A stretch of DNA of 62,060 nucleotides from a virus, in the IMG/VR virus record IMGVR_UViG_3300044970_000368, positions 1 through 62,060 of that record; one strand, 5' to 3'. Shown piece by piece: positions 1-62,060 of this stretch. The notes below the pieces were generated by a model, which was given only the letters and a program-made list of their open reading frames with translations, was not told the DNA's origin and did no database searches. Each line of letters begins with the position of its first letter. Position 1 is the stretch's first letter. The translations under genes and the position numbers were made by a program.

Positions 1-1170
<1,170 letters not shown>

Positions 1171-1192
1171 GATAAAAATATAAGCTGATGAA

Positions 1193-1222
1193 GTGGCAGG
1201 GTCAACTTAATGACCCTGCCAC
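1193..1222 (-). terminator. Hairpin after capsid gene
   Basis: A perfect 11-bp stem (GTGGCAGGGTC with GACCCTGCCAC) with an 8-base loop lies between the capsid stop and the fibre start. On the minus strand only a loose T-rich stretch follows, so it may be a partial terminator or an mRNA-stabilising 3' hairpin. Either would let capsid mRNA be more abundant than fibre mRNA. Confidence 0.65.
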
Positions 1223-1237
1223 CGATACCAACTTACA

Positions 1238-2431
1238 TTAAGGAATCACACAAGGTGTCGGATTGCCATCAAATGGGCAACGCTTGTAGACAATAGCGCA
1301 CACGTTTTGTGGGCGAAGTGGCTGAATAGCGCGTTGGATTTGATAGATATGCTGACCGAAGTCACCATACAGGTTACAATCGTTGTCGCGGAAGTAAGTC
1401 CACTCCAGTTCGCCCATGGCGAGTTGAGGAGCGAATTTAAATGTGCCTTCGCCAACATAGTTTTCTGGAACAAGGCGTTTGAACGCTTCACCAGCGATAA
1501 CGAACATGACTTCGTATGGAGCGGCAACCCAAGCTGGGTTGCGGCGTTGAGCGAAACCATTCGTAACGGCAGTCGAAACGATTGGGTTGACCAGAGTCAA
1601 GACACCAGCAACGTTTGCAGTGGCGCGGAGAGGCTGTTGGTCGATACCAAAAGCGAAACCACGATAGCCCATGAATTGATAACCACTGATGGACTCTTCA
1701 CCGAGCTTGAAGCTACCAGCGGAGAGATAGAGAAGGTCTTCCTTGACATCAGCGTCATTGCGGAAGGTTTCGATCTGATCGGCAGAAGCAAGAACTTGGA
1801 AGAACTCGCCATCTTTCGTTGCGAAAGGTTCGGCAAGCATCTCTTCGCGGAGGAAAGTTCCAATGCGATAGAGGGTCTTGAAGTTCATTGGCGCATCAGG
1901 CACTTTGTTAGCAAACAAGGTGTTGATCTGCTGCATATCGCCAGTAAGGTTGTTGGCGAAAGTGTCGGTAGAATCAACAACATACTTGATACCACATTGA
2001 ATCAAATACTGATAGCGGATGTCAGCGTTGATGATCTGAAGGATCGTCTTCTCAAGCGAAACTTGAGCTTGAAGATAAGAACCTTTGAAGGCAGTGCGAG
2101 CTTGCTTGACGCAAACGCGTGGGCCTGCACCACGAAGGGTCTGAAGCTGGAACTGATATTCAGTCGAGCCAACCTGATCGGGAGTAGCACCAACGCCGCA
2201 AAGCGAAAGGTCATTCACGAAGGTAGGAGAAGCGAGCGAAGCGGCAGGAACTGCCATTTCCTCAACAACGCTACGAACAACGTCCGAAACGGAAGGCAGA
2301 GTGCCACCATCAATGGAGTTGATGTAAGGGGATTTGCGAGCAAGCACACGGGCAATTTGTCCGATGATGCGGTTTACGTCTTTGCTGGCGAAGTTTTGAA
2401 CTGTCGCCAATGGAATACAATCGTTAGGCAT
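1238..2431 (-). CDS. Major capsid protein
   Basis: 397 residues, starting MPNDCIPLATVQNF. Length, lack of low-complexity regions and position (after scaffold, before fibres) fit an HK97-fold major capsid protein. The 160-400 region is rich in the mixed alpha/beta pattern expected, with several single Cys residues (for example in GAGPRVCVKQAR and near the C-terminal CPFDGNPTPCVIP). It sits alone between a terminator upstream (2841-2876) and a hairpin downstream (1193-1222), as a gene needing very high expression often does. The ATG at 2431 follows an A/T-rich leader without Shine-Dalgarno. I rely on position and size more than on a diagnostic motif. Confidence 0.75.
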   Translation of the reverse strand: MPNDCIPLATVQNFASKDVNRIIGQIARVLARKSPYINSIDGGTLPSVSDVVRSVVEEMAVPAASLASPTFVNDLSLCGVGATPDQVGSTEYQFQLQTLRGAGPRVCVKQARTAFKGSYLQAQVSLEKTILQIINADIRYQYLIQCGIKYVVDSTDTFANNLTGDMQQINTLFANKVPDAPMNFKTLYRIGTFLREEMLAEPFATKDGEFFQVLASADQIETFRNDADVKEDLLYLSAGSFKLGEESISGYQFMGYRGFAFGIDQQPLRATANVAGVLTLVNPIVSTAVTNGFAQRRNPAWVAAPYEVMFVIAGEAFKRLVPENYVGEGTFKFAPQLAMGELEWTYFRDNDCNLYGDFGQHIYQIQRAIQPLRPQNVCAIVYKRCPFDGNPTPCVIP

Positions 2432-2443
2432 AATATTTGTTTT

Positions 2444-2695
2444 CTAATTTAGTTTTGTTTGTGTTTTGGGTTTTTGTTCTGCTTGAACCGACCCGTTGTT
2501 TAGAAAACTTCGGGAACGACATTCAAGTTGCTGGAATACCATTTTCGTGATGTCACGAAATTGGTCATCCTGCTTTGTTTCTTGTTTGTTCGCCCCGGCA
2601 CGCTGGGCTTGTTGTGCGGCCTGTAGTGTGGATTCTTTGACTTCCACGGAGTCACCATATACGGAATGGCTCGCCGAGATATTTACGGACTGCAA
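2444..2695 (-). CDS. Small polar protein upstream of capsid gene
   Basis: 83 codons from a TTG at 2695; no ATG lies near the N-terminus. The product is Gln/Ala/Lys rich (STLQAAQQAQRAGANKQETK) and ends with a Lys/Thr/Gln-rich tail. It lies between the terminator at 2841-2876 and the capsid gene. It could be a small head protein or a non-coding capsid leader that happens to be open. The start is uncertain. Confidence 0.4.
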   Translation of the reverse strand: MQSVNISASHSVYGDSVEVKESTLQAAQQAQRAGANKQETKQDDQFRDITKMVFQQLECRSRSFLNNGSVQAEQKPKTQTKLN

Positions 2696-2840
2696 TATTT
2701 TTCAAAAGTTGTCAACAATAATTTTATAAAATATTTTCAAAAAATATTTGACATAGAATCAATCGTCTCGTAGGTTGCTTTCATCTTACTTGAATCGAGC
2801 AGGGTTCAAGACGAAAAACATTTTCCCTTCTGGTAAAAAT
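2696..2840 (-). promoter_or_regulatory. A/T-rich leader, candidate capsid (late) promoter region
   Basis: This stretch lies just downstream of a strong terminator, so the capsid unit needs its own promoter here. On the minus strand there is a perfect TTGACA (2715-2710) and a TATAAAAT (about 2729-2722), but they are not spaced as a sigma-70 pair. The region is otherwise nearly pure A/T. The promoter is inferred from context rather than from a convincing box pair. Confidence 0.4.
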
Positions 2841-2876
2841 AAACCCGTCTTGGTGCTGCTCCATCAAGGCGGGTTT
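2841..2876 (-). terminator. Bidirectional intrinsic terminator
   Basis: A 15-bp stem (AAACCCGTCTTGGTG against CATCAAGGCGGGTTT, with G-U pairs) and a 6-base loop is flanked by T-runs on both strands. On the minus strand it starts one base after the stop codon of the 2877-3152 reading frame. It closes the terminase-portal-scaffold-glycosyltransferase unit before the capsid gene. Confidence 0.85.
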
Positions 2877-3152
2877 TTACTTGGCATGAAGCTCACGCGG
2901 TTCCCCAAAGTAGCTCGCAAAGGTGCTATATCTGTGAGCGAAATATGACAGAGACAATGGCGACGATCCCTTGGGTTTACTTGCCAAGTTTACGCACATG
3001 ACTGGAATGATGAAGCCATGCCAATCAGTCACAATTATCATATCGTTGGTTTCAACAATATGATTTTTGAATACACGCCACAGCGATGTGGGCGAAGGTG
3101 CTATTGAGGGTGAATGTTGAGTGTTGGTGCGGCCCGATAAAGACAATAGCAT
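2877..3152 (-). CDS. Possible small protein before terminator
   Basis: 91 codons, no recognised motif. Its stop abuts the terminator, which favours a real gene. The composition (Ser/Pro-rich N-terminus) is unremarkable and the start is unclear; an internal ATG (MIIVTDWHGFIIP) could also serve. The alternative is that 2877-3273 is a non-coding 3' region. Confidence 0.3.
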   Translation of the reverse strand: MLLSLSGRTNTQHSPSIAPSPTSLWRVFKNHIVETNDMIIVTDWHGFIIPVMCVNLASKPKGSSPLSLSYFAHRYSTFASYFGEPRELHAK

Positions 3153-3187
3153 TTATGTCGAAATGCCATACTGCCGATTCCTATACG

Positions 3188-3273
3188 GAATGAGTATTGT
3201 TCAAGACACTTCATCACCATAACAGGCGAAGTGTCTCTTGCCGCCAACCTCAAGCCTTCCAGAATGAGTATTG
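3188..3273. repeat. 12-bp direct repeats around a hairpin
   Basis: GAATGAGTATTG occurs at 3188-3199 and 3262-3273. Between them lies a hairpin with a perfect 9-bp stem (AGACACTTC 3204-3212, GAAGTGTCT 3228-3236). The second repeat ends directly at the stop of the gene at 3274. No coding function is seen in this gap. Confidence 0.7.
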
Positions 3274-3849
3274 CTACATGAGTGATGCCATGATTTCAGA
3301 CTTTGGCTTATCACTTTTTTCAATGTGTCGAACTTGGTTTAGCATATCCGACAATTTGCTTTCTACTTCGAGAATTTCGGATTCAAAGCGGAGTTTGTTG
3401 TCAACAAAAAAATCTTCTTGAATAAATTTGCTCATTACGGCAGCGCAATGCTCGCGTGTTGCAAAAAACAAGTAGCATGGTTCTCCAGAAACGATGTTGA
3501 GAGTAGATTCAAATCTGACCGCATCGTGTGGAGTGAAATTGATATTGACAACATCGTAATCGCTCATCCACCCACCTCCTGCCGCATGAAGCGCAGACCA
3601 GCGGGAATATCGAGCAATAATCTGCGGGAAGACGTGTTGGTAGTCCATTGGCAAGTCAAATGACATCTTCATTATTTTCGCCATGAACTTTTGATATGCG
3701 TTGCTGGCTTGCGCGTGTGAGCGATTAAGCATCACGCAATCCCAACCATTTTTTTCCCACGATGTCTTCCAATAGTTTGCGCGAGCAAATTGCTCTGCTT
3801 GCGGCAATGTCTGGATACTTTCGTAATATGAGTAGATTTTAGGTTTCAT
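3274..3849 (-). CDS. Glycosyltransferase-like protein (GT32-like DxD sugar transferase)
   Basis: 191 residues. The segment ARYSRWSALHAAGGGWMSDY (residues 79-98) with D97-Y-D99 resembles the nucleotide-sugar binding region of the DxD sugar-transferase family that includes GT32 enzymes. The family transfers a sugar from a nucleotide-sugar donor. Here the target could be a virion protein, phage DNA or host surface glycan. The start overlaps the stop of 3849-4802 by one base (TAATG), so the two glycosyltransferase-like genes are probably translated together. The protein is short for GT32, and its C-terminal part is a Glu/Lys-rich probable coiled coil. Confidence 0.6.
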   Translation of the reverse strand: MKPKIYSYYESIQTLPQAEQFARANYWKTSWEKNGWDCVMLNRSHAQASNAYQKFMAKIMKMSFDLPMDYQHVFPQIIARYSRWSALHAAGGGWMSDYDVVNINFTPHDAVRFESTLNIVSGEPCYLFFATREHCAAVMSKFIQEDFFVDNKLRFESEILEVESKLSDMLNQVRHIEKSDKPKSEIMASLM

Positions 3850-4802
3850 TAATACGATTTGTAACCAACGTGGAATACTGGAATTCCAAGATCGATGTGC
3901 GGTTGATGACCTGCATCTTTTGCGCGTTTGCAGAACGAAATGTCATCTGGAAAGAAAAACCCTCCTTGACGCTCGCCAATGTCAGCAAATACGCGACGAT
4001 GGATCAGCATACATCCAGAACCAGTCCAATCTACAGGCACAATCTCTTCGGGATATGATTTGGCTTTTGATCCCAAATCTTTGTTTGAGCAAACAATTGA
4101 ATCCGCGAGTTGGTTTTCAAAGTATGCTGCGCCAATAATAGATTTCCCACTTCCGATTAATCGATGGATAACATGACGCTGCAATGCGGAATCTTGCACG
4201 TTTTGTGCCGCTCCAATCGTTGACTTTGCCCATGCTGGTCTTCCAATGGATGGAACAATGTCATTGTCGATCAAAAGCAGGTATTTTGCGTCTGTCTGAA
4301 GGAACTTTTTAGCAAGCTCGTTTTTGCCATGATAAAAATTACCAGTTGTTGCAAAGTCAAAGCGGATTTTGTCTCGCCCAAAGTCAAGTGCCATGTTGAT
4401 CATGGAAAATGCGGTAATCGGGTTTGTTTGCTTTACGGCAGAGAACCCAACGAAGATATCTCGACCAGCAAACTCTGTTCGGTAGCTCGGCAACCCTTCA
4501 GAAGATCGGGACTCTACAATTGGTTGCTGTAATGGCAATGTTTTGTGTGGTTCCTCTTCAATTTGTGGTTCTGGAACCGCATTTTCGATGGTTTCCAGAG
4601 GTTTTGTCTCGTTCTGTGTGCCAATATCAACATTACGATCCTCATTTTGCTCAGTTACCTCCTCTTTTGGCTTGCGTCCGGGCTTTTTTGCAACCTTGGG
4701 TTGATTTAGAGGTTGCGTAGGAACGCCATTACGCGCAAATGGATCAAAATTGTCCAATGCGTTCATTGTAATGCGTTCATCTGGTGATATTTTTACTTCC
4801 AT
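3849..4802 (-). CDS. GT-A family glycosyltransferase with disordered N-terminal arm
   Basis: 317 residues. The first ~110 are Pro/Glu/Gln-rich and unstructured, with an AT-hook-like GRKPK (42-46). From about residue 114 there is a GT-A-like fold: IFVGFSAVKQ, then YLLLIDNDIVP with D179-N-D181 as the likely metal/nucleotide-sugar motif, VDWTGSGCMLIHR (258-269), and an acceptor-side DDISFCKRAKDAGH. Proteins of this shape are common in phages and are thought to decorate virion proteins or DNA. It lies between the scaffold gene and a second glycosyltransferase-like gene, just before the capsid gene, so virion glycosylation is a reasonable inference. Confidence 0.65.
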   Translation of the reverse strand: MEVKISPDERITMNALDNFDPFARNGVPTQPLNQPKVAKKPGRKPKEEVTEQNEDRNVDIGTQNETKPLETIENAVPEPQIEEEPHKTLPLQQPIVESRSSEGLPSYRTEFAGRDIFVGFSAVKQTNPITAFSMINMALDFGRDKIRFDFATTGNFYHGKNELAKKFLQTDAKYLLLIDNDIVPSIGRPAWAKSTIGAAQNVQDSALQRHVIHRLIGSGKSIIGAAYFENQLADSIVCSNKDLGSKAKSYPEEIVPVDWTGSGCMLIHRRVFADIGERQGGFFFPDDISFCKRAKDAGHQPHIDLGIPVFHVGYKSY

Positions 4803-4853
4803 AGTGTCAATTTATAACAAGTTTATCGTAGTTTATGCTAACTTTATAATAAT

Positions 4854-6137
4854 TTACAATCCTGCCTCATCCAAACCAAGGTCAATTGCGTCTGCGGCAT
4901 TCATTTTAATCCGATCAGACAAATTTGATGGTTTATTTGATGACTGACTTGTCACTGTCTGCTTTGGCAACTTGGAACTGCCCTTGAGCTTGTTGTTTTC
5001 GGAAGTGAGTTGCTTGATTTGATCCATGAGTGCGTTCTTTTGCGCCTGCTCGGTGCGTAGCTGCTCTGTAAGCACATGACTGAAAACGGCAGATGCAGCG
5101 ACATTGGCGCGTTCCTGTGCCGTTGTAGGCCACAACGCAGAGTTGAACTTGGTCGCCAAGTCTCCAACCCGTTTATTGTGTTCCTCAACCTGCTTCAGTT
5201 GCTCTGGAGTTGCATTTTGCAGAGGCTCAACAAACCTTGCCCACGGGAGGTCTTTTGTAATCTCCTCCATGTAATTGTCAATCTGCTCAACTTCCTTGCC
5301 ATACCATTCTTTATTTTGCGTTTCGCGTTGAGTTAGGATTTCTTCAGCGTGATCAGCGGCATGAGAAATTTCAGCTTCTTGCTTTTCCTTGAGTTCTGAA
5401 ACATCGACAAGACCACGTTTGAGCCTTTCAGAGTCTGTCAATGGCAGTTTCTGAAATGCAGACTGTTTCCAAAAACTATCTGCAACTTTATCCGGGCCTC
5501 CAGCGTCTTCAATCGACTTGATTACATCATCTCCAGCACCATGCTTTCTTAAAATTCCATATATACTTTCTTTGGCACTTTGGATTGGTGCTTCGTATTT
5601 GCTTTGGAACTCTGGATCGTTTTTGATGTCGAAGATTGCGCGGAACTTTTTGAGTTCTTCGTAGTCTTGCGGGATTTCTTTCCGCTGCTCCGCTTCGGAG
5701 AGTCGTTGACGCAGAACTTCTGCTTCGGCGGCTTGTTGCTTGTATTGACTTGCAGTTTCTTGAAGTTTGCGCCAGTTGCTTTGGTTTTTCTCCGAGAGAT
5801 TTCGAGGTTGCTCGATAGCGGCAATTTCTGGATCGATGTCGATTTTTGGCTCGACTGGTTGCTGCGGTTCTGGCTGAACATTGCTCTGACTCTCTTGAGT
5901 TGGTTTTTCGCCCTGCGTTTCCGTAGGAACAACTGAATCTTCAAGTGAATTGTCTGTATTTTCTCCAGTATCAGTAGTATTAGGTTGTTCATTGTTTTCT
6001 GTAGTTTCTCCAAGTGCTTCATCAAGCAAGTTGTCAATTGTTGCGCTTGTGGTTTCGTCGATTGGGTCTGAGTCAAGACTTGGGTTTCCAAATCCTGTTA
6101 CGTCTGGTTCTACTGTGTTTTCGTTGGTATCTGTCAT
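4854..6137 (-). CDS. Probable scaffolding protein
   Basis: 427 residues from ATG at 6137; the upstream in-frame ATG at 6167 would overlap the previous gene. The N-terminal ~120 residues are acidic and Thr/Asn/Gln-rich, followed by Gln/Glu/Ala-rich coiled coil (LRQRLSEAEQRKEIPQDYEE) and a second coiled coil near residue 380. It has no catalytic motif. Its acidic, helical, low-complexity make-up and position between the portal block and the capsid gene match phage scaffolds. It ends with AADAIDLGLDEAGL, a tail shared in part with the protein at 6827-7495. Confidence 0.7.
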   Translation of the reverse strand: MTDTNENTVEPDVTGFGNPSLDSDPIDETTSATIDNLLDEALGETTENNEQPNTTDTGENTDNSLEDSVVPTETQGEKPTQESQSNVQPEPQQPVEPKIDIDPEIAAIEQPRNLSEKNQSNWRKLQETASQYKQQAAEAEVLRQRLSEAEQRKEIPQDYEELKKFRAIFDIKNDPEFQSKYEAPIQSAKESIYGILRKHGAGDDVIKSIEDAGGPDKVADSFWKQSAFQKLPLTDSERLKRGLVDVSELKEKQEAEISHAADHAEEILTQRETQNKEWYGKEVEQIDNYMEEITKDLPWARFVEPLQNATPEQLKQVEEHNKRVGDLATKFNSALWPTTAQERANVAASAVFSHVLTEQLRTEQAQKNALMDQIKQLTSENNKLKGSSKLPKQTVTSQSSNKPSNLSDRIKMNAADAIDLGLDEAGL

Positions 6138-6141
6138 AAAT

Positions 6142-6396
6142 TTATTTCGTTGATTTAGCTCCCGCACATTTCCATTTGCGGCGGCTTAAATTATTTGGTG
6201 TATTTGGATCGTTTTGTTTGCTTGCAGGAAGTGCTTTTTTAATGCCTAAACTTCTGGCGCAATAAGAATCGCCTTTACTGGTTCCCGGTGCTATCTTTGC
6301 GCCTTTCTGCCCATAGGATACTTTTTTAGTCCTGACAGTTGCTTTGTTCTTAACAATCTTAACCGACTTCTTGCCTTTTGCTGGTGCTGATTTCAT
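6142..6396 (-). CDS. Small basic phage protein
   Basis: 84 residues, very Lys-rich N-terminus, then KVSYGQKGAKIAPGTSKGDS and a C-terminal SRRKWKCAG. Proteins of this shape recur near the portal and scaffold genes of many phages without a known role; nucleic-acid binding or capsid interior packing is only a guess. The start overlaps the stop of the 6393-6551 gene in an ATGA. Confidence 0.7.
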   Translation of the reverse strand: MKSAPAKGKKSVKIVKNKATVRTKKVSYGQKGAKIAPGTSKGDSYCARSLGIKKALPASKQNDPNTPNNLSRRKWKCAGAKSTK

Positions 6397-6551
6397 TTCT
6401 TTTTTTCTGTTGTCGCTGATTGTTTAATTGCCTTTGCAGTAGGTGCGCCTTTGCTTCCAACTTTCCTCATTTTCTCGCCACTACCAGCGGCGATGCGTTC
6501 ACGTTTTGCGTGGATGTTAGCCCACAATCCTTGTTGTTTAGTTTTTGCCAT
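6393..6551 (-). CDS. Small basic phage protein (GLWANIHAKRERI type)
   Basis: 52 residues: starts MAKTKQQGLWANIHAKRERI and continues AAGSGEKMRKVGSKGAPTAK. This type of small Lys/Arg-rich protein is widespread in phage head modules and has no assigned function. ATGA overlap with the next gene at 6396. Confidence 0.75.
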   Translation of the reverse strand: MAKTKQQGLWANIHAKRERIAAGSGEKMRKVGSKGAPTAKAIKQSATTEKKK

Positions 6552-6553
6552 AA

Positions 6554-6793
6554 TTACATTGCGGTAAAATTACCAGAGGTTGCGTCTTGGTTTTCCTCCA
6601 TTTCAAAAGCAAGCGTTTGCAGTTCGCGAATAGCGAATTCAAAACCTTCTTTAAACTTTGCTTGCAACGCAACTTCTTCAATAGATTTACCATCGCACAA
6701 CGGAATGCGTGAGCGGTAATATTCTATCAATTTATTACCAGATTTATTTAAATATTCCCGTAAGGTAACGCTATCTGCGCTTGTCCACTTCAT
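6554..6793 (-). CDS. Hypothetical protein in head module
   Basis: 79 residues, mixed charge, predicted helical (LREYLNKSGNKLIEYYRSRI). No recognised motif. It lies between the 6827 protein and the basic small proteins, so it is co-transcribed with the portal and scaffold. Confidence 0.6.
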   Translation of the reverse strand: MKWTSADSVTLREYLNKSGNKLIEYYRSRIPLCDGKSIEEVALQAKFKEGFEFAIRELQTLAFEMEENQDATSGNFTAM

Positions 6794-6826
6794 AATTTAT
6801 TATTTATTTGTTTATTGCAGGATAGC

Positions 6827-7495
6827 TTATCGCAACCCTGCATCAATGGCATCATACGACGACATTGGCTTTTTAGTCAAATTAATATCTTCTTTTTTAA
6901 TAACGGATGCTGGATCAACTTTTTTTGCATCGCGTCCAAATGCGTTAGGAGTAGATGAGTTGTTGTCAAATTTAGCATATGCGTCTGCTGTTTCTTGAGA
7001 CATACCTTCTCCGCGATCAGGTTGTGCTTCCTGCATCGCGTATTTCTTGTAGTTCTTCAGTGCTTGTGAGTTTGATCCGCCCATAGTGTTATTTTGTTTT
7101 TGTTGTTTTGGAACAGAAAAATATCTATCCCCAAATTTTTTAATTTCAAATCCTCTTTCTGCTTCTCCTTCTACCAAGTAATTGTGAGTTGGGTGACTTG
7201 CTCCTTTTAAAACAATATAAGCCTCACCAGAAGGAAGTCCATACTCTTTATATTTTTGGTAAATATTTTGATTGACAGGAGCAACTGAACCCATGTGTCC
7301 AAAATTTTCTCCCGGAGTTAAATCTGGCAGCATTCCAGCATCTTCTGCTGTTGCATAATCATAGTCGCTACTGTCAGCATTAAATTGTTTGTTTAAAACT
7401 TGCTGCCTATCTTTTTGCACTTCTGGAGAATATTGCGATCCATTTGTGCTTGCAATTGAGTTTTGACCTCTTGCTTGATAGTTAGCTCCACCCAT
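6827..7495 (-). CDS. Head-module protein sharing the scaffold's C-terminal motif
   Basis: 222 residues from ATG at 7495 (MGGANYQARGQNS); an earlier in-frame ATG would overlap the portal gene. Asn/Gln-rich N-terminus; the middle (GEAYIVLKGASHPTHNYLVE) looks like a small folded domain. It ends MSSYDAIDAGLR, matching MNAADAIDLGL near the end of the 4854-6137 scaffold. The MGG start is shared with internal virion proteins at 40078, 40673 and 43100. Probably a structural or head-assembly protein; function unknown. Confidence 0.6.
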   Translation of the reverse strand: MGGANYQARGQNSIASTNGSQYSPEVQKDRQQVLNKQFNADSSDYDYATAEDAGMLPDLTPGENFGHMGSVAPVNQNIYQKYKEYGLPSGEAYIVLKGASHPTHNYLVEGEAERGFEIKKFGDRYFSVPKQQKQNNTMGGSNSQALKNYKKYAMQEAQPDRGEGMSQETADAYAKFDNNSSTPNAFGRDAKKVDPASVIKKEDINLTKKPMSSYDAIDAGLR

Positions 7496-7496
7496 A

Positions 7497-9914
7497 TTAT
7501 CCTGCTGTAACTGGTTTCGGAGGATTGGCGATTGCGTCAATCGTTCCAAGTTGTGTTGGTGCTGCTTGCTCTGTCATTTCGCCAACAGCCCTTGCCTGTG
7601 CAACAACTGGCCTGCGTCCTCCTCCTCCAGATGGCAATCCTGCTCCTGCCGCTGGTTGTAATTCTTCTGGTGGTGGCGTTCCGTGACCCGCTGTGAGATG
7701 ATCAAAAGCTTGCTTTGCTGCCTGCTTGTATTGCGTCACTTGCTGCGAATTTGCACCTTTAGCTTCGGCTTGTCCAATGTGCATCATAAAATGCTGCAAC
7801 GCTTTCATAAATGGCGCAACCATTTCTGGAGGCAATGCGCCTGCTGGAGCTTGCTCAATGAGCGGCATAAGTTTTTGCGCCATCGTATCAAGGTGAACAA
7901 TGTCATTGTCTCTCGGAGAGACAGGAACGTCTTGTCCCGCGATGATAGATTGCAACTCGATAATCTGCTGGCGAGTAGCTTCAATTGCCAACGCTTCCAC
8001 CTGATCTTTTGGAAGGATAACTTGGTTTGCAATGCTTTCACCCATCTTGCGTGACCAATCGAGCTTCAGCAACTCGTCTTGGTTGACTTGCGGATTGCCC
8101 ATATAACGCTGGATCATTAGATCAAGCATCGCGTTGTCCTGCGCCTGCGTGTCAGGCAGCAACTCTTCCGCTGGACTATATGCCATGAGCAAGATGTCAG
8201 CAGGAGGAAGATTGCGTTCAAGCATATTCAAGCAACAGAAAATTGCGTCTTCATCCAAATGATCTGGAATCTCGAAAGGCACAAGGAACGATGGCAAATC
8301 CATCACGGAGCGATCAAAAGCATCAACAACTTCACGCCTTGCCCATGTCGCGCTTGGAACCATTTGACGAGCGATGTCAAGACGAGTTTTAAGTTCAGCG
8401 GCAGCCTTGACGTGTTCTGGATGACAGATGCCTCGTTGCATACGCTCAACTGCTTTGCTGTATTGTTTCGTCCAGCGCATTAGGATGCCTTCGCGGAGTT
8501 GGTTTTCAATAGCGGCAACGCGATTTACTTCAGATGCTGTGCGTTTCCCACCTTGCGCTTCCATTGGCATTCCGGGGAGGAACGTGCCAACCTGAATTTC
8601 AGCAAGACCAGAAATAAACTGATCCAGTCGCAGGAAATCATCAACATCCGCTGGCAAGTTTTGCGGAATGACCTCATATCCTTCCGCGATATAGCAGATA
8701 GGATGATGGACAGTCAGAGGTGCTGCGCCTGCCTTTGCATTCGGGCCTTTCTTGAGCAACAACATTCCTTTTAGGTAAACATTGTCCACAACAAGATTTC
8801 GAGCTTTGTCAACTGCAATATGCGTGTTGTAAAGGTCGCGTCCTGCACCACGGGAACCCATGAGATTTCCGTTGCCGATCTCGATGGCAAACAATGCGAG
8901 GCATTCGCTCATCGCGTTGTATCGATCAATCTGTGTGCAGATTTCGTCTCCGCTTTTATCGTCAAACAAAAATCGGCTAATCTTGCCGTGCGGTTCTTTC
9001 ACCAGCAACTCGCCAAGCTCAACATACTTTGCGTCATTCTCGTAGCTTGCGCCATACGATCCTTCACGAATCCAGTCCTCGTAACGACGAGCGTCATCAT
9101 CAGAATCCAGAGTTCTACCAGCGGGAATTGCGTTGTTTATTGACTTAATAAGATTCTTGATATGCCATCCTGCCATTGCTGCCATCTGCGGGTCTTCAAG
9201 GACTGGAAGCAATTCCGCAATCTGGTATCGGCGTTTCCTCGCCCAAATCGGAGTTGCATCAACTTCTTGCGGAGTTTCGATTGAAAAGAAAGTATAATCT
9301 TGGCGCAAGAATTCTGGTTTCCAATCGCGCAAATCGTCCCAACATAGACCACAAAATCCAAATGTGGTATTTTCGTGAACAACTTGTGCCACGATGTCAT
9401 CGTGACCACTCCAACCACGGATGCACTTGGTAATCTCTTCGCGGAAAACTTTTGTCTTGTTTTCTGCGTCTACTCCTTCAACTGGATACTTGGAGAAGGT
9501 GAGAGTTGTAGCCTGCTCGATGACCTGCCTAAAAGGAGGTTGAATTCGACTAACCATCGTGGAAAGAAAACCAGTAGGACGATTAGAACGCCAATTTTGA
9601 CCCATGCTTTCCAGCTTCTTTGCAGCGTATGGAGGTTCATTGTTGAGTTTCTTTTGAATCAGTTGATTCTTCCTATTCCTCTCGACATTCTGCTGTTTAA
9701 GCCTGCGATACGCAGAGTGCGCTTGTGACGCATCCTTGAATGTCCGCTTAACCTGCAAAGTATCTTTATTGACAACATCGTTATTACCAACGGCAGGATC
9801 AATAACATCCAAGTCAAGAATGCGAGGCTTGTCATAAGCGTTCGTAATGCGAGGTGATTTTGTCGCATAGGTATCCGTTACGATAGCGGGAAGTGGTTTA
9901 AGGACATCTGCCAT
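7497..9914 (-). CDS. Portal protein (head-tail connector)
   Basis: 805 residues. Large size, the RIQPPFRQVIEQATTLTF region near residue 130, a central GLAEIQVGTFLPGMPMEAQG (around 450) followed by KRTASEVNRVAAIENQLREG, and a Gln/Ala/Pro-rich C-terminus are all typical of podovirus-type portals. The dodecameric portal forms the DNA entry channel and binds the large terminase. The terminase gene lies two genes upstream, with the scaffold and capsid downstream, the classical order. ATG at 9914 follows AAATAAT, no Shine-Dalgarno. Confidence 0.85.
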   Translation of the reverse strand: MADVLKPLPAIVTDTYATKSPRITNAYDKPRILDLDVIDPAVGNNDVVNKDTLQVKRTFKDASQAHSAYRRLKQQNVERNRKNQLIQKKLNNEPPYAAKKLESMGQNWRSNRPTGFLSTMVSRIQPPFRQVIEQATTLTFSKYPVEGVDAENKTKVFREEITKCIRGWSGHDDIVAQVVHENTTFGFCGLCWDDLRDWKPEFLRQDYTFFSIETPQEVDATPIWARKRRYQIAELLPVLEDPQMAAMAGWHIKNLIKSINNAIPAGRTLDSDDDARRYEDWIREGSYGASYENDAKYVELGELLVKEPHGKISRFLFDDKSGDEICTQIDRYNAMSECLALFAIEIGNGNLMGSRGAGRDLYNTHIAVDKARNLVVDNVYLKGMLLLKKGPNAKAGAAPLTVHHPICYIAEGYEVIPQNLPADVDDFLRLDQFISGLAEIQVGTFLPGMPMEAQGGKRTASEVNRVAAIENQLREGILMRWTKQYSKAVERMQRGICHPEHVKAAAELKTRLDIARQMVPSATWARREVVDAFDRSVMDLPSFLVPFEIPDHLDEDAIFCCLNMLERNLPPADILLMAYSPAEELLPDTQAQDNAMLDLMIQRYMGNPQVNQDELLKLDWSRKMGESIANQVILPKDQVEALAIEATRQQIIELQSIIAGQDVPVSPRDNDIVHLDTMAQKLMPLIEQAPAGALPPEMVAPFMKALQHFMMHIGQAEAKGANSQQVTQYKQAAKQAFDHLTAGHGTPPPEELQPAAGAGLPSGGGGRRPVVAQARAVGEMTEQAAPTQLGTIDAIANPPKPVTAG

Positions 9915-9915
9915 A

Positions 9916-10497
9916 TTATTTAATAGTCATCCAACAATGTTCTGGAAGAGAAGTTGCTTGAGAAAGTTTTGATTTGTCAAAGAAAATTGCACTGCGATTG
10001 TCATGCCTCATCAACTCGCATCCACCTAATTTGCTTGACGATCTTGTATCTCGACCATTGCGGATTGAAGCAGAAATGCGTTCAGTTGCAGAAACGCACG
10101 ATCCGCATCCTCCTCGCCAATTTTTATTGTATTGACAACTCTTGCAAGTCTTGGCTCGTTGCTCGGCAAGATCATCCGAAACAAGGTTGTTAGCAGTCTT
10201 GGAGTTCAGAAGATTTTTAGCCCAAATCGTAATATCATTCAGCAAAGTTTGCTGACTTGTTTCTGGATGGATTGAAGTCACAACAACCATGTCAACTCCA
10301 TGACAAAAATTAGGCCAGTTGGAACAAATGTAGCTATTAACATCTCCTTCAACGTCTCCAACTGACAGATGATTTTCGGCGCGATAATTCTCAACTGCTT
10401 TTAACAATCCCTCGTAAGAATGCGATGTCAATTTAGCGTCAGAGTCGTAGTAGTGCCACCCTCCCGGTGGAACCATACCGATAATTACTTTTGCCAT
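9916..10497 (-). CDS. Cys-rich protein between terminase and portal
   Basis: 193 residues. The N-terminal half (MAKVIIGMVPPGGWHYYDSD) is alpha/beta. The C-terminal half holds a CxxC-x9-CxxC pattern (C118, C121, C131, C134) plus C160 and C188, suggesting a zinc ribbon or iron-sulphur site. Small Cys-cluster proteins often sit next to terminase or portal genes, but no function is established. First gene after the operator-like array at 10542-10633. Confidence 0.65.
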   Translation of the reverse strand: MAKVIIGMVPPGGWHYYDSDAKLTSHSYEGLLKAVENYRAENHLSVGDVEGDVNSYICSNWPNFCHGVDMVVVTSIHPETSQQTLLNDITIWAKNLLNSKTANNLVSDDLAEQRAKTCKSCQYNKNWRGGCGSCVSATERISASIRNGRDTRSSSKLGGCELMRHDNRSAIFFDKSKLSQATSLPEHCWMTIK

Positions 10498-10541
10498 GAG
10501 TTCAATCCTAATATTCTAAAGCGTTAAATTGTGCAAGCATA

Positions 10542-10633
10542 ATTTATCATTTATGATAAATAAAGCAAGTATTTGCGGGTTAGTGCATCATATTTGATAA
10601 ATAAATCAAGTTTCATTTGATAAAGTGTATCAA
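10542..10633 (-). promoter_or_regulatory. Operator-like array of three dyads
   Basis: Three inverted repeats share a TTGATAAA/TTTATCA core: 10542-10561 (ATTTATCAT, 2 bp, ATGATAAAT), 10594-10609 (TTGAT, 6 bp, ATCAA) and 10617-10633 (TTGATA, 5 bp, TATCAA). They fill the only sizeable gap between terminase and portal block. A weak minus-strand TTGCAC-17-TATTAG pair lies downstream (about 10536-10508). This looks like a control site for the head module. Confidence 0.55.
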
Positions 10634-10671
10634 GTTATATGCAGTTATACTCTAAATTAGATATAATTCAT

Positions 10672-12540
10672 TTATTCGCTAAAATCGATAAATTCTATTT
10701 TATCCACGATAGATTGCATTCCTCGATCCATTAATCGCGGAGTTTCTTTTTTATTTTCTACCATAGTCGCAGTTGATCCTGCGCGTTGTCTCATAAGAAA
10801 TACCAGCATTGAAAGCGAGTCCAAAGCATCTGGTGATGGTTGCCGTGTCCGCTTAACATAATCTTTTTTACTTTCCACGCGAACCATGCCTTTTCCCTTT
10901 TGCATATAACGCCTTCCAGTAGCTTGCCGCACAAGCTGATCGTTGCGAAATCCCGGTGATATTTTGAGATACTCAAACTCAAGATACTTGGACAGACCAA
11001 ACAGCAATTCAGTAACAACCCCGTTGTAAAGCTCGCTCGCCTTCTGTGAATCATCGCCAAGGATATGCGTGTCCGTTGCCGCCCAAGAATAGTTCACGCC
11101 AAGAACTTCATCTCCAAACAAAGTTTTTAACGAGTCATGGATTCCTGCGCCATTGCCAGTTCGGTCAACGCACAACCAGTTCGGAGAAATCTTCATGTTC
11201 TTACAAAACTTAATAATGTTGTAAGTTTGCTCCAGCGTTGCCGCCTTCGGAAATGTCATCTGCGAATCAAGTTGCAATACTGTTCTCGGAGTCTTGAATG
11301 GAATAAACTGGCCGCTCATAGGTGTCCACCCGTCAGAAAGGCCAAATCTTCCGAAAGAACACACAACGCTATCGTTTCCTTCCAGTGCCAAGTCAAACGC
11401 TGCCAGAGGCACTACAGGCCCAATAAACCGCACGTTACCCATCGCGTTATCAAGCATCGATGGTGTAATTATTGCCATGCTGATACCTTCCTGCGGGAAC
11501 CAGCCACGCGCCATGGTAAAATATTCCGCAGTCCTCCCCTTGGCTTCGTATGCCGTGTAGCCTTCGTTAGTCTGCAAGCCGGGAAAAACAATTTTCTGCT
11601 CAATGACGTTTTCGCATCGTGCGGCATCAAGGCGCAAGACGTGCCAACCATCGCGTGACTCCCATTCAAAGTCATCCTCGCAATCAACCGATCCCCAACC
11701 TCGCTCTGGTTCGCACCGTTTGCCAAACTCGCTTGTCCTATCTTTTGGGTTGGATGCAGCAAAAATTTTAATGCGTCCCTTTGCGCCTTCGGTATCGGCA
11801 GCGGACAAAATGTTTTGCAGACCCTCCCATACACCAGCGGGAACTTCTTCCGCTTCGTCCAGCACAACATGAGTTCTGGACATTTGTCCAAATGTTGGAT
11901 GCGGCTTGCCCGCTCTTGGACTTGGGTGGAAACCACGCAAAGTTCCTGTTCCGCTATCGCCTTTTGGGATAGCTACAAGATGAATTCCGTTTTTTGAGTC
12001 ATTATTTGCCTGTATGCTTTTTACAAGTGTTTCACTACCATCAAATTCTGGTCTTACCAATGCAGTCGTATAAAACTTTTTAATAGCAGCAAATACGTTG
12101 CGTTGAGCGTGTTCAGCAGTAAGTGAAACAACCTTAATGCAAGTGTAGTGAGGGTCACGCATCCAGTCCAGCAGAAACCATGCCGCCGCACCAAAGGTTT
12201 TTCCCATCGCTCCAGCACCTTGTATAAGTAACTTGTCATGATCAAATAAGCATCTCCATGTATCCATCGAAGATTGTGGTCGCCAATCGTAAACCTGCTG
12301 TCCCCACAAAACAGTTGCCGCTGCCTCAAACTGATCCTTGTTAAGCAGTTCGTTTACAAACTGCAATACAACATTTTTTGCAAACGGCAAGTCTACTTTA
12401 AAATTACCAGTTGTATTTGAAACATTTGTTATAATATACTTTGCGGCAAGCAATATCCCGCGATCTTCATCAGTCGCGTTATCAACCTCGGCACGAATTT
12501 TTTCTGCCAAGGCAATTGCGTTTTTAACATCTGCTGTCAA
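10672..12540 (-). CDS. terL: Terminase large subunit
   Basis: 622 residues. ATPase: Walker A GAGAMGKT (108-115), Walker B VVLDEAEEV (225-233), and a probable coupling motif AASNPKD (261-267). RNase H-like nuclease: D383 in AAFDLALEGND, D459 in WLCVDRTGNG, and D571/D574 in PSPDALDSLS. The enzyme pumps DNA through the portal and cuts it. The small-terminase-like gene lies about 6.3 kb away instead of next door. The stop is followed by the operator-like array. The apparent circular permutation agrees with headful packaging, but the sequence alone does not settle the mechanism. Confidence 0.92.
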   Translation of the reverse strand: MTADVKNAIALAEKIRAEVDNATDEDRGILLAAKYIITNVSNTTGNFKVDLPFAKNVVLQFVNELLNKDQFEAAATVLWGQQVYDWRPQSSMDTWRCLFDHDKLLIQGAGAMGKTFGAAAWFLLDWMRDPHYTCIKVVSLTAEHAQRNVFAAIKKFYTTALVRPEFDGSETLVKSIQANNDSKNGIHLVAIPKGDSGTGTLRGFHPSPRAGKPHPTFGQMSRTHVVLDEAEEVPAGVWEGLQNILSAADTEGAKGRIKIFAASNPKDRTSEFGKRCEPERGWGSVDCEDDFEWESRDGWHVLRLDAARCENVIEQKIVFPGLQTNEGYTAYEAKGRTAEYFTMARGWFPQEGISMAIITPSMLDNAMGNVRFIGPVVPLAAFDLALEGNDSVVCSFGRFGLSDGWTPMSGQFIPFKTPRTVLQLDSQMTFPKAATLEQTYNIIKFCKNMKISPNWLCVDRTGNGAGIHDSLKTLFGDEVLGVNYSWAATDTHILGDDSQKASELYNGVVTELLFGLSKYLEFEYLKISPGFRNDQLVRQATGRRYMQKGKGMVRVESKKDYVKRTRQPSPDALDSLSMLVFLMRQRAGSTATMVENKKETPRLMDRGMQSIVDKIEFIDFSE

Positions 12541-12803
12541 ATTAGTTCTGGCAATTTTCGTTCGTGAACCATTTCGTTTATGACTTTACGGACATGATAC
12601 AATGTCTCAACGCAGCATTCTTTACGCTCGCCAGTTTCCTCGTCAATGTAATGCGTGAATTCGCCAGTATGGTATCGCACGGCAGACCGAAGTTCTTGAT
12701 CAATGTCGTTCAATGTCAACAACGCATCAAGCCCAGCGCAAGCATATTTAAAATCCCACTCCTGCTCTGGCAGGTTGAATTCAAGAGTTGCTTTTGCTTC
12801 CAT
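12537..12803 (-). CDS. Hypothetical protein before terL
   Basis: 88 residues from ATG at 12803, chosen because GGGAGG lies 7 bases upstream, one of the few good Shine-Dalgarno sites here. An in-frame ATG at 12818 would extend it by five residues. Acidic, helical; YHTGEFTHYIDEETGERKEC is a recognisable segment. Overlaps the terL start by 4 bases, so probably translationally coupled to it. Confidence 0.65.
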   Translation of the reverse strand: MEAKATLEFNLPEQEWDFKYACAGLDALLTLNDIDQELRSAVRYHTGEFTHYIDEETGERKECCVETLYHVRKVINEMVHERKLPELI

Positions 12804-12936
12804 TTTCAATCCTCCCATCTGCTAACCAAATACGGACATTTGACAAGTCATCAAACTCCTTACTCCACTCTTCTCTGGTGATCTCTCCAGACATATACTT
12901 GTCATTAGATTTCCGTTGTGCTTCTGATCTTGTCAT
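12781..12936 (-). CDS. Small helical protein
   Basis: 51 residues from ATG at 12936, preceded by a textbook GGAGGTAAA that also codes the end of the upstream gene. Starts MTRSEAQRKSNDKYMSGEI and contains a Glu/Trp-rich TREEWSKEFDDL. Unknown function; overlaps the next gene by 23 bases. Confidence 0.6.
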   Translation of the reverse strand: MTRSEAQRKSNDKYMSGEITREEWSKEFDDLSNVRIWLADGRIENGSKSNS

Positions 12937-12937
12937 T

Positions 12938-13327
12938 TTACCTCCAGTCTGGGTCGTTGTCTCTGAACTCATTAATATCTTTAATAGCCTCAATAAGAAT
13001 TTCGCGCAACCTATTCAATGCGCCTTCATAACTGCTCCAGTTTTCCTCGATGCGATCATAAACATAACCATGATGAATCACGCAGTATGTTGGAACTTGA
13101 CCATAACTCCACTTGGTTTCAATATACCAATGGCAGTCACGATCTTTATGATGATCTTCTCCCATCAATGCATACCATTCCTGCGTCAATCTTGTGATGT
13201 CTTGTTCTATGCTCATATTGATAAGTTTATATCCTTCCTCAAATCCGCCTCGATGAATTTCTTTGCCATTTTCTTTCACAACAAAAACAGATGGTTTCCC
13301 GCTATGATCCCAAAAACTCGTTTTCAT
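12938..13327 (-). CDS. Hypothetical protein
   Basis: 129 residues from ATG at 13327. Aromatic and His-rich middle (HHKDRDCHWYIETKW), then a helical C-terminus ending NEFRDNDPDWR. No motif recognised. Part of the run of small genes upstream of terL. Confidence 0.6.
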   Translation of the reverse strand: MKTSFWDHSGKPSVFVVKENGKEIHRGGFEEGYKLINMSIEQDITRLTQEWYALMGEDHHKDRDCHWYIETKWSYGQVPTYCVIHHGYVYDRIEENWSSYEGALNRLREILIEAIKDINEFRDNDPDWR

Positions 13328-13329
13328 TG

Positions 13330-13644
13330 TCACTTTTTGCAAGAATCTGTCACAATTCGACAGATATGTGCAAGAATTTTGTTTATCCTGACTGCATCAT
13401 GCACCCTGCACGAATTAATGCGCGTTGGATGAAACTCTCTTTCGCTATCACTCACCTCAACAGTATTCAAAATATCCAAGAATTCTTTGCACAATGATTT
13501 CAAGTCTTCAAGCTCATATCGGAGTTGATATGTTTCCTTTGGAGTCCAATCGGCAGGACATCCGCACTCTCCAGCATCATACGCATGGCACTTGCAGTCC
13601 TTGCCTGCGAAATATGTTTTAAGATTTTTCCTCTTCTTCTTCAT
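13330..13644 (-). CDS. Cys-rich hypothetical protein
   Basis: 104 residues. Basic start MKKKRKNLKTYFAGKDCKCH, then CKCHAYDAGECGC, a compact Cys cluster that could bind zinc, and a helical C-terminal half. Overlaps the upstream gene by 26 bases. Function unknown. Confidence 0.6.
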   Translation of the reverse strand: MKKKRKNLKTYFAGKDCKCHAYDAGECGCPADWTPKETYQLRYELEDLKSLCKEFLDILNTVEVSDSEREFHPTRINSCRVHDAVRINKILAHICRIVTDSCKK

Positions 13645-13915
13645 ATCCCATGTCCTTGTTTAGCCTCGCATGAAACGAATCCTCGCCATCGTCGCCAGAC
13701 AGCAAGTAATCAATCCTCCGAATGTATGTCGCGGCAGTAAGAATGAAAGTCACGCCAAGCATAAACTCGTAAAGCGTTTCTTCCTTATAATTCTTTCCAA
13801 TACGATCTCCCCACTCGTTGACCTCATTAGAATCGTTCTCTTGAACAATCCTCTCAATCTCATCAGCAATATCTTCCAGCTTATATTGAATATAATCCCA
13901 ATGTCCTCCGCTCAT
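13619..13915 (-). CDS. Conserved phage-type protein (SGGHWDY)
   Basis: 98 residues beginning MSGGHWDYIQYKLEDIADEI. An N-terminal SGGHWDY followed by a helical acidic protein is a common signature of small phage proteins of unknown role. A hydrophobic stretch FMLGVTFILTAATYI (about 52-66) could be membrane-associated. ATGA overlap with the upstream 13912-14079 gene. Confidence 0.7.
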   Translation of the reverse strand: MSGGHWDYIQYKLEDIADEIERIVQENDSNEVNEWGDRIGKNYKEETLYEFMLGVTFILTAATYIRRIDYLLSGDDGEDSFHARLNKDMGYEEEEEKS

Positions 13916-14079
13916 AGTTTAAAAAAGTTCTGATCTAACCAAGTTACAGCAACCCCAGAATCGATAACATCTTTTGGCTCAATGCAATTGTCGCTGATTA
14001 TTCCATTATCCTGCAATGCGTTCATCGCCTTTACTGGGTCAAGTTTTTCATATTCAATATATTGTTCAAGTGAATTCAT
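13912..14079 (-). CDS. Small hypothetical protein
   Basis: 55 residues, starting MNSLEQYIEYEKLDPVKAMN. Joined to its neighbours by ATGA on the downstream side and a 4-base overlap on the upstream side, which supports it as a real gene. No motif recognised. Confidence 0.6.
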   Translation of the reverse strand: MNSLEQYIEYEKLDPVKAMNALQDNGIISDNCIEPKDVIDSGVAVTWLDQNFFKL

Positions 14080-14318
14080 CGTTTTCCGAAGATTGTATCG
14101 AAAATGTTCATTGCAGATGCATTGTATTTAATCGGTTCTGGATAATCATATTCCTCCTCATCATCTTCAAATTCTTGATTGAATCCAGACTCAAACGCAA
14201 CATCCCAAGTTTGGTTAAACATTTTACGCAAGCCTCTTGCTGACATTGTTATTGTTCCCAACCCATCAAATGACGGATTTTTCTCGGAGTATTTTGCCCA
14301 CAATTCTTTTTTAGTCAT
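14076..14318 (-). CDS. Hypothetical protein
   Basis: 80 residues from ATG at 14318 (ATGA with the upstream stop). Contains the segment YSEKNPSFDGLGTITMSARG and an acidic FEDDEEEYDYPEP. The pattern NPSF-x-x-x-G-x-[IV]-T-[ML]-[ST] is often seen in small phage proteins. No function known. Confidence 0.6.
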   Translation of the reverse strand: MTKKELWAKYSEKNPSFDGLGTITMSARGLRKMFNQTWDVAFESGFNQEFEDDEEEYDYPEPIKYNASAMNIFDTIFGKR

Positions 14319-14791
14319 TTCAAACCTTCCTTCCATGCTTTTTCAAGCTCATCAAACGCCCCAGCTTTTAAAGAGTGTATTACATCGTAAACGCAAGAAC
14401 GTAGGTGAATAAGTTGATCCATTGTCTCATCTCGCTCTTTGCAAAGTTTATTAACCTCAAGCATATTTTCTACTGCAAGCGTATCATATTTCTCCCGCGC
14501 CTCGTCGCGCTCTATGCAAACGCCAAGGTAGGCATCTACATTCTCGGAGTCTGCGGCTAAAATCTGTTTGAGTTTGTCGCGCTCGTTTATTAACTCAAAA
14601 ATTCTCGCGTGAAAGTTTGTGGCATCTGCCTCTGCAATATCACGCTCTTGCTTGTATCTTCCGCACATTGCTGCCCACTCGTCGCGTTCGCGCTCCAGTC
14701 GTTCCGCTAAAATGCGTAAGTCGCCTGCACTGTAAGTGTATGGGTTTATGTATTTATCCCATGCCGCATCTGTCTCTGGTGTCTCACTCAT
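14315..14791 (-). CDS. Coiled-coil protein of the ERERDEA family, copy 1
   Basis: 158 residues. Starts MSETPETDAAWDKYINPYTY, then repeated LERERDEW, INERDKL, CIERDEA and CKERDET blocks forming a long coiled coil. MSETPETD followed by ERDEA repeats is widespread in phages; function unknown. First of three consecutive related genes joined by ATGA or 4-base overlaps. The underlying DNA carries a GC-rich repeat (see 14678-15420). Confidence 0.7.
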   Translation of the reverse strand: MSETPETDAAWDKYINPYTYSAGDLRILAERLERERDEWAAMCGRYKQERDIAEADATNFHARIFELINERDKLKQILAADSENVDAYLGVCIERDEAREKYDTLAVENMLEVNKLCKERDETMDQLIHLRSCVYDVIHSLKAGAFDELEKAWKEGLK

Positions 14792-15420
14792 TTCACGCCC
14801 TCCAATGCGTTTCTGGCAATAATTCCCATTTTTTCTCTGTCCGCGTAAATGTCTGTGCCATCAATAAATAAATCCTCGATTTTCATCAATGCCTCCCTTG
14901 CCTCGTCGCGCTCGCGCTCCAGTTGGATAATTTTTGACCTCGCCTCGCTCGCAATCATTCTATCTATCCAAGACTCCCGATGGCGATACCTCTGCCACGC
15001 CAAGTTGAGCATCCATGCTAATGTAATGGCGTAGTTGAGAGGATATGCCGCCATCACGATTTCCCTCGTCTGGTAATCCCGATAGCAAGATTTCATCCAA
15101 GGCTTTGTTATGATGTTTTCAGAGACGCGCTCAAAAATGAAACGTTTAATGTCACTCATTCCGCGCCCTCCTTTATCCGTTCCACCCCATTTCGGAGTTC
15201 AGATACGATTCCAAACTTGTCGTTTTCAAAATCTATTTCAGCTAAAGAAATAGCTCGCAACGCAATATAGATTAACTCTTTTACTTGCTCCTTCGCCTCG
15301 TCGCGCTCGCGTTCCATCCTCGCCAGTTCCTCGGTTGTGCGGAGTTCAAGACCAGACAACCTATCTGCAAGTTGCGCTGCATCTTTCCTTGCATTGTTTC
15401 GCTCGCGCTCAAGTTGGCGA
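14678..15420. repeat. Dispersed GC-rich repeats in the coiled-coil genes
   Basis: Variants of CCTCGTCGCGCTCGCGCTCC occur at 14678-14700, 14901-14926, 15296-15315 and, more diverged, 15396-15420 (plus-strand sense). They encode the LERERDEA peptide on the minus strand. Their near identity across three genes could support recombination between modules. Confidence 0.7.
14788..15159 (-). CDS. Coiled-coil protein of the ERERDEA family, copy 2
   Basis: 123 residues. The N-terminal half (MSDIKRFIFERVSENIITKP) is basic and hydrophobic; the C-terminal half carries QLERERDEAREALMKIEDLF and ends ARNALEGVK. Overlaps both neighbours by 4 bases. Function unknown. Confidence 0.65.
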   Translation of the reverse strand: MSDIKRFIFERVSENIITKPWMKSCYRDYQTREIVMAAYPLNYAITLAWMLNLAWQRYRHRESWIDRMIASEARSKIIQLERERDEAREALMKIEDLFIDGTDIYADREKMGIIARNALEGVK

Positions 15421-15593
15421 GCAAAAATAACAGGAATGTAAACAGAACTTGATTCATCACCACAAGTAGTTACTGAATCTTTGATTGTTACTCCCGAATA
15501 TTTTTCTACTTCATCTATTTCTGGCGTATTTGATGGCGATGAGAAAAACTCCGCTACGGGATTCTCGCTGCCCTTGGTAATTTCAATTGTCAT
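15156..15593 (-). CDS. Coiled-coil protein of the ERERDEA family, copy 3
   Basis: 145 residues. Contains QLERERNNARKDAAQLADRL and RMERERDEAKEQVKEL. Starts MTIEITKGSENPVAEFFSSP. The leader AATAAATATATG has no Shine-Dalgarno and the start is coupled to the upstream dCMP deaminase by overlap. Function unknown. Confidence 0.65.
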   Translation of the reverse strand: MTIEITKGSENPVAEFFSSPSNTPEIDEVEKYSGVTIKDSVTTCGDESSSVYIPVIFARQLERERNNARKDAAQLADRLSGLELRTTEELARMERERDEAKEQVKELIYIALRAISLAEIDFENDKFGIVSELRNGVERIKEGAE

Positions 15594-15982
15594 ATATTTA
15601 TTAATTCTATTCCGAAATCTGCCGCCAGAAGAATTGTTGATTCATCTGTTGGATAGGTTTCTCTGTAGACGATACGCCTGATGCCATACGATGCAAGAGA
15701 TTTTAAACAATTATTGCACGGCAGCGTAGTAGACGCAATCAACCGACATTCATTTGGCTTGACATGACGCAATGCGTTTTGCTCCGCATGGACAACATAC
15801 TTCCTCCTGCGCTCACGATCACTCCAGTCCTCCACCATGTGCGCTGGGAATCCATTGTAGCCACAAGCCGCAATCGTGTTGTCATGCCTCAACAACACAG
15901 CACCAACCTGCCTCCACGGGTCCTTGCTTTTCTTCGCAACCACCTCGGCAATGCCAAGTGCGTATTGATCCCAATCACTCAT
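15590..15982 (-). CDS. Deoxycytidylate (dCMP) deaminase family protein
   Basis: 130 residues. The zinc site is complete: H65-A-E67 (VVHAEQNALRH) and P88-C89-N-N-C92 (LPCNNCLKSL), with the N-terminal substrate loop GAVLLRHDNTIAACGYNGFP. The family converts dCMP to dUMP for thymidylate synthesis, feeding phage DNA replication. A MazG-type pyrophosphatase lies two genes upstream, so both act on nucleotide pools. Length matches the family. No thymidylate synthase is seen in the window. Confidence 0.88.
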   Translation of the reverse strand: MSDWDQYALGIAEVVAKKSKDPWRQVGAVLLRHDNTIAACGYNGFPAHMVEDWSDRERRRKYVVHAEQNALRHVKPNECRLIASTTLPCNNCLKSLASYGIRRIVYRETYPTDESTILLAADFGIELINI

Positions 15983-16290
15983 TGCATTCCTCTCAAAATT
16001 TTATTTACCGCCAGCAATCGCAACCGCTCGTTCTCATCAGCCAATGATTCATGCGGCAACAAGTCTGCATCGTTATAGGCAACCAATGCGTCAGGAGCAG
16101 CAACGCCAGTGTATGTGTTCTGCTCAACAATTGGAACGGAATCTGGAGCCTTGTCTTCACGCAGATACATTTCCTTCAAGTTCGGAGTTGTGCCTTTCGG
16201 ATATGTCAAGACTCTTTTCTCCGTGTATGTCTCCTTTGCTGTGCCGCACGCGCACAATGCCAAGCAGGATGCAAGCAATATATTTTTCAT
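15979..16290 (-). CDS. Small lipoprotein
   Basis: 103 residues from ATG at 16290 (MKNILLASCLALCACGTAKE). A lysine start, hydrophobic core and lipobox LCAC predict signal-peptidase II processing and an N-terminal lipid. The mature part is polar, and ends in a helical region. ATGA overlap with the upstream MazG-type gene. A membrane lipoprotein among nucleotide genes might be a surface moron, for example in superinfection exclusion, but this is inference. Confidence 0.65.
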   Translation of the reverse strand: MKNILLASCLALCACGTAKETYTEKRVLTYPKGTTPNLKEMYLREDKAPDSVPIVEQNTYTGVAAPDALVAYNDADLLPHESLADENERLRLLAVNKILRGMQ

Positions 16291-16754
16291 TGGCAGGACT
16301 CGCACTCTTCACCGAGGTTGCAGGCTACTTGCTCGATCTTCACGTCATCAAAATCATCCTCAATAAAAGGAATACTTTTTTCTTGCTTGACTTCTTCTGC
16401 CTTGTCTGCCCTTGAAATCGCCTGCTCGTTGCTGTAGCTGCCGCTCGCGTAGCGTTTGCTTAACTTCTCCCTATTGGCGATAATGCAATCTTCAAGCGAC
16501 ATATCAAGCTCGTTCAATAGACCCGTCAGATAAAACAGGATGTCGCCTGCCTCCTCCTTGATGTTGTCAATGTCAATCTGCTTCTGGTAGACGCAATGCT
16601 TCTTGACGGCATCAAGCAACTCTCCCGCCTCTCCAGATACTCCTACTGCCATGTGCAACAAGTGCGCTTGCTGTGGTGTCAACTGCCTGACTATCTCCTC
16701 GCCCGGCTTGACGATTGAATTCACGAACTGCTGGTATGGTGTTGTATTACTCAT
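16287..16754 (-). CDS. MazG-like nucleotide pyrophosphohydrolase
   Basis: 155 residues from ATG at 16754. The four-helix MazG pattern is present: GVSGEAGELLDAVKKH (38-53, metal-binding Glu residues) and KEEAGDILFYLTGLL (66-80). The family hydrolyses NTPs or dNTPs to NMP and pyrophosphate, and in phages is linked to nucleotide housekeeping or lowering (p)ppGpp. Beyond the domain there is an acidic tail and a C-terminal Cys cluster (C145, C151, C154) which is not standard. Confidence 0.8.
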   Translation of the reverse strand: MSNTTPYQQFVNSIVKPGEEIVRQLTPQQAHLLHMAVGVSGEAGELLDAVKKHCVYQKQIDIDNIKEEAGDILFYLTGLLNELDMSLEDCIIANREKLSKRYASGSYSNEQAISRADKAEEVKQEKSIPFIEDDFDDVKIEQVACNLGEECESCQ

Positions 16755-17307
16755 GTGTGTATGTGTTGAAGTATGCTTTACCAAAACATCCTGACTCCGC
16801 AAGCTGAATCGTCTGACCCTCCTTGCCAATCCATGCGTCCAGCTTCTCCTTTGTCAACTCAATTGGATGACCATCATGCGCTGGGATGTCAACCCATTCA
16901 AAGATTCGCAATGTCCTCGCTGCTCCCAATGCATTCTTGATGATCAAATCTGGATCGTCGGTATGCTGAAGGCAGTTGTAAATCCAGCACTCATCGTAAT
17001 CATCTTCAAAAACATCTTCACCACGGCATATTATTGAATCAATGCCCTTCGCGGAATACCTGTCGTATGTCCAATTTGGATAATGCAACGGGTCAACTAC
17101 AAGCGAACGAGGTGCAAGGTTAATCGTCTTGAGCAGCATCGATGTTGGCCCACCACCAATGTCGATGATCCTTGCGCCTGCTACATCGAACGAGTAGCCA
17201 ACTTGCTTCAAGCCCATGTAGCGAGCGTAGACGTAATGCTTCTGGTCTTCGTCGAAGGTATTGCAGCAATCACCCCAGTATTGCGATTCAAATGTGTAGT
17301 CACTCAT
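16747..17307 (-). CDS. SAM-dependent methyltransferase-like protein
   Basis: 186 residues from ATG at 17307. The segment ARIIDIGGGPTSMLLK (45-60) is the class I SAM-binding motif I, followed by LVVDPLHYPNW (acidic residue after strand 2) and a later WIYNCLQHTDDPD that fits motif IV. Substrate unknown; there is no DPPY/NPPY DNA methylase signature. It sits two genes from a GT4-like glycosyltransferase, suggesting modification of a glycan or small molecule. Confidence 0.7.
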   Translation of the reverse strand: MSDYTFESQYWGDCCNTFDEDQKHYVYARYMGLKQVGYSFDVAGARIIDIGGGPTSMLLKTINLAPRSLVVDPLHYPNWTYDRYSAKGIDSIICRGEDVFEDDYDECWIYNCLQHTDDPDLIIKNALGAARTLRIFEWVDIPAHDGHPIELTKEKLDAWIGKEGQTIQLAESGCFGKAYFNTYTHE

Positions 17308-17506
17308 ATTTATTTTTAAGCTGGTTAAATTCTTCAAGTGCTAAATCAATGTCGTTAGCAATATGAAATTCGTTTTCATTTACTCCAACGATGGCCGCAA
17401 GCCTTTCAGCGCATTTGCGCCACTCATCACGCTCATTCTGGAATTTAATGCATATTTCAGCCCACTCTTCAACATCTTCAACCTTAACATAATGTATATT
17501 ACTCAT
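17300..17506 (-). CDS. Small protein with ERDEW motif
   Basis: 68 residues. KFQNERDEWRKCAERLAAIV is related to the ERERDEA coiled-coil proteins at 14315-15593. Overlaps the methyltransferase gene by 8 bases and the glycosyltransferase gene by 4. Function unknown. Confidence 0.6.
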   Translation of the reverse strand: MSNIHYVKVEDVEEWAEICIKFQNERDEWRKCAERLAAIVGVNENEFHIANDIDLALEEFNQLKNKYE

Positions 17507-18618
17507 ATGATACTTGGATAGAACCTCGTCATGGCATCAATGCCGTTGCCATTTGCATACCATCCTGCGCCTTCGTAGACATCAAGGACATCGCTGAAAT
17601 ACTTCTCATACATTGGTGCAACATTCTCCAGCGTGAAGTTCTCACCGAACTTGCGGCAGTCATATGGGTTGATGCAGTCGATATTTTCGACCGCATCCAC
17701 AAAGTCACCCATCGTGCGGCAACGATAACCTGTGATGCCATGCAGGTTGTTTTCTGCGAATGATCCCCAGTCGGTTGTGATGGTAGGAGTGCCAGATAGC
17801 AGGTTCTCGATCTGGACACCGCCGAATGGCTCGACATACATCGATGGCAGGAACGATGCCCTTGCGCCTGCCATGAGCTTCTTGCGCGTTGCAACGTCTG
17901 CATAGCCCACATACTTTACATGGCTCGGTAGCTTGTAGCCTTCCTCCTTCTGGCCAGCGATGACCAGTTTGACTCCTGCACGCTCCGTTGCCTGTATAGC
18001 AACATCAACACCCTTGCCGCTGTAGACCCTGCCAAGGTAGAGGAAATAATCCTCCTTCGCGCTATTGAAGTCGAAATCATCGACATCAAAGTAGTTTGGA
18101 ATGACGACATCATACCAATCTTGTCGGCAGCTACCAACCGATTGTAGACCGCAATACGCATGGTATATGGCATAGCTCTCCCATACCTTCCAACGCGCCC
18201 AGTGACCTCCTGCGTAGCCAATGCCGGGTTCAACGCAGATAAGGTCTGGATGAGCGTCACAGACTGGACGAACGCCGCTACCCCAGAACGGCAGGATAAA
18301 GTCATGCTTGCGCTTGCGCTTGCCAACCTCGCGGATGGCATTAGCGAAGAACGTCTGGTAGGCGTGATCGTTCATGTCGAACTTGAAGAAGGTTTTGCGC
18401 CAGTCATGCGTGCCGTAGGACTTCTTAAAGTCATCGTTGGTCAATACGCTAACGTGTTCCGTGCATCCAAGAATACTATCCTCATGCCCGTAGTGGATGA
18501 CTTCGTGACCTCTGTTGGTCATCATCTTCCCGAATTTAACTACCTTCTGCGTATATGCACAAGCATTAAACTCCTTGCTTGTAACTGTGTGCGGTAAGCC
18601 TAATATGTGGAATCTCAT
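17503..18618 (-). CDS. GT-B glycosyltransferase (GT4-like)
   Basis: 371 residues. The C-terminal donor domain shows FLYLGRVYSGKGVDVAIQA, then KLVIAGQ, and the GT4 signature EPFGGVQIENLLSGTPTITT with the conserved E-x7-E. The N-terminal domain (MRFHILGLPHTVTSKEFNAC) is the acceptor side. The family uses nucleotide-sugar donors to extend glycans. It is in a tight group with a methyltransferase. Base composition looks more GC-rich by eye than the replication genes, compatible with acquisition. The target may be host surface polysaccharide or virion sugar. Confidence 0.8.
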   Translation of the reverse strand: MRFHILGLPHTVTSKEFNACAYTQKVVKFGKMMTNRGHEVIHYGHEDSILGCTEHVSVLTNDDFKKSYGTHDWRKTFFKFDMNDHAYQTFFANAIREVGKRKRKHDFILPFWGSGVRPVCDAHPDLICVEPGIGYAGGHWARWKVWESYAIYHAYCGLQSVGSCRQDWYDVVIPNYFDVDDFDFNSAKEDYFLYLGRVYSGKGVDVAIQATERAGVKLVIAGQKEEGYKLPSHVKYVGYADVATRKKLMAGARASFLPSMYVEPFGGVQIENLLSGTPTITTDWGSFAENNLHGITGYRCRTMGDFVDAVENIDCINPYDCRKFGENFTLENVAPMYEKYFSDVLDVYEGAGWYANGNGIDAMTRFYPSII

Positions 18619-18619
18619 G

Positions 18620-18865
18620 TTATTTATTTTTGATCTCTGTGCGTGTTAGTGCGTTATACATATCTGATGTTGATTCTCCCGCATGGAAACAAGCCTTGGC
18701 ATCATCAATTGCCTCCTCCAGTGCCAGAATGTAGCAATTGTCCTCCGCTGCATTGCGACGAAGTGACTTTATGACGGAATGGAGGCTATGAATCTCATCC
18801 TCGATTTCCATTGTATATTGCTTCTCTGCAAGTAGTTCTATTTCGTTTTGATTTGATAACTTCAT
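18620..18865 (-). CDS. Small coiled-coil protein
   Basis: 81 residues: MKLSNQNEIELLAEKQYTME, then helical acidic sequence ending ALTRTEIKNK. One base separates it from the glycosyltransferase gene. Function unknown. Confidence 0.55.
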   Translation of the reverse strand: MKLSNQNEIELLAEKQYTMEIEDEIHSLHSVIKSLRRNAAEDNCYILALEEAIDDAKACFHAGESTSDMYNALTRTEIKNK

Positions 18866-18889
18866 ATAATCTGTGTAGTAGATAATGGA

Positions 18890-19363
18890 CTACTTCTCGC
18901 CCTGTTCCAGCGCAAGTGGTTCAGCGTTCTCCAGTTCGATAACTTCACGCTCATTGCCGCGATTAGGAATAGTGAACGATAGCGTAAGGTTTTGATTGTT
19001 GTTGCTTTCAAGCTCGATCTTATCGCCATATTTCTTGGGAGCAATCTTGCTGGATGCCCACTTCAGAGCGTCCATGCGTAATCGGCCAATGCTTGCGTCA
19101 TGTGCGCCAAAGGATTCGTCAATGATCATCTCGGCGTAATAGTCTGCCTGACGAACTCGCGCCCGTGCGTATTGATCACGAAAGCTTTCGTTGCTATCAA
19201 GCCACCTGTAGATCGTTCCTGCTGGTGGCATATGCTCATCAAGAACCATTTTTCGCAGTGTTTCACCATGTGCGAGACGTTCACAAATCTCATCAGCTAT
19301 TGCTTGATTGTAAATTGTCGGTCTTCCACCTTTATTTTTCTCTTTTGTAACTTCTTCGCTCAT
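18890..19363 (-). CDS. Terminase small subunit-like protein
   Basis: 157 residues. The pattern KNKGGRPTIYNQAIADEICE, LAHGETLRKMVLDEHMPPAG, TIYRWLDSNESFRDQYARAR and SSKIAPKKYGDK is that of the terminase-small-subunit-like family with an N-terminal helix-turn-helix. TerS binds the packaging site and regulates TerL. It lies about 6.3 kb upstream of terL with some 17 genes between them. Alternatively it could be a DNA-binding regulator, as the family is known mainly by homology. Confidence 0.7.
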   Translation of the reverse strand: MSEEVTKEKNKGGRPTIYNQAIADEICERLAHGETLRKMVLDEHMPPAGTIYRWLDSNESFRDQYARARVRQADYYAEMIIDESFGAHDASIGRLRMDALKWASSKIAPKKYGDKIELESNNNQNLTLSFTIPNRGNEREVIELENAEPLALEQGEK

Positions 19364-19366
19364 AAT

Positions 19367-19489
19367 CTATTTGCAGTGGGTAAAAATAAGTCTTGACGTG
19401 TTTTGAGTTGTTGTTATTATCTCGGAAACCGAGGTGTTAGTGTATGATGTTTCCTCGAAAGTAACAGTTCTGTTGCTATCTTCAATCAT
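19367..19489 (-). CDS. Very small protein
   Basis: 40 residues: MIEDSNRTVTFEETSYTNTS, rich in Thr and Ser. The start overlaps the stop of the RusA-like gene as ATGA and the stop lies three bases before the next start, which supports it. The DNA contains a short hairpin CTCGGAAACCGAG. Function unknown. Confidence 0.5.
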   Translation of the reverse strand: MIEDSNRTVTFEETSYTNTSVSEIITTTQNTSRLIFTHCK

Positions 19490-19854
19490 CGAGTTTCGCT
19501 GATTTCGATTTCCGTGCGTTCTTCTGTTTTGGTTTTGACTTTGATTTGCCTGAAGTCAACTTCGATGTCTTCTGGCGAGTCGTCTTTGATGAGTTTAGCG
19601 TAACGTAATTGGTCAATAATTGGCTTACAGCCTCCTGCGTAGTTGTCGCAGTCGAGTGGTCTGCAAGAATATCTTGTAATGCGGAGGTGAGTGCGTTGGC
19701 GGCCAGTTTCTTTTCCTTTGCGTAGTGGCTCCAGTGTTTGTTTAGGAGCGTGTTTAGCGAGGGTGTTAAGTAGCCCTTTATGATTAGGTGAATATGATCC
19801 ATCTGGTTGTTCAGTGTAGCCAAGTTTTTTTAAAAAATTAATACTAATGCTCAT
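19486..19854 (-). CDS. RusA-like Holliday junction resolvase
   Basis: 122 residues. The catalytic block RPLDCDNYAGGCKPIIDQLR (65-84) followed by LIKDDSPEDIE (88-98) matches the RusA family: acidic residues D68, D70, D81 and the DD pair at 91-92, with K77. RusA cuts Holliday junctions, here probably resolving replication or recombination intermediates before packaging. The length matches the family. The next gene upstream is another nuclease (19851-20327). Confidence 0.8.
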   Translation of the reverse strand: MSISINFLKKLGYTEQPDGSYSPNHKGLLNTLAKHAPKQTLEPLRKGKETGRQRTHLRITRYSCRPLDCDNYAGGCKPIIDQLRYAKLIKDDSPEDIEVDFRQIKVKTKTEERTEIEISETR

Positions 19855-20327
19855 ATATGGTTCAGCAGTTCAAAGTTATTCCTTGGTGATCCATTCCAGC
19901 GAATTGATGATTGTCCGCATATGTCCTTGAGTCTGTATAATGCCCAGCAGTTTTGTTGTGCAATGTGTGCAGCAAGAACGTCAAAGTCTCCTTCATGATA
20001 ATTTGTGTAAAGCGATCCTCTGTCATTTGGATTTGCAGCGCAAGATGGTTTTTTTGATGACGTTGATATTTGATAAGAATTTATTGATTTTGATCCTGCT
20101 CTTTTAACTTGAACGCTGATTGGCTTTGCTGGTGATTTCCAGATTATGCAGTCAGCTTTTTGAGCATGACCTATTGGCATGAAAACATCAAATCCATTTT
20201 TTGCTGCCTCAATAGCGAACATGATTTCAGACAATGTTCCAGTTCTTGCGTTGTCATTGCCTTTCTTTTCATCGCACTCCAACGAATACTCTGTCAGATC
20301 AAATAATGTTTCTTGCAGGCTAATCAT
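19851..20327 (-). CDS. PD-(D/E)XK nuclease-like protein
   Basis: 158 residues. GTLSEIMFAIEAAKNGFDVF (E34), ADCIIW (D59) and VQVKRAG (Q73-V-K75) give the E-D-(E/Q)xK pattern of small restriction-fold nucleases, such as those related to intron-encoded or archaeal Hjc-type enzymes. The third acidic position is Gln, which occurs in some active members. Could act in replication, junction processing or host DNA degradation. Confidence 0.65.
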   Translation of the reverse strand: MISLQETLFDLTEYSLECDEKKGNDNARTGTLSEIMFAIEAAKNGFDVFMPIGHAQKADCIIWKSPAKPISVQVKRAGSKSINSYQISTSSKKPSCAANPNDRGSLYTNYHEGDFDVLAAHIAQQNCWALYRLKDICGQSSIRWNGSPRNNFELLNHI

Positions 20328-20330
20328 TTA

Positions 20331-20615
20331 TTATTCATCATCCCAAGTCCAAACATCATTTACATCTGTCAATTCTTCATATACTGAACTATTTTCTGAA
20401 CAGGCTTTTTCAATTGCTAACTCCATAGCTTGTCGCGCAATTGCGCATTGATCGCCTTCATCAAGCAGATCGCTTACCGAAATTATTGCTAAAATTCTTT
20501 GATCAGAAAATATTTCGGTGAACATTTTCTTCATTGCATCGACATATTCGTTAGCCATGCAATTAGAAAGTTGTTCGATTAGTTCTTCTTTTTGTTGTTC
20601 TTGTTTAGTGTTCAT
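20331..20615 (-). CDS. Hypothetical acidic helical protein
   Basis: 94 residues, starting MNTKQEQQKEELIEQLSNCM and ending DVNDVWTWDDE. Predicted helical. Preceded by AATAAATATATG. No motif recognised; lies between the sigma region-4-like gene and the PD-(D/E)XK nuclease gene. Confidence 0.6.
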   Translation of the reverse strand: MNTKQEQQKEELIEQLSNCMANEYVDAMKKMFTEIFSDQRILAIISVSDLLDEGDQCAIARQAMELAIEKACSENSSVYEELTDVNDVWTWDDE

Positions 20616-20623
20616 ATATTTAT

Positions 20624-20845
20624 TTATGTTTTAAAATAATAATAGCGCAATCTTCTTTCTGCTTTTCCAATTATATTACGAACCCTTTCTCTGTGGCAAT
20701 TAAGAATTGCCGCAATTGAATCCAGTGTCATTTTTTTATTATCATCAAGTCCGTATCGTAATCTCAATACATATTGATGTTCTTGCGGCAATTTGTTTAT
20801 GAAGAAATCTAACTCTTCAAACCGCTCCTCTTCAATATCTGTCAT
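20624..20845 (-). CDS. Lone sigma-70 region 4-like protein
   Basis: 73 residues. INKLPQEHQYVLRLRYGLDD (16-35) plus MTLDSIAAILNCHRERVRNI (39-58) and a basic helix KAERRLRYYY reproduce sigma-70 region 4, the helix-turn-helix that reads the -35 element. Regions 2 and 3 are absent. Lone region-4 proteins can act as transcription activators, as anti-sigma decoys, or as sigma appropriators that redirect host polymerase. Being encoded with early/replication genes, it may switch transcription to late genes (inference). The start has the leader ACATACATACATATG without Shine-Dalgarno. Confidence 0.75.
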   Translation of the reverse strand: MTDIEEERFEELDFFINKLPQEHQYVLRLRYGLDDNKKMTLDSIAAILNCHRERVRNIIGKAERRLRYYYFKT

Positions 20846-20888
20846 ATGTATGTATGTTGAGCGTTTGAGTGGATGCGCTCCCCCCAGT

Positions 20889-20905
20889 ATCTACACCTTG
20901 TAGAT
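20889..20905. promoter_or_regulatory. Inverted repeat after HNH gene
   Basis: ATCTACA-CCT-TGTAGAT, perfect 7-bp arms, directly at the end of the HNH gene, without a T-run on the minus strand. It could be a mRNA 3' hairpin or a protein site in the 59-bp gap before the sigma region-4-like gene. Confidence 0.5.
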
Positions 20906-21378
20906 CAGAACGGAATAGTTGATTTCAATTTCTCTTCGTTTATTTCAATATGCCTGTCAGCATGGTGTCTTGAGCATAGCCATATAACATCCAGTGGTTT
21001 TGAGTAGTCTTCGTGATGTGCTTGTGCTTTATTCCCACAAATACAACAAGGATGGCGATGCATTTTCCCAGACCTTAATGCATTTTTAACTGCATTATGT
21101 GCCTTTCTTTTTTCTGGATTTTCTTCGCACCATTTTTTATTTTGCAAATTTGATTTATTAACATTTTTTCCATCGCTTCTATATTTTCTTGATTTTTCTC
21201 TGTGTCTTTTTCTTTCGGATAAAACCCAGTTTATATCTTGTTCTTTATATTTGCGCCTGTTTTCTGAATCTTGTTTTGTGCAAGATTTGCATTTGTTTAA
21301 GTGTCCGTCTGCCATCATTGAGTGCTTGTAGAATTCAAACAACTCAAGATGGCGTTTACATTTGAAGCATTGTTTCAT
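20905..21378 (-). CDS. HNH endonuclease (free-standing, homing-type)
   Basis: 157 residues from ATG at 21378. An N-terminal treble-clef-like zinc site (C4, C7, C30, C33) precedes a basic linker and a C-terminal HNH domain: CCICGNKAQAHHEDYSKPLD with H121/H122, then VIWLCSRHHADRH. The family cuts DNA and often spreads as a homing endonuclease. The gene is bounded by small non-coding gaps, unlike its tightly packed neighbours. An imperfect 17-bp repeat occurs at its end (20905-20921) and just before it (21393-21409). Its C-terminus, STIPF, resembles an SSB tip. Confidence 0.8.
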   Translation of the reverse strand: MKQCFKCKRHLELFEFYKHSMMADGHLNKCKSCTKQDSENRRKYKEQDINWVLSERKRHREKSRKYRSDGKNVNKSNLQNKKWCEENPEKRKAHNAVKNALRSGKMHRHPCCICGNKAQAHHEDYSKPLDVIWLCSRHHADRHIEINEEKLKSTIPF

Positions 21379-21409
21379 GCCTCTAATTAAAATCAAAACG
21401 GAACACTTG
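20905..21409. repeat. Imperfect 17-bp direct repeats flanking the HNH gene
   Basis: TCAGAACGGAATAGTTG (20905-20921) and TCAAAACGGAACACTTG (21393-21409) match at 14 of 17 positions and bracket the HNH gene. On the minus strand each can encode the end of a protein in -VPF or -IPF, like the end of the SSB-like neighbour. Confidence 0.6.
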
Positions 21410-21414
21410 TCAAA

Positions 21415-21690
21415 TCAAAAAGGAATTTGTTCATCGTCGTCGTCTTTCTTGCGTCCTTCGTATTTAGCCTTTGCTGGCGCAGATTTGCCCTGTGGCGCGT
21501 TTTGTTGTTGTTTGGGCTTCACTGATAGGCTGAAGAACTTCTTGCCGTCCTTTTTGGATTCCTTGATCCATGCGTTGATGTAGTATTCTACACCCTCGAT
21601 GTTGAGGCTTCCGTTGTAATCGGAGTGAGAGTCCTGTTCCTTGCGTTCGTTTTTAAAGAGTGATCCGCGATTAGTGTTGTCGTATTCCAT
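21415..21690 (-). CDS. Single-stranded DNA-binding-like protein
   Basis: 91 residues from ATG at 21690 (leader AATAAATAAT). The core MEYDNTNRGSLFKNERKEQD, SDYNGSLNIEGVEYYINAWI and KKFFSLSVKPK looks like an OB-fold protein. The C-terminus DDDDEQIPF is an acidic tip like that of bacterial SSB (DDDIPF), which binds replication partners. Probably the phage SSB, acting with the helicase and annealing protein encoded upstream. Confidence 0.7.
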   Translation of the reverse strand: MEYDNTNRGSLFKNERKEQDSHSDYNGSLNIEGVEYYINAWIKESKKDGKKFFSLSVKPKQQQNAPQGKSAPAKAKYEGRKKDDDDEQIPF

Positions 21691-21721
21691 ATTATTTATT
21701 CCCAAGGGAAGAGTTTGTGTG

Positions 21722-21910
21722 TCATTGTTGTGTTTGTTGTTTTGGTTTCTGCCAGATTTCAACGCCTGTATTGGTTGAGACGAGGCAAATTTCTTTGTTG
21801 TTTCGTTGAGCGTCTTTAATGGCATTATCCATCATCCACTTTTCGTGTGGCAGTTTATATCCATTAGTTAGCGCAACGAATCCGTTTTGTTCTGCGTATT
21901 CAATTGTCAT
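21722..21910 (-). CDS. Small hypothetical protein
   Basis: 62 residues starting MTIEYAEQNGFVALTNGYKL; mixed alpha/beta, Gln-rich tail. Overlaps the upstream gene by 11 bases. Function unknown. Confidence 0.55.
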   Translation of the reverse strand: MTIEYAEQNGFVALTNGYKLPHEKWMMDNAIKDAQRNNKEICLVSTNTGVEIWQKPKQQTQQ

Positions 21911-22085
21911 TGTTTTGTTTGGTTAAATCATTATCTGGCTTGTGGAGCTTGCATCCCGCTGAGTAGATGTAAACTCCATCCATACCCATGTATCCCTCGC
22001 CATAATGGTTATCGAGAATCGGACAAGTGCAACCTGCATCGATTGCTGCCTTGCTTCCGGGGTTTGGTTTATTAGATTGTTCCAT
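21900..22085 (-). CDS. Conserved phage-type protein with two Cys
   Basis: 61 residues from ATG at 22085. NPGSKAAIDAGCTCPILDN followed by YIYSAGCKLHKP is a familiar pattern of small phage proteins, with C19, C21 and C45 and two His residues that may bind metal. Function unknown. Confidence 0.65.
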   Translation of the reverse strand: MEQSNKPNPGSKAAIDAGCTCPILDNHYGEGYMGMDGVYIYSAGCKLHKPDNDLTKQNNDN

Positions 22086-22287
22086 TTGCTTGTCCGATCC
22101 AGAATGCAAAGTCTTTTGGTGATAGTGCGTCTTCAGTGTTTTCCTCAACGATTGCCCAAATTGCTTTAGCGCGTTCTCCTCCGTCCAGTCCTTGCTCGAT
22201 CCTGTCTTGAGCGTCTGCACCTTCTTGGAAGTCCTGCGGAAATTCTTCCATGAGTCTTTCAGCCAGTGGTGTCATTGTGATTGTCAT
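22072..22287 (-). CDS. Hypothetical acidic protein
   Basis: 71 residues from ATG at 22287 (MTITMTPLAERLMEEFPQDF). Contains DRIEQGLDGGERAKAIWAIV and DFAFWIGQANG, helical. A longer in-frame reading would overlap the upstream gene. Function unknown. Confidence 0.6.
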   Translation of the reverse strand: MTITMTPLAERLMEEFPQDFQEGADAQDRIEQGLDGGERAKAIWAIVEENTEDALSPKDFAFWIGQANGTI

Positions 22288-22288
22288 A

Positions 22289-22474
22289 TTAGTTATTCCG
22301 TTGAGCGAGTTTTGCATTGATGCGAGCGCAAAGTTCAGCGGTATCAAGGTAGCTTGCCTGTGCATAGCTTGAAGTATTGTGCTTTGAGCAAAGTTCACGC
22401 ACCCGTGTCTTGCGAGTGCGCTTTAGGTGAGCTTTGATGCCGCTCTGTGTCTCCATGTATTTTGGCTCGTTCAT
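22289..22474 (-). CDS. Small basic protein
   Basis: 61 residues, MNEPKYMETQSGIKAHLKRT then a basic RKTRVRELCSKH. Could bind nucleic acid. Start preceded by AATAAATATATG. A 57-bp gap upstream (22475-22531) holds nothing recognisable. Confidence 0.55.
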   Translation of the reverse strand: MNEPKYMETQSGIKAHLKRTRKTRVRELCSKHNTSSYAQASYLDTAELCARINAKLAQRNN

Positions 22475-22531
22475 ATATTTATTGATTGTGAAGAAATGTT
22501 TTTATTGAATGCGAACAAATCTACAGCATTG

Positions 22532-22777
22532 CTAAAACGGGTCAACATTATTTTCAAAAAAAGCATCCCACTCCGCAACCGCATCAATAGTGGGTTTGCG
22601 GTCTACGATGTCCGCTGAACCGCTTGCAGACTCGCTGAAATTTTTTTCATATATTTTTCTTGCCTCTTGGTAGTTTTTCTCTGCCAGCGCAAATCGAGTC
22701 TGGATGCGGTTCTCCCATATTCCAATGCTTGTTTCGAGGAGCATGAGACAATGCTCGTATGCGTGATCTTTATTCAT
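22532..22777 (-). CDS. Hypothetical helical protein
   Basis: 81 residues from ATG at 22777 (MNKDHAYEHCLMLLETSIGI). Helical, ends AEWDAFFENNVDPF. Overlaps the helicase gene end by 8 bases. Could be a helicase partner by position only. Confidence 0.6.
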   Translation of the reverse strand: MNKDHAYEHCLMLLETSIGIWENRIQTRFALAEKNYQEARKIYEKNFSESASGSADIVDRKPTIDAVAEWDAFFENNVDPF

Positions 22778-24062
22778 GGATTTCCTCAAAGCGTGAAATT
22801 TCTCCGCGCATTTTGACTGGCACGAACACGTCTCGTTGACCTCGGCGATTCTTATCTATGCGGATGCGTGATGTCGGTTGCGCTGGTGCTGTCTTGCGGT
22901 AGCCAGCAGGTTCTTTCTTCTTATCGTCTGGATGCGAGATAATGAGCAGGAAATCTGTGTGATGCCCGATTGCGCGTGATTCACGCACTGCTCCATCGTC
23001 GTTGAGTTGTGATGCTGTCAGCACCACGGAATTTGTCTTGAGTGCTGTGAGCTTCAGCCTGCGTGATAGTTCGCTCACTGCCTGCTCTCTATTGTCGGCG
23101 TTAGGCATCGTTACAATTTGTAGGTAATCGACCACAATTACATCTGCTTTTCCAAGTGACGCGAGCCTGTTTGCTTCCGCGATTATCTCACCAACCTCGG
23201 ACATATCGTCGCGGATCGTAAGGTTCATCTGCATTAGTTGTCCGATTGCATTGGAAATGTCCTTCGCACTGGCAACTGTCTTCCAGTCTGACACTGCATT
23301 GATCTCACGCATTGGAACGATTGTCTTTCCAATCAAGTTACACGCCATGCGTTGCAGGATAGACTTCGCTGGCATTTCAAGGGAGAAGATCGTTACTGCC
23401 TTTCCCTCCAGCAATGCATTGAGTGCCGCCTGATACAACAAGATTGACTTACCTCCGCTGGTCTGCGCTCCGACAACGAGCATTTCACCTCGGCGCATTC
23501 CACCTCCAAGGTATTTGTCAACCTTTGGAATTCCAGTGGCAAAGTTTTCCAGTGGTGACTTGTTTTCTAAATCGTCAAGGAAATCGCTCAGATGCTCCTT
23601 TACGCTCTTTGAATTGGTTTCTGGCTGGATTGCATTAGCCAGCGCATCAGCGATTGCTGGCAGGTCTGCACGCATGGCGCAAACATCGTCATGCGCTTCC
23701 TCCCATGTCTTGATGGCATCGCGGTATCCTTTTGCCTTGAGAAGTTGTGAGCGATAGTCCGCTGCTGTCTCAACGCACATAGCTCCCGGTGCAAGTAGGA
23801 TTGTCTTGAGCGTTTCGATTACTCCTTCCTTTCCTCCAGCGGAATTTAGCTTGCCAGTGGTTTCGAGGTCAGAAATAGCCCCCAGTGCGTTTGTTGATCC
23901 TGTCCGCTGGTAAACCCTTTCGAGTGCCTTGAAAATCAGTTTATGCTGCTCCAGAGCGAAAAGATCAGCGTTCCATGCGAGGTGCGGTAGAACCTCTGGA
24001 TCGATTGCGATTAGTGATAATGCCGCTTTCTCGGCGGTAATTGCGATAGGTAGTGATTTCAT
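22770..24062 (-). CDS. dnaB: DnaB-type replicative helicase
   Basis: 430 residues from ATG at 24062. N-terminal DnaB domain (EKAALSLIAIDPEVLPHLAW), then a RecA-like ATPase: Walker A GAQTSGGKS (198-206), FSLEMPAKSILQRMAC, Walker B VIVVDYLQI (308-316), and ASQLNDDGAVRESRAIGHH. It unwinds DNA ahead of the fork. The initiator gene is immediately upstream, so the two form the replication core. No DNA polymerase or primase is recognised in the window, so host enzymes are probably recruited. Leader ACATACATACATG without Shine-Dalgarno. Confidence 0.92.
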   Translation of the reverse strand: MKSLPIAITAEKAALSLIAIDPEVLPHLAWNADLFALEQHKLIFKALERVYQRTGSTNALGAISDLETTGKLNSAGGKEGVIETLKTILLAPGAMCVETAADYRSQLLKAKGYRDAIKTWEEAHDDVCAMRADLPAIADALANAIQPETNSKSVKEHLSDFLDDLENKSPLENFATGIPKVDKYLGGGMRRGEMLVVGAQTSGGKSILLYQAALNALLEGKAVTIFSLEMPAKSILQRMACNLIGKTIVPMREINAVSDWKTVASAKDISNAIGQLMQMNLTIRDDMSEVGEIIAEANRLASLGKADVIVVDYLQIVTMPNADNREQAVSELSRRLKLTALKTNSVVLTASQLNDDGAVRESRAIGHHTDFLLIISHPDDKKKEPAGYRKTAPAQPTSRIRIDKNRRGQRDVFVPVKMRGEISRFEEIHE

Positions 24063-24073
24063 GTATGTATGTA

Positions 24074-24886
24074 TTAGCAAGCCCGTGAGTATGTCATCTC
24101 AACCTGTTGCTGCTTTGGTTTGATCCAGTCAGCTTTGAATGATTGCCATCCACGGGTGACGCATTCTGTCAGAGCATCGTTGAGTGTCAAGCCTGCAAGT
24201 TCAGATTCTTTTTCAATCATGTTCAATGCAGTTTCAGTCAGCGGTGCGCGTTTAGCTTTACGGACTTCGAGGAAGTCATTCCAGACCTGTTGAGAAACTG
24301 ACTCTGGTTTTGTAAGTGTTGCCTTGGTGGGTTTATTGCCTTTACCAGTTGGTAAAGGTAATAAATCCTGCTGTGTTGCTATATTATTAGGTATTTCATT
24401 ATTAGTATTAGGTATTTTGTTATTAGTAATAGGTATTTGGGTGCGGTTTTTCCACAGTGTGGATTCACCACCCTGTGGGAAACCCGTAGGGTGGTTTTCT
24501 GGTAGCTCTGCAACATGGAAATTGCCAAGAGTTGCGTTCTGTGCAAAGCGAACTCCGACATACCAACCGATAACTTTACCGCTGGCATCCTTGCGTTGGA
24601 CATCCTCAATGAATCCAGCTTCCTTGAGTTGAGCTTTTGCTTTTGTGAACTTATCTCGACCCCATTGAAGACCAGTCATGGCATAATCTGATGTTGCATG
24701 AACTGCCGTGTTTTTCTGCCACTTGCGAGTGTAGGCGTAAAATGTGTAAAGCGCGATACAATCGCCGGGATTGTCCATCTTCAATAACCGATCAATTGTC
24801 GGTTTGGTAATTCCAATCAAGTGATCCTCGATTGATCCTTCTGCCATTGTATGGCATCTCTCGTATTGTTCTATTTTAAATTGCAT
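24074..24886 (-). CDS. Replication initiator / helicase-loader-like protein carrying iterons
   Basis: 270 residues from ATG at 24886; a second possible start, MAEGSIEDHL, lies 13 codons in. A longer reading from 24979 is rejected because it would include the terminator hairpin. The N-terminal ~110 residues look like a winged-helix domain (TKPTIDRLLKMDNPGDCIAL, LQWGRDKFTKAKAQLKEAGF). The middle holds 7-residue repeats (IPITNNK, IPNTNNE) made by 21-bp DNA repeats, and the C-terminal domain (VWNDFLEVRKAKRAPLTETA) resembles DnaD/loader-type tails. The arrangement mimics lambda O, whose gene contains the origin. The DnaB helicase is next. Confidence 0.7.
   Translation of the reverse strand: MQFKIEQYERCHTMAEGSIEDHLIGITKPTIDRLLKMDNPGDCIALYTFYAYTRKWQKNTAVHATSDYAMTGLQWGRDKFTKAKAQLKEAGFIEDVQRKDASGKVIGWYVGVRFAQNATLGNFHVAELPENHPTGFPQGGESTLWKNRTQIPITNNKIPNTNNEIPNNIATQQDLLPLPTGKGNKPTKATLTKPESVSQQVWNDFLEVRKAKRAPLTETALNMIEKESELAGLTLNDALTECVTRGWQSFKADWIKPKQQQVEMTYSRAC
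24339..24494. other. Candidate replication origin inside the initiator gene
   Basis: In order: dyad CCTTTACCA-GT-TGGTAAAGG (24339-24358), an A/T-rich stretch, three iterons with AGGTATTT at exact 21-bp spacing (24389, 24410, 24431), palindrome CCACAGTGTGG (24452-24462) and a 12-bp-stem hairpin with AAA loop (24468-24494, two G-U pairs). Iterons plus A/T-rich DNA plus dyads within an initiator gene next to the helicase gene match lambdoid origin organisation. Confidence 0.6.
24389..24438. repeat. Three 21-bp iterons
   Basis: The core AGGTATTT starts at 24389, 24410 and 24431. Flanking bases are also similar (ATTAGTATTAGGTATTTTGT at 24401-24420). Spacing is two helical turns, so a bound protein would face one side of the DNA. 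Confidence 0.8.
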
Positions 24887-25009
24887 AAGAAAAAAACCCT
24901 GTCTCAAGTGAACCTCCCGCGAGGAAACCCACGGGCATGAGACAGGGTAAATTGTTTGTGTTTTTGACATCGGGTTCAAGCGATGTGCTTCAAATGAAGC
25001 TACACTATA
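24887..25009 (-). promoter_or_regulatory. Structured leader of the initiator gene
   Basis: On the minus strand, three hairpins follow each other in the gap: GCTTCA-TT-TGAAGC (25000-24987), ACATCG-8-CGATGT (24986-24967) and the large terminator-like hairpin (24948-24896). The start codon lies only four bases beyond the T-run. This is the layout of an attenuator or conditional terminator. Confidence 0.6.
24896..24948 (-). terminator. Terminator-like hairpin with branched loop
   Basis: A perfect 11-bp stem (ACCCTGTCTCA / TGAGACAGGGT) encloses 31 bases that can form an inner hairpin (CCTC-CCGC-GAGG) or an alternative CCCG/CGGG pairing. Seven T follow on the minus strand. Confidence 0.8.
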
Positions 25010-25312
25010 TTAAGCGTATCGTGCGCCCTTGTAAAGCGAAATTCTCCTTGCGTGTGCGTTGTCGCGTGTAGCCATAATATCACCAACACGGACAATCAGT
25101 TTCATTTTAACCGCTGCATTGAACATAGCTCCAAATGCGTTCGGATGGTTAGGTGGATCGCCAGCAAGCTTGCGGACATCTTCAGCATGAAATTTCATAC
25201 CGCTGGATGCCATTGCTTTTATAATCGCAAGTGTTGCTTCCTTCCAGTCATCGGGAGTGTTATCGATGACTTTGGCGCATCCAGCTTCTTTGAGGTTATA
25301 TCCGCCCATCAT
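25010..25312 (-). CDS. Small winged-helix-like replication-module protein
   Basis: 100 residues. DDWKEATLAIIKAMASSGMK, FHAEDVRKLAGDPPNHPNAF and AVKMKLIVRVGDIMATRDNA follow a pattern seen in small proteins of phage replication modules that resemble a winged helix. Start ATG at 25312 has a real Shine-Dalgarno (AAGGAGG) provided by the end of the upstream gene. Possibly an accessory to initiator or helicase loading. Confidence 0.6.
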   Translation of the reverse strand: MMGGYNLKEAGCAKVIDNTPDDWKEATLAIIKAMASSGMKFHAEDVRKLAGDPPNHPNAFGAMFNAAVKMKLIVRVGDIMATRDNAHARRISLYKGARYA

Positions 25313-25602
25313 GCTGCCCTCCTTACGCGAGTGTTAGCGCGGTCTTTAGTGTATCCGCAGATCATCAATCCGTTGATCAATGCTCTTGGCGATACATCGT
25401 CATATGGAGGAACGAGGAACTGGTCAAATTGCTCCCACTTGTCCTTGCTTAACTTCTCACTGGCATAGTCCCACCAGATCATGCGAGCTACTAATGCGCG
25501 AGCATATGCTGGAACTTTCATAATGTCTTCAATCCATTCCTCTTGAGTTTTAATGCGAAGGTTAAAACCATCAAGCCATTTGTTTCGTTCTCTGATATTC
25601 AT
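25309..25602 (-). CDS. Hypothetical protein in replication module
   Basis: 97 residues: MNIRERNKWLDGFNLRIKTQ, several Trp residues, basic C-terminus KDRANTRVRRAA. Leader AAATATATAAATATATG. Function unknown. Confidence 0.6.
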   Translation of the reverse strand: MNIRERNKWLDGFNLRIKTQEEWIEDIMKVPAYARALVARMIWWDYASEKLSKDKWEQFDQFLVPPYDDVSPRALINGLMICGYTKDRANTRVRRAA

Positions 25603-25627
25603 ATATTTATATATTTATTTATTAAGT

Positions 25628-26638
25628 TTACTTCTTTTTCTTGTCTTGTGTTAATTTAGTATATCCTTTTCCTTGAATCACATCAAATTGAAAATCGCAT
25701 TGACGATTATCAAGAAAGTCTTTCATGTCTGATGCCTTTATTTTGTCACCGAGGAACTTAACAACTTCTTGCATTGTTGCTCCAGAAGTGTTTAATGCTC
25801 TGGCAACTTGGGTTGGATCAATGTAATCCGTTCCTTTGACTTTCTGTAGCTTGTATCCGGGAATTTCTTCACCGCTAACAAGTTTCTCCTTCGCCAATTC
25901 CCTTGCCCAGTCAACCAACTGATCGTTGAAGATTGCTGCCTTGGCAATGAATGCCGCAAGCGTTTCTGGCGAGTCTGCCAAATACTTCTTCAATTGCGCG
26001 AGGTTGGCGTTTAAATCGCTATCAACAATCTCCAGTGTATCGGATGCTGCCTTGCCAAGTGGAAGGCACTCTTCCTTATTTTTACACCAGTTACAATACT
26101 CGGAAGGAGTTGGTTTCTTCTCTGGATCGGCAACTGCCTCCAGAATGTTTTCAACAACCATTTTCGCTTGCTCGTAAGTGAAGTGGTGCGTGACTATTTG
26201 TTTCTGGTCGCAGAACAATAAGTAGCAAGTCCAACCCGGAGCGAAGTCGCGTTCCATGTTTCCGTAAGCGTATGCCGCCATCTGCGCATAATAATCCCTC
26301 CGAATTCCTGACTTCAGGTCAAGGCTTGTGCATTTTGATGGAATGCGGGAATCCTCCGTGCCGATATGCTCAAGCCCCGGTGTTTGAACTTTGAGTTGAG
26401 ATTCGTCTGATATGACATTTTCTCCACCAGCAATTAAACGCACTTGGTTGACTGCCCATTGAACCGCTTCCTTGTCTTCCGTGGATTCCAGAACTCGGAA
26501 CTTGCTGGTATCTCCAGCAAGAGCGAAGCGGAATGCCTCGTCCATCCGTGTTCCTCTTGCTGCCGCTGGAGAGTTACCTCCAGCGGATTCATAGCAAGCG
26601 CACTGCTCAAGTTTAGGTAGTGATGAGTGACGGATCAT
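25628..26638 (-). CDS. RecB/Cas4-like PD-(D/E)XK exonuclease with Cys cluster
   Basis: 336 residues. Motifs: IGTEDSRIPSKCTSLDLKSG (92-111) holds the D and D-x-K catalytic elements (D96, D107, K109), followed by RRDYYAQMAAYAYG (QxxxY-type helix). Cysteines C13/C15 and C182-C185-C191 (CNWCKNKEEC) give the split Fe-S cluster arrangement known in Cas4 and AddB nucleases. The family degrades one DNA strand to give overhangs for annealing. It overlaps the annealing-protein gene by 4 bases, forming an exonuclease/annealase pair like lambda Exo-Beta. The distance between the two acidic motifs is short for the family. Confidence 0.75.
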   Translation of the reverse strand: MIRHSSLPKLEQCACYESAGGNSPAAARGTRMDEAFRFALAGDTSKFRVLESTEDKEAVQWAVNQVRLIAGGENVISDESQLKVQTPGLEHIGTEDSRIPSKCTSLDLKSGIRRDYYAQMAAYAYGNMERDFAPGWTCYLLFCDQKQIVTHHFTYEQAKMVVENILEAVADPEKKPTPSEYCNWCKNKEECLPLGKAASDTLEIVDSDLNANLAQLKKYLADSPETLAAFIAKAAIFNDQLVDWARELAKEKLVSGEEIPGYKLQKVKGTDYIDPTQVARALNTSGATMQEVVKFLGDKIKASDMKDFLDNRQCDFQFDVIQGKGYTKLTQDKKKK

Positions 26639-27522
26639 TTGAATGCCTCAAGTGCTAAAATAAACTTATCAGTTGCCTCCAAGATGCGTTGGCGATATGC
26701 GCCTTCTCCGAGGTCAGTCCATGATTGTCCATCTGTCAGTTGTCCTTTAGCGGCAAGGAAACGAGTCGCAGCATCTGCAACAGGGTCAATCTGTGCCTTG
26801 ATGCCATCATACCAGTTTCCAGAGTCCCACGGAATTTCTGGAGCATCCTCGATGACGATCTCGTTCAAGCGTTCTGGAAATGTTTTCACAACCTCTGCAT
26901 TCTTGAATGGCTCAACTAAAGCGGAATGCTCTGCATCATTTTTGAGCGAGTGCTGAACATAAACTTGTGTTGCACTAACTTTAGTTGCTTCATTTATGAC
27001 GCTCGGTGCTGATGTCCTAATGTTTGTTGGCTTGCTATCGAAATCCTGCACCTCTTCAGCAAGGTAGACTCCGCAAAGGCAGGCAGGAAACACTGCACGG
27101 ACACCTTCAGCTACAACGCGAGCGGAAAGCATCTGGTCTGGATACTGCCGCCATGTTGCCTTGCCAGTGAGTCCAGCGGCATTAGCACGTTCCATTGTCC
27201 ATGTGATCTCAAGCTCTCCACCTTGAGCGTGAGCGAACTTTGCGGAGCATTTGCTTGGCCCTCTGCTTGTCCATTGAATCTTGCCGCCTGCTGCTTGGAA
27301 GCGAGCAAGTGCAGCTTGTGACTTCAGTGCTGGTCTGCCTTGGATGATGTCAAACTCGCTTGCTACGCTTGCTGGATGCCGTCCTTCAGATTGAGCGACG
27401 AGCATCAATGCTACCGCTTGCTCTGGAGACTTGATCCCGAACAAGCCAGACTTGGTAATGGCTTTTGCCATTGTTTCGATGTCCGATACGGACTGGTTGT
27501 GAACTACGATTTGGTTATTCAT
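26635..27522 (-). CDS. RecT-like ssDNA annealing protein (probable)
   Basis: 295 residues. ETMAKAITKSGLFGIKSPEQ, HPASVASEFDIIQGRPALKS, AQAALARFQAAGGKIQWTSR-type segments and LSARVVAEGVRAVFPACLCG match a phage family usually placed with RecT/Redbeta-like recombinases. Residues from about 165 on are variable. Paired with the exonuclease gene directly downstream. The family assignment is from the pattern of conserved segments, not a diagnostic catalytic motif. Confidence 0.65.
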   Translation of the reverse strand: MNNQIVVHNQSVSDIETMAKAITKSGLFGIKSPEQAVALMLVAQSEGRHPASVASEFDIIQGRPALKSQAALARFQAAGGKIQWTSRGPSKCSAKFAHAQGGELEITWTMERANAAGLTGKATWRQYPDQMLSARVVAEGVRAVFPACLCGVYLAEEVQDFDSKPTNIRTSAPSVINEATKVSATQVYVQHSLKNDAEHSALVEPFKNAEVVKTFPERLNEIVIEDAPEIPWDSGNWYDGIKAQIDPVADAATRFLAAKGQLTDGQSWTDLGEGAYRQRILEATDKFILALEAFK

Positions 27523-27528
27523 ATATAT

Positions 27529-27678
27529 TTATTTTTTGGTTGTTTTGTTTTGGAAGGAATCTCGTTTGTCGCAATAGTTGCGGAATTGATGAAGGACATT
27601 TTCTTGTCCAAGTCGGAAGCAAGCATAGCAGCTCCCAATACAGATCAAGAACAAAGTTACGGCAAATTCAGCACTCAT
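27529..27678 (-). CDS. Small membrane protein
   Basis: 49 residues. MSAEFAVTLFLICIGSCYAC gives one membrane segment with Cys residues, then a polar tail ending NKTTKK. ATGA overlap with the upstream gene at 27675-27678. Function unknown; could alter the host envelope early in infection. Confidence 0.55.
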   Translation of the reverse strand: MSAEFAVTLFLICIGSCYACFRLGQENVLHQFRNYCDKRDSFQNKTTKK

Positions 27679-27890
27679 TTTGCGGACATCTGAACTGTTG
27701 CCCAGTTGTGGAAGATTCTCGCTGGATGCGATTCTTTGCTGACTCGCTCATGGTGCTTGGCAATACGGATGGCATTGCAGAACGATTTTGCGCGAGGCAC
27801 TGTGATTCGGATTTCGTCGAGATCATGCCGCTGCGCTTGTTTAAGCTGGAATGCGAACAGGTCGTGGATTTCGGTGAGTAGTGGATTCAT
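27675..27890 (-). CDS. Small hypothetical protein, first after control region
   Basis: 71 residues from ATG at 27890 (MNPLLTEIHDLFAFQLKQAQ), amphipathic helix then basic stretch. Leader AATAAATACATACATACAATG. First gene of the replication/recombination unit. Confidence 0.6.
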   Translation of the reverse strand: MNPLLTEIHDLFAFQLKQAQRHDLDEIRITVPRAKSFCNAIRIAKHHERVSKESHPARIFHNWATVQMSAK

Positions 27891-27894
27891 TGTA

Positions 27895-28117
27895 TGTATG
27901 TATTTATTTATTGCGCTTCTGGCGTTGTGCCGTCTGCTTGGAATCAAAACTACAGCACTGCATTTCGATGTAAAGTTTTTTTTAAACTTTTTTTAAAGCT
28001 CGTAGAACCGCATGGAATCTACGTTTGCGGACATCAAGCCTCGCGGAACCGCATAAACACTACGCAACAATTTTTTTCAGATTAGAAAAATAATTGTAGA
28101 AAAATGTTGACACTCTG
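27895..28117 (-). promoter_or_regulatory. Control region upstream of replication/recombination genes
   Basis: About 220 non-coding bases. It holds two 26-bp imperfect direct repeats (27998-28023 and 28039-28064, core GAACCGCAT), an inverted repeat CGTAGA/TCTACG (28001-28023), and A-tracts (27975-27996) that form AAAGTTT-N5-AAACTTT. No clear sigma-70 box pair is seen. It follows a hairpin at 28118-28140. Likely promoter and operators for the unit 27.9-19 kb. Confidence 0.55.
27998..28064. repeat. Two 26-bp direct repeats
   Basis: 27998-28023 and 28039-28064 align as GCTCGTAGAACCGCATGGAA... and CCTCGCGGAACCGCATAAAC..., both ending CTACG, offset 41 bp (about four helical turns). Probable protein-binding sites. 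Confidence 0.65.
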
Positions 28118-28140
28118 AGAGCCTGATAAAATCAAGCTCT
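28118..28140 (-). terminator. Hairpin at end of early small-gene unit
   Basis: AGAGCCTGAT-AAA-ATCAAGCTCT, 10-bp stem with one G-U pair, overlaps the stop codon of the 28132-28335 gene. No immediate T-run on the minus strand, though ATTTTTC follows after about 14 bases, so termination may be weak. Confidence 0.5.
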
Positions 28141-28335
28141 GCGGTCATTGAAAAAACTGCCGCCGCAAAAACATTCCATCGGCATTTCAGTTTCCAAGCA
28201 AACATTGGAGCCGCATGATTCGGTTAGTCGTGCATTTTTGCGCTTCGATCCAGCTTTCTCAAAGGCGTTGCCAACGATATATTCCAGACTCTCGGATTGC
28301 ACAATCACGGCAGTTTTTTCAAAATCAAATACCAC
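28132..28335 (-). CDS. Small Cys-containing protein
   Basis: 67 codons from a GTG at 28335. MVFDFEKTAVIVQSESLEYI then SCGSNVCLETEMPMECFCGG, four Cys that may form a metal site. It overlaps the upstream gene by 11 bases. Start uncertain. Confidence 0.5.
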   Translation of the reverse strand: MVFDFEKTAVIVQSESLEYIVGNAFEKAGSKRKNARLTESCGSNVCLETEMPMECFCGGSFFNDRRA

Positions 28336-28519
28336 TGATTTGCATTGCTGGCTCAGTGGTCAAGCCTCTGTAGATTTCCTGCCTCTGGCAGAGAACATTT
28401 TTGCGATGAGCAGACCAGTCGATCTCGTCAAAGTTTGAGCGAAACTTTTTACGATCCATCGGGCGTTCATCGTCGCCTTTCCCGTTCCTGTTCCACTCGG
28501 AATTTTTGATAGTGTCCAT
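28325..28519 (-). CDS. Small phage-type protein
   Basis: 64 residues: NRNGKGDDERPMDRKKFRSN then FDEIDW. A G-[KD]-x-x-RP-M-D-RKKF pattern is common in small phage proteins of unknown function. Overlaps both neighbours by a few bases. Confidence 0.6.
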   Translation of the reverse strand: MDTIKNSEWNRNGKGDDERPMDRKKFRSNFDEIDWSAHRKNVLCQRQEIYRGLTTEPAMQISGI

Positions 28520-28764
28520 TAGAATTCCTCCAAAATAATTTCAGCGTCTTCGATGGTGTCGAAGTAGCATTCCATCTCGCCAATGTCGCGTGTGTAGTCT
28601 GGTTGCTCTACATAATGCAGCAAGTCAGCAATGACCCGCTTGCACTCTTGGATTCTCTCACAGAGCGATGTTGGCCCTCGGTGGTCAACCCACTCAACGC
28701 CACACGATGGGCAATTGTGGGACAGGTCTTTCATGTCGGATGCGTGATCGGATATAATGCTCAT
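28519..28764 (-). CDS. Small protein with CxxC and His
   Basis: 81 residues from ATG at 28764 (MSIISDHASDMKDLSHNCPS). CPSCGVEWVDHRGPTSLC suggests a zinc ribbon-like knuckle. Upstream lies A8 and a tRNA T-arm-like hairpin (28781-28809). A longer in-frame reading through that hairpin is rejected. Confidence 0.6.
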   Translation of the reverse strand: MSIISDHASDMKDLSHNCPSCGVEWVDHRGPTSLCERIQECKRVIADLLHYVEQPDYTRDIGEMECYFDTIEDAEIILEEF

Positions 28765-28780
28765 GTTTTTTTTCAAGAGT

Positions 28781-28809
28781 GAGTGCGCGAGGATTGAACT
28801 CACGCACTC
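28781..28809 (-). ncRNA. Hairpin with tRNA T-loop-like loop in leader
   Basis: An 11-bp stem (GAGTGCGCGAG / CTCACGCACTC, one G-U) closes a 7-base loop that on the minus strand reads TTCAATC, matching the tRNA T-loop consensus TTCRANY. No anticodon or D arm is present around it, so it is not a tRNA gene. It stands directly upstream of a run of eight A and the start codon at 28764. Confidence 0.5.
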
Positions 28810-28839
28810 CAACTAATTTTCGTCGCCAAACGTCTAAAC

Positions 28840-29091
28840 TTATTCTGGCTTCTCGTCGCCTTCCGCTGGCGTTTCTGCGGTGGCATTTGCCATGTCCGAG
28901 ATGGTTTTCTTTTCGAGAAGATACAGGGCAACTGTCATCTCAAAATTAAACCTCTTGAGACGATTGATGACATCGATGAACACTTCGTCTTTTGACACTG
29001 CGTCAATGTCAATGTCCTTCAAGACGTGTTCGATTGCCTTGACTTGATCCTCGCTGAATCCTTCTGCCTTTAGTTCTGTTTGCTCGCTCAT
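28840..29091 (-). CDS. Small acidic protein
   Basis: 83 residues, MSEQTELKAEGFSEDQVKAI; helical, acidic, ending AETPAEGDEKPE. ATGA overlap with the upstream 29088-29228 gene. Function unknown. Confidence 0.6.
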   Translation of the reverse strand: MSEQTELKAEGFSEDQVKAIEHVLKDIDIDAVSKDEVFIDVINRLKRFNFEMTVALYLLEKKTISDMANATAETPAEGDEKPE

Positions 29092-29228
29092 TTTTTTATT
29101 GATTTTAGTTTGCTTGTTTTCTTGTTTTGTTTGGCTACCGACACATTCATGTTCGATAGCTTCTTCTTGGATTGCCCATTGGATATTACCATTGGCACTC
29201 CAAATTTGATGGTTGCTGATGTTGACAT
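29088..29228 (-). CDS. Very small basic protein
   Basis: 46 residues, MSTSATIKFGVPMVISNGQS followed by a Lys-rich tail. Bounded by ATGA downstream and 3 bases upstream. Function unknown. Confidence 0.5.
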   Translation of the reverse strand: MSTSATIKFGVPMVISNGQSKKKLSNMNVSVAKQNKKTSKLKSIKK

Positions 29229-29231
29229 AAA

Positions 29232-29465
29232 TTATTTTTCCCGTTCTTCCAGCATTGCGTCTGCAAACTTGTATGCAAGTTGAGCTACTTCCTCCGCTGG
29301 AGCCTCCATAGCTTCCTCATCTGGATTTGCCAGTATTCCTTCAAGTGCGCGTCCAGCAAACCAGTCTCGCATTCCCATGCCAGAGTTTGGTCTAACTTTA
29401 GGTGTGTGTTGATCTCCTGCGTATGCCTGCACGGGGAATGCAGGGTGATTATTTATTTTTGCCAT
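29232..29465 (-). CDS. Conserved phage-type small protein
   Basis: 77 residues: HPAFPVQAYAGDQHTPKVRP, SGMGMRDWFAGRALEGILAN, and ELAYKFADAMLEERE-like end. HPAFP...GMS(M)RDWFAG...A...Y..ADAML is a widespread phage small-protein pattern with unknown function. Confidence 0.75.
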   Translation of the reverse strand: MAKINNHPAFPVQAYAGDQHTPKVRPNSGMGMRDWFAGRALEGILANPDEEAMEAPAEEVAQLAYKFADAMLEEREK

Positions 29466-29468
29466 ATT

Positions 29469-29675
29469 CTATTCGTTTATAAATGGATTGTTTCTGCGGT
29501 ATTGGCCGTCAACACTGCGTCTTTCCTCCGTAGTTGTCCAGAACTTATCGCAAGCCCTGCTAACTTCGCCAGACAGCTTAACCAACCATGCGTCTGCTTT
29601 CTCCTCCATGCCAGATGAGTCTCCAGCACCCTTGGCCGAAAGCATCTTTAGTTTTTGACCTCGGTGCTTAGTCAT
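29469..29675 (-). CDS. Small hypothetical protein
   Basis: 68 residues, basic N-terminus MTKHRGQKLKMLSAKGAGDS and a helical middle EEKADAWLVKLSGEVSRACD. Overlaps the upstream gene by 8 bases. Function unknown. Confidence 0.55.
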   Translation of the reverse strand: MTKHRGQKLKMLSAKGAGDSSGMEEKADAWLVKLSGEVSRACDKFWTTTEERRSVDGQYRRNNPFINE

Positions 29676-29799
29676 TTTGTGTGATGAGGAATGTTAGTCC
29701 CGCAAGCAACGCAACTGGAGACAGGCACAAGAATGCCTGCCAGCAGTGCTGGAGCGTAACGAGGATCGGTGTATTGATGAATGTATCGATGATGTTCAT
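29668..29799 (-). CDS. Very small membrane protein
   Basis: 43 residues. One hydrophobic span (FLCLSPVALLAGLTFLI) after a short amphipathic start MNIIDTFINTPILVTLQHCW. Bounded closely by neighbours. Possible early inner-membrane effector; no family recognised. Confidence 0.5.
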   Translation of the reverse strand: MNIIDTFINTPILVTLQHCWQAFLCLSPVALLAGLTFLITQND

Positions 29800-29800
29800 A

Positions 29801-30058
29801 TTATTTTTTCTGTTCGGAAATTGAGCAAAGGATTTCGGAAAGTTGCATTTTCACGGCATGAAGGTCTTTGAAGTTTTGCTCTCTTTGAGTCCTTGCCTTT
29901 TCCCAATCTCCGTCCTTGACGTAGTAATCACGCGCATTGAATTCGACTGCTGCCAATTTTTCAATTGCAGCGTCAATGGCGTAGTAAGCATCGCTGTATC
30001 CCTCCAGAAGCATTCTTGCTGGAGTTCCGTTCATGTGAATTGTGGGTGTTGTTGTCAT
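29801..30058 (-). CDS. Small phage-type helical protein
   Basis: 85 residues: HMNGTPARMLLEGYSDAYYA, AIDAAIEKLAAVEFNARDYY. HxNGT...L...Y......A..A...L....FN.RDYY is a familiar phage small-protein pattern, unknown function. Leader AATAAATATATATG; preceded by the palindrome at 30066-30080. Confidence 0.7.
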   Translation of the reverse strand: MTTTPTIHMNGTPARMLLEGYSDAYYAIDAAIEKLAAVEFNARDYYVKDGDWEKARTQREQNFKDLHAVKMQLSEILCSISEQKK

Positions 30059-30130
30059 ATATATTTATTGTGTATCGTCAGTGACGATGCCGCGAATCTA
30101 TAAGGTTATTCTCGCATGGCAAGAATTATT
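30059..30130 (-). promoter_or_regulatory. Gap with a perfect 15-bp palindrome
   Basis: ATCGTCA-G-TGACGAT at 30066-30080 is an operator-like dyad. On the minus strand it follows TTATAGAT (about 30093-30086), a fair -10 element, with TTCTTG as a poor -35. Candidate early promoter/operator. Confidence 0.45.
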
Positions 30131-30760
30131 TTAGAAGTGCCGCTGCATCCACAATTCCTTCGCGTTCTCAACATCCATCGTTGGCTTGCCAATCCGCATA
30201 TTTACTGCGTTGTGCAGGTCAATACCCCACTCAAAAAATCTGTTCCAGTCTGGAGGATTTTCGCTCATCCACTCGTCAAGATGTTCCTTGCACGGACATC
30301 CATTAAACGGAATAGAATCGCGCCAATCGTTGAGCCAACCAGTCATGTTTTTTCCTGACCTGTGACGCAAGCCAAGGAGGTGAAGTTCTGCCCAGAACCT
30401 CGGCCCATTGAGAAGTATTGCTGGCACTTCGTCGCCTTGTTTGCGCTCCACTTCGTCACCTGCTCGCTGCACCCATTTGTTATGCTCGTCCCAATCAATT
30501 CCTGCCGCTTGACAAACAATGCGCTCGATTTGCGTTGCCGTTTGATGCTCGGAAACATCATTGCTGACCTCATCCTCTCGGATTCCAGCCTTGTTGCATA
30601 GCCACCCTTCTACCATCTGATGCAGATTGACGAGAAATGCGCCATCCTCGTTGCCGTAATCGGCTACAGAGCATTTAAGGTGTCCATTGGGCAACCATTC
30701 CCAATCTCCAGCCTTGACATACCGCATCGCAACTGGATCAATATTTTTAAGCGTGATCAT
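30131..30760 (-). CDS. Erv/ALR sulfhydryl oxidase-like protein
   Basis: 209 residues. The C-terminal ~90 residues follow the Erv/ALR layout: FWAELHLLGLRH (122-133, like the WxxLH helix), CPCKEH (155-160) where the redox CxxC should be, then FFEWGIDLHNAVNMRIGKP (175-193), containing the HNxVN FAD motif. The pair is C-P-C rather than CxxC, so activity is uncertain. The N-terminal ~115 residues are of unknown fold. Such a protein could make disulfides or act as an FAD-binding structural domain. ATGA with the 30757-30855 gene. Confidence 0.6.
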   Translation of the reverse strand: MITLKNIDPVAMRYVKAGDWEWLPNGHLKCSVADYGNEDGAFLVNLHQMVEGWLCNKAGIREDEVSNDVSEHQTATQIERIVCQAAGIDWDEHNKWVQRAGDEVERKQGDEVPAILLNGPRFWAELHLLGLRHRSGKNMTGWLNDWRDSIPFNGCPCKEHLDEWMSENPPDWNRFFEWGIDLHNAVNMRIGKPTMDVENAKELWMQRHF

Positions 30761-30855
30761 TTGTCATCCCACCAGCAGGCAGCGGCAATGCAAAATCCAC
30801 CTGCGATAAAAGACGATATTGCAAGCACCAAAATTGTCCAAGTGTGAATCGTCAT
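30757..30855 (-). CDS. Tiny membrane protein
   Basis: 32 residues: MTIHTWTILVLAISSFIAGG then FCIAAACWWDDK. A single membrane span with a short acidic C-terminus. Stop and next start share ATGA. Similar tiny one-span proteins occur in many phages; function unknown. Confidence 0.55.
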   Translation of the reverse strand: MTIHTWTILVLAISSFIAGGFCIAAACWWDDK

Positions 30856-30870
30856 TAGAAAAACAATCCG

Positions 30871-31011
30871 TTACTTTTTCTTTTTGGATTTTGCCTTGCG
30901 TTGGACGCTGTATGCGATGGCAAGAGCCTGCTTGATTGGCTTTCCAGATTTGATTTCAGTTTTCAAATTGCGTGTGAAGCAATTTTGCGAGGCACATTTT
31001 CGTAATGGCAT
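30871..31011 (-). CDS. Small basic phage-type protein
   Basis: 46 residues: MPLRKCASQNCFTRNLKTEI and KSGKPIKQALAIAYSVQRKA. The KSGKPxKQA[LV]AIAYSxxRKA pattern is frequent in phages, function unknown. Distinct from the two basic proteins at 6142-6551, which belong to other families. Confidence 0.7.
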   Translation of the reverse strand: MPLRKCASQNCFTRNLKTEIKSGKPIKQALAIAYSVQRKAKSKKKK

Positions 31012-31015
31012 AGTG

Positions 31016-31216
31016 TTATTCTTCTCTGTCAAGTTCTGTGTCGAATTCAGCTAACTCATACATTTCGTCCATGTCACCATTGGCATAGTCTTCTGTTAGC
31101 TGAATTATTTTTTCTTCTGATATTTTTTTGGGGTTGTAGAATACATATTCATCTTGAACAGGAATCATCTCCCATCCTTCTGGCCCCTCTTCTTTGTCAG
31201 TTACAAGTATGTTCAT
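31016..31216 (-). CDS. Small acidic protein after giant gene
   Basis: 66 residues, MNILVTDKEEGPEGWEMIPV, very Asp/Glu-rich. Overlaps the stop of the 31213-38343 gene by 4 bases (ATGA). Function unknown. Confidence 0.6.
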   Translation of the reverse strand: MNILVTDKEEGPEGWEMIPVQDEYVFYNPKKISEEKIIQLTEDYANGDMDEMYELAEFDTELDREE

Positions 31217-34200
31217 TTTAGTATTAATGGTATTTTTGATTTTTTCATTGTCCCAACAATGGTTTCTTTGCTGCCTTCTCTAACTGTTTTCTTGGGATGA
31301 CTGCTTGCGTAGTCAGGAAAAAGTTTAACTGGATCAGCGGGTGTTTCAAGAATAAAATTATTGGCATCCTCTGGCCCAAGCATCATCCAGTCGTAGGAAG
31401 GATGTATTCTGAATTGTGGATTTTTCAAAAATTCATCACGAAGATATCTTTCAGTGGCACTCATTTTAGCCTCTTGCTTTGGATCATCTCCAGTATAGAT
31501 AGCAAAGGCATCCATATCTTTTGATAATTGAACCGCTGCAACAATATCCAAGTTTTTACCTTTATTGAAATCCATTGACTCTAACAATCGTTGTGCAATT
31601 GAGGGAATGAATGGTATTCCACTAATCCTGTCCATTGCGCTTCCACGTTGGTTGAATGTGAATTTAGACGCTTCTTCTGCAAATGTTTTGTTTTTATATT
31701 TATTAACAATTTTTTTATACCAATCTTGATCCTTGTATTTGCTAATATGCTCATCAAATGCTTTATCGAAAGCAGCAATATTTCCTTTTGTTGCTTGGGA
31801 TTTCATTGATCCAAGTGCGCTTAAAAAATCTGAACTTGGTTTATATTTTTCAATGTTTTCGTTTTCAAATCTTTCAATTAAATTAAATTCAGATTGAGTT
31901 ATTTCATTATCTTTTAATAATTTTTGAGCTTTTTTGTATCGTTTTAAATGCTTATCTGGATTTTTTGCTCCAAGTTCAAGAATAACGTGCAACGCATCAA
32001 GTCGTTCTTGCGGTATTGATGTAGACATTGAATCAACTTCAGACATTACATCTTGAACAAATTTGCGATTGCTCTTATGCGCCTTTTCTTTCATCAACTG
32101 GATAAGTGCCATTCCAGAAGTTGTATTCTTAATAACATTTTTTGCTCTTGTAACAAAAGCGGCAGTCATATTTGCCCAAACAGGCTTAAACCCTCTTCCA
32201 TCTGGCAATTTAGCTACAGCTTGATTTGATACAAGCCAAGGATGCAATGGCCCACCCATATTTGATCCTCTTGTGTTGTGCCTGTCAGCTTCCAACATTG
32301 CAACTTGTTCTCCTCCAATTGAAGATATTCCAGCAACATTTGGAAGAACAGTTGTTTGTGGGTCTAATTCGTATTCAATAACTCGACCATCCTCTGTGGG
32401 ATTTGTCGCTATTTTAAAGTATCCTCTTTCTGGAGTTTCAGATGGCAATTTCCCATCAACAGAATGCGTGAAATCTGGTTCAATTTCTCTCTCTAATTCT
32501 TTTTTTGCTGTCTTTGGTTTTTTACCTTCGTCACGCTCTGGCATGAACTGAATGCCACTCAATGGTTGCTTCGTTGGCAACTCGCCAGCAACAGGCTTAT
32601 CGTTCTTGTCAAGAATTGTGATTATATTTTCGTCAAATACGACGTAGTTGTGAGTTGGTGCTGTCTCCGCACTTTTAATTTGTCTTTCAAGAGCAGCGAG
32701 TTCTTGTTCGCTTGAAGTTAGCCAGTCTTCAAATTGCTTCCGCATTTCCCAATCTCTTGGGTTATTTTCAAGTGTTTTTCTTAATTGCGGAACTTCTTTA
32801 AGAAGCTCGTTCCGACGATTGATGTCGGAGGCACTTGTTCTACTCATGCCGTCAAGGTAGCGTATGCCGGGAATGCCTGCTGCAAGCAATGCTTCAGATG
32901 CTCGCTTCTCTGGAGTTCCTTGCGCGCTTTCTCCAAAGCTATCTGAAATCAAAGCGTAGAGCGATCCACCTTTTGTTTTTAATTTATTTAACTGTGCATC
33001 AGCAATTTCTTTTGGAGTGCGCTCCTTGATAAGTTGTATCAATGAATCACGAACACTTTCTGGTTGCTCACTCAATGGCTTATCCCAATCAAGTAAGTCT
33101 TCGTCTTTTACATCGATATCGACTTTGTAGAGGTTGCCTTGTTCAAATGTAATTTCTTTTTTGGATTTAATTTGGTTTAACGCATCATTGAACTTTTTGG
33201 CGTATTCTAAACCACCTTGTTCAACTGTATAAGGCTCACCTTTTTCAGAATCTTTTTGCAGTGTTTTTCCAATTTGTTTTGCTCTGTTTATTCCTTGATG
33301 GTAAACTAATGAAATTGCATGGCGAATTGGATTTTTGTAATCGTCGCTTCGCAATGACATTCCTTTCCATTCATATACTCCGGGCGAATTCCAATCGGTT
33401 AGTTTCTCTTTGTATTCTTGAGCAACCTTTCTCGCCTGTGCAAAGTAAAGCCCCCATCCATACGCTTGCGCTCCTTCGCCAGTTCCGATGTTTGCCAGCT
33501 TGAACTTGTCCACTTCAAATGGAGTGCCATGATATGCAGGAAGAAAATTGATGAGTCCAGCGGATGACACTAAAGCGTTGGAGAATGGCTTGATTACTGC
33601 GTCAGCTTCTGGTTTTGCACTTGTTTGAAAATCAGCGGGTTTGATTGTGTCAGCACCTATCATCTCAGAACTTTGTGGTTTTTCCGAGATAGTAGGTTCC
33701 ATTTCCACCATGTTGCTGTGTAGAACGCCTCTATCAGCATTGAACCTGTCTTCCTCGCTGGTTGCCTCTTTAAGCTGTCCAGATTCCTCGGCAATACGAT
33801 ATGCCTCCTCACGATCTACAACGCGCCCTGTGTCTGTTTTAAATCCATAGTAACGGGATTCACGATCAGTCTGCTCATCAGGCGCATTTGGATTGGCCAC
33901 CTTGTGATTTACACCTTCACGGACTTCGCCAGTGCGAGGATCGGTGTAGGTTGCAGAAACGATGCGTTCTTGGTCTGCTGGTTTTTCTTGCCTAAAATCA
34001 ATTACAGGAATTTCAGTTATTCCAAGTTCTTTTGCTGCAATTGCACGATGTCTTCCATCCTCTTTTCCATCTTGATAAATTGCAAGAGGATCAAGTTTGC
34101 GTCCTTCTTGCATCATGTTTTTTAGATCGTCAATGTTATCCCGCGATGCTTCGTCAATTTCAAGCGGTTTTACTTGAGACAAAAACTCGTCTGGTGACAT

Positions 34201-37200
34201 TTTTACAATTTTTCCACCACGTTTTGCGTAATCTTCGTTGGAATACCACTTTCCTTTTTCTTCAATTGGATATTTGGTTTTTTGTGTAACTTCACCTTCC
34301 ATGCGTTCTGGCATGAAGTTGATTTTAGCAAATCCGTAGTTGACTGGAAGTTTTGTTGCGTTCTCGTTTGGAATCAATTCAGCAATGTGGTCAACGCGAA
34401 TTGACATGATTGTGCGATTCGGGTCTTTGCCGCGAGGATCACCTTTGCGACGAGGAATTTTTGTCCTTTCAAGATTAGTGTATTCCGTTGCCTTGTCGTA
34501 AAGATTAAGAAGATCGTTGAAAATTACTGATTTTGCTTCTGCTATTTTTGGATCAGCATCAAGGTCTGTTTTGCCGGGTTTTCCAGCTTCCCAGTTTTTA
34601 AGATACTTAACAAAATCATCAAATGTGCGCTCAAGGTTATTATCCCAGAAGCGCAAGCGTCCCGGCATACGCTCATTCCACAAGCGCATTTTATCAAATA
34701 TGCGTCCAACAGAAATTGTGGTTACAAGGAAATTGCCCTTGCTCGATAAGTGCATTCCGATTGGCACAAGATCATACATCTTTGGCGAGAATGCTTGATA
34801 CTTGCCATTGTCGTTCATTACTGCCGCATAATCCACGATGAACCTTGTTCCGTCTCCACGAACGATGGCATCGTTGATTTTAAGCATATGCTCCTTGAGT
34901 GTCCTTGGAACAAGACTTTCTGGCATATCCTTGATAGCTTGAATCTGAAGCGGAGTGAATGTTCCTCGATACGTTTCCGATCCTTCCTCAACAGGTTCAA
35001 AACGATTAGGTGTCCCGTAATCATCAGTATCCAGTGCCTCTGTAATCAGCTTTTTGCGGTCTGCATCAATTTTTTTTGCGTCCTTCGGCTCATACATGAC
35101 AGGAGTTACCCCATCTGGTTCCATGACCAAATCACGCGAGACAACAAGAGTTCCACCTTCGGGAACTTGCAATCCTTGCGCTTCCGCTGGAATGTCGCCA
35201 TATCCAGAAAGTTTCTTCATTCCAACATCAGTGCTTTGGAATGTTCCTTCCCGTGGATTGGGCGTTGTCACAGGCATTGACTCGCCAACCTGATTGCCGT
35301 CCTTGTCGAATACCTTGAATTTAAATTCTGTTTTGAATAGCGGAGAATCTTTGCCGAAACGCTCAATCAACGCAGAGTTTTTCATCATCTGCGCCTTGCT
35401 GATAGCAGGCATATCAGCTTCTTGCGCTGGAGGCGAAATTTCGCCATTTAAAGAAACTATCTGGCGCATTGCATCTCTTGCTGCCGCCATCGCTTCTGGC
35501 GGGAATTCTGCGCGTGTATTAGCGGCAGTAACAATGTCACCTCGTCCTCCAAGTCCGTAAAAACGATCAATTGCACGATCCAGCAGGTTTTTCTTTGCCT
35601 TGATCCTTGCACGATCCCACATGGCAAGTGTTGCGGAATCCAAGTCATTTGAAAGATGTCTACTGGATACTTCGCCAAGCAAGTCTGCCATGACTTCGCT
35701 TTTCATGTAGTTGGCAACCTTGTTTTCATCCAACTGACCACGGGATTCATCCCAAAGATTGTTCAGCTTTGAAAACGCTTCTCTTCCTTGCGGGTCTAAA
35801 TGGCGAAGGTATCCATCATTGAAAAGTTCAACGAGTTTTGCCTTGGAGAAAATACCAGAAGTTGTAGCCTTGATGTTTCCAGCGGCATCGCGGATTTCGT
35901 TTTGGAAAAGCATTGAACGCACTGGAGCAAGTGCTTCTTGGAATTCTGGCACAACATCCATGAAGTGCGATGTTTCGTGAACCAATGCTTCGGTTGGTGA
36001 TTCACCAAACAACTTGATGCGCTCACGAATGGAGTCTGCATTGATAACAATCGATGGTTTTCTGCGGTCAAATGCAAGCCCTTGTTGTGCGGGATTTGAA
36101 TAAAATCCAGCTTGGCTTGCCATCTGTGCAAGATCAGCGTCTGGAACATTGCTGTTTGCTGGATCATTACGCAACTTTTGATAAATTTGATCAGTCGAAA
36201 GAACATTGAACCCAACATTGTTCTGACCACTCTTCATAACACCATTGGTAATGTCTTGAAGGTTTGCGTATGTCTTCAAAAACTCCCTGCCAAATTCATT
36301 GCGCGTTTGCACATTGGCGCGTTTAACGTGATCAAGTGCAATCTTGTTTTTTTCCACTTCCGATTGAGCAAGTTTGATTTTTTTAGCATCTTCCGCTGAA
36401 CCCTTGTAAGCTGCCATCAAGTTTGCAAGGTCAGATTCACTTTCGTTCAGCTTTGTTTCTCTTGCAGAAATAGCATTATCAAAGTCAGAAATTTGATCCA
36501 AGTTTGCTTGGGTTTCTGGATCAGCTTCTTGATACCTGCGATGGATGCGAGAATCGTCTGAAATACGCTCGCGTTGCTCAATGATAGGGTCATTGCCCAT
36601 CATCTTGCCCTTGATATGCTGCAATGCGCGTCCACCAAGAGTGATTGCAAGCCCATCGGCAAGCATCTGCTTCATCTCCTCTGGATCAGCGGACTCTAAT
36701 GCTCCAGTAGCAAGAGCAAGCGTAGTTCCGTGGATTCCAGTTTTTGCATACTCAACGGAGTTGGAAAGAATGTTATCAATCGTTTTTCCTCCACGGGAAA
36801 GAATTTTAGCCTTCAATGCCGATCCTTCAGCGGATTTGCCGAGTGTCTCAAATGTCTTGCCAAGAGGTGCAACCTTGCGAGCCTCGGCAAGCTCACGCAC
36901 AAATGTTGGAATTTCAAGTCCAACCTTTGTTCCTTTCAACACTCCCCTTGCAGCAACTCCACCAATAACACCGCTCAAAATTCCAGTAACTGGAGATTCA
37001 TCAGAAACGCTATAACCAGCAATGCCGCCAAGGACAGGAGTAGTAATGTTGCCAAGAATTTTATTTACTTTTTCTGCGGCAGGTTTCCATCCCTCAATCG
37101 CTTTTTCAATCTTGCCTGCACCTTGAGCAACCGCTTCTGCTCGCTCTGTGCGTTTTTTAAGCATTTCTGCAAATTGAGATTTTCGTAATGCTTGTGCTGC

Positions 37201-38343
37201 CTTGTTGATTTCAGCAATTTCATCAGCGGATTTGCCAATGTATTTCAATCCTTTTGCGATGCCTGTTCCTGCCTTTGCAACCGCTGAAACAGCACCCATT
37301 GTTCCCATGCCAAGCTCACCGGGAAGCAAGAACTCACCAGCAATTCTTACGCGAGCATTTTCTTCTGGCAATTCAGACTCCATATCAGAAGTCAAATTAT
37401 CAATTTGCTCACGCGCCATCGCATCTTGTTGAACTTTTGCTTCTTCAACAGAAATATTGTCTCTTACTGCCAATTCTTCTGGCGATTCCATTTGCGATTT
37501 TGCAATGTATGAAAGCGCATCTTTTGCCAACGGATTATCAAGCATCCTACTATAAACAGTTGGATGTTCACGGAAGTATTCAGCTTGAGCTTGCGAAACT
37601 AACCTTCGTCCTTTCCAGCGTTCAAATCGATCTTCTGGATTTACCAAGCCAAGTTTTTCACCAGCAGCATCCGCCCAACCAAAACCACCTTCTTGTGCTT
37701 TTGCTGTTGCCCATGCTACGCTTTCTGGAATCTCAAAAGCTGGAGCCATGAACGAGTAGAATGAACTTTTAGCTTTCTTTAAGTTTTTATAAAATTCCTC
37801 ATCACTAACAGTCATGTCACTTGCTTTAATAGCATCGCGTCCAAATTCAGCAGCACCAAGAGGAACTTTTACTCCAAGTTTTGCTACATTTTTAACAACG
37901 TCAAATGCATCTCCTCCAAGATTATACCAATCTTCCCAAGATGTAGGAACTGATGGCATCTTTGACTTTTCAACCTCAAAAATGCGCCTTGATTGAGCGT
38001 CATCAAGCGGAATATCTTTGCGAGCTTGAGCTACCTTGTATTGCTCATCGTCGCTTAATGCGTTGAACAAATTTTTTTCTTCATCGTCAAGCTCGTTTGA
38101 ACGTTTATTTGAAATAAGTCCAAGGAAAATATCTCCGCTGGATTTTTGCGTTGGAGCAGGTTCTAACCACCTTTCGGCAGACTCAAAAAAATCACCTTGC
38201 GGTTCTTCAACTGGAGCTTGTTGTGGTTCTGCCGAAACCTCCTGCTTAACATCTTCAAGAACGCTTGCTGGCTTTTCTTCTTGAGGTTGTTGAGATAGTT
38301 CCGCTTCGACTTCTGCCTTGATTTCGTCAAGAATGCTTGCCAT
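31213..38343 (-). CDS. Giant polyvalent virion protein (zincin, ParB-like, ADP-ribosyltransferase-like)
   Basis: 2376 residues. N-terminal ~590: helical, with Gly/Ala-rich possibly membrane-active segments (GGIAGYSVS near 439-447, GVIGGVAARGV near 458-468). Zincin motif H789-E-T-S-H793 in EALVHETSHFMDV. ParB-like segment 1392-1440 with DGKEDGRHRAIAAKELG. ADP-ribosyltransferase-like segment: AYHGTPFEVDKFK (1603-1615), GAQAYGWGLYFA (1624-1635), GIRYLDGMSR (1826-1835), HNYVVFDENIITI (1898-1910). Domains are separated by recurring INF[ML]P / IQFMP motifs (1341, 1598, 1931). Such multi-domain proteins are known as polyvalent proteins and are thought to be injected with the genome to disarm and reprogram the host. 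Last gene of the internal virion block. Confidence 0.75.
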   Translation of the reverse strand: MASILDEIKAEVEAELSQQPQEEKPASVLEDVKQEVSAEPQQAPVEEPQGDFFESAERWLEPAPTQKSSGDIFLGLISNKRSNELDDEEKNLFNALSDDEQYKVAQARKDIPLDDAQSRRIFEVEKSKMPSVPTSWEDWYNLGGDAFDVVKNVAKLGVKVPLGAAEFGRDAIKASDMTVSDEEFYKNLKKAKSSFYSFMAPAFEIPESVAWATAKAQEGGFGWADAAGEKLGLVNPEDRFERWKGRRLVSQAQAEYFREHPTVYSRMLDNPLAKDALSYIAKSQMESPEELAVRDNISVEEAKVQQDAMAREQIDNLTSDMESELPEENARVRIAGEFLLPGELGMGTMGAVSAVAKAGTGIAKGLKYIGKSADEIAEINKAAQALRKSQFAEMLKKRTERAEAVAQGAGKIEKAIEGWKPAAEKVNKILGNITTPVLGGIAGYSVSDESPVTGILSGVIGGVAARGVLKGTKVGLEIPTFVRELAEARKVAPLGKTFETLGKSAEGSALKAKILSRGGKTIDNILSNSVEYAKTGIHGTTLALATGALESADPEEMKQMLADGLAITLGGRALQHIKGKMMGNDPIIEQRERISDDSRIHRRYQEADPETQANLDQISDFDNAISARETKLNESESDLANLMAAYKGSAEDAKKIKLAQSEVEKNKIALDHVKRANVQTRNEFGREFLKTYANLQDITNGVMKSGQNNVGFNVLSTDQIYQKLRNDPANSNVPDADLAQMASQAGFYSNPAQQGLAFDRRKPSIVINADSIRERIKLFGESPTEALVHETSHFMDVVPEFQEALAPVRSMLFQNEIRDAAGNIKATTSGIFSKAKLVELFNDGYLRHLDPQGREAFSKLNNLWDESRGQLDENKVANYMKSEVMADLLGEVSSRHLSNDLDSATLAMWDRARIKAKKNLLDRAIDRFYGLGGRGDIVTAANTRAEFPPEAMAAARDAMRQIVSLNGEISPPAQEADMPAISKAQMMKNSALIERFGKDSPLFKTEFKFKVFDKDGNQVGESMPVTTPNPREGTFQSTDVGMKKLSGYGDIPAEAQGLQVPEGGTLVVSRDLVMEPDGVTPVMYEPKDAKKIDADRKKLITEALDTDDYGTPNRFEPVEEGSETYRGTFTPLQIQAIKDMPESLVPRTLKEHMLKINDAIVRGDGTRFIVDYAAVMNDNGKYQAFSPKMYDLVPIGMHLSSKGNFLVTTISVGRIFDKMRLWNERMPGRLRFWDNNLERTFDDFVKYLKNWEAGKPGKTDLDADPKIAEAKSVIFNDLLNLYDKATEYTNLERTKIPRRKGDPRGKDPNRTIMSIRVDHIAELIPNENATKLPVNYGFAKINFMPERMEGEVTQKTKYPIEEKGKWYSNEDYAKRGGKIVKMSPDEFLSQVKPLEIDEASRDNIDDLKNMMQEGRKLDPLAIYQDGKEDGRHRAIAAKELGITEIPVIDFRQEKPADQERIVSATYTDPRTGEVREGVNHKVANPNAPDEQTDRESRYYGFKTDTGRVVDREEAYRIAEESGQLKEATSEEDRFNADRGVLHSNMVEMEPTISEKPQSSEMIGADTIKPADFQTSAKPEADAVIKPFSNALVSSAGLINFLPAYHGTPFEVDKFKLANIGTGEGAQAYGWGLYFAQARKVAQEYKEKLTDWNSPGVYEWKGMSLRSDDYKNPIRHAISLVYHQGINRAKQIGKTLQKDSEKGEPYTVEQGGLEYAKKFNDALNQIKSKKEITFEQGNLYKVDIDVKDEDLLDWDKPLSEQPESVRDSLIQLIKERTPKEIADAQLNKLKTKGGSLYALISDSFGESAQGTPEKRASEALLAAGIPGIRYLDGMSRTSASDINRRNELLKEVPQLRKTLENNPRDWEMRKQFEDWLTSSEQELAALERQIKSAETAPTHNYVVFDENIITILDKNDKPVAGELPTKQPLSGIQFMPERDEGKKPKTAKKELEREIEPDFTHSVDGKLPSETPERGYFKIATNPTEDGRVIEYELDPQTTVLPNVAGISSIGGEQVAMLEADRHNTRGSNMGGPLHPWLVSNQAVAKLPDGRGFKPVWANMTAAFVTRAKNVIKNTTSGMALIQLMKEKAHKSNRKFVQDVMSEVDSMSTSIPQERLDALHVILELGAKNPDKHLKRYKKAQKLLKDNEITQSEFNLIERFENENIEKYKPSSDFLSALGSMKSQATKGNIAAFDKAFDEHISKYKDQDWYKKIVNKYKNKTFAEEASKFTFNQRGSAMDRISGIPFIPSIAQRLLESMDFNKGKNLDIVAAVQLSKDMDAFAIYTGDDPKQEAKMSATERYLRDEFLKNPQFRIHPSYDWMMLGPEDANNFILETPADPVKLFPDYASSHPKKTVREGSKETIVGTMKKSKIPLILK

Positions 38344-38344
38344 T

Positions 38345-40075
38345 TTATCTATTTCCCAAGAATGATTCTAATGTTTCTCCGTATTGTGTTGCTGTCTGGC
38401 GAGGAACCGCTGGTTGAAATGTTGGTTGTGGAACTGGAGTAGTAGTAGGAGTTGGTTTTGGTTGTGATTTCTTTTTCAACTCTTCTTGTTGTTTAACAAG
38501 ATCAAATAATACTTTGCGCTTTGCAAGGAAGTCTGGAGAGTTTCTTTGATCTACTGGAAATTGTTCAAGCTCCATTGAAAGCGTTGAAATTTGGTCTTGT
38601 TGAGCTTGTCCTGTAGTTATTTCTTCTGGCATATCAAACTCAACAACAACTCGTTTTGGTTCTAAACCATATTCTTTTGCAAGTGAAGTATATGATTTTT
38701 TTAATTCACCATATTCATCACGTCGAGAATCGTATTGTTTTTTAGCCTGTCCAAGAAAATCTTTTCTTTGTGAATCTGAAAGGATTTGACCATTTAAAAG
38801 TTTATTATATGAAGCAACAACCCTATCTGGAACTCCACCTGCATTTTGAGCATTTGCGTATTCGCCCTCACGAACAGTTGATCCGGGATCAAGAAGTTTC
38901 ATGTAACCAAAAATCAAAGACATATCTCCAGCAGCAGAAGGTTCACCGCCAGATGTTTTAATACTTCTCCATGCGCTTTGAATTGTTTTGAAGTCTTTTG
39001 TTTGACCTACATATTCATCGCGCAATTTCTTTTCCGTTTCAAAATTAACTCCAGTGTCCGTTGCTTTTCTTGCTTCAGCTTCTGCCTTTTGTTCAGCGGC
39101 AATTTCTGATCGGCTCATTTTTTCACGAGGTTCAACACGGAAAAATGGAATTCCATTTTCGTCAACTTCTTGCGTGTATTTTCCTTGCTTGAAACCGGGA
39201 ATGTCACGATATGCCATTTGTTGGGCTTGTTCCTCTGTATCAACATCTCCAGACTCTGGCATTTGAATCTTTACTTCTTCTTTAGGTTGAGCTTTTTCAA
39301 TTGACAGCAAAGTTTTTGGAGGTGTTTTTTCAAGAACACTTGGAATTCCGTAAGGTTCAAACTTTGATTGAATTTCTTTTTCTTGTTCTGGAGAAATCAA
39401 TCCTGTTGAAACCTTTCCAAGTTGCATTGATTTAGGTTGTTCAATTGGTGCAAATGGCCCAATTCCAGAATTAGTTGATGCTGTTAAATATTCAGCAGAA
39501 ATATTTTCAAGTGCTTTTGCTTGATCTGCAATGTTTGCAGACATATCGCTTTCTTGCATTGAAATAGTTTCTGCTTCTGATGGAGTTAAATTAAAATCAA
39601 TTTTATCATCAGTTGTTTCCGTTGATTCTGGAAGCGGTTCTGTATCTATTGAACGATAAATTCTTCTTTTTGCTCCAGCGGGAACAGAACCTTCAATTCT
39701 TTTATCAATTGCATCTGCCTCTAATTCTAATTTTCTTGTTTTAAGTGATTCAATATATGGATCGTATTGTTTTGATTTAAGAGCGGCTACTTTCAAGTCA
39801 TGCGCTCTTTCAGCAAGTTTCTCCTCTTTAGCTTGCTCGGTCTTGTATTTAGCAGTAATGCCTTCAGTAATGCCTCCAACAGCAGCAAGAATGCCTTTGG
39901 AGATACCTTCAGACACAAGTTCTGGACGCGAGGATGGAATAGGAGCGTATGTCAATGGCTGAAGCTGGAATTCAGCTTTGCGAGTAACATCAAGCGGTTG
40001 CAATCCTTGCAATGCGCCAAGATTGGCAAATTGAGGTTGGAATTTGTATCCCTCGCCAGAGTATGAAATTGCCAT
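38345..40075 (-). CDS. Internal virion protein, coiled coil
   Basis: 576 residues. Starts MAISYSGEGYKFQPQFANLG; a hydrophobic Gly/Ile stretch EGISKGILAAVGGITEGITA near 55-75 may touch membrane; then long Lys/Glu/Gln coiled coil and a Pro/Thr-rich C-terminal linker ending ATQYGETLESFLGNR. Position between Gln/Ala-rich proteins and the polyvalent protein suggests a DNA-ejection protein of podovirus type. No enzyme motif. Confidence 0.6.
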   Translation of the reverse strand: MAISYSGEGYKFQPQFANLGALQGLQPLDVTRKAEFQLQPLTYAPIPSSRPELVSEGISKGILAAVGGITEGITAKYKTEQAKEEKLAERAHDLKVAALKSKQYDPYIESLKTRKLELEADAIDKRIEGSVPAGAKRRIYRSIDTEPLPESTETTDDKIDFNLTPSEAETISMQESDMSANIADQAKALENISAEYLTASTNSGIGPFAPIEQPKSMQLGKVSTGLISPEQEKEIQSKFEPYGIPSVLEKTPPKTLLSIEKAQPKEEVKIQMPESGDVDTEEQAQQMAYRDIPGFKQGKYTQEVDENGIPFFRVEPREKMSRSEIAAEQKAEAEARKATDTGVNFETEKKLRDEYVGQTKDFKTIQSAWRSIKTSGGEPSAAGDMSLIFGYMKLLDPGSTVREGEYANAQNAGGVPDRVVASYNKLLNGQILSDSQRKDFLGQAKKQYDSRRDEYGELKKSYTSLAKEYGLEPKRVVVEFDMPEEITTGQAQQDQISTLSMELEQFPVDQRNSPDFLAKRKVLFDLVKQQEELKKKSQPKPTPTTTPVPQPTFQPAVPRQTATQYGETLESFLGNR

Positions 40076-40077
40076 AA

Positions 40078-40671
40078 TTAAACGCCACCAAATTTAAGGT
40101 CAGATGAAGAAGGAAGCGAGAACATATTTGCTTTTTTAGATGCTGCTCCTGCACCTTGATTCACAAGTCCTGCCAAAGCGGGATTTACAGAGGTTGTAGG
40201 CGCATTAGAATATGTTGATGGCAGCATACCGCTTGCCGCACCAAGATTTGCAAGTGCCTCTTCACGCGATTTGTTGAAATCAAATCCACCACCAGTTGCT
40301 TGCTGTCCAGCGGTAGCCTGCGCTTGTTGAGCGGCAAGAAGTGCATTTGCATCACGGATAGACTGCATTGAACCCATTGTTGCAAGTTCTTGGCGAGCCG
40401 CTTGCTCTGCTTGCTGTTGGCGTTGCGTTCCAGCAGTAATTTGCGATTGCTTTAATGCTTCTTCTTGAGCTTTTTGAGCGGCAGCAGCTTGAGCGGCTTG
40501 TTGCGCTTGCATTTGAGACAAAAATTCCATTGTTGGATCAACTGGGGTTCCGCCTCCACCACCGCCCTTGCTTTTAGTTTTTGTTCCAAAAATAGCTTGC
40601 CGTCCATAATAACCAACAGGATTCAAAAATTTATATGGTGAATTTTTTGAAACCTTTAATGATCCACCCAT
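40078..40671 (-). CDS. Gln/Ala-rich internal virion protein A
   Basis: 197 residues. Basic start, poly-Gly linker, then QAQQAAQAAAAQKAQEEALK-type low complexity. It ends ANMFSLPSSSDLKFGGV, which aligns with the end of the next protein (SNMFSVPTTTGLTFGGA). The shared tail suggests a common assembly contact. Confidence 0.6.
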   Translation of the reverse strand: MGGSLKVSKNSPYKFLNPVGYYGRQAIFGTKTKSKGGGGGGTPVDPTMEFLSQMQAQQAAQAAAAQKAQEEALKQSQITAGTQRQQQAEQAARQELATMGSMQSIRDANALLAAQQAQATAGQQATGGGFDFNKSREEALANLGAASGMLPSTYSNAPTTSVNPALAGLVNQGAGAASKKANMFSLPSSSDLKFGGV

Positions 40672-40672
40672 A

Positions 40673-41134
40673 TTATGCTCCTCCGAAAGTTAAACCAGTT
40701 GTAGTTGGAACGGAGAACATATTTGAGCGTTGCTGTGTTCCTCCAGCACCAGCGTTTGCCGCCATTGCCATTGCTCCTTGTTGACCTCCCATTGTTCCAA
40801 GAGATGCTTGACGATACTGACCAGCATCACCAACAGGAGATGGCGTTGCTCCTCCAACTGGAGCAGATGCCTTTTGTGCAGCAGCCATAGTAGCTTGATC
40901 TTGCGCCTGTTGACCAACATTCATTCCACTCAATGCGCTTTTTGCAGCAGCTTCGCCTTGTTGTTGCGCCTGCATTCCAGCTTGTTGTTGAGCTTGAATT
41001 TGAGCTTGCTTTTGCCTTTCCGCTTCAGCAGCAGCTTGAGCGGCTTGCTGTTGTTGTTGCATAGCCATGAATGCAATCATTGGATCAACGCCAGAAGGTT
41101 GCTGTTGCTGTTGTTGTTTAGGTTGTCCTCCCAT
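40673..41134 (-). CDS. Gln/Ala-rich internal virion protein B
   Basis: 153 residues, MGGQPKQQQQQQPSGVDPMI start, almost entirely Gln/Ala/Met/Gly. Shares the C-terminal [SA]NMFS[VL]P ... FGG[AV] motif with the 40078-40671 protein. One Ala-stop-ATG junction provides a strong GGAGGAGCATAATATG site for the downstream gene. Probable internal virion or ejection protein. Confidence 0.6.
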   Translation of the reverse strand: MGGQPKQQQQQQPSGVDPMIAFMAMQQQQQAAQAAAEAERQKQAQIQAQQQAGMQAQQQGEAAAKSALSGMNVGQQAQDQATMAAAQKASAPVGGATPSPVGDAGQYRQASLGTMGGQQGAMAMAANAGAGGTQQRSNMFSVPTTTGLTFGGA

Positions 41135-41169
41135 AAATTAAAAGAATTTGTTGGTTGTTAGCACGGCAT

Positions 41170-41466
41170 TTAACTTTGTTCAAGAACTTTTTTGCGAGCT
41201 TCTTTGCAAAGTTCACTTCCGGGTTCAAATTGTCTGCAAGAATTTGGTCTATCATCGTAAATTTTGCAACAAACAAATTCTCCAACTTTGCCATCAAGTG
41301 CAATGCAACGATTATCAATTGTTTTCATCAACGGATAATCTGTCCTTACCATTTCTTTCGGAATGTTTATAGCGTCTGAACGATCTCGTCTCAATACAGG
41401 CCAAGACCATTTGAAACAACAACAAGCACCGCATGATTTGCAATCAAAATCATCTACTTGCTCCAT
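41170..41466 (-). CDS. YkgJ-like Cys-cluster protein
   Basis: 98 residues with ten Cys: CKSCGACCCFKW (C9, C12, C15-17), C54, C66-67, C77 and C87, in the pattern CxxCGxCC...C...C...Y..RP..C..F..GS..C of the YkgJ family, a zinc- or iron-chelating domain. It overlaps the PP-loop gene by 13 bases. The pair is placed inside the internal virion block, where no other enzyme gene is found. May mature or modify a metal or thiol centre with its partner (inference). Confidence 0.75.
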   Translation of the reverse strand: MEQVDDFDCKSCGACCCFKWSWPVLRRDRSDAINIPKEMVRTDYPLMKTIDNRCIALDGKVGEFVCCKIYDDRPNSCRQFEPGSELCKEARKKVLEQS

Positions 41467-42290
41467 GTTACAGGTCGGAATCCAAGGTCTTCATTAACCA
41501 AATCTTCATATGGCGCAAGGTGAGAAATATTGGATATTTTAGCCTTCAATTTAGGACAATCAACATACTTTCCTTCATGCCTGTTTACGCAGTTGAAGCA
41601 AATAGGATAGAAGTCTGCATTAAGCGACTTGTCTGGATTGTTCTTCCATTTGTGGTAATCCTTAACATATCTTGTCGGGTCTGGCTGAACTGCGTTGTCT
41701 TCAAGATACTGGAAAATATTTTCATCAGTCCAATCTCGCATTGGATACAATGACATTGGCGAGTTTTCAGCGTATCGAATGTCAACCGCAAGCGGAACAT
41801 GACCTTTAATCAAATCTGTATCGCTATATTTAGTTCCGATATACACTGCTCCCCAAGGCCAGTTAAATGTGCCTGTAGGACGCTGCAAGACATCAGTAAC
41901 GCCACACAAGAAATCCTCACCTTCCTTTGGTCTTTCAGTCCCAAGAGAAAGACACACGGCAGTTCCTTGACCCCATTGGTAATACTTGATAAAATCAAGC
42001 CTTAACTCGCCAGTCTCGACATCTGGCCCGTCTGCAATCGCTATTTTGCTTGGAGCATAATCGTAAACTTCCAACTTCCACTCTTTGATCAAACGATCCG
42101 AATAAGCGTATCGCTCGCGAAATTTTGGCTCTCGATATTGAATGACAGGAAGATCAATTCCTGCGCCAAACTTGATCAAGTGCAGAAGTGCCGTGGAGTC
42201 TTTACCTCCGCTCCACAAAACCACTGCTCTGGGCCACCTTTTGTTCCATTCTTTTATTTTATGTATTGTTGTATCTATTAGTTGTTTCAT
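41454..42290 (-). CDS. PP-loop protein, PAPS reductase / CysH-like
   Basis: 278 residues. AVVLWSGGKDSTALLHLIK (22-40) is the PP-loop (S27-G-G-K-D-S32). YPMRDWTDENIFQYLEDN (182-199) is the helix typical of the PAPS-reductase/ATP-sulfurylase-small-subunit/DndC superfamily. The C-terminal CFNC (231-234) and C245 can bind a metal or FeS cluster. The family activates substrates by adenylation, in sulphate reduction, sulphur modification of DNA or tRNA thiolation. The classical CysH ECGxH tail is absent, so substrate is open. ATGA-like overlap with 42290-43081. Confidence 0.8.
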   Translation of the reverse strand: MKQLIDTTIHKIKEWNKRWPRAVVLWSGGKDSTALLHLIKFGAGIDLPVIQYREPKFRERYAYSDRLIKEWKLEVYDYAPSKIAIADGPDVETGELRLDFIKYYQWGQGTAVCLSLGTERPKEGEDFLCGVTDVLQRPTGTFNWPWGAVYIGTKYSDTDLIKGHVPLAVDIRYAENSPMSLYPMRDWTDENIFQYLEDNAVQPDPTRYVKDYHKWKNNPDKSLNADFYPICFNCVNRHEGKYVDCPKLKAKISNISHLAPYEDLVNEDLGFRPVTWSK

Positions 42291-43081
42291 TAAATAATAA
42301 TCGCTACACCTGCCAAAGCACCAATTGCAGCACCACCAGTTGAAAGCATTTGACTTTGTTGCGCGTTTGCGCTTGCGGCATTTTGTTGAGCATTTTGGAG
42401 CATCATTTGCTCGTAATTTTGCTGACTTTGCTGTTGGTTTTGATTGATTTTTTGAAGTTGTCCAAGGTTTGAATTAATCCAATCTGTTGTCGATTGATTA
42501 AGTTGCTGCGCTCCTTGCATAACATTTCCTTGATACTGCTGCATTGCTGCGAGATTTTGAGATTTTGCGGCTTGTTCAGCGGCAATAATAGACGCTGGAT
42601 CAAGACCTCCGATTGGTGCTGGAGTTTGAGCCAGATAACCCTGCTGAATCGCAAGGTTCTGTAACCTTGCCTGCCTTCCAGCTTCTGTTGCTTGATCGTA
42701 AACGGCAGACCTCCCAATTAGGCTATCAGTCCCAAGTCCAGATTGGTTCATCAATCCTTTTTTGACTGCCCAATTGTCCATCCAAGTTTTTGTTGCGCCC
42801 AAGTTAGTCGCTTCTGCAACTTTAGAACCAAGCTCATCGCGCATCTTGGCGATCTCTGGATTAAGCAAGCGATCAAACTCTCTTGAGCGTTGCAAATTAT
42901 CCATTCCGAATTCCGCTGCCTGCTGCGAAGTCTTTGCAGCATCAAATGACTGCATCAACGGAGCTTGAGATGCGTAAGATTTAAGAAGATTTGCTTGATT
43001 TTGCAACATCGCAAGTTGTCCTTGCGATTGTATATTTAAACCTTGAAGTGCTGCTGTTGAATCTGGTTTTTGATATGCCAT
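42290..43081 (-). CDS. Internal virion protein with C-terminal hydrophobic tail (paralogue)
   Basis: 263 residues, Gln/Ala/Asn-rich. NLQRSREFDRLLNPEIAKMR, GLMNQSGLGTDSLIGRSAVY and APIGGLDPAS align with the 43100-44038 protein (NVQRSRELEKMVSPEAAKMR, GLGNSTIGQAATYDA, APVGGIDPSTS). It ends GGAAIGALAGVAIII, one membrane span. Ejection-type protein is likely. Confidence 0.65.
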   Translation of the reverse strand: MAYQKPDSTAALQGLNIQSQGQLAMLQNQANLLKSYASQAPLMQSFDAAKTSQQAAEFGMDNLQRSREFDRLLNPEIAKMRDELGSKVAEATNLGATKTWMDNWAVKKGLMNQSGLGTDSLIGRSAVYDQATEAGRQARLQNLAIQQGYLAQTPAPIGGLDPASIIAAEQAAKSQNLAAMQQYQGNVMQGAQQLNQSTTDWINSNLGQLQKINQNQQQSQQNYEQMMLQNAQQNAASANAQQSQMLSTGGAAIGALAGVAIII

Positions 43082-43099
43082 AAATTAATGCAACATTAT

Positions 43100-44038
43100 C
43101 TAAATTGTTCCACTAATTGGAGCGTAAAATTGCCCTCCAGTAGAAGATGTTTTTGGAACATATTGTTGTCCACCATATCCAGTAATTCCTTTGCTTGCAG
43201 CTCCAGCACCTTTTGATGCCGCTCCATATCCTTGTGCCGCTCCGCTAACAATATTTCCTGCCGCTTGAGCATATGCGCCAGTCATTGCTCTGTCTGCTGC
43301 AAGATTTTGAGCTTGTTGCCCAAGCAATGCGCCTTGGTAATTCAATTTGTTTTGCATCGCGTTTTGTTGCAAATTTTGGAAGTTTGCTCCAGCTTGCGCC
43401 ATTTGATCAGAGACAGATTGATTAAATCCTCCAATGTTTCCATACATTGCATTCTGCCAATTTTGAAGTGCTTGCAAATTAGATGCCTTATTTGCTTCTT
43501 GCGCTGAAATTGATGTAGATGGATCAATGCCTCCAACCGGAGCTTGCATTTGACGAAGAATTTCTTGCTGCAATGCAAGGTTTTGCTGATCGTAGTTAGC
43601 TTTTGCTTTCAATGCAGCATCGTATGTTGCAGCTTGCCCAATAGTGGAATTGCCAAGTCCAGTTTCGTATCCTTGAATAAGACCTTGATTACGCGCCCAT
43701 TCATTCATGTAGCGAGTTGCGTTATCCATGCTTGCAAGTCTCGCAAGTTCTGCGCCTTGAGCTTGCCGCATTTTTGCTGCTTCTGGAGAAACCATTTTCT
43801 CAAGTTCACGGGAACGCTGAACATTAGCCATTCCGAGTTGAGCAAGTCGCTTTGATTCAGCGGCGGCATCATACTCCTGCTGCGCTGGAGCCATTCTTGC
43901 ATAAGCATCAAGCAATTGAGCTTGCGTTGCTTGTTGCTGTGTTTGGGCTTGCTGCATGGCAAGCATAATAGCCAAATTCCGCGAAGAATCTGGTTTTGTC
44001 AAATACTTTTTAGCATCAACTTTTTTTGCGCCACCCAT
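43100..44038 (-). CDS. Internal virion protein (paralogue)
   Basis: 312 residues, starting MGGAKKVDAKKYLTKPDSSR. The central ~230 residues are paralogous to the 42290-43081 protein. The C-terminus is Gly/Ser/Tyr-rich (YGAASKGAGAASKGITGYGG) instead of hydrophobic. The pair may form a hetero-oligomer in the virion core. Confidence 0.65.
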   Translation of the reverse strand: MGGAKKVDAKKYLTKPDSSRNLAIMLAMQQAQTQQQATQAQLLDAYARMAPAQQEYDAAAESKRLAQLGMANVQRSRELEKMVSPEAAKMRQAQGAELARLASMDNATRYMNEWARNQGLIQGYETGLGNSTIGQAATYDAALKAKANYDQQNLALQQEILRQMQAPVGGIDPSTSISAQEANKASNLQALQNWQNAMYGNIGGFNQSVSDQMAQAGANFQNLQQNAMQNKLNYQGALLGQQAQNLAADRAMTGAYAQAAGNIVSGAAQGYGAASKGAGAASKGITGYGGQQYVPKTSSTGGQFYAPISGTI

Positions 44039-44040
44039 GA

Positions 44041-44427
44041 TTAAAAATTGGTCATACTATAAATTTCACGATCTGTTTTTGTCAAACCTAATTTAGTCAT
44101 AATTTCATTGCTAAAATTAGGGCGATCATTGATTAGCGGAACTCCGATATATCCGGGTTGTCCAGAAAGTTGCGAGTGTGCTTTCCAATCGCTCATCACT
44201 TGGATGACATCTTGTGGTCGCGTGTGTTGTGGGTGAAAGGCAGGATAGACGACAGGAAGAAATACATGATCAGAATATCCAAATAACTTGCCATTAGAAT
44301 AATGCGCGTAAACATTGATATTCGGATGTTCGATGATTTCATGGTCAAATTCTTGTGCAAAATCTTGCAATTCGTAGAATTCATTTGATCCATGCCTTGC
44401 TAATTTGTATTCAATTTTTGTTCTCAT
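44041..44427 (-). CDS. Hypothetical virion-module protein
   Basis: 128 residues. Alpha/beta composition, MRTKIEYKLARHGSNEFYEL, GKLFGYSDHVFLPVVYPAFH, ending LTKTDREIYSMTNF. Its position before the internal virion proteins resembles that of small acyltransferase-like core genes in some podoviruses, but I see no acetyl-CoA motif. Leader AATAAATATATG. Confidence 0.55.
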   Translation of the reverse strand: MRTKIEYKLARHGSNEFYELQDFAQEFDHEIIEHPNINVYAHYSNGKLFGYSDHVFLPVVYPAFHPQHTRPQDVIQVMSDWKAHSQLSGQPGYIGVPLINDRPNFSNEIMTKLGLTKTDREIYSMTNF

Positions 44428-44435
44428 ATATTTAT

Positions 44436-44690
44436 TTAATTTGTTCCAACTACCACTTCATTTCCGCTCAATTCCGTTGGCAAGTATCCTTTGAACCTTT
44501 CGGCTTGCTGCTGAATAACCTTGTTCCGTGTGGCAAAATTACCGCATACAACGCAAGGCAGGCAATTTTCAGCATCAATTGGAATTGGAACAGAAGAATA
44601 AAGAGGCGCAACTGGATCATCGCCGAATGGTGAAACAAATCGGTTAGGAAAACTGGTAACTTTTACAGAAGCGTCAACGATGGATGGCAT
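44436..44690 (-). CDS. Small tail-module protein
   Basis: 84 residues, MPSIVDASVKVTSFPNRFVS; CLPCVVCGNFATRNK has three Cys; ends LSGNEVVVGTN. Unknown, probably structural by position. Confidence 0.55.
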   Translation of the reverse strand: MPSIVDASVKVTSFPNRFVSPFGDDPVAPLYSSVPIPIDAENCLPCVVCGNFATRNKVIQQQAERFKGYLPTELSGNEVVVGTN

Positions 44691-44691
44691 A

Positions 44692-46794
44692 TTAGCAAGG
44701 ATTTAATATTCTGTATTGATTTGCCGCTGCATTTGCGGCCTGTTGAGCAAGAATTCCAGCTTGTTCCTCGGCGTGAGTAAATGAAATGCTTGACAGGAAC
44801 GATGCTGCTGCCGTTGCTGAAATTGATGACAAAGATGGACAAGTCAAAGTCACAGTTCGATAAACTTTGGCATACCAACTTTGCTGGTCTGTTTGTGGAA
44901 TTTCATACGGACTTGGAAGAAGATCAAGAGTCAAAGTTGATCCATCTTGAGCAAGCAAACAAGATTTTTTTTCATCCGAATTTGGAACGCCAGTTGACCT
45001 TTCGCTCCACGGGTCTTGAAACATCCTAATAATTTCTACACCTAACTCTCCACACCATTCAACGAGCATAGAAAAGCCCTTATCTATATCCGTTGTGAGA
45101 TAAGATTCGCACGTTTCTGCAACTGCATTTCGAGTTGCAGATTCAGTAATCAAACGTCGATGCTGCGTGTTCAAAAAACCAAACTTTTCAATCTCTGGCG
45201 CGAATGGAGTATCCTGCCATTGGTAGTCTTCAGTTACCGCCAGAATGCGCGTGTCAAGAATATTTTGATACGGCCCCTTGCTGCCTCGATAGGATGCTTT
45301 GACATCTACTGTGCCCCCAATTTCGCAACATTCCAGTTCAGCGTAAACAAACTGCTTGAAGTCCATACCATCACCGAGCAATGCGGTTTCAACTTGCGAA
45401 TAAATGCGATTGAATAGTTCAGTCGTTGAACCATCGGCATTGATGCTCAAATATGAATCAACTCGATTTTGAGTAAATGATTCCCAAAGCGAAATGTAAG
45501 AACCATCGTTTGTCGCTGAATAATCAACGGAGAAATGAAAGCAACGAGGTTGTCCATCAACAATGCCTGTAGTCCACTCAACAGGTCGCGTTCCCGTCCA
45601 AACACCGCACCAAGCAGGTTGGCGCGATGATCCCATTTCCGCTGCAACTGCCCAATCCATGACCATTGTAGCTGAATTTAGTGGTTCAAGATACGGAATG
45701 CTATAGAGTAAATAATTCTCAAATGATGTAGCGCAAATGCCAGTTTGGTTGCCTGCCATGTATGCCTTTGCTCGCACCATTTCGACATCTTTATACAATA
45801 CCTGCGACGAAAGGTAAGCGTTGCCAGCAACGTCCGCTGATACAAGTCCACCTTGCGAAAACCACCACATTTGACCAGCTTGAAACGCGATGGACTTGCC
45901 AGCGATGCAACCTACATTCGCAAACAAAATAGTCTGGAAATTAGGCGTTGTTCCCCATGCCGCCCTGTCGTAAATCCCGCTTGAAAGAGCATAGGTTTCA
46001 CGATCTGTGAATACATACAATTTCTGGTCGTTATTCTGACCTACATAGTTCACCAATGCCGTTACAGGTCGAGTAAACGAGAAGTCTCCGCGCCCTGATC
46101 CTGTAGTGCGTTCCTGCCAACTTGTAGGGTCGCCAAGATCAGATGCAAGCACGATGTTTTTGTTAGCAACCCAAAGTCGATTTCCAGAATATGCCATCCA
46201 GAAACCAATTGGAACGTCTGCATCTTGCACTCCAGTTGTATTTGATCCGTCCCAATACACAGGAGCATTCACGCCATCTTGGATGAACAATACGCGATGC
46301 GATGGGGTAACAGAAACATCGCCACCAGTAGAAATGTTTGCTGATTTTGTTGCCAGAGTGAAACAAAATTGTGAAACATTTGGATCAAGCGAAACATTTG
46401 TAAGTTGGAATGGTTTCCAATCTTGAGGTTGCGTTAGTGGGAATGGACTCCAATAAACCTTGCCGTTTACAGCAAATACAATGTATGGCAACTCATCCGC
46501 TTCAACTCCTTCGCCATTTGTTCCGTAAATTTGCGTAGATGTTGTAGCATTTGCCGCTTTGAATTGCTTGTTTGCAAGAAAAAGAATGCCGCCTTGAAAG
46601 TTACCCGGAGGCAATGACAAACGCATGGATTGTCCCGGTCTTGTTTGTGCAATTCCACCTCGAAATTGACAATTTACCGCCCATTTCACTTGATTCTCTG
46701 GCAACGCCCAAGGATTGCGAACAGAGTTAATTCCTTGAGTCCAACCAGCAGTTGTTTTTACCTGCCGACCAGCTGTAATTTGAGGTGATTTCAT
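44692..46794 (-). CDS. Tail nozzle / beta-propeller tail protein
   Basis: 700 residues. Repeating Trp/Tyr/Gly beta-strand signatures (GKVYWSPFPL, APVYWDGSN, NRLWVANKNIVLASDLGDPT, KLYVFTDRETYALSSG, MWWFSQGGLVSADVAG) indicate a propeller as in podovirus tail hub/nozzle or stabilisation proteins. The N-terminus KTTAGWTQGINSVRNPWALP looks like a docking arm to the connector. Encoded next to the 1251-residue adaptor. Confidence 0.7.
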   Translation of the reverse strand: MKSPQITAGRQVKTTAGWTQGINSVRNPWALPENQVKWAVNCQFRGGIAQTRPGQSMRLSLPPGNFQGGILFLANKQFKAANATTSTQIYGTNGEGVEADELPYIVFAVNGKVYWSPFPLTQPQDWKPFQLTNVSLDPNVSQFCFTLATKSANISTGGDVSVTPSHRVLFIQDGVNAPVYWDGSNTTGVQDADVPIGFWMAYSGNRLWVANKNIVLASDLGDPTSWQERTTGSGRGDFSFTRPVTALVNYVGQNNDQKLYVFTDRETYALSSGIYDRAAWGTTPNFQTILFANVGCIAGKSIAFQAGQMWWFSQGGLVSADVAGNAYLSSQVLYKDVEMVRAKAYMAGNQTGICATSFENYLLYSIPYLEPLNSATMVMDWAVAAEMGSSRQPAWCGVWTGTRPVEWTTGIVDGQPRCFHFSVDYSATNDGSYISLWESFTQNRVDSYLSINADGSTTELFNRIYSQVETALLGDGMDFKQFVYAELECCEIGGTVDVKASYRGSKGPYQNILDTRILAVTEDYQWQDTPFAPEIEKFGFLNTQHRRLITESATRNAVAETCESYLTTDIDKGFSMLVEWCGELGVEIIRMFQDPWSERSTGVPNSDEKKSCLLAQDGSTLTLDLLPSPYEIPQTDQQSWYAKVYRTVTLTCPSLSSISATAAASFLSSISFTHAEEQAGILAQQAANAAANQYRILNPC

Positions 46795-46795
46795 G

Positions 46796-49700
46796 TTACC
46801 ACATCACAGGGTCAGCACCATCACCTTCCGCATAGCAAACGGAATTGATTTGCGGCACTGCCATAGCGTGACCATCAATTGATTCTTGTTGGTTTTTAAG
46901 GTATCCAAACGCAATCTGCCAATAGCGCATAGCTTGATCAGCAAAATCCTTGTCTTCCAAGTCAACTGCGTGAACCGCTGCAATGATTGCGCGTTCTTGT
47001 TCAAGCGGGATATAATCATAAACGCTCGAAATGCTTGGATTGGTAACTTTGTAAATGATCCTTGCCCACGCACAAGGCTTGCCAATGCGGATTCTGCGAT
47101 ACTGCGGATTGATTTCAGTTGGATGATATTGACCGATCAAAGTCATGTCGTTGCTGCGTCCGTAATCCCATGCGTAAAGGCTAACATATCCGTCCGTAAG
47201 AGGCTTTTCAATGTGTGCAACGCTTTTCACAAAGATTGGATCGGAAATTGCATCAACAAAGAACGTGGATGACACAGAATTGCCTGTTGTCGTGTAAGTC
47301 TTGCGTCCAGTTGTTGATGTTAAATCACGCGCATTGGCAAGCGTGTTGTAAAGCTCGAAAGAATTGTTATCAATGCGACGAACATAGTAATTTGTATTCG
47401 GCAACAATCCAGTTGGCAGCGTGTCTCCTTCTTTTGCGCGAGCTACAAGCAGCGTTCCTGTCTCGTATAGCGATGAATCAGCAACAATGTTGTTGGATGG
47501 TTGCACTGTGACATCACGAATAATGTCAAGGCTCAACTGACCACTTCCAGTTGAAGAAAGAATTACTGGAGATGCGCCGTTATACACTCGCACAGAATCA
47601 CCTATGATTTTAATAGTGTAATTAGTTGCAGCAAGCAGAGGAGTCGGCAATGTATTAGATGAACTAAAACGAACAACTTGATCTTCAGTCAAGAACGCAG
47701 TATTTACAGGTTTGATCAAGTTTGAGTCAACTGATGGAGAAACTTGCGTCCGAATCGCGTAATATGTTTGACCAGTTCCAAACGAATCAATGTTGATAAG
47801 CGTTGTCAATCCAACGTTTGCGTATACTTTTGCAAGCGTATTTGATGCAACGCTCAAATAGAATGGTGTTACTCCATTATCAATTGAAGGAGATGTTGTT
47901 GGAAGAATATAATCTGTTCCAAAGTAAATTTGTTGACCAGTTACAAGAGTTGTAAAATCTCCAAGCCAATTATTTGTAAAATCAACTCCAAATGAGCGTG
48001 AAAGAACAACATAAAATGTTCCAGTTCCTGAAGAAGTAATATTTACATCGCTAAAATCTGTGTTTTGAACTGTAAATGTTTTATTAATTATATCTGGAGA
48101 TTCAGCCCTGTATGCAGTGCCTGATATTAATGGAGAAGGCAATACTCCAGTTGAAGAAAAATTTACAAATACACCAGTAGATGGAGTTATTGTCACATCT
48201 GGAGTTGTAGCATATCCACTTCCAGATGTTATTACATTTAAACTTGTAACAATTCCACCGCTAACATTTGCTGTTGCAGTTGCTCCACTTCCAGAACCTC
48301 CAGTTATTTTAACTTGCGGAGCTTCCGTATATCCGGAGCCTCCAGATATTTGAGTAAAGTGAGAAAGAAAAGATGTTGTAATTATTGCTGTTGCAGTTGC
48401 TTGTGATCCAGACAATTTTTGAGAAGTTATGTTTACACCACTTGCCGGACTGCCAAGCAATGAAGAAACAGAATATGTAAATGTTTTTGCCGCTGCATTT
48501 ACAGAAATAATTGTTATTGTTCCATTAAATCCAGATGGTGAAGCTCCGCTAATTATTACTTTGTCTCCAACAGCATAGCCATGCGTTTCATTTGTAGTTG
48601 CAGTTGCTATTGTTCCAGTATATGCGGTTGAAATTATTGTTCCAGTTGCTGTAGTTACAGTTATTGGAGAAAGTGTAGTATATGTAAATGTATTTGCACC
48701 AGTTACATTTATTGTAAATGTGCCATTATATTCGGTTTCAGTTGCGCCACTAATTGTAACAACTTGACCATTTCCATATCCATGAGCATTTAGCGCAACA
48801 TTTGCTGTAGTTCCACCAATTGTTCCAGTTAAATTTCCAGCAGAAATTGTTTTGTTTGCACCAACTTTAGTTATTGATGTTACTTCTAACAATTGCTGAA
48901 CTGGTTGATCAATTGTAATTGTTGGTGGTGTAACATATCCAAATCCCGGATCAGTAATTACAATATTTAATAGTGTGTTATTTATTGTGTCTCTTACTGA
49001 ATAGCCTGTAGCCGTTTTTTGTTTTCCATACAATGGGCTTGTTATTGGAGGAGTTGGAGGGTCTGAAAATGTAATATTAGGGTCTGAAACATATCCGCTT
49101 CCTTTAAATACAACTCTTGTTGATGTTACAACTCCAACTACAACAGCTTGAAAAACTGCACCATCTCCAGATGGAGTAGAAATATTTAACCCAGTTGCTG
49201 TAATTTGATTTTCTTTACCAGATTTTGCTGTTGCTTGAAGTAATTTTACAAGAGAATTTGTTCCTGTTCCAGCAGTTGTAATCTTGATTGGATTTACAAA
49301 ATTTGTTGTTGTTGATGCAATGGCATCAGCTTGATTTTCGTGCAATGAAACAGAGAAATCGTCAACAACATTTACAAAATAATTTTGATTTTCAATTAAT
49401 GGTTGCGGCAATGTGCCGCCATTGGTTGTCGCTTGAACTTGATCTCCGTCATTAAAATAATGCTTAACATTAAAAACAAGTTTTGTCTCTGGAACGATTG
49501 CCTTCCGAACATCAATGTCAATCGGAGACATTGAACCAGTTGTGTAGATCGGATTGCTATTACTCTTCGCGTCAGAAAGTGAACTAAAAATGTTTAAATG
49601 CGTCGAATCTATCGGTTGTGCAAAGTATGTTTTCTTTTGTTCTAATGGCGCAGGAAGCGGCAATGTGGGAAAAACAACCTCGTTAGGCGAGTCAATAGCA

Positions 49701-50551
49701 AACGATGGAGCAGATGCAAATTCCAGCGAAGTTATCACTTGAGCATTACGCTGATCGCGTAATTGCATTGTTCCAAATCCAACTATGCTTGAAAGCGCGA
49801 TTGGGTATTGCAATGCTTCAGCGTTTAGCGAATCGCTGAAAAGCTGGACTGTAACTGCGTCAATAACTCCAACATAATATGTTTGACCATCGTTTAGCGG
49901 AACTGGAATTGTGCCTGTAAGAACCCTTGCCGACATTCCTTGACCAGATGTCAACCCATGTGGAGTTGAGGTTCTGAAGTCAGTTATTGGATCAACCGCA
50001 ACATCACGGGTTGCAATTGTTGCGTCATCTGGAGCAATCGTTCCATATTGGAAATCTTGCTGCGAGTGAATGGAAACAAGAATGCCATCAACTCCAGCAC
50101 CATTTGGCATCTGCGAACGGAGATTGCGATTATTTTGATCAAGTCCAAGAACGCGAATTTTCTTTCCAACATCGTTATTGCTTTCAGCAACCGCAACAAG
50201 TTGTGAAGGCTGAACAATGTCCATCAGCGTTGAGACATAGCCTCGATCATCCCATGCCCACTCAACGGAATTATACATTCCCCCTTTGTTCACATGGTAT
50301 TGGAACAAACGATTGCGGAAGTATGTCGGAGAACCATCGACGTTGACAGCAAGAGGCACATCAATGCCGCGAGGCAATGCGAGACTGCAACGATCCCAAC
50401 CAGTGCAGACATCGACCTCCGCTGTGGTATGCGTCCAGTGTCCAGATTCCATCAAGGTCTGAACTGCCTGCTGAATTTTACGAAATACCTTCTTGGTATC
50501 TGTTGATCCTAAAATTTCAGCGCATTCATCGAAGATTTCCGAGACAAACAT
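46796..50551 (-). CDS. Large tail adaptor-like protein with inserted beta repeats
   Basis: 1251 residues. Ends (1-~180 and ~1125-1251) look like one conserved protein: FDECAEILGSTDTKKVFRKI at the start and YRRIRIGKPCAWARIIYKV, IPLEQERAIIAAVHAVDLED at the end, resembling head-tail adaptor or tail tubular proteins. Between them are many beta repeats: at least six units of the form LPxPLxxxTxYxVxxID (for example LPTGLLPNTNYYVRRID) and several AHGY-x-x-G-x-x-V-x-I-S-G-A units (HGYGNGQVVTISGATETEYN). The insertion may project from the tail as an adhesin-like arm. Confidence 0.65.
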   Translation of the reverse strand: MFVSEIFDECAEILGSTDTKKVFRKIQQAVQTLMESGHWTHTTAEVDVCTGWDRCSLALPRGIDVPLAVNVDGSPTYFRNRLFQYHVNKGGMYNSVEWAWDDRGYVSTLMDIVQPSQLVAVAESNNDVGKKIRVLGLDQNNRNLRSQMPNGAGVDGILVSIHSQQDFQYGTIAPDDATIATRDVAVDPITDFRTSTPHGLTSGQGMSARVLTGTIPVPLNDGQTYYVGVIDAVTVQLFSDSLNAEALQYPIALSSIVGFGTMQLRDQRNAQVITSLEFASAPSFAIDSPNEVVFPTLPLPAPLEQKKTYFAQPIDSTHLNIFSSLSDAKSNSNPIYTTGSMSPIDIDVRKAIVPETKLVFNVKHYFNDGDQVQATTNGGTLPQPLIENQNYFVNVVDDFSVSLHENQADAIASTTTNFVNPIKITTAGTGTNSLVKLLQATAKSGKENQITATGLNISTPSGDGAVFQAVVVGVVTSTRVVFKGSGYVSDPNITFSDPPTPPITSPLYGKQKTATGYSVRDTINNTLLNIVITDPGFGYVTPPTITIDQPVQQLLEVTSITKVGANKTISAGNLTGTIGGTTANVALNAHGYGNGQVVTISGATETEYNGTFTINVTGANTFTYTTLSPITVTTATGTIISTAYTGTIATATTNETHGYAVGDKVIISGASPSGFNGTITIISVNAAAKTFTYSVSSLLGSPASGVNITSQKLSGSQATATAIITTSFLSHFTQISGGSGYTEAPQVKITGGSGSGATATANVSGGIVTSLNVITSGSGYATTPDVTITPSTGVFVNFSSTGVLPSPLISGTAYRAESPDIINKTFTVQNTDFSDVNITSSGTGTFYVVLSRSFGVDFTNNWLGDFTTLVTGQQIYFGTDYILPTTSPSIDNGVTPFYLSVASNTLAKVYANVGLTTLINIDSFGTGQTYYAIRTQVSPSVDSNLIKPVNTAFLTEDQVVRFSSSNTLPTPLLAATNYTIKIIGDSVRVYNGASPVILSSTGSGQLSLDIIRDVTVQPSNNIVADSSLYETGTLLVARAKEGDTLPTGLLPNTNYYVRRIDNNSFELYNTLANARDLTSTTGRKTYTTTGNSVSSTFFVDAISDPIFVKSVAHIEKPLTDGYVSLYAWDYGRSNDMTLIGQYHPTEINPQYRRIRIGKPCAWARIIYKVTNPSISSVYDYIPLEQERAIIAAVHAVDLEDKDFADQAMRYWQIAFGYLKNQQESIDGHAMAVPQINSVCYAEGDGADPVMW

Positions 50552-50560
50552 GGCGCGAAA

Positions 50561-50881
50561 TTAGCGCATGGAACCTTCTTGTGCAAGAGAATTCAGAAAC
50601 TCTTCATCAGCACCCATTGCAGCGGCTTCTGCGGCCATTGCTTCTCCTTCTGGAGCGGTTGCGCCACCCTTTTGAGCTTCAACATCTGCCTTGAGCGTTT
50701 CAAGGCCAGTTGCAAGCTGTGTGACGAGCGTGTAGATGGCATCAAATGCGTCAGAAGGCATTTCAACCATTACTTGACCACCAGCAGGAGCCATGTCAGG
50801 AGTTGGTGCGGCCATTTCACCCGGCATCGCGTCTGTTGTTGGTGTTGGTGCTTCAGTTGGAAGCTCATTTTTAGGAGGCAT
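50561..50881 (-). CDS. Pro/Ala-rich small structural protein
   Basis: 106 residues. Disordered N-terminus (PTEAPTPTTDAMPGEMAAPT), a short helix AFDAIYTLVTQLATGLETLK, and an Ala/Glu-rich end. Probably a virion accessory protein. Function unknown. Confidence 0.55.
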   Translation of the reverse strand: MPPKNELPTEAPTPTTDAMPGEMAAPTPDMAPAGGQVMVEMPSDAFDAIYTLVTQLATGLETLKADVEAQKGGATAPEGEAMAAEAAAMGADEEFLNSLAQEGSMR

Positions 50882-50886
50882 AAATT

Positions 50887-51306
50887 TTAATCTTCGTCTT
50901 CTTCAGTTTCGTTCTCTTCGGATTCGCCAGAAGCAGCTTTCAAGCCCATCTCGATAGCGTCTTCATCATCCTCTTCTTCCATTTCTCCATCTGGCATTTC
51001 CTCGCAGCATTCTGGCTTGATACCACAAATACATAACTCAACTGAATGACGCTTTTCAGTTTTGCCATTGCGAGTAATGTCTTCCATGCGTTCCATTACT
51101 TTCTTGTAATGGATAATTGCCATACCTTCTTTTTTGAGCTTTTCCAAACCTTTTACATTGTCAAAGTAAAGCGAAGGATAGTGATATTTTGGAGATTCGC
51201 TGGATTCATCAGAACCCATAGAAATCGTCATTCCACCAGATTTTAGTTCTTCTCCGAGATCAATGAAATCGGATTTGAGTTTAGATTTTTCTTTTGTGTA
51301 TGGCAT
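50887..51306 (-). CDS. Virion accessory protein with acidic tail
   Basis: 139 residues. YHYPSLYFDNVKGLEKLKKE and GMAIIHYKKVMERMEDIT, then a Cys-containing VELCICGIKPECCEEMP and a strongly acidic C-terminus. It resembles small capsid-associated proteins found beside structural genes, with no proven role. Confidence 0.55.
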   Translation of the reverse strand: MPYTKEKSKLKSDFIDLGEELKSGGMTISMGSDESSESPKYHYPSLYFDNVKGLEKLKKEGMAIIHYKKVMERMEDITRNGKTEKRHSVELCICGIKPECCEEMPDGEMEEEDDEDAIEMGLKAASGESEENETEEDED

Positions 51307-51307
51307 A

Positions 51308-51712
51308 TTAATTCAGAATATCAGGCCAAGTTGCTTTGATGCCAGCAAGATCATCTGGAAGCGCAGTCAAAGTAACATCGCGGAGTGCTTGTTTAGCGGC
51401 AATGATTTCAGCTTTCTTCTCTTCGTCGTTAGCCTCAACTGCCTTCATAAAGTCAATGTCAAGCTTGGCGAGTTTAGGAGCGCGAGCGGCACGGAACTTA
51501 TCAAGATGAATAGCTTTCGCCTTCTCAATGTTTACCTTTGCGCCAGTTTCAGCATCAAACTCGTAAGCGTTGAAGTAGTCATTATCAATGTCAACTGACT
51601 CAACGATCTTGTATTCTACTCCTTCTGGAACATCCTTGATTGCATTATTAACATCTCCAGTAGGGATGACTACTGCTACTTGTCCGTTTGGTTGTGGGTA
51701 GGTGATAAACAT
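51308..51712 (-). CDS. Tail fibre accessory/assembly-like protein
   Basis: 134 residues. N-terminal beta part (MFITYPQPNGQVAVVIPTGD, YEFDAETGAKVNIEKAKAIH) and helical C-terminal part (KAEIIAAKQALRDVT, IKATWPDILN). The layout fits phage tail-fibre-assembly or short-tail accessory proteins. Adjacent to three fibre-like genes. Confidence 0.55.
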   Translation of the reverse strand: MFITYPQPNGQVAVVIPTGDVNNAIKDVPEGVEYKIVESVDIDNDYFNAYEFDAETGAKVNIEKAKAIHLDKFRAARAPKLAKLDIDFMKAVEANDEEKKAEIIAAKQALRDVTLTALPDDLAGIKATWPDILN

Positions 51713-51716
51713 AAGA

Positions 51717-52400
51717 TTAGTTTCCGAAGATTGCTACATTTACTTGAAGGGTGTCTCTAAATGTTGAAAAATCAGATACTTCAAATCTAACAGATGCTGT
51801 TGATTGCCTACTATTTCTTGAGAGAGCGCAAATGACCCCGCCATTTGTTGGATTTGTTCCTTGACTATCTCCAGTAAGCAAAACACTATAATTTGCATCA
51901 GCCAATGCAGCAGTAAAATTCACAGTATAATCACCAGTTCCATTCTTCGTAATGCTGGATACATTGTAGCTGGAGCGGATTGTTGATCCTTGGAATGTAA
52001 TAGCAACGGCATTTAGAGCAGTAGTTGCAACAGTTGTTATTGTAAATGTATTTGAAGTAAGAACAGTTACTGTATATGAACCAGCAACAACACCAGTTAA
52101 AACATATACTATATTACCAGTTGTTAAACCATGAGCATTTGTTGTAGTTACAGTTGCAGTAGTGCTTCCAGCAATTCTTGTGACTGTGGAAGCTCCTCCA
52201 TCCCATGTGCCAGATGTAGTGCCATTAAAATTCACCCATGCTTTAGCAATCTGCTTCTGCTCGTTAGTGCCAAGTTTTGCTGCGGTGACTGAACCATTTG
52301 CAATTTGCGTTGCACCTACTGCGTTTGCTGGAATAACAGCACTCGTCAACGAAGTTGCATCGTTAAAAGTAATTCCTGCGGAGTCGATTGTTGTTGGCAT
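51717..52400 (-). CDS. Tail fibre/receptor-binding protein, paralogue 1
   Basis: 227 residues. Adaptor-like start ITFNDATSLTSAVIPANAVG, then AWVNFNGTTSG, an inserted HGLTTGNIVYVLTGVVAGSY beta module (related to those in the 46796 protein), and a C-terminal domain SSITKNGTGDYTVNFTAALA...QVNVAIFGN. The last domain is shared with 52406-52936. Probably distal fibre protein. Confidence 0.6.
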   Translation of the reverse strand: MPTTIDSAGITFNDATSLTSAVIPANAVGATQIANGSVTAAKLGTNEQKQIAKAWVNFNGTTSGTWDGGASTVTRIAGSTTATVTTTNAHGLTTGNIVYVLTGVVAGSYTVTVLTSNTFTITTVATTALNAVAITFQGSTIRSSYNVSSITKNGTGDYTVNFTAALADANYSVLLTGDSQGTNPTNGGVICALSRNSRQSTASVRFEVSDFSTFRDTLQVNVAIFGN

Positions 52401-52405
52401 AATAA

Positions 52406-52936
52406 TTAGTTTCCGAAGATAGCTACATTAATAACTGTTACATCTGCATTTGCACCACTTGAATTTGATCCAGTCTCAATTCTAACACTTGATGATAAAA
52501 TAAAACTTGAATCAACACCTCTTATTGTTGTTCCTGAAGAAACATTCCCCAATGCGACTTGATTTGTATTTGCGATAGTAACATAATTCGCATCACTCAT
52601 CGCAGTAGTAAATGTAATAGTATAATCACCAAGTCCATTACGAAGAACGCTTGTTACATTACCACTTGAGCGAATGAAACGATTTGTGTTTGCTGTGCTA
52701 ACTGCTCCAGTAGTATCGCGTGTTCCATCAAAGTTCACCCATGCACGGCAAGCGTAAGATGGAGCGGAACCAGTCGTAGTTGAGAACTTGGTAGCAGTAT
52801 CAGCATTACCAATAACATTCCCAGTTAAGTTTCCTGTAATGCCACTCGTAGTCAGCGTAGCGGCAGTTGATCCATTGACCTTGAGATACCCTTGCGCGAG
52901 GCTGGAGTCGTTTTCTAATGAGAGTGATGTTGCCAT
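52406..52936 (-). CDS. Tail fibre/receptor-binding protein, paralogue 2
   Basis: 176 residues. Helical/beta start with GNVIGNADTATKF, then CRAWVNFDGTRDTTGA and TSVLRNGLGDYTITFTTAMS...INVAIFGN, the same C-terminal domain as paralogue 1 without the inserted module. Confidence 0.6.
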   Translation of the reverse strand: MATSLSLENDSSLAQGYLKVNGSTAATLTTSGITGNLTGNVIGNADTATKFSTTTGSAPSYACRAWVNFDGTRDTTGAVSTANTNRFIRSSGNVTSVLRNGLGDYTITFTTAMSDANYVTIANTNQVALGNVSSGTTIRGVDSSFILSSSVRIETGSNSSGANADVTVINVAIFGN

Positions 52937-52939
52937 ATG

Positions 52940-53521
52940 TTATTCGTAAGAAATGTTAATTGTTCCAGCGTCAAATGTGTCTGTGCCGTTTACTGTTGTA
53001 AGACGAATTCGATCAATAGATGAAGAAAGCGTTACACTTCCTGCTGAAGATATAAAAACAGCACTATCTGATCGTGTAAGGTTTCCAGATGCAACCCAAG
53101 TATTTGATGAAAAATTATTTATTACCATTGTTCCTGTAACAATTGCGAGAGACGAACCAGTTCTAATACCAAAACCAGTTGTAAAAAGCGTTCCAACTAT
53201 CGCTGGCGCATCTACGCACGATCCTACATATCCATTATTTGCAAATGATCCAGACCCAATCTGAATTTGAAAATGACTTCCTCCACTTGCACTTGCGCCA
53301 TCAAGCATGACAGTAATCCGCTTCGCCCAACTTGGGATTCCAGTAAAGTTAACAGCAGTTCCAGATGCGGATTGTGCAGTTGCAAGTGTCAGTTGCGAAT
53401 AATCAGTCCCAACACTTGCTTGCGATACTACTCCAGAAGATGACTTCAAAATACCATTGATTGATCCAATGGTTGCTCCGGGTGTTACTACTCCTGTTGT
53501 TCCGTTAATTGTTACTGGCAT
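52940..53521 (-). CDS. Tail fibre-like beta protein
   Basis: 193 residues. MPVTINGTTGVVTPGATIGS start, SGIPSWAKRITVMLDG-type jelly-roll segment (TGIPSWAKRITVML), and a beta-rich C-terminus ending DAGTINISYE. Pattern of small distal tail proteins seen in many environmental phages. Confidence 0.6.
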   Translation of the reverse strand: MPVTINGTTGVVTPGATIGSINGILKSSSGVVSQASVGTDYSQLTLATAQSASGTAVNFTGIPSWAKRITVMLDGASASGGSHFQIQIGSGSFANNGYVGSCVDAPAIVGTLFTTGFGIRTGSSLAIVTGTMVINNFSSNTWVASGNLTRSDSAVFISSAGSVTLSSSIDRIRLTTVNGTDTFDAGTINISYE

Positions 53522-53533
53522 AATTTTAATCCT

Positions 53534-54262
53534 TTATACTACTGTCCATGTTGATCCACTTGGCACTGTCACAGTAACCCCAGAGTCAATCGTAACTGGG
53601 CCTGCGGTCATTGCATTTTTATTTGTAGAAATTGTGTAGCTGGCGGTGACATTCTGATCATTCTCCCAGAAGATTTCGTCTGTTCCTGCGCCAGTTGCGC
53701 CACCAGTTCCAGCAGGGCCAGTCGATCCTGTGGCTCCATCAAGGCCAGTTGCGCCAACATCTCCAGTTGCACCAACCAAGCCAGTTGCTCCAGTTGCTCC
53801 AGTTGCTCCAGTTGGCCCTTCAACACCAGTAGCCCCAGTAGGCCCACCACTTGGGCCAGTAGCTCCACTTGGGCCAGTTGCACCAGTCGGGCCACCACTT
53901 GGGCCAGTAGCACCAGTAAGTCCAGTTGCGCCAGTGGAGCCATTTGAACCAATAAATCCGCTTGCCCCTGTAGCTCCAATCGGGCCAGTCGCACCCATGA
54001 ATGTGCCATCATTAGCAAGGCGAATAAAATAACACATCAAACCTTCATCGGTAAGGCGAGGTTGATCAAAAATCTCTGTGGTATTATTTGGATCGCATGG
54101 AATATTCCAAATTACTCGACCATGAGAAACCGATTTCTCAATAGTTCCATAAAGAGCATAAACAAGATTTCCAATCAGTGATGGAACTGACTCTGGAGAA
54201 ATCGTAGGATATGGAACCTCTGGGCAGGCTGTTGAAGTAGAGTTAGAGCATCCGCAAGACAT
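53534..54262 (-). CDS. Collagen-like virion protein, short
   Basis: 242 residues from ATG at 54262 ([20 protein letters not shown]); a longer in-frame reading to 54304 is less likely. A Cys-rich head domain (~95 residues), then about 30 Gly-x-y triplets ([14 protein letters not shown]), then a C-terminal beta domain ending [12 protein letters not shown], which matches the end of the 54312-55994 protein ([12 protein letters not shown]). Confidence 0.75.
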
Positions 54263-54311
54263 ATAAGATTTCGTTAAAATTGCATTATTAAAAATTAAAG
54301 TCAAACATTTT

Positions 54312-55994
54312 TTACACTACAGTCCAAACTCCACCAGTTGGAACAGTAACAACAGCTCCAGATGCAATTGTTATAGGGCCAAAACTACCAGCGTTTTGCG
54401 CTACTGGTATTGTGTAAGATGTATTTACAATTTGTCCATTCAAAAAGAAAATAGCATCTGTTCCTGCTCCTGTTGCACCTCCACCACTTCCAGCAGGGCC
54501 GGTAGCACCAGTTGCACCCTGCGTTCCAACGCCCGTGGCTCCAGTTGCTCCACTCGCTCCAACCCCAGTAGCACCCGTTGATCCCGTCGAACCTTGTATT
54601 CCTTGGATGCCTTGAACACCCTGCACACCAGTAGCTCCAGTAGCTCCATCAATACCTTGAATTCCGGTGGCTCCAGTGCCACCTTGAATACCTTGAATTC
54701 CGGTTGCGCCAGTCGCGCCTGTGGAACCTTGTATTCCTTGAGGCCCAGTAGCACCAGTGCTTCCGTTAATACCTTGAATTCCGGTTGCGCCAGTAGAACC
54801 TTCTGGGCCAGTCAATCCTGTAGAGCCAGTGGCTCCTTGAATTCCTTGTATACCTTGAACTCCAGTTGCACCAGTTGATCCATCAATGCCTTGGATACCA
54901 GTGCTTCCCGTTGATCCAGTCGCGCCTTGCCCTCCAACCACACCAGTTGCGCCCGTGCTACCAGTCAACCCTGTTGCTCCAGTAAGACCAGATGTAACGA
55001 TAGCAAAGATCAATTGCTGGTTGTTTGAGAATTGCGATACTCCAGCAGATGTAACAAATGTTACTGGTATTGAAACATAGCTATTAGAAACAACAGTTGG
55101 AGTTGCGGAGATTTGCCAAGTTTGGTAATTACTGGAATTTCCTTGGTCTTGAATAATAAATGTATCTCCCGTCTTAAATAGAGAGAAGAAAACATCAATA
55201 TCATTTCCCAGTGCATCAATGTGAGAGAGCGTTACAATCGTAGCAGAAGTTTGAGTAGCATTATCCCAATACAATGTCTGAACTGAAGGAACTCCTGATG
55301 TTATTGTTGTATCTGCTTTATAGTTGTAAAAAGTAGATGACTGCCCAGCCGCTCCAGTTGCACCAGTAAGACCTGTTGAGCCAGTTGCACCAATTCCCGT
55401 TGCCCCTGTTGATCCATCTAATCCAGAAACACCTGTCGCGCCCGTGATTCCCGTTGCGCCTTGACCTCCTGTTAGTCCCGTTGCGCCTTGACCTCCAGTC
55501 GCACCAGTCGCACCAGTCGATCCAGTGGCTCCCTGTCCTCCTATCACGCCAGTCGCACCTTGAATACCTTGAATTCCAGTAGAGCCTGTAGCTCCCGTGG
55601 AACCTTGTTCGCCTTGAATGCCAGTCGCACCAGTGGCTCCCGTGCTGCCTTGACCTCCTGTTAATCCAGTAGCCCCTGTTGAACCATCGTCACCTTGGTT
55701 TCCTTGAATGCCTTGAACACCTTGAGGCCCAGTAGCTCCAATTAAACCTTGACTTCCTGTTGCGCCAGTTGATCCAATCCCAGTTGCTCCTATTAAACCT
55801 GTGGCTCCCGTGCTGCCGTCTGGCCCAGTCGATCCAGTAGAACCTGTAAGTCCAGTCGCACCTGTTGGCCCAGTTGCACCAATTGCAGCAGTATTAGCTA
55901 TAGAATCCCATGCAAACCCATTCCATTGCCAACCTTTTCCTCCAGCAAAAAAAGTTTCTCCAATAAAAGTCGGAATAGGAAAAGTGATTGGCAT
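54312..55994 (-). CDS. Collagen-like tail fibre
   Basis: 560 residues. Head domain [18 protein letters not shown], collagen triplets (~40-205), a non-collagen domain (~220-340, [20 protein letters not shown]), a second collagen block (~345-500, with many GIQG triplets), and a C-terminal TWTVV-type domain. Trimeric fibre likely. The 54263-54311 gap before the next gene holds no feature. Confidence 0.8.
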
Positions 55995-56015
55995 ATCTTA
56001 AATCAAAAGGTTTAT

Positions 56016-56312
56016 TTACTTTTCTGCTTTCTTTTTGTCAAAGGAAAGTTTTAGAACTTGCCAGTAAACCTCGTCAATAAGCGTTCCGAGTTCCTCTACT
56101 GTTTCTTCCTGCAAGTCGGATAGTCTTGCGTGAATTAGTTCGTGCGATAAAACATTAAGAAGGTTGCTTTGCGAGTTTGGATTGATCGTAATCAAGCGTT
56201 TTTCGTAATCACAGCAACCATCGTCTGTGACACCATCAGTCTTGCCGGGATGTCCAAACTTAATAGTCCACAATTGACCATTAATTCTTGCTTTTACGCT
56301 TTTTTTCGTCAT
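56016..56312 (-). CDS. Small zincin-like metalloprotease
   Basis: 98 residues from ATG at 56312. NLLNVLSHELIHARLSDLQE contains H-E-L-I-H with a downstream EETVEELG that can supply a third, Glu, ligand. An earlier segment (DGCCDYEKRLITINP) is typical of minimal SprT-like or phage zincins. It could process virion or host proteins. A longer in-frame reading is rejected because of overlap with the upstream gene; overlap is 32 bases even so. Confidence 0.65.
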   Translation of the reverse strand: MTKKSVKARINGQLWTIKFGHPGKTDGVTDDGCCDYEKRLITINPNSQSNLLNVLSHELIHARLSDLQEETVEELGTLIDEVYWQVLKLSFDKKKAEK

Positions 56313-56544
56313 GGAAAAAATAATGTGGAGTCTTGTGCATTGCGTTGTTTTTACGAGGCAGGAAATAATCTTTTCTTTCAACAATTCCAAGCTCAACTCC
56401 TGCATTTAGTCGCTTATTGGTTGCAGTTGAATTAAGATTCCACAACTTGCACAAGTCTTTGCATGAATACCACCCTTTAGGAACTGGTTCGTATCGTTTA
56501 TGGATACTATCTTGGATGATTTTTAGAAAGTCGTTTGGAGTCAT
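56281..56544 (-). CDS. Small winged-helix-like protein
   Basis: 87 residues from ATG at 56544 (ATGA with the phosphoesterase gene). GWYSCKDLCKLWNLNSTATN then KRLNAGVELGIVERKDYFLP looks like a helix-turn-helix with a wing, ending in a basic tail KKRKSKN. A possible late regulator. The fold assignment is by pattern only. Confidence 0.5.
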   Translation of the reverse strand: MTPNDFLKIIQDSIHKRYEPVPKGWYSCKDLCKLWNLNSTATNKRLNAGVELGIVERKDYFLPRKNNAMHKTPHYFFHDEKKRKSKN

Positions 56545-57305
56545 ATTGGAAGTCTCCACACATCTCCTTTTGCGCGTTGCGTGATTTGAAGTGATGATTG
56601 ATGCAATGACTCGCAATACTCTCCCCACAACCATCCTTGACACCAACTAAATGTGCTTCTGCGATTTTTAGCATATTCCAATGCTCCGCGAGCAGTAAGA
56701 GTTCCAATATTATAGCAAGTTCCACCATGATATGTTCTGGCATTTTGAATCGCTACACGATGAGTATGCCCCATGATTATTTTGCGCCTGCTTCTATCGC
56801 AATATTGCTCTGCCATGTCTCTTGCCGCAGATTCTCCATAACAAGTTCCATGAGTAAATCCCATGTCTGCTATATCAACAATTTGTTCAATTCCAGAATA
56901 CGGAATCAACCTTGCTTTAAGTTTTTTTGATGTATCTTCAATTGCAGAAATAATTTTGTGGGCGCAATATGATGTAACGGCATTTTTACTATTTGTTAGC
57001 TTCCACGCTCGATCTTCATGGTTGCCACAAAGGATATATGGGTCTTTGCATCCTGCCATTAGTTGTCGCAAATGAGTTAATCCAGTATCAATATCTGGAG
57101 TTATTTCATCTCCATCATTACCAGACCCTGCGCCATTTCCCATTAGCGCAGACATATCAATAAAGTCACCAAGATGAAGTATTGTGTCTGGCTTAAATTT
57201 TTCTTTGAATGCCATCACTTGTTTCCATGCTTCGGAATCGCAATAACGGGCATGACTGCAAGAAACTGCCAGCACTTTTTTCCATTTGTGTGCAATATTA
57301 GCCAT
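56541..57305 (-). CDS. Metallophosphoesterase (calcineurin-like), altered first motif
   Basis: 254 residues. GDF (46-48) in LHLGDFIDM, GNHED (94-98), TH at 151-152 (FTHGTCYG), and MGHTHRVA (178-185) are the canonical metal motifs. The first motif, normally DxH, reads C16-S-H18 in LAVSCSHARYCD, so one metal ligand is changed. The family hydrolyses phosphomonoesters or phosphodiesters, including nucleic acids and cyclic nucleotides. It lies in the lysis/fibre region instead of with replication genes. Confidence 0.75.
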   Translation of the reverse strand: MANIAHKWKKVLAVSCSHARYCDSEAWKQVMAFKEKFKPDTILHLGDFIDMSALMGNGAGSGNDGDEITPDIDTGLTHLRQLMAGCKDPYILCGNHEDRAWKLTNSKNAVTSYCAHKIISAIEDTSKKLKARLIPYSGIEQIVDIADMGFTHGTCYGESAARDMAEQYCDRSRRKIIMGHTHRVAIQNARTYHGGTCYNIGTLTARGALEYAKNRRSTFSWCQGWLWGEYCESLHQSSLQITQRAKGDVWRLPI

Positions 57306-57311
57306 ATTTAT

Positions 57312-57833
57312 TTATATCGATGCAATACTTGGATGAATGCGAATCAAATCTTTTACAAGAGATTTCTTTCTAACTTTTCTCCAGACTCCATCTCCGCTTG
57401 TTGAATCTCTTTCACCTTTGCCATTCGTATTTCCTTCCAAAGTCACAATTTCTTTCCCTGTGTCTTCAACAACAAATCCAACATGAGAGAAGTCAAATGT
57501 TACGATGTCGCCAAGTTGCGCCTTGTGCGTTTCATTATATACTTTAGTGGTGCTTGGACGCTGTAATGCCCAAGATTTTAGTCCATACGCAAGTGCTGTC
57601 TTTGGTCGCCATTCTTCTGGAGTCCTGCGTTGAAGATTAAGCCAAATTACAACTTGAGGAATAGCCAACCATTCACGAATACACCAATCCGTATAAGCGG
57701 CACACCAAGGCCAAGCTCCGGGGTTTAAATCTGTCGCGGATTGATACTCGCGGATTCGTGATCCACGATTATTTCCGCCTTCTTCCCTCACGCCAACTTC
57801 AGCAGAAGCAATGGCGATAAGTTTGTGAAGCAT
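57312..57833 (-). CDS. CHAP-domain endolysin
   Basis: 173 residues. C44 in WPWCAAYTDW, H117 in FDFSHVGFVV and N135 in LEGNTNGKGE form the CHAP catalytic triad. The enzyme cuts peptidoglycan peptide or amide bonds. There is no signal peptide, so a holin is needed; three small membrane proteins are encoded directly upstream. Length matches single-domain endolysins. Confidence 0.85.
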   Translation of the reverse strand: MLHKLIAIASAEVGVREEGGNNRGSRIREYQSATDLNPGAWPWCAAYTDWCIREWLAIPQVVIWLNLQRRTPEEWRPKTALAYGLKSWALQRPSTTKVYNETHKAQLGDIVTFDFSHVGFVVEDTGKEIVTLEGNTNGKGERDSTSGDGVWRKVRKKSLVKDLIRIHPSIASI

Positions 57834-57836
57834 GAA

Positions 57837-58001
57837 TTATTTGTTGCTATCTTTGGCAAGGATTAAGCCAACGCCAGCGGTAACTGCCGCAAAAAGTAGG
57901 CCAATATCACCAAGCGTTCCGTTAGTCAAGAATTCTTTGCCTGCGTCAGCAACTGCTGCGAGGATTGTAAATACTCCGAGGAGCGAGGTTTTCCAGTTCA
58001 T
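57837..58001 (-). CDS. Holin-like membrane protein 1
   Basis: 54 residues: MNWKTSLLGVFTILAAVADA, polar loop GKEFLTNGTLGD, then IGLLFAAVTAGVGLILAKDS. Two membrane segments with a short charged end. Proteins of this type next to phage lysozymes are common holin candidates. ATGA with the upstream lipoprotein gene; three bases before the endolysin start. Confidence 0.65.
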   Translation of the reverse strand: MNWKTSLLGVFTILAAVADAGKEFLTNGTLGDIGLLFAAVTAGVGLILAKDSNK

Positions 58002-58156
58002 TTTTTTGTTCCTTTTGGTTCGGGAAGTTCATAAGTAAAACTTCCGTATTGTGTCTGTAGAGAGATACCAAGTGTCTCGCACCCTGTCAAGAATGCCATT
58101 GCTAAAAATGCAAACGAGATGATAACTAATCCAACTGCGATTTGTTTAGGGTTCAT
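57998..58156 (-). CDS. Small lipoprotein in lysis cassette (spanin-like candidate)
   Basis: 52 residues: MNPKQIAVGLVIISFAFLAM then AFLTGC, a lipobox (L-T-G-C26), and a short mature part. A lipoprotein of this size in a lysis cassette could be an outer-membrane spanin subunit. That would imply a Gram-negative host. No separate inner-membrane coiled-coil spanin is clear. Confidence 0.6.
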   Translation of the reverse strand: MNPKQIAVGLVIISFAFLAMAFLTGCETLGISLQTQYGSFTYELPEPKGTKK

Positions 58157-58329
58157 TGTTTACGGATTTTGTTGAACATATAAACTGCTGTGAGAAGTCC
58201 CGCAATAAGAGAAACAAACAATCCGCTCACTCGCAAACCAGTTTCAATGTGTGGCATCATGCTAACCATGAAACCAGTAAAACTTGTGGTGGTTCCTAAA
58301 ATACCTGTGAGTGTCGTATTGTCGTTCAT
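58153..58329 (-). CDS. Holin-like membrane protein 2
   Basis: 58 residues: MNDNTTLTGILGTTTSFTGF and VSGLFVSLIAGLLTAVYMFN. Two hydrophobic segments, short basic C-terminus NKIRKQ. Overlaps both neighbours as ATGA. Second holin or antiholin candidate. Confidence 0.6.
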   Translation of the reverse strand: MNDNTTLTGILGTTTSFTGFMVSMMPHIETGLRVSGLFVSLIAGLLTAVYMFNKIRKQ

Positions 58330-58490
58330 TCTTCTGGCTTCTCGTTAATAGTTGAATAATCTAAATCTTTTCGCTTAACTGCATAAGTTCCTTCTGGCAA
58401 AGGCCAAGTTTCGGTGTTGCCATCCCAGCGGATGACCATTTCTACGAAATTTCCTTCTTTGTTGATGATTGCCCAGTCGTCGATTTCCAT
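58326..58490 (-). CDS. Small fibre-cassette protein, copy 1
   Basis: 54 residues: MEIDDWAIINKEGNFVEMVI, RWDGNTETWPLPEGTYAVKR. Paralogue of the 60878-61057 product; WDGNTETWPLPEGTYAVKR is identical in both. Each copy follows a collagen/glycine-rich fibre gene, so it probably belongs to fibre assembly. Confidence 0.7.
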   Translation of the reverse strand: MEIDDWAIINKEGNFVEMVIRWDGNTETWPLPEGTYAVKRKDLDYSTINEKPEE

Positions 58491-58492
58491 AA

Positions 58493-60589
58493 TTAAAAAT
58501 AAGTTGTGATCATTACAATTCCGGGTGCGCCATCACCTCCGTTGCCGCCAGTTCCTGTTGCAGCAGATACCGATCCTCCACCGCCACCGCCACAACCAAA
58601 CCCAGTGGCATTTGCTCCTGCCCCGCCATTTCCTCCAGCAAATGTAGATGCACCCCCACCCCCACCACCACTACCATTGATTACGAGCGATGGTATTGCG
58701 CGAGGGGTAACAGCTGCTCCATTCCCTCCATTGCCAGTAGTTGAGGCAATTCCGCCAACCCCAGTTCCGCCCGAAATAAACTGCGCTGCTCCACCCGTTC
58801 CTCCGTTAAATGGAGTTGTTATTGAACATCCGCCTCCAGCACCACCAGCTGACGGGGCGTAACTTTGTCCTGATCCACTTCCTCCAGCGGCAGTTATATT
58901 TCCAGCTCCTCCTATATTTCCAGCAGGCGCACCGGGCAAACCCGCAGTTGATGCCCCTCCTGCCACTCCAACCCCACCAATACCCCCTCCGTTGGCGTTT
59001 ACAAAAACACCTAAAGTTGATCCGCTTACATTTGACGGAGTTCCTGCTGTTGCATTTCCCGTAGTTCCTCCAGACCCACCAGAACCAACTGTTACTGTAT
59101 ATGTTGCATCTGTTAAATTGGCGGCATTTACCAATACCCTTGTGTAACCAGCAGACGCACCGCCACCACCTCCAGATACGGAAGCTCCAGCGGCAACTTG
59201 AATTCCTCTGCCACCACCGCCACCACCACCAACGCATTCAACTACAACTTGTTTTGCGCCTGCTGGTTTTGTCCATGTGCCAGCACCTACGAATCGGTCA
59301 ATTTGTGGAGAAATCGTTCCGCCAGTCGCTCCGGTTGCGCCTTGCTCTCCAACTCCAGTTGCTCCAGTCGCTCCAACCCCAGTTGCCCCAGTGCTACCCG
59401 TTGCTCCAACGCCTGTTGCACCTTGAACGCCAGTTGCGCCTTGAGGCCCAAGCTGGTTATACATCACCTGCATTACTGAAATAATTACAGATGGAATATT
59501 CGGTGCTGGTGCAGTTGCTGTATTGTGGTCAATACCAATATTGGTATTGTTAGTTGACCACATGATCTGGAAATTGTCTCCAGCGGCAAAATTATCCATG
59601 AAGTCCCACGCAGCAACCACATATGGATTATTTGTTGGAACAGATACGCGAGTAGCAGAATCTGGAATATCAGTTCCATTTTTACGGAACCAAATTTGAA
59701 CAATATCGCCGCCACCTCCACCACCATTGTTATGCAATTGAGCGGAGAATTGAATGTCGTATGTTCCCGAACTTGTAAAAGTAATTTGTGATCCACTAAC
59801 TACTGAAATACCATTTTGTCCAATGACATTATTTACTGTCATTGCATATGCAGTATTAATAACGGCAGCAGTTTGATCAACATTGCTAAAATATGATCCG
59901 TAAAAACCAGACGCTCCACCAGCACCTGTCAAACCTGTAGCACCTTGCAAACCTGTAGCTCCCGTAGCTCCGCTTGCACCTACTCCAGTAGCTCCTGTAG
60001 CACCATCGTTACCTGCGGCTCCAGTGGCTCCAGTGCTTCCTGTAGCACCATCCGCGCCAGCAACGCCCGTAGCCCCGGTCGATCCTGTAGCTCCATCTGC
60101 CCCAGCAATACCCGTGGCTCCAGTCGCACCATCGTTTCCACTTAACCCAGTCGCGCCTGTGCTTCCTGTAGCTCCGTCATTGCCAGACAAACCAGTGGCT
60201 CCTGTGCTACCTTGACCACCTGCGGTTCCTGTCGCGCCAGTTGCTCCATTAGTTCCAGCAGTTCCAGTAGCACCTGTGGAGCCTTGGTTGCCTTGCACGC
60301 CAGTAGCACCAGTGCTACCTTGACCACCTGCAACTCCTGTAGCACCAGTCGATCCAACTCCTGTAGCTCCTGTAGCCCCTGTTACACTTGATCCCGTAGC
60401 ACCTGTCGCGCCAACTAAACCAGTTGCCCCAGTGCTTCCAGAACCTGTCGCGCCTGTGCTGCCCTGAATTCCGGTAGCTCCTGTCGGGCCACCACTTGGG
60501 CCAGTGGCTCCTGTTGCGCCAATTCCAGCGGTTGCTGAACTTCCGATAAAATCAAGTTTACCTGTGAATGGATTGAATGTAAGTGCCAT
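58493..60589 (-). CDS. Collagen/glycine-rich tail fibre, cassette 1
   Basis: 698 residues. Start [12 protein letters not shown]-type head, long GATGATG collagen block (to ~225), a jelly-roll-like domain (~230-375), a second short collagen block, and a glycine-rich C-terminal domain beginning [20 protein letters not shown] and ending [11 protein letters not shown]. The [10 protein letters not shown] glycine-rich domain is known from phage fibre tips, where polyglycine sandwiches bind receptors. Paralogous to the split gene at 61060-1170. Confidence 0.8.
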
Positions 60590-60591
60590 AA

Positions 60592-60861
60592 TTAAGAAAT
60601 TACTACATTAACAAGATTGGCATCATTTACTGTTGGAGGCTGAACTGAATATGTCAGTGTAAGCGTAGCAACAACAACAGAGTTGTTTTTATATACAACA
60701 GTAGCAATGTTGTTTGTTGTTCCGTAATATGTCAATGCAAGTTCGTCATATTCTGGAATTTGAAAACCTTGCAGATTTGCAATTGATGTTTCAATTGAAT
60801 TGAATCCATCTAAAACAAGGTGACGATATTTTGCTGTGTCAAGAATTGAGGGTATATCCAT
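60592..60861 (-). CDS. Small structural protein between fibre cassettes
   Basis: 89 residues: [40 protein letters not shown], beta-rich. Common small phage protein type with unknown role. Separates the two fibre cassettes. Confidence 0.6.
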
Positions 60862-60877
60862 AATTTAAATATAAATG

Positions 60878-61057
60878 TTAAGTGAGTGTATGTCCATCGT
60901 TTTGTTTTTCTTTGATAATTGAATAGTCAACTTCGCTCCGTTTGACGGCATATGTTCCTTCTGGCAAAGGCCAAGTTTCCGTATTGCCGTCCCAACGAAT
61001 TCCCATTTCAATCTCGTGTGTTTCAGAATTAACAATAAGCCAGTCGTCGATTTCCAT
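60878..61057 (-). CDS. Small fibre-cassette protein, copy 2
   Basis: 59 residues: MEIDDWLIVNSETHEIEMGI, RWDGNTETWPLPEGTYAVKR, ending KQNDGHTLT. Paralogue of the 58326-58490 product. Start lies two bases after the fibre stop. Confidence 0.7.
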   Translation of the reverse strand: MEIDDWLIVNSETHEIEMGIRWDGNTETWPLPEGTYAVKRSEVDYSIIKEKQNDGHTLT

Positions 61058-61059
61058 AA

Positions 61060-62060
61060 TTAAAAATAAGTTGTGATCATTACAATACCGGGTGCGCCAT
61101 TACCTCCATTGCCTGCTACTAAACCAACAGTATCGCTTGAGCAAGAACCACCTCCACCACCACCACAACCAAATCCAGAAGCATTTCCGCCTGCGCCACC
61201 ATTTGATGTTCTTGATGATCCACCACCTCCACCACCTCCGCCACTCATAAGGAGGGATGGAATGCTAGTAATTGGTGTAACTATGCCGCCTGCGCCACCT
61301 CCAAGCGTCCCTGCTGCTGCTGTAGGCAATCCCGATATGCTGTTATTTCCACCCAGCCCTCCTGCAAATGCTGCTGTTGTAGATGTCCCGCCTCCAGACC
61401 CACCAGCACTTGGCCCGTGATTGGCTGCTGCACCAGAACCTGTTGTTCCTCCTGCTGCTCCTGCTGTTCCAGAAAGTCCAAAAGTTCCCTGCGGAAGCCC
61501 TGAAAAACCTCCCGTTGAATTGCCCGGAGTAGCCCCGACTCCACCACCACCACCTCTACTGGCAGAAATAAATGTTCCAAGCGTGCTTCCAGCAATAGAT
61601 GAATTTCCACCCGGCCCTGCGCTTGCACCACCAGCAGTTCCACCAGACCCTCCAGCCCCAACTGTTACTGTATATGTGGCATCTGTTAAATCAGCGGCAT
61701 TTAGTGTTACACGGGAATATCCCCCAGACCCTCCAGCACCACCACCAGAAGAAATTGTAGCAGCGGCAACTTTCAAGCCTGCACCACCCCCGCCACCACC
61801 AGCAACAATCTCAAAGAAAACTTGCTTTGCGCCTGCTGGTTTTGTCCATGTGCCAGAACCAATGAATCGGTCAATTTGAGGAGAAAGCGTTGCTCCAGTT
61901 GCGCCAGTTGCGCCTTGCGCCCCGACTCCAGTTGCTCCAGTAGCTCCAACTCCAGTAGCACCTGTGCTACCCGTTGCACCATCGTTGCCGCTCAATCCAG
62001 TAGCACCTGTTGCGCCAACATCACCTTGAACGCCCGTTGCTCCTGTTGCTCCATCAATGC
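61060..62060 (-). CDS. Collagen/glycine-rich tail fibre, cassette 2, C-terminal part (continues from base 1)
   Basis: The frame is open at the window edge and continues from the N-terminal part at 1-1170, total about 690 residues. After collagen triplets it has [20 protein letters not shown] and a glycine-rich domain ending [11 protein letters not shown], as in the 58493-60589 gene. The DNA just after each stop (AATTATGGAAATCGACGA on the minus strand) is the same, showing duplication of fibre plus small gene. Confidence 0.85.
61963..62060. repeat. 98-bp terminal direct repeat, right copy
   Basis: Identical to bases 1-98. Removing one copy leaves a 61,962-bp circle in which the fibre gene is uninterrupted. 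Confidence 0.9.

Follow-up and report, generated by a model that had tools for sequence, protein, structure and literature searches.

The window examined here is the complete 62,060-base record of an uncultivated virus, which has open ends and no cultured relative by blastn. Its minus strand carries a gene for a 257-residue protein, whose start codon we infer to be the ATG at 24847. The protein matched PHROG 678, annotated as replication initiation O-like (E 3e-28, residues 43-248), and its C-terminal part alone (residues 168-257) was also assigned to this family (E 1e-21). The initiator gene is followed by a gene for a DnaB-type helicase; genes for RecT-like, exonuclease and SSB proteins lie in the neighbourhood. 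The protein comprises an N-terminal winged-helix-like domain, a disordered linker whose coding DNA contains the iterons, and a C-terminal three-helix domain. The genes and domains are located as follows.

24074-24847, minus strand: initiator gene, 257 aa (translation, PHROG 678, AlphaFold2)
22770-24062, minus strand: DnaB-type replicative helicase gene (PF03796, E 4e-35; PHROG 19)
24545-24847, minus strand: N-terminal domain (residues 1-101) with a predicted winged-helix fold, proposed to bind the iterons (AlphaFold2, Foldseek)
24116-24313, minus strand: C-terminal domain, residues 179-244, proposed to recruit the helicase and exchanged among relatives (PHROG 678)

Just before the initiator start codon, transcription reaches a hairpin that resembles a strong terminator (24895-24948, minus strand). 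Its 11-bp outer stem, ACCCTGTCTCA/TGAGACAGGGT, leads into a T run, and the RNA fold z of the hairpin was -5.0, which suggests antitermination or attenuation before the replication genes. Tandem genes at 53534-62060 encode several proteins with collagen-like GATG/GSTG repeats, which are probably tail fibres.

The primary and predicted tertiary structures of the initiator were compared with those of known proteins. In the AlphaFold2 model, the N-domain displayed helices at residues 15-22, 27-44, 53-60 and 64-76 and strands at 80-86 and 92-99. This H-H-H-H-E-E succession is the winged-helix order, and pLDDT was 79-92 over residues 11-40 and 51-90. Residues 102-176 were predicted to be disordered and to be followed by the helical C-terminal domain. 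Foldseek matches of the N-domain in the PDB were weak (best E 5e-3) and were nearly all winged helices, including the plasmid initiators 4pt7 and 5kbj and the DnaD N-domain 2v79. A sequence search of the initiator against solved structures gave no match. Pfam likewise gave no hit for the initiator, while lambda O matched PF04492 (Phage_rep_O) at 6e-36. Neither hhalign, which gave no alignment of note, nor Pfam related the N-domain to lambda O. Against cultured phages, the candidate origin DNA gave only chance hits by blastn, and protein matches fell mainly in the C-domain part. In the initial annotation both the iterons and the protein had looked unrelated to lambda. This holds for the iterons and for PF04492, but the C-domain falls in PHROG 678, a family whose N-terminal part also matches lambda O.

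Within the initiator gene, the initial annotation had described three cores at exactly 21-bp spacing, an A/T-rich stretch, a palindrome, a stem hairpin and a 9-bp-arm dyad. Each was found in the DNA, at the positions given below together with the conserved block that includes most of them.

24430-24438, minus strand: iteron 1, core AAATACCTA, found in 32 of 32 N-domain relatives, of which six read it in a different frame
24409-24417, minus strand: iteron 2, core AAATACCTA
24388-24396, minus strand: iteron 3, core AAATACCTA, in the more distant relatives reduced to AAATAC or AAATGC
24379-24438: proposed unwinding region, coinciding with the iteron tract, 82% A+T
24452-24462: palindrome CCACAGTGTGG, imperfect in several relatives, in a codon-frozen region
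24467-24495: hairpin ACCACCCT(ACGGGTTTCCCAC)AGGGTGGT, with 13-nt arms ACCACCCTGTGGG/CCCGTAGGGTGGT
24339-24358: 9-bp-arm dyad CCTTTACCA/TGGTAAAGG, within 19-nt arms at 24329-24368 (z -4.2 against shuffles)
24383-24511, minus strand: conserved DNA block, delimited by codon freezing and proposed as the origin core (hairpin, CCACACTGTGG element and iterons)

The iterons are tandem direct repeats inside the initiator coding sequence, between the parts encoding its two domains. The core reads TAGGTATTT at the three iteron positions (AAATACCTA on the coding, minus strand), with spacings of 21 and 21, and these are its only copies on either strand of the record, where 0.24 would be expected by chance. 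At least three copies occurred in 0 of 100 shuffles. In the linker peptide the iterons appear as IPITNNK, IPNTNNE and IPNNIAT, of which the first two had been noted at the outset. By nearest-neighbour duplex stability, 24379-24438 ranked first as the least stable 60-mer of the whole record, so that an easily melted A/T-rich region lies at the iteron site itself; the 60 bp following the tract are 58% A+T. Cumulative GC skew had been proposed as a check and did not mark the site. Read on a record with open ends and nearly all genes on one strand, it had no turning point at 24.4 kb, and its detrended extremes were at 18.2 and 53.2 kb.

Relatives were collected from IMG/VR, 80 loci by the whole protein and 35 by the N-domain alone. 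We compared codon use among in-frame relatives, counting only codons for the same amino acid and only pairs below 85% nucleotide identity. The same-codon fraction was 0.95 in residues 116-154, as against 0.45 in the N-domain and 0.47 in the C-domain, and in each of 272 pairs the linker value was above that of the N-domain; the pairs are not independent of one another, yet the difference is extreme. The best 38-codon window fell exactly in this block of residues, with freezing ending within iteron 3. A search with DNA alone, using CCACAGGGTGG and CCASASTGNGG, recovered 25 viral contigs, and every one inspected carried the initiator gene.

Six relatives (L013, L016, L097, L104, L115 and L116) lack a segment of ~40 nt that includes the second hairpin arm, and where they have two iteron copies the spacing is 22 rather than 21. 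As a result, the DNA between the two length changes is translated in another frame, giving peptides such as NLHCGKTPDKYL where the window has STLWKNRTQIPI. Through iteron 1, including a CCACACTGTGG-like sequence, 25-30 of 34 nt are nevertheless identical to the window, and in one of these genes the first copy of AAATACCT is read as K-Y-L and the second as E-I-P. The palindrome CCACAGTGTGG is also retained out of frame in L013, L016, L104 and L115. DNA that is kept while being read in another frame shows that selection is acting at the DNA level. The alignment of homologues, named in the initial annotation as a way to see whether the repeats are kept, thus gave a clear answer: it is the DNA of the repeats that is conserved and not the protein, with frozen codons, and in some relatives in a different frame.

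Taking into account that the hairpin at 24467-24495 is missing in these six relatives, it is probably accessory. It also scores as terminator-like on the plus strand, opposite to the genes, and might serve as a stop for an antisense transcript at the origin. The dyad at 24339-24358 had been counted as part of the cluster, but it is restricted to close relatives, with a same-codon fraction of 0.37-0.38 (residues 161-176), and this lack of conservation places it probably outside the origin core. The full third iteron is also limited to close relatives.

We then compared iteron sequence with N-domain type. The linkers of all 32 genes with the window-type N-domain contained AAATACCT, and 31 of them had at least two copies, L104 having a single full core. 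No gene among 65 O-like genes with a different N-domain had two copies (Fisher 1.5e-24). Thinning at 85% identity left 11 of 12 genes with at least two copies in the first group and 0 of 35 in the second (p 7e-10). A sister N-domain clade (L118 and L146-L150; 38-46% identical to the window, alignment A4) possessed paired AAATGCTTTA with a spacing of 24 or 27 in five of its six members, and AAATACCT in none. In an IQ-TREE tree, AAATACCTA-type and AAATGCTTTA cores fell on opposite sides of a branch supported 100/99, while the inner order of the sister clade is unsure because of long branches. AAATRCYT is common to the cores of both clades. Iteron sequence is therefore matched to the type of DNA-binding domain.

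On the basis of sequence comparison, we consider it very likely (probability about 0.86) that 24383-24511 is a phage replication origin of the lambda/P22 type, located in the linker-coding part of the initiator gene. The parallel with the lambda O gene drawn in the initial annotation is thereby supported by comparative evidence. Natural compensating frameshifts together with frozen codons separate selection on DNA from selection on protein, and in this way place the candidate origin within ~130 bp by sequence alone. In the mechanism we propose, the N-terminal winged-helix domain would bind the AAATACCTA iterons, whose 21-bp spacing would present them on one face of the DNA. Several bound initiators together would then bend the iteron tract and melt its A/T-rich DNA, the instability of which is evident from the duplex calculation. 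The C-terminal domain would finally recruit the phage's own DnaB-type helicase, the product of the next gene.

The iterons might instead be a site at which the initiator controls its own gene, by roadblock or autorepression, with the origin lying elsewhere. Iteron-binding initiators of iteron plasmids often act as regulators too, and any cognate binding site would fit the same DNA-level evidence. However, the site lies ~410 bp into the coding sequence, sigma-70 promoter patterns near it were no better than chance, and the record's duplex stability is lowest at this very position. Taking into account that lambda, P22 and L already display an intragenic origin, we regard control of the gene alone as unlikely.

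A second explanation is that the block is selected as an mRNA element, a hairpin or a translational control. The 24467-24495 hairpin indeed folds better than shuffles (z -4.0), and a fold of this strength together with frozen codons is what such an element would display. On the other hand, six relatives have iterons without the hairpin, and the strongest conservation is that of an A/T-rich tandem repeat of about two helical turns, with a spacing of 21 or 22. In the sister clade both core copies are changed to AAATGCTTTA. Rfam gave no credible match for the block, only one sub-threshold chance match to a miRNA. An RNA element is accordingly a very improbable account of the block.

The C-domains found behind the window-type N-domain and its iterons were of at least four types, which indicates that the iterons travel with the N-domain. 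Because the site sits between the parts encoding the two domains, the N-domain stays linked to its own iterons when the C-domain is swapped. In L018-L023, C-domains 86-91% identical to that of the window (83% in L022) follow unrelated N-domains, a pattern that points to a recent swap of initiator halves at the linker. Such exchange would also be expected if the block were a recombination boundary, with linker DNA kept for promoting the exchange of initiator modules, and both the four C-domain types behind one N-domain with iterons and the near-identical C-domains behind other N-domains agree with this. The core, however, follows the N-domain type and is absent from O-like genes with the same C-domain, and a boundary would predict neither tandem repeats nor minimum duplex stability; we consider this even less probable than an RNA element. 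Least credible of all is a low-complexity protein linker with incidental DNA repeats, since the predicted disorder and the TNNK/TNNE-type repeats of other O-like linkers cannot account for a codon identity of 0.95 against 0.45 or for DNA conserved in a different frame, and codon freezing and the frame-shifted relatives rule out repetition of such a linker by chance.

In most relatives inspected, a DnaB-type helicase gene is present downstream of the initiator gene, sometimes after a methyltransferase-like insert. These DNA-methyltransferase-like genes differ from one another and occupy one place between the initiator and helicase genes, as judged by eye from translations.

L007:3778-5109, L009:3711-4730, L010:3779-4495, L011:3759-4418, L102:3322-4047 and L107:3272-4012: methyltransferase-like inserts, recognized by eye

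L108 and L114 have the window-type N-domain and iterons with an 'AYPKK' C-domain, and no helicase gene directly downstream; exonuclease-like and ssDNA-annealing-like genes (by eye) are found there. This exception agrees with the notion that C-domain type matches the helicase partner, which the data fit without proving it.

Full DNA-level testing covered the family with the window-type N-domain. Other O-like genes that have the C-domain in common with the window differ in their linker repeats. Those with a DUF1376 N-domain (L031, L055-L061 and L066-L074) have linkers in which ACCAATAACCA is repeated, in frames 0 and 2. Their linker codons are again frozen, with same-codon fractions of 0.82-0.87 compared with N-domain values that are mostly 0.3-0.55, and judging from these sequences the genes probably represent another family with intragenic origins. 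If their linkers are origins, DUF1376 would be an origin-binding domain. Three genes with HTH_36-like N-domains (L049:715-805, L034 and L047) have palindromic iteron-like repeats in several frames with a spacing of 22 or 17; the repeat of L049 is GCCAATTTGGCACCCC, in two frames, and those of L034 and L047 are GACACAGTGTCACCC-like. A scan with the L034-type N-domain recovered L034 itself only.

We give even odds to a modular design, suggested by these other linkers, that would hold generally across a great many uncultured phages: an exchangeable winged-helix domain, matching iterons in the linker DNA just behind it, and an exchangeable C-domain. If true, the initiator linker would directly reveal the origins of many metagenomic phages and the DNA targets of uncharacterized domains such as DUF1376. 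Replication origins in uncultured phages can rarely be located. In the initiator family described here, one origin type carries several attached C-domains, and the two sister DNA-binding domains with cores AAATACCTA and AAATGCTTTA provide a test set for a recognition code. A replicon module as compact and self-contained as this one could be studied on a small plasmid in a laboratory host.

Among known systems, iteron plasmids with initiators of the RepA/Rep winged-helix type share direct repeats of about two helical turns and a winged-helix domain with the system described here (weak matches 4pt7 and 5kbj). Plasmid iterons usually lie outside the rep gene, whereas here they are within the coding sequence. 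The DUF1376-type phage primosomal or O-like proteins (PHROG 6451) share the C-domain type and a repetitive, codon-frozen linker DNA, and differ in the N-domain and in the repeat, ACCAATAACCA. In lambda O, the N-terminal half binds DNA and the C-terminal half binds the partner, and we propose the same division for the window protein, which is not a member of the PF04492 lambda O family. The lambda origin also has an A/T-rich unwinding region, but there it is separate from the iterons, which are four interrupted palindromes of 18 bp, rich in G/C, whereas here non-palindromic iterons themselves form the A/T-rich tract. In the strict sense the site is thus not of the lambda type, as 18-bp ATCCCTCAAAACGAGGGA iterons are absent and the stability minimum is the iterons themselves, with no separate A/T-rich tract. 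The helicase loader lambda P is replaced here by a phage DnaB-type helicase. In the passage of PMC7466680 that cites Dodson 1986, two iterons and the AT-rich region are enough for unwinding in lambda, and relatives of the window with only two iterons fit this. The coding regions for lambda O, P22 gp18 and L gp18 contain iterons, with a sequence particular to each initiator, and the partner replication gene of P22 and L (gp12) encodes a DnaB-type helicase (PMC8022706). Phages P22 and L, with gp18/gp12, are the closest known systems in gene content, having likewise iterons in the initiator gene and a neighbouring gene for a phage DnaB-type helicase; phage L has six copies of TGTCCAACGGA, as against two or three of AAATACCTA here. 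Within the literature of open PMC articles, the intragenic kind of origin is known, and the iteron, the initiator type and the strength of the evidence are new.
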